In this document: piece by piece, positions 1-6,814 of the stretch | Numbering within the stretch: position 1 is the first letter of the stretch | Layout of the letters: each line of letters starts with the position of its first letter | Assembly (NCBI GenBank): GCA_025936615.1 | Contig: JAICSZ010000123.1 | Span: 1 to 6,814, forward strand | DNA length: 6,814 nucleotides | Direction of reading: 5' to 3' | Origin: Pedococcus sp. | GTDB lineage: Bacteria > Actinomycetota > Actinomycetes > Actinomycetales > Dermatophilaceae | Position numbers and translations under genes: made by a program | The notes under the pieces: model-generated | Told to the model about the DNA's origin: nothing | Seen by the model: the letters and a program-made list of their open reading frames with translations, nothing else | Databases searched by the model: none

Positions 1-1
1 C

Positions 2-1435
2 GGCGCCCAGCAGGCCTTCACCTCCGTGCTGTCCAGCGTTGTGAGCAACGTCGTCTACATCACGCTCATCATCATCACCATGGCGAGCCTGTCATGGCTG
101 CTCACCCTGGCCTCCCTCGCCCTGGTGCCGTTCTTCCTGATCCCGGCCCGGCTCATGGGTCGGCGCCTCGCCGGCCTGGCCCACGCGCAGATGGGACTCA
201 ACGCCGACATGGGCAGCCGGATGACCGAGCGGTTCAACGTCGCGGGGGCGCTGCTGGTCAAGGTGTTCGGCGACCCCCGTCGTGAGGACGCCGAGTACGC
301 CGAGCGCGCGGCCGGGGTGCGTGACATGGGCGTGCGGATCGCCCTGAACCGCAGCGTCTTCTTCGTCGCGCTCACCCTCGTCGCCTCGCTCGCCACCGCC
401 ATGGTCTACGGCTTCGGCGGGCTCATGGCCGTCAGCGGCAGCCTGACCATCGGCACGCTGCTCGCGCTGACCGCGCTCCTGGCGCGGCTCTACGGTCCCC
501 TGACCTCGCTGTCCAACGTGCGCGTCGACGTGATGACCGCGCTGGTGTCGTTCGAGCGGGTCTTCGAGGTGCTCGACCTGCAGCCGCTGATCACCGAGAA
601 GCCCGGTGCGGTGTCACTGCCGCCCGGACCGGTCGGCGTCGAGCTGGACTCGGTGTCCTTCCGCTACCCCTCCGCCGACGAGGTCTCGCTGGCCTCGCTG
701 GAGAGCACGGCCTCCGGCGACCGCAAGGGCGGTGGCGTCGTGCTGCGCGACATCTCGTTCACGGTCCGGCCCGGTGAGCTGGTGGCCCTCGTCGGTCCGA
801 GCGGTGCGGGCAAGACGACGATGACCAACCTCGTCGCGCGGCTCTACGACCCCTCGGCGGGTGCCGTGCGCATCAACGGCACGGACCTGCGCGACGCGAC
901 GCTCGAGTCGATCCACCGGACCGTCGGCGTGGTCACCCAGGAGGCGCACCTGTTCCACGACACCATCCGCGCCAACCTCGCCTACGCCGACCCCTCGGCC
1001 TCCGAGGAGCGCATGGTCCAGGCACTGCGGGCGGCCCAGGTGTGGGGGCTGGTCAGCGGGCTGCCCGAGGGCTTGGACACCGTGGTCGGGGACCGCGGGC
1101 ACCGCCTCTCCGGCGGCGAGAAGCAGCGCCTGGCCCTGGCCCGGCTCCTGCTCAAGGGCCCGGGCCTGCTGGTCCTCGACGAGGCGACCGCGCACCTCGA
1201 CAGCGAGTCGGAGGCGGCCGTGCAGCGGGCCCTGGACACCGCGCTGGCCGGCCGCACCGCGCTCGTCATCGCCCACCGGCTGTCCACGGTGCGGGGGGCC
1301 GACCAGATCCTCGTGGTCGACGACGGCCGCATCGTCGAGCGGGGGACGCACCGCGAGCTGATGGCCTCGGGCGGGCTCTACTCCGAGCTCTACACCACGC
1401 AGTTCGCCGACCAGGAGTCCGGCGTCTCAGCCTGA
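2..1435 (+). CDS. ABC exporter, fused permease and ATPase (5' partial)
   Basis: C-terminal about 478 residues of a fused ABC exporter half-transporter. The reading frame is open to the left edge (first codons read GAQQAFTS), so the true start is upstream and roughly 100-150 N-terminal residues are missing if the protein has the usual length near 600. Numbering from the GTG at 26: hydrophobic membrane segments lie around 5-40 and 111-133. The nucleotide-binding domain runs from about 203. It has Walker A GPSGAGKTT (257-265), Q-loop Gln305, signature LSGGE (361-365), Walker B LLVLDEA (381-387), D-loop to Asp392 and H-loop His417, all intact, so the ATPase should be active. It would work as a homodimer or heterodimer in the cytoplasmic membrane, exporting a lipid, drug or peptide. 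The substrate cannot be read from sequence. A Ser/Gly-rich stretch of about 20 residues (216-236) is inserted after the A-loop tyrosine (FRYP). It faces the convergent SURF1 gene across 12 bases. Confidence 0.95.
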   Translation, partial: GAQQAFTSVLSSVVSNVVYITLIIITMASLSWLLTLASLALVPFFLIPARLMGRRLAGLAHAQMGLNADMGSRMTERFNVAGALLVKVFGDPRREDAEYAERAAGVRDMGVRIALNRSVFFVALTLVASLATAMVYGFGGLMAVSGSLTIGTLLALTALLARLYGPLTSLSNVRVDVMTALVSFERVFEVLDLQPLITEKPGAVSLPPGPVGVELDSVSFRYPSADEVSLASLESTASGDRKGGGVVLRDISFTVRPGELVALVGPSGAGKTTMTNLVARLYDPSAGAVRINGTDLRDATLESIHRTVGVVTQEAHLFHDTIRANLAYADPSASEERMVQALRAAQVWGLVSGLPEGLDTVVGDRGHRLSGGEKQRLALARLLLKGPGLLVLDEATAHLDSESEAAVQRALDTALAGRTALVIAHRLSTVRGADQILVVDDGRIVERGTHRELMASGGLYSELYTTQFADQESGVSA

Positions 1436-1447
1436 GTCGCGCCGGTG

Positions 1448-2299
1448 CTACTCGTCCTCCTCGTCCCAGACGCGGACCTTCTTCGCCTTGGGTGCCCTCG
1501 GCTCCCCGCGCTCCCTGCGCGTGCCCGCCGAGCCTTCGCCGCCTCCCGCACCAGCCGCGTCGTGCGCGCCCTCCGTGCCCGCCACGGCCTCGTCGAGGTA
1601 CTCGCGCCGCGCCCCGAAGTACACCAGCACAAAGGCCGCGACCATGCCGGCCCACCACTGGAACGCGTAGGCCTGGTGCGGACCGAGCCCGGTGTCCGGC
1701 TTCTCCAGCGGGGTCGGCCGTGGCGGGTTGCCCTGCTCGGCCTGGAGCACGACGTAGCCCTCCCTGAGCGGCTGGGCCACCTGGCGGCCCGCCTCGGCCA
1801 CGTTGATGCTGGCCACCTGACCGGCCGGCAGGTGCCGGTCCAGCGTGGGCTCGCCGGGTCGCACCCACCCGGTCAGGGACACCTCGCCGGCCGGGGCAGC
1901 CGGCACGCGCGGCGCGGTCTCGGCGTTGTCGGCGTTGGGCACCCAGCCACGGTCGACGAGGACCGCGCTGCCGTCGCCCAGCACCAGCGGCACGAGCACC
2001 TCGTACCCGTAGGTGCCGTCGAGCGGGCGGTTGCGGACCAACAGGGTCTCGTCGGCGGCATACGTGCCCTGCGCCTTGACCCGGGTCCAGTCCTCGGCGA
2101 GGGGCACGGGCGACCTGCCGAGCACGTCGGTGAGCGGTCTGGGCGCGGCGCCGTAGTGCGAGTGGATGCGGTCGGCGTTCGCCGCCTTCGCCTCGTAGCG
2201 GTGCCACTGCCAGCGACCGAGGAAGAAGGCGGCCGTCGCGAACACCGCCGCTGCGGCCAGGGCACCCAGCCACCGCCGAGAAACCAGCACCCTGAGCAC
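1448..2299 (-). CDS. SURF1 family cytochrome oxidase assembly protein
   Basis: 283-residue SURF1-family membrane protein. Family members help insert heme a into, or assemble, aa3-type cytochrome c oxidase. It has the SURF1 plan: an N-terminal membrane segment (about 10-28), a large extracytoplasmic domain and a second membrane segment (about 214-229). Family motifs are GRWQWHR (28-34), VRNRP (88-92), VDRGWVP (115-121), GYVVLQ (181-186) and the His208 plus YAFQWW (211-216) entering the second helix. The cytoplasmic tail from about 240 is low-complexity Gly/Ala, then basic, then ends in acidic residues (WDEEDE), and looks lineage-specific. The GTG start at 2299 is chosen because a TACCGT box lies exactly 6 bases upstream, the geometry of a leaderless transcript, and no Shine-Dalgarno is visible. 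An in-frame GTG three codons later is the alternative. No oxidase subunit genes are in view, so the partner is inferred from the family. Confidence 0.93.
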   Translation of the reverse strand: MLRVLVSRRWLGALAAAAVFATAAFFLGRWQWHRYEAKAANADRIHSHYGAAPRPLTDVLGRSPVPLAEDWTRVKAQGTYAADETLLVRNRPLDGTYGYEVLVPLVLGDGSAVLVDRGWVPNADNAETAPRVPAAPAGEVSLTGWVRPGEPTLDRHLPAGQVASINVAEAGRQVAQPLREGYVVLQAEQGNPPRPTPLEKPDTGLGPHQAYAFQWWAGMVAAFVLVYFGARREYLDEAVAGTEGAHDAAGAGGGEGSAGTRRERGEPRAPKAKKVRVWDEEDE

Positions 2300-2305
2300 C
2301 GGATC

Positions 2306-2311
2306 ACGGTA
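2306..2311 (-). promoter_or_regulatory. Leaderless-type -10 box of the SURF1 gene
   Basis: On the minus strand TACCGT (TANNNT) is followed by six bases (GATCCG) and then the GTG start at 2299. Transcription would begin at or next to the start codon, giving a leaderless mRNA, a common actinobacterial arrangement. No convincing -35 hexamer was found. Confidence 0.5.
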
Positions 2312-2318
2312 TCCCGCC

Positions 2319-2324
2319 TAGGCT
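2319..2324 (+). promoter_or_regulatory. Leaderless-type -10 box of moaA
   Basis: TAGGCT is followed by seven bases and the ATG of moaA at 2332, matching a leaderless promoter. No purine-rich ribosome site is evident apart from GGGG inside the spacer. The box overlaps the 8-base palindrome GCCTAGGC (2316-2323). Its upstream edge lies only 8 bases from the SURF1 -10 box, so the two polymerases could not occupy both promoters at once. Confidence 0.55.
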
Positions 2325-2331
2325 GGGGTCC

Positions 2332-3378
2332 ATGACCGGGCTCCCGTTCCCCACGACGCGCGACGATTCACGTGCGCCCGAGGGTCTCGTGGGCCTGCCC
2401 GACCAGTTCGGTCGGGTGGCCCGTGACCTGCGCGTGTCGGTGACCGACCGCTGCAACCTGCGCTGCCGCTACTGCATGCCCGCCGAGGGCCTGCCGTGGC
2501 TGGCCAAGCCCGAGATGCTCAGCGACGACGAGCTCGTGCGCGTGGTCGGCGTGTTCGTGGGGCTCGGGGTGCGGCAGGTGCGGCTCACCGGTGGTGAGCC
2601 GCTGCTGCGCCGCTCGCTGGTCGACGTCGTCCGGCGCATCGCTGCCCTCGAGCCTCGACCGCGAATCGCGATGACCACCAACGGTGTTGGGCTGGACCGG
2701 CTCGCCCAGCCGCTCGCCGATGCCGGACTCGACCGGGTCAACATCAGCCTCGACACCGTCGACCCCAAGGAGTTCGCCGACCTGACCCGCCGCGATCGGC
2801 TGCACGATGTCGAGGCAGGCCTCAAGGCAGCGGCCACCGCGGGGCTCACCCCGGTGAAGGTCAACGCCGTGGCGATGCGCGGCATCAACGACCACTCGGT
2901 GGGCGAGCTGCTCCAGTGGTGCCTCGACCGTGGTTATGAGCTGCGGTTCATCGAGCAGATGCCGCTCGACGCCCAGCACGGCTGGGACGCCTCGACGATG
3001 GTGCCCGCTGCCGAGGTGCGCGAGCGGCTCGAGGAGCGGTTCACGCTGACCCCGCTGGGGCAGGCCGACCGCGGCAGCGCGCCCGCCGAGCGGTTCCTCG
3101 TGGACGGCGGCCCGCAGACGGTCGGCATCATCGCGAGCGTCACCGCACCCTTCTGCGCGGCGTGCGACCGCACCCGGCTCACCGCGGACGGTCAGGTCCG
3201 CAACTGCCTGTTCTCCCGGCGGGAGACGGACCTGCGCGGGCCGCTGCGCGACGGCGCCTCCGACGACGAGCTGGCTCGGCTCATCCAGGGCGAGATGTGG
3301 CGCAAGGCGCGTGGGCACGGCATCGGGACGCCGGACTTCGTGCAGCCGGACCGCCCGATGTCCTCCATCGGCGGATAG
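2332..3378 (+). CDS. moaA: GTP 3',8-cyclase MoaA
   Basis: 348-residue radical SAM enzyme that, with MoaC, converts GTP to cyclic pyranopterin monophosphate, the first step of molybdenum cofactor synthesis. The N-terminal [4Fe-4S] cluster motif CxxxCxxC is Cys41, Cys45 and Cys48 within TDRCNLRCRYCMP. The SAM-binding motif TGGEP is at 86-90. The second cluster, which binds the GTP substrate, is ligated by Cys275, Cys278 and Cys292, with the conserved RTR motif at 280-282. The protein ends in the conserved Gly-Gly (347-348) that supports catalysis in characterised MoaA. All key residues are present and the length is normal with a short N-terminal lead of about 25 residues. The ATG at 2332 fits a leaderless -10 box. 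No other moa or moe genes are in view, so the gene appears solitary here, divergent from SURF1 and convergent with the 70-residue gene 39 bases downstream. Confidence 0.98.
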   Translation: MTGLPFPTTRDDSRAPEGLVGLPDQFGRVARDLRVSVTDRCNLRCRYCMPAEGLPWLAKPEMLSDDELVRVVGVFVGLGVRQVRLTGGEPLLRRSLVDVVRRIAALEPRPRIAMTTNGVGLDRLAQPLADAGLDRVNISLDTVDPKEFADLTRRDRLHDVEAGLKAAATAGLTPVKVNAVAMRGINDHSVGELLQWCLDRGYELRFIEQMPLDAQHGWDASTMVPAAEVRERLEERFTLTPLGQADRGSAPAERFLVDGGPQTVGIIASVTAPFCAACDRTRLTADGQVRNCLFSRRETDLRGPLRDGASDDELARLIQGEMWRKARGHGIGTPDFVQPDRPMSSIGG

Positions 3379-3417
3379 GCCCCATGCCGCGTGGTCGCCC
3401 AGGCGGCACGCCTCGCC

Positions 3418-3630
3418 TCACCCGGCGGTCGGCGGGACCTGAGACGCCGGCACGGTGTCCTTGAGGAACCCGCGCAGCGACAGGAACTCACCCAGGCTGG
3501 TGCGGTGCTCCTCGCAGGCGAGCCACACCTTGCGGCGCTCGGGGGTGTGCAGCTTGGGGTTGTTCCACAGGTGGGCCCAGGCGGCGGGGCGGCGGCAGCC
3601 CTTGGCGCTGCAGACGAGGTCGGTGGTCAC
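3418..3630 (-). CDS. Small Cys/His protein, possible zinc-binding
   Basis: 70-residue cytoplasmic protein of unknown function. Cys7, Cys12, Cys39 and His42 form a CxxxxC then CxxH pattern that could bind one zinc ion. Between them lies a Trp/Asn-rich stretch (AWAHLWNNPKLH, 17-28), followed by a basic patch (ERRKVW). The C-terminal part (GEFLSLRGFLKD) could be a short helix. The GTG start at 3630 overlaps the stop codon of the DUF3099 gene as GTGA, indicating translational coupling in a two-gene unit. From memory, similar small actinobacterial proteins are sometimes labelled 'acetone carboxylase' in databases. Nothing here supports that enzyme, which is a large multisubunit complex. The coding call rests on the coupling, codon bias and the orderly metal-site-like motif. 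Confidence 0.8.
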   Translation of the reverse strand: MTTDLVCSAKGCRRPAAWAHLWNNPKLHTPERRKVWLACEEHRTSLGEFLSLRGFLKDTVPASQVPPTAG

Positions 3631-3947
3631 CGCTCGAGCTGCTCGGGGTCGTCGTCACCGGGCCACACGGGTGGCAGGACCTCCTCCTCGAAGCCCGCCG
3701 ACGCGGCGTTGGCGAACACCACCGCGATGTAGGGAAGCACGAGGGCCAGCACGGCCATCGACCCCCACACCCACCACGGCGCGCCCACCATGCCGGCGAT
3801 GACCGCGCCGACGAAGCAGGCGGTGCGGATGCCCATGGTCAGCAGGTAGCGGTGAATCCGGTGCGCCTGGTCCTGCGCCAGCGACTCCCGCGCGGTCGTC
3901 ACCGACTGCACCGGCTCGCGGTGGTGGCTGCGGTGGAGGTGCGGCAC
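3627..3947 (-). CDS. DUF3099 family small membrane protein
   Basis: 106-residue integral membrane protein of the actinobacterial DUF3099 family, function unknown. The N-terminal tail is His-rich (HLHRSHHR, 3-10). The family-like segment VQSVTTARESLAQDQ (13-27) leads into RYLLTMGIRTACF (33-45). Two hydrophobic helices follow, at about 40-54 and 57-79, the second containing VLPYIAVVFAN. The tail is acidic (GDDDPEQLER). The frame stays open upstream to 4439, but that part lies antisense to fabG. The GTG at 3947 is chosen because TATGGT lies exactly six bases upstream (leaderless geometry) and the family-like sequence begins just after it. An in-frame GTG at residue 12 is the alternative. The gene is divergent from fabG and coupled to the downstream 70-residue gene. 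The family assignment is from remembered motifs. Confidence 0.82.
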   Translation of the reverse strand: MPHLHRSHHREPVQSVTTARESLAQDQAHRIHRYLLTMGIRTACFVGAVIAGMVGAPWWVWGSMAVLALVLPYIAVVFANAASAGFEEEVLPPVWPGDDDPEQLER

Positions 3948-3953
3948 CCCTCC

Positions 3954-3959
3954 ACCATA
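3954..3959 (-). promoter_or_regulatory. Leaderless-type -10 box of the DUF3099 unit
   Basis: On the minus strand TATGGT is followed by GGAGGG (six bases) and the GTG start at 3947. GGAGGG also resembles a Shine-Dalgarno but abuts the start codon, too close to serve as one. It would lie in the non-transcribed spacer of a leaderless mRNA. No clear -35 box. Confidence 0.5.
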
Positions 3960-3996
3960 AGTCGGTTCCGGGTGCGGGGTACCGATGGGTAGTCGG

Positions 3997-4769
<773 letters not shown>

Positions 4770-4770
<1 letters not shown>

Positions 4771-4800
4771 ACCACCCACCAGGGGCACACAACCACCCAC
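4770..4800 (+). repeat. 10-base direct repeat in the fabG-fabI gap
   Basis: AACCACCCAC occurs at 4770-4779 and again at 4791-4800, with starts 21 bases apart (about two helical turns), just upstream of the fabI ribosome site. It could be a binding site or a chance duplication. No function can be assigned. Confidence 0.5.
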
Positions 4801-4804
4801 GGAC

Positions 4805-4811
4805 GAAAGGG
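4805..4811 (+). promoter_or_regulatory. Ribosome binding site of fabI
   Basis: GAAAGGG lies six bases upstream of the ATG at 4818 and supports that start. Confidence 0.7.
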
Positions 4812-4817
4812 ACCCAC

Positions 4818-5576
4818 ATGCTGCTCGAGGGCAAGAAGCTGCTGATCACCGGGGTGCTGATGGACTCCTCGATCGCCTTCCACGTCGCGAAGATCGCGCA
4901 GGAGCAGGGCGCCGAGGTCGTGCTGACCTCGTTCGGCCGGACCTTCCGGATCACCCAGACCATCGCCAAGCGGCTGCCGAGCACCCCGCCGGTCGTGGAG
5001 CTCGACGTCACCGACCAGTCGCACCTCGACTCCCTCGCCGAGCGGCTCGGCGAGCACGTCGACCGGCTCGACGGCGTGCTGCACTCGATCGGGTTCGCCC
5101 CGCAGGGCGCGTTCAACTTCATGGAGGGCACGTTCGAGGACGTCTCCACGGCGATGCACGCCTCGGCCTACTCGTTGAAGTCGCTCGCAGCGGCCGCGCT
5201 GCCGCTCATGACCGAGGGCGGCAGTGTCGTCGGGCTCACCTTCGACGCGAAGTTCGCCTGGCCGGTCTACGACTGGATGGGCGTCGCGAAGGCGGCGTTC
5301 GAGTCCACGAACCGCTACCTCGCCCGCGACCTGGGGCCCAAGGGGATCCGCTGCAACCTGGTCTCCGCCGGCCCGATCCGCACCACCGCGGCGAAGTCGA
5401 TCCCGGGCTTCCAGGCGTTCGAGGACACCTGGAACACGCGCGCCCCCCTCGGCTGGGACGTCAACGACGCCGTGCCGGCGGCCAAGGCGTGTGCTGCGCT
5501 GCTGTCCGACTGGTTCCCCGCGACCACGGGCGAGATCGTGCACGTCGACGGCGGTGTGCACGCCATGGGCCAGTAG
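4818..5576 (+). CDS. fabI: Enoyl-ACP reductase FabI (InhA-type)
   Basis: 252-residue NADH-dependent enoyl-ACP reductase catalysing the last reductive step of each type II elongation cycle. The nucleotide-binding part reads ITGVLMDSSIAFHVAK (10-25), with LDV at 62-64 and HSIGF at 89-93. Ser90 corresponds to InhA Ser94. The catalytic triad by InhA alignment is Phe142, Tyr151 and Lys158, with exact InhA spacing (9 and 7). AGPIRT (184-189) and RAPLGW (208-213) flank the substrate loop. That loop is about ten residues shorter than in mycobacterial InhA, which suggests normal-length rather than mycolate-precursor substrates (inference from remembered sequences). The C-terminus has LLSDWFPATTGEIVHVDGG like InhA. 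It lies 47 bases after fabG, surely in the same operon, and its stop codon shares its last base with the next start. Confidence 0.97.
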   Translation: MLLEGKKLLITGVLMDSSIAFHVAKIAQEQGAEVVLTSFGRTFRITQTIAKRLPSTPPVVELDVTDQSHLDSLAERLGEHVDRLDGVLHSIGFAPQGAFNFMEGTFEDVSTAMHASAYSLKSLAAAALPLMTEGGSVVGLTFDAKFAWPVYDWMGVAKAAFESTNRYLARDLGPKGIRCNLVSAGPIRTTAAKSIPGFQAFEDTWNTRAPLGWDVNDAVPAAKACAALLSDWFPATTGEIVHVDGGVHAMGQ

Positions 5577-6814
5577 TGCCCGGCACGTCCGGTCGCTCCG
5601 GCTCGTCCGTCCCGTCGGTCGAGATCACGGAGGTCCGGGTCCTCGAGGGGCCCAACCTCTACTTCGCCAAACCTGCCATCAAGGTCACGCTCGAGCTGCC
5701 CGGCTACCTCGCGGCTGACGAGGCGGTGCTGGCGGCGCTGGGCTCCCGGATCGGGCTGCGCTCGTCCCGCGTGGGCGCCCCCGGCACGGAGCAGCGCCAG
5801 CGGTTCACGATGCGGGTCGTCGAGCGCGGGGTGCGCCGCCTGGCCGCGGCCTCCGGCACCACCCGGCTCGGCGTGCGGACCCGGCCGGGGAGCACGCCAC
5901 AGACGGTCGTCGTCGCGTTCGTCTGGCGCCGGCGCGGTCGCGCGCGTGCGCTCGGCCACGAGGTCGGGCCGGTCCTGCAGGCGTGGCTCGAGGGCGGCGA
6001 CGTGGTCGAGGAGCAGGCGCTGCTCATCGGCCGCACCGAGCCGGGCGAGCGACCGAACGTGCTCAACCCCACCATCCCGGTCGCCTCCGTCACCGGCACC
6101 AACGGCAAGACGACCACCACCCGCCTCCTCGGCCACATCGGCATGACCGCCGGCCGGTGCACCGCGTGGTCGTCCACCGACGGCGTCGTGGTGCAGGGCG
6201 AGGTGGTCGAGCCCGGCGACTACTCCGGCCCGGCAGGGGCACGTGCGGTCCTCGGCGCCCCCGGCGTCCAGCTGGGCATCCTCGAGACGGCGCGCGGCGG
6301 CATGCTGTTGCGGGGCATGGGTGTCTCTGCCAACGACGTCAGCGTCGTCACCAACGTCTCGGCCGACCACCTCGGCCAGCAGGGCATCGACACCGTCGAC
6401 CAGCTCGCCGAGGTCAAGGCGATAGTCACCAAGGCAACGCGACCCGGTGGGTGGGTGGTGCTCAACGGCGAGGACCCCCGGGTGTGGGCGATGCGAGCAG
6501 GCGCCAAGGCCAGGCCGTGGGCGTTCGCGATCCGTTCCGACGCCCCGGCCCTGCGTGAGGCGATCGACCAGGGTGGCCGGGCCATCACCGTCCTCGACGG
6601 GGACATCACCGTCCTCCAAGCGGGCAGGGACCCCGACCGGCTGGTGAGCATCCTCGACGTCCCCGCGACGCTCTCGGGCCTGTCGAAGCACAACATCGCC
6701 AACGCGCTCGCCGCCACGGCCGCGGCCCTCGGTCTGGGCCTGCCCCGCGCGGCGGTGGTGCAGGGCCTGCGGACCTTCGCCCCCGACGACCGGCTCAACC
6801 CGGGGCGGATGAAC
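5576..6814 (+). CDS. CphA-like Mur ligase lacking ATP-grasp (3' partial)
   Basis: First 413 residues of a ligase that continues past the right edge. Residues about 14-165 resemble the N-terminal domain of cyanophycin synthetase: VRVLEGPNLYF (20-30) and LGVRTR (98-103) match its LRGPN and GFGRTR signatures. The Mur-type domain starts near 168. It has P-loop TGTNGKTTTT (173-182), ETARGG (237-242, metal-binding Glu), TNVSADHLG (259-267), the probable carbamylated Lys281 in EVK, NGED (298-301), NIANALAA (373-380) and NPGRMN. These are CphA Mur-domain motifs rather than MurC-F. The ATP-grasp domain lying between the two in CphA is absent. It should activate a carboxylate as acyl phosphate and join it to an amine, but the substrate is unknown. 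GTG 5576 overlaps the fabI stop as TAGTG with no good ribosome site, implying coupling to fabI. MurT is less likely because of the N-domain. Confidence 0.9.
   Translation, partial: MPGTSGRSGSSVPSVEITEVRVLEGPNLYFAKPAIKVTLELPGYLAADEAVLAALGSRIGLRSSRVGAPGTEQRQRFTMRVVERGVRRLAAASGTTRLGVRTRPGSTPQTVVVAFVWRRRGRARALGHEVGPVLQAWLEGGDVVEEQALLIGRTEPGERPNVLNPTIPVASVTGTNGKTTTTRLLGHIGMTAGRCTAWSSTDGVVVQGEVVEPGDYSGPAGARAVLGAPGVQLGILETARGGMLLRGMGVSANDVSVVTNVSADHLGQQGIDTVDQLAEVKAIVTKATRPGGWVVLNGEDPRVWAMRAGAKARPWAFAIRSDAPALREAIDQGGRAITVLDGDITVLQAGRDPDRLVSILDVPATLSGLSKHNIANALAATAAALGLGLPRAAVVQGLRTFAPDDRLNPGRMN

Follow-up and report, generated by a model that had tools for sequence, protein, structure and literature searches.

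An N-domain/Mur ligase without an ATP-grasp domain, encoded with cphA and cphB, is probably an overlooked enzyme of cyanophycin metabolism

Introduction

Cyanophycin is described as the product of a single enzyme (PMC9427784). The closest described systems are CphA1 (NCBIfam TIGR02068; PDB 7lg5, 7wae, 7lgm, and 7lgn) and CphA2 (PDB 7ta5, 8fxh, and 8fxi). According to PMC9262961, the zinc motif Cx19HxxEH occurs in 83% of CphA1s at 70% non-redundancy and makes CphA1 primer independent, and CphA2 is a shortened CphA relative, with an N-domain without the zinc motif, that polymerises β-Asp-Arg dipeptides. In comparison with a CphA, the solved CphA2 chains align to its ATP-grasp region. The Tetrasphaera MAGs TET1 and TET2 have been reported to contain two cphA copies of unequal length, with higher expression of the longer one; both are treated as cphA, and the word "domain" is absent from the main text (PMC10687191). 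A literature search that had subscription papers mostly outside its scope returned no recognisable description of a CphA companion without ATP-grasp.

The window, by which we mean the whole stretch of 6,814 nucleotides that was analysed, contains the 5′ part of a gene for such a protein. We use the working name MURL for this N-domain/Mur ligase protein, which starts at position 5576. MURL shares with CphA1 the N fold, the Mur fold, their mutual placing, and the Mur catalytic residues; it differs in having neither the ATP-grasp G domain (the Asp-adding one) nor the N-domain zinc motif, in its changed loop and pocket positions, and in the TPR tail found in the window's closest relatives. Its N-domain fold also matches that of CphA2, but the two proteins represent reverse cuts of the same enzyme: CphA2 retains the ATP-grasp domain, whereas MURL keeps the Mur half without it. 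MurE and the pseudomurein peptide ligases have a UDP-binding N-domain, whereas MURL has a CphA-type N-domain and lies on a separate branch of the Mur tree.

Results

On the forward strand of the window, an open reading frame begins with the GTG at 5576 and runs uninterrupted for 413 codons to the window end and past it (5576..6814), giving 413 of about 736 residues. The complete protein was read from contig L001, from a Dermatophilaceae MAG, which was identical to window positions 5315–6814 at 1495 of 1500 bases and encodes all 736 residues at its positions 262–2472. Pfam searches of the complete protein (E ≤ 0.01) detected Mur_ligase_M, Mur_ligase_C, and a TPR_5 tail, and no ATP-grasp domain; the 413-residue window piece matched Mur_ligase_M only (3.8e-17). 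The domain order is N-domain, Mur middle domain, Mur C-terminal domain, and TPR tail, and a full-length alignment including the tail was obtained for 3 of the 16 MURLs in the class sample described below. The first-pass annotation, made from the window sequence, had centered on a CphA-like ligase without ATP-grasp; the downstream sequence, with Mur_ligase_C and TPR matches and again no ATP-grasp, confirmed this observation.

The NCBIfam cyanophycin synthetase model scored 283 bits on the window piece, below its cut-off of 850, with the good match limited to the Mur part; TIGR02068 scored 340 and 344 bits on two MURLs, also below 850. A database search with MURL found 6168 proteins at E ≤ 0.001 among 7996 scored, of which the best 120 were considered. 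Relatives of MURL among these best 120 matches carried the names "cyanophycin synthetase" or "Mur ligase."

An N-domain motif followed directly by a P-loop was present in 48 distinct sequences from the fetched loci, which bears out the proposal of a natural N-domain/Mur fusion. The motifs on which that proposal had relied were found at residues 22–27 (VLEGPN) and 98–103 (LGVRTR), and the P-loop does follow directly; its start, given earlier as residue 173, is residue 174. An assembly artefact or a pseudogene is ruled out by these 48 sequences of the same layout together with the invariant catalytic residues described below. The particular artefact in which misassembly or a frameshift removed the ATP-grasp part from an ordinary CphA is likewise refuted, and has a negligible chance of being correct, given the 48 distinct sequences of one layout and the complete CphA that adjoins MURL in most loci.

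The Pfam CphA N-domain model matched neither the window piece nor the full 736 residues, and recognition of the N-domain (5621..6076, forward strand, residues 16–167) therefore needed profile comparison and structure prediction. Modelled alone with AlphaFold, it had a pLDDT of 94.9, and its closest PDB matches were the N-domains of CphA1 and CphA2, with no other fold close. In hhalign it matched the CphA N-domain with a probability of 77.7 and an E-value of 1.9e-5. Structure and profile thus agree on a CphA N-domain match in the region for which one had been proposed (residues 14–165 in the first-pass annotation). In the model of the full-length protein, the N and Mur parts were jointly superposed on CphA1 over 516 residues at 3.3 Å; as modelled, MURL corresponds to the N and Mur portions of a CphA1-like enzyme, placed relative to each other as in CphA1.

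The zinc-peptidase site of CphA has been erased from the MURL N-domain. In alignments of 30 of the 48 MURLs with 20 of the available CphA copies, the first His of the motif was replaced by Arg in all 30, and the Cys column was gapped in 27. The MURLs examined from the numbered loci (L series) had no HxxEH within their first 200 residues. The mean net charge of the N-domain was +8.6 in MURL vs −4.7 in CphA. To judge from these sequences, the MURL N-domain would be a holder rather than a cutter.

The Mur ligase middle domain occupies 6089..6727 on the forward strand (residues 172–384; Pfam PF08245, 3.8e-17). To compare the active sites, the Mur domains of 48 MURLs and 34 CphAs were aligned. The P-loop, GTNGKTT, lies at 6095..6115 (residues 174–180), and its Lys178 is present in 48/48 MURLs and 34/34 CphAs. 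Glu237 (6284..6286), the equivalent of the Mg2+ residue Glu558 of TeCphA1, and Asp264-His265 (6365..6370), the equivalents of Asp585-His586 of SuCphA1, are each present in all 48 MURLs; all these features are on the forward strand, as is Lys281 (6416..6418), the conserved lysine of an AEVK motif, which we take to be the carbamylated lysine of Mur ligases. A second alignment, of 52 homologues (37 of the 48 loci plus 15 of the 120 listed proteins; alignment number equals residue number plus 15), showed Glu237, His265, and Lys281 all to be invariant, in agreement with the earlier suggestion that the residues of a working Mur site are kept. The CphA1 papers tie TeCphA1 N497, K499, T500, T522, E558, F692, R731, and H748 and SuCphA1 D585 and H586 to ATP, Mg2+, or catalysis. 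The equivalents of N497, K499, E558, R731, H748, D585, and H586 were found in 48/48 MURLs, and those of the Mg threonines T500 and T522 in 47/48 each; the position of the adenine-stacking F692 is variable, with 26 His, 7 Phe, and 15 other residues. As far as conservation can tell, the Mur ATP/Mg site is retained in MURL, one variable adenine contact excepted.

Other positions set MURL apart from CphA. SuCphA1 S542 is replaced by Gly in 48/48 MURLs, R566 by Leu in 45/48, and N537 by an aromatic residue (Tyr, Trp, or Phe) in 48/48. These three positions are near-constant within each family, yet unlike between the two. SuCphA1 E607 is assigned to the polymer site of the N-domain in one of the CphA1 papers; the residue is Glu in 34/34 CphAs and Lys or Arg in 41/48 MURLs. 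The loop that reads KEDDDKRGR in SuCphA1 carries an acidic pair (ED, DD, or RD) in 31/34 CphAs; examples from MURLs are HKxxYLRGR and ELxxYLRGR, and in 48/48 the Asp position holds Lys or Leu and a Tyr is present. In MurE the corresponding stretch bears the amino-acid specificity motif. Because this loop and several positions near the site are unlike those of CphA, the added amino acid is more likely not arginine, or else the acceptor is altered. By analogy, then, MURL probably has a changed incoming amino acid and is not a dead enzyme; with such loop and pocket changes, addition of arginine to aspartate side chains by MURL appears doubtful.

A tree was built from 58 of 99 Mur domain sequences, near-copies and repeats having been dropped. 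The 24 MURLs formed one group (support 93/98), and the 22 CphAs, including two cyanobacterial ones and that of Acinetobacter, formed a second (98/90). CphA plus MURL was split from the 12 other Mur-type rows with support of 95/99. Eleven of these rows were MurC, D, E, F, or FolC proteins confirmed over the family cut-off, and one was MurT-like, with MurT as its best family at a score below the cut-off; 4 of the 21 Mur-type loci had yielded no frame with the pattern. The Mur domain of MURL thus groups with CphA, and not inside MurT, MurE, or FolC. When MURL was forced together with the actinobacterial CphAs, the tree was 19.6 log units worse, but the constraint was not rejected (p-AU 0.18). The tree therefore disfavours a recent loss of ATP-grasp from an actinobacterial CphA, with that p-AU as its qualification, and the ATP-grasp domain may have been lost early or may never have been present.

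Upstream of MURL in the window, in the same direction, lie fabG, for a 3-oxoacyl-ACP reductase (4060..4770; Pfam and NCBIfam; start ATG at 4060 picked by eye), and fabI, for an enoyl-ACP reductase (4818..5576; NCBIfam PRK07889, 431 bits, cut-off 299), both neighbours with no part in the function. The fabI stop and the MURL GTG overlap in TAGTG (5574..5578, forward strand), so that translation is likely coupled. Downstream, the convergent gene after MURL in L001 encodes the C-terminal part of a CphA. In the corresponding locus of Phycicoccus sp. Soil802 (L002), where MURL spans 9956–12175, this CphA is complete (951 aa; TIGR02068, 1150 bits, cut-off 850), and behind it lies a gene that scored 232 with the cyanophycinase model (cut-off 126.6). 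A cyanophycinase, one of the neighbours that the first-pass annotation had suggested looking for, is therefore found behind the complete CphA adjoining MURL. The partner CphA carries the ATP-grasp domain, and its N, G, and M domains all look intact; the L002 protein retains the histidine equivalent to H267 in the ATP-grasp domain of SuCphA1 (position counted by hand). The zinc motif was present in 16 of 19 adjoining CphAs, and in 16/16 of the readable ones, the copies in L001, L011, and L014 having been read without that part.

In loci L001–L021, CphA was convergent with and adjacent to MURL in 20/21; in the exception, Nostocoides jenkinsii Ben 74 (L012), CphA lies elsewhere, about 3.0 Mb off in contig coordinates. 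L021 contains a CphA fragment, and in the 57-locus scan its best CphA match was MURL itself. CphB was present in 16/21; L001, L011, and L015 end too early, and L021 ends inside CphA. Further loci were fetched because they had MURL and CphA on one contig (20 of the 25 distinct pairs from the first two samples below, and 12 of the 13 from the third), and among these CphB lay behind CphA in 19/20, the remaining one being cut by the contig end, and in 12/12, respectively. A scan of the third-sample loci for HxxEH covered the first 230 residues of each frame, so that two long-frame CphAs without a match are no evidence of absence.

Other neighbours changed. Of 57 MURL-hit loci, 27 had fabI upstream of MURL and in the same orientation. 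Among the fetched loci, fabI was upstream in 10/10 from the class sample, 0/10 from the phylum sample only, and 0/12 from the third sample. An M20 peptidase gene, nearest to carboxypeptidase G2 (PDB 1cg2, 7.5e-45), was head-to-head (divergent) with MURL in 14/57 at E ≤ 1e-15, one example being L088 150–1361, and never together with fabI; a partial match in L147 (1e-9) fell below this cut. Since the fabI and M20 linkages change while the CphA–CphB linkage stays, the neighbours that MURL consistently keeps are CphA and CphB. MURL is a cyanophycin locus gene, encoded with cphA and cphB.

Genome surveys were made in three samples, with class and phylum denoting the groups around G001 (the Soil802 genome of L002) and around G151/G152. 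Because a fixed number of best candidates was scored per genome (seven or five in the class sample, two in the Actinomycetota sample, four in the third), misses are possible in all the following counts. In the class of Phycicoccus (148 genomes), MURL was found in 16, full CphA in 20, and neither in 128. CphA was present in 16/16 genomes with MURL vs 4/132 without it (Fisher 4.4e-18, kinship ignored); that is, 4 of the 20 CphA genomes were without MURL. The 13 MURL–CphA pairs on one contig were all convergent. In the Actinomycetota sample (396 genomes, four of them shared with the class sample), MURL, sometimes as a fragment, was found in 24, of which 21 also had CphA; two of the other three had both scored slots filled by MURL pieces, and one was without a match. 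Its 16 same-contig pairs were all convergent. Partial MURL matches here were those of G419, G401, and G333 (without the N-domain), G294 (two pieces), and G195 and G284 (missing part of the N-domain). The third sample (251 genomes around G151) is probably from the Chloroflexota, because the G151 draw equals that of G152 (Candidatus Roseilinea, L022) except for the center; the contig of G151 itself, L021, is labelled Steroidobacteraceae. It contained 17 MURL genomes, all 17 with CphA, and 13 same-contig pairs, all convergent; partial matches included G624, G716, and some starting at residues 81–107. In total, 53 distinct genomes had MURL and 50 of them CphA, and 38/38 pairs within 10 kb were convergent, again with kinship ignored.

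Discussion

The first-pass interpretation is supported as a whole: MURL resembles CphA1 in its N and Mur parts, retains the Mur site, and has no ATP-grasp domain. The reading that we prefer, and to which we give roughly even chances, makes MURL a ligase dedicated to working alongside CphA; its substrate would be cyanophycin or an intermediate of it, and the amino acid that it takes in would probably differ from that of CphA. MURL would bind cyanophycin, or an intermediate ending in free aspartate, between its basic N-domain and the Mur core, in the cleft where CphA1 binds polymer. It might then use ATP to phosphorylate a carboxylate, most likely that of an Asp side chain, and join to it an amino acid, possibly not arginine, as a side-chain amide. 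The adjoining CphA would provide the Asp backbone, and cyanophycinase would dismantle the polymer. The fold, the Mur tree, the Mur residues, the CphA/CphB linkage, the N-domain charge, and the loop changes count for such a companion. Counting against it are the intact-looking domains of the partner CphA, which leave no obvious task for MURL, the variable F692 position, the separated genes of Nostocoides jenkinsii Ben 74, the three MURL genomes of the Actinomycetota sample without a CphA match, the kinship ignored in the co-occurrence counts, and the CphA genomes without MURL. The role of the loop in amino-acid choice, moreover, is that of MurE. So is it also a point against this reading that Tetrasphaera is reported to express its shorter "cphA" copy, probably MURL, less than the longer one (PMC10687191).

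Several other explanations were weighed. MURL could be a second arginine ligase with the chemistry of the CphA M domain, one that finishes under-arginylated chains or speeds CphA and makes no new product. Its catalytic residues match those of CphA, its basic N-domain could hold Asp-rich, under-substituted chains, and CphA nearly always adjoins it; but the loop that is acidic in 31/34 CphAs is altered in 48/48 MURLs, as are R566, S542, and N537 in nearly all, and the partner CphA has an intact-looking M domain of its own, so that we consider this explanation unlikely. Production of free β-aspartyl dipeptides such as β-Asp-Arg, or of short primers, from free amino acids, by which cyanophycin would be started or recycled, is quite unlikely. 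Without ATP-grasp, a Mur ligase would presumably be limited to side-chain amides, and the head-to-head M20 peptidase, a possible dipeptide hydrolase, is found in 14/57 loci, none of them with fabI. However, free Asp would not need a polymer-binding N-domain, and the partner CphAs have Cx19HxxEH in 16/16 readable copies, the motif for primer independence (PMC9262961).

In a function outside cyanophycin, MURL would form amides on precursors of lipids or the cell wall, be co-transcribed with fabG–fabI, and lie near cphA as a leftover of genome history; this view draws on the TAGTG overlap in the window and on the 27/57 loci with fabI upstream. We regard it as improbable: fabI is found in every fetched class-sample locus and in none of the phylum-only or third-sample loci, while CphA and CphB persist, and all 16 MURL genomes of the class sample had CphA. 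A role in fatty acid synthesis is disfavoured because the fabG–fabI linkage is not kept. Decay of a CphA duplicate into a non-catalytic scaffold or regulator of CphA could account for the lost zinc site, the TPR tail of the window's homologue (with tail-inclusive alignment in 3/16 class-sample MURLs), and the lower expression reported for the shorter copy in the Tetrasphaera MAGs (PMC10687191). It is very unlikely, since decay would not leave the P-loop Lys and the Glu, Asp, His, Arg, and His residues in 48/48 MURLs; nesting within the actinobacterial CphAs was also 19.6 log units worse, although not rejected (p-AU 0.18).

The companion-ligase reading can be extended, as a tentative possibility. 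In two or more phyla, MURL may represent a third, previously undescribed class of enzymes for cyanophycin. Docked on the polymer made by the neighbouring CphA, it would ligate an amino acid other than arginine to side chains, or cap the cyanophycin, and so give a modified storage polymer. The N–Mur layout, as the sister of every CphA, might also be a survival of the ancestral enzyme, with CphA arising later through insertion of an ATP-grasp domain.

The Tetrasphaera data bear on expression. L014 is a TET1 contig, and the TET1 genome has exactly one MURL and one CphA match; the shorter TET1 "cphA" copy is therefore most likely MURL. If so, MURL is transcribed in reactors but was counted as cphA (PMC10687191); a figure legend there indicates that the wastewater study apparently summed MURL transcripts with those of cphA.

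Cyanophycin metabolism thus probably includes MURL as a third enzyme that has been overlooked, and the naming of this protein as "cyanophycin synthetase" or "Mur ligase" is corrected here. A conserved, near-obligate N plus Mur companion suggests that many Actinomycetota, and probably members of another phylum, use two proteins for cyanophycin synthesis or tailoring. The cyanophycin of MURL-bearing bacteria may differ from the cyanobacterial polymer, and through MURL the origin of the three-domain CphA can be tested directly.

Gene content of the window

The remaining genes of the window lie between positions 2 and 3947. The end of an ABC transporter gene (2-1435, + strand), SURF1 (1448-2299, − strand) and MoaA (2332-3378, + strand) are ordinary genes. 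MoaA is followed by two small genes on the − strand, at 3418-3630 and 3627-3947; the relative of the second in Phycicoccus sp. Soil802 (L002) is a DUF3099 protein.

Possibly duplicated, incomplete and distantly related MURL genes

One metagenome-assembled genome (GZL_FP_2_bin.100) carried two loci pairing MURL, the N-domain/Mur ligase without ATP-grasp, with cyanophycin synthetase (CphA): L007 and L001, the contig that completes the window MURL. The two are 70% alike across MURL, and the pair represents either two strains binned together or a true duplication. In Tetrasphaera australiensis Ben110 (L019), the first part of MURL was missing at the locus, and a piece matching MURL residues 13-93, with an internal stop, was found about 1.9 Mb away.

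A more distant N-Mur protein of 542 residues, about 31-35% identical to MURL, was encoded at L142, L143 and L144; these loci come from large genomes belonging to the third sample (251 genomes around G151, probably Chloroflexota). Its gene does not adjoin CphA, which lies elsewhere in the genome.

Near the cyanophycinase gene cphB, six loci (L090, L092, L093, L094, L101 and L102) encoded a small protein that, judging from its first residues, resembles a SixA-type histidine phosphatase.

Candidate partners and substitutes of MURL

At 14 loci (L021, L084, L087, L088, L089, L100, L135-L141 and L146), MURL stood head-to-head with a divergent gene for a carboxypeptidase G2-type M20 peptidase, and a further partial match lay at the contig end of L147. 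None of these loci combined the peptidase with fabI, the enoyl-ACP reductase gene found upstream of the window MURL. This peptidase might hydrolyse whatever MURL produces, or else beta-Asp dipeptides.

Three CphA genomes lacking MURL (L040/G037, L041/G013 and L042/G055) each encoded two full CphAs, the second 60-62% identical to the partner CphA. In all three, the second CphA lacked the acidic ED loop of the Mur domain, the segment reading like PSLVNLRGR. This second CphA could be a stand-in for MURL.
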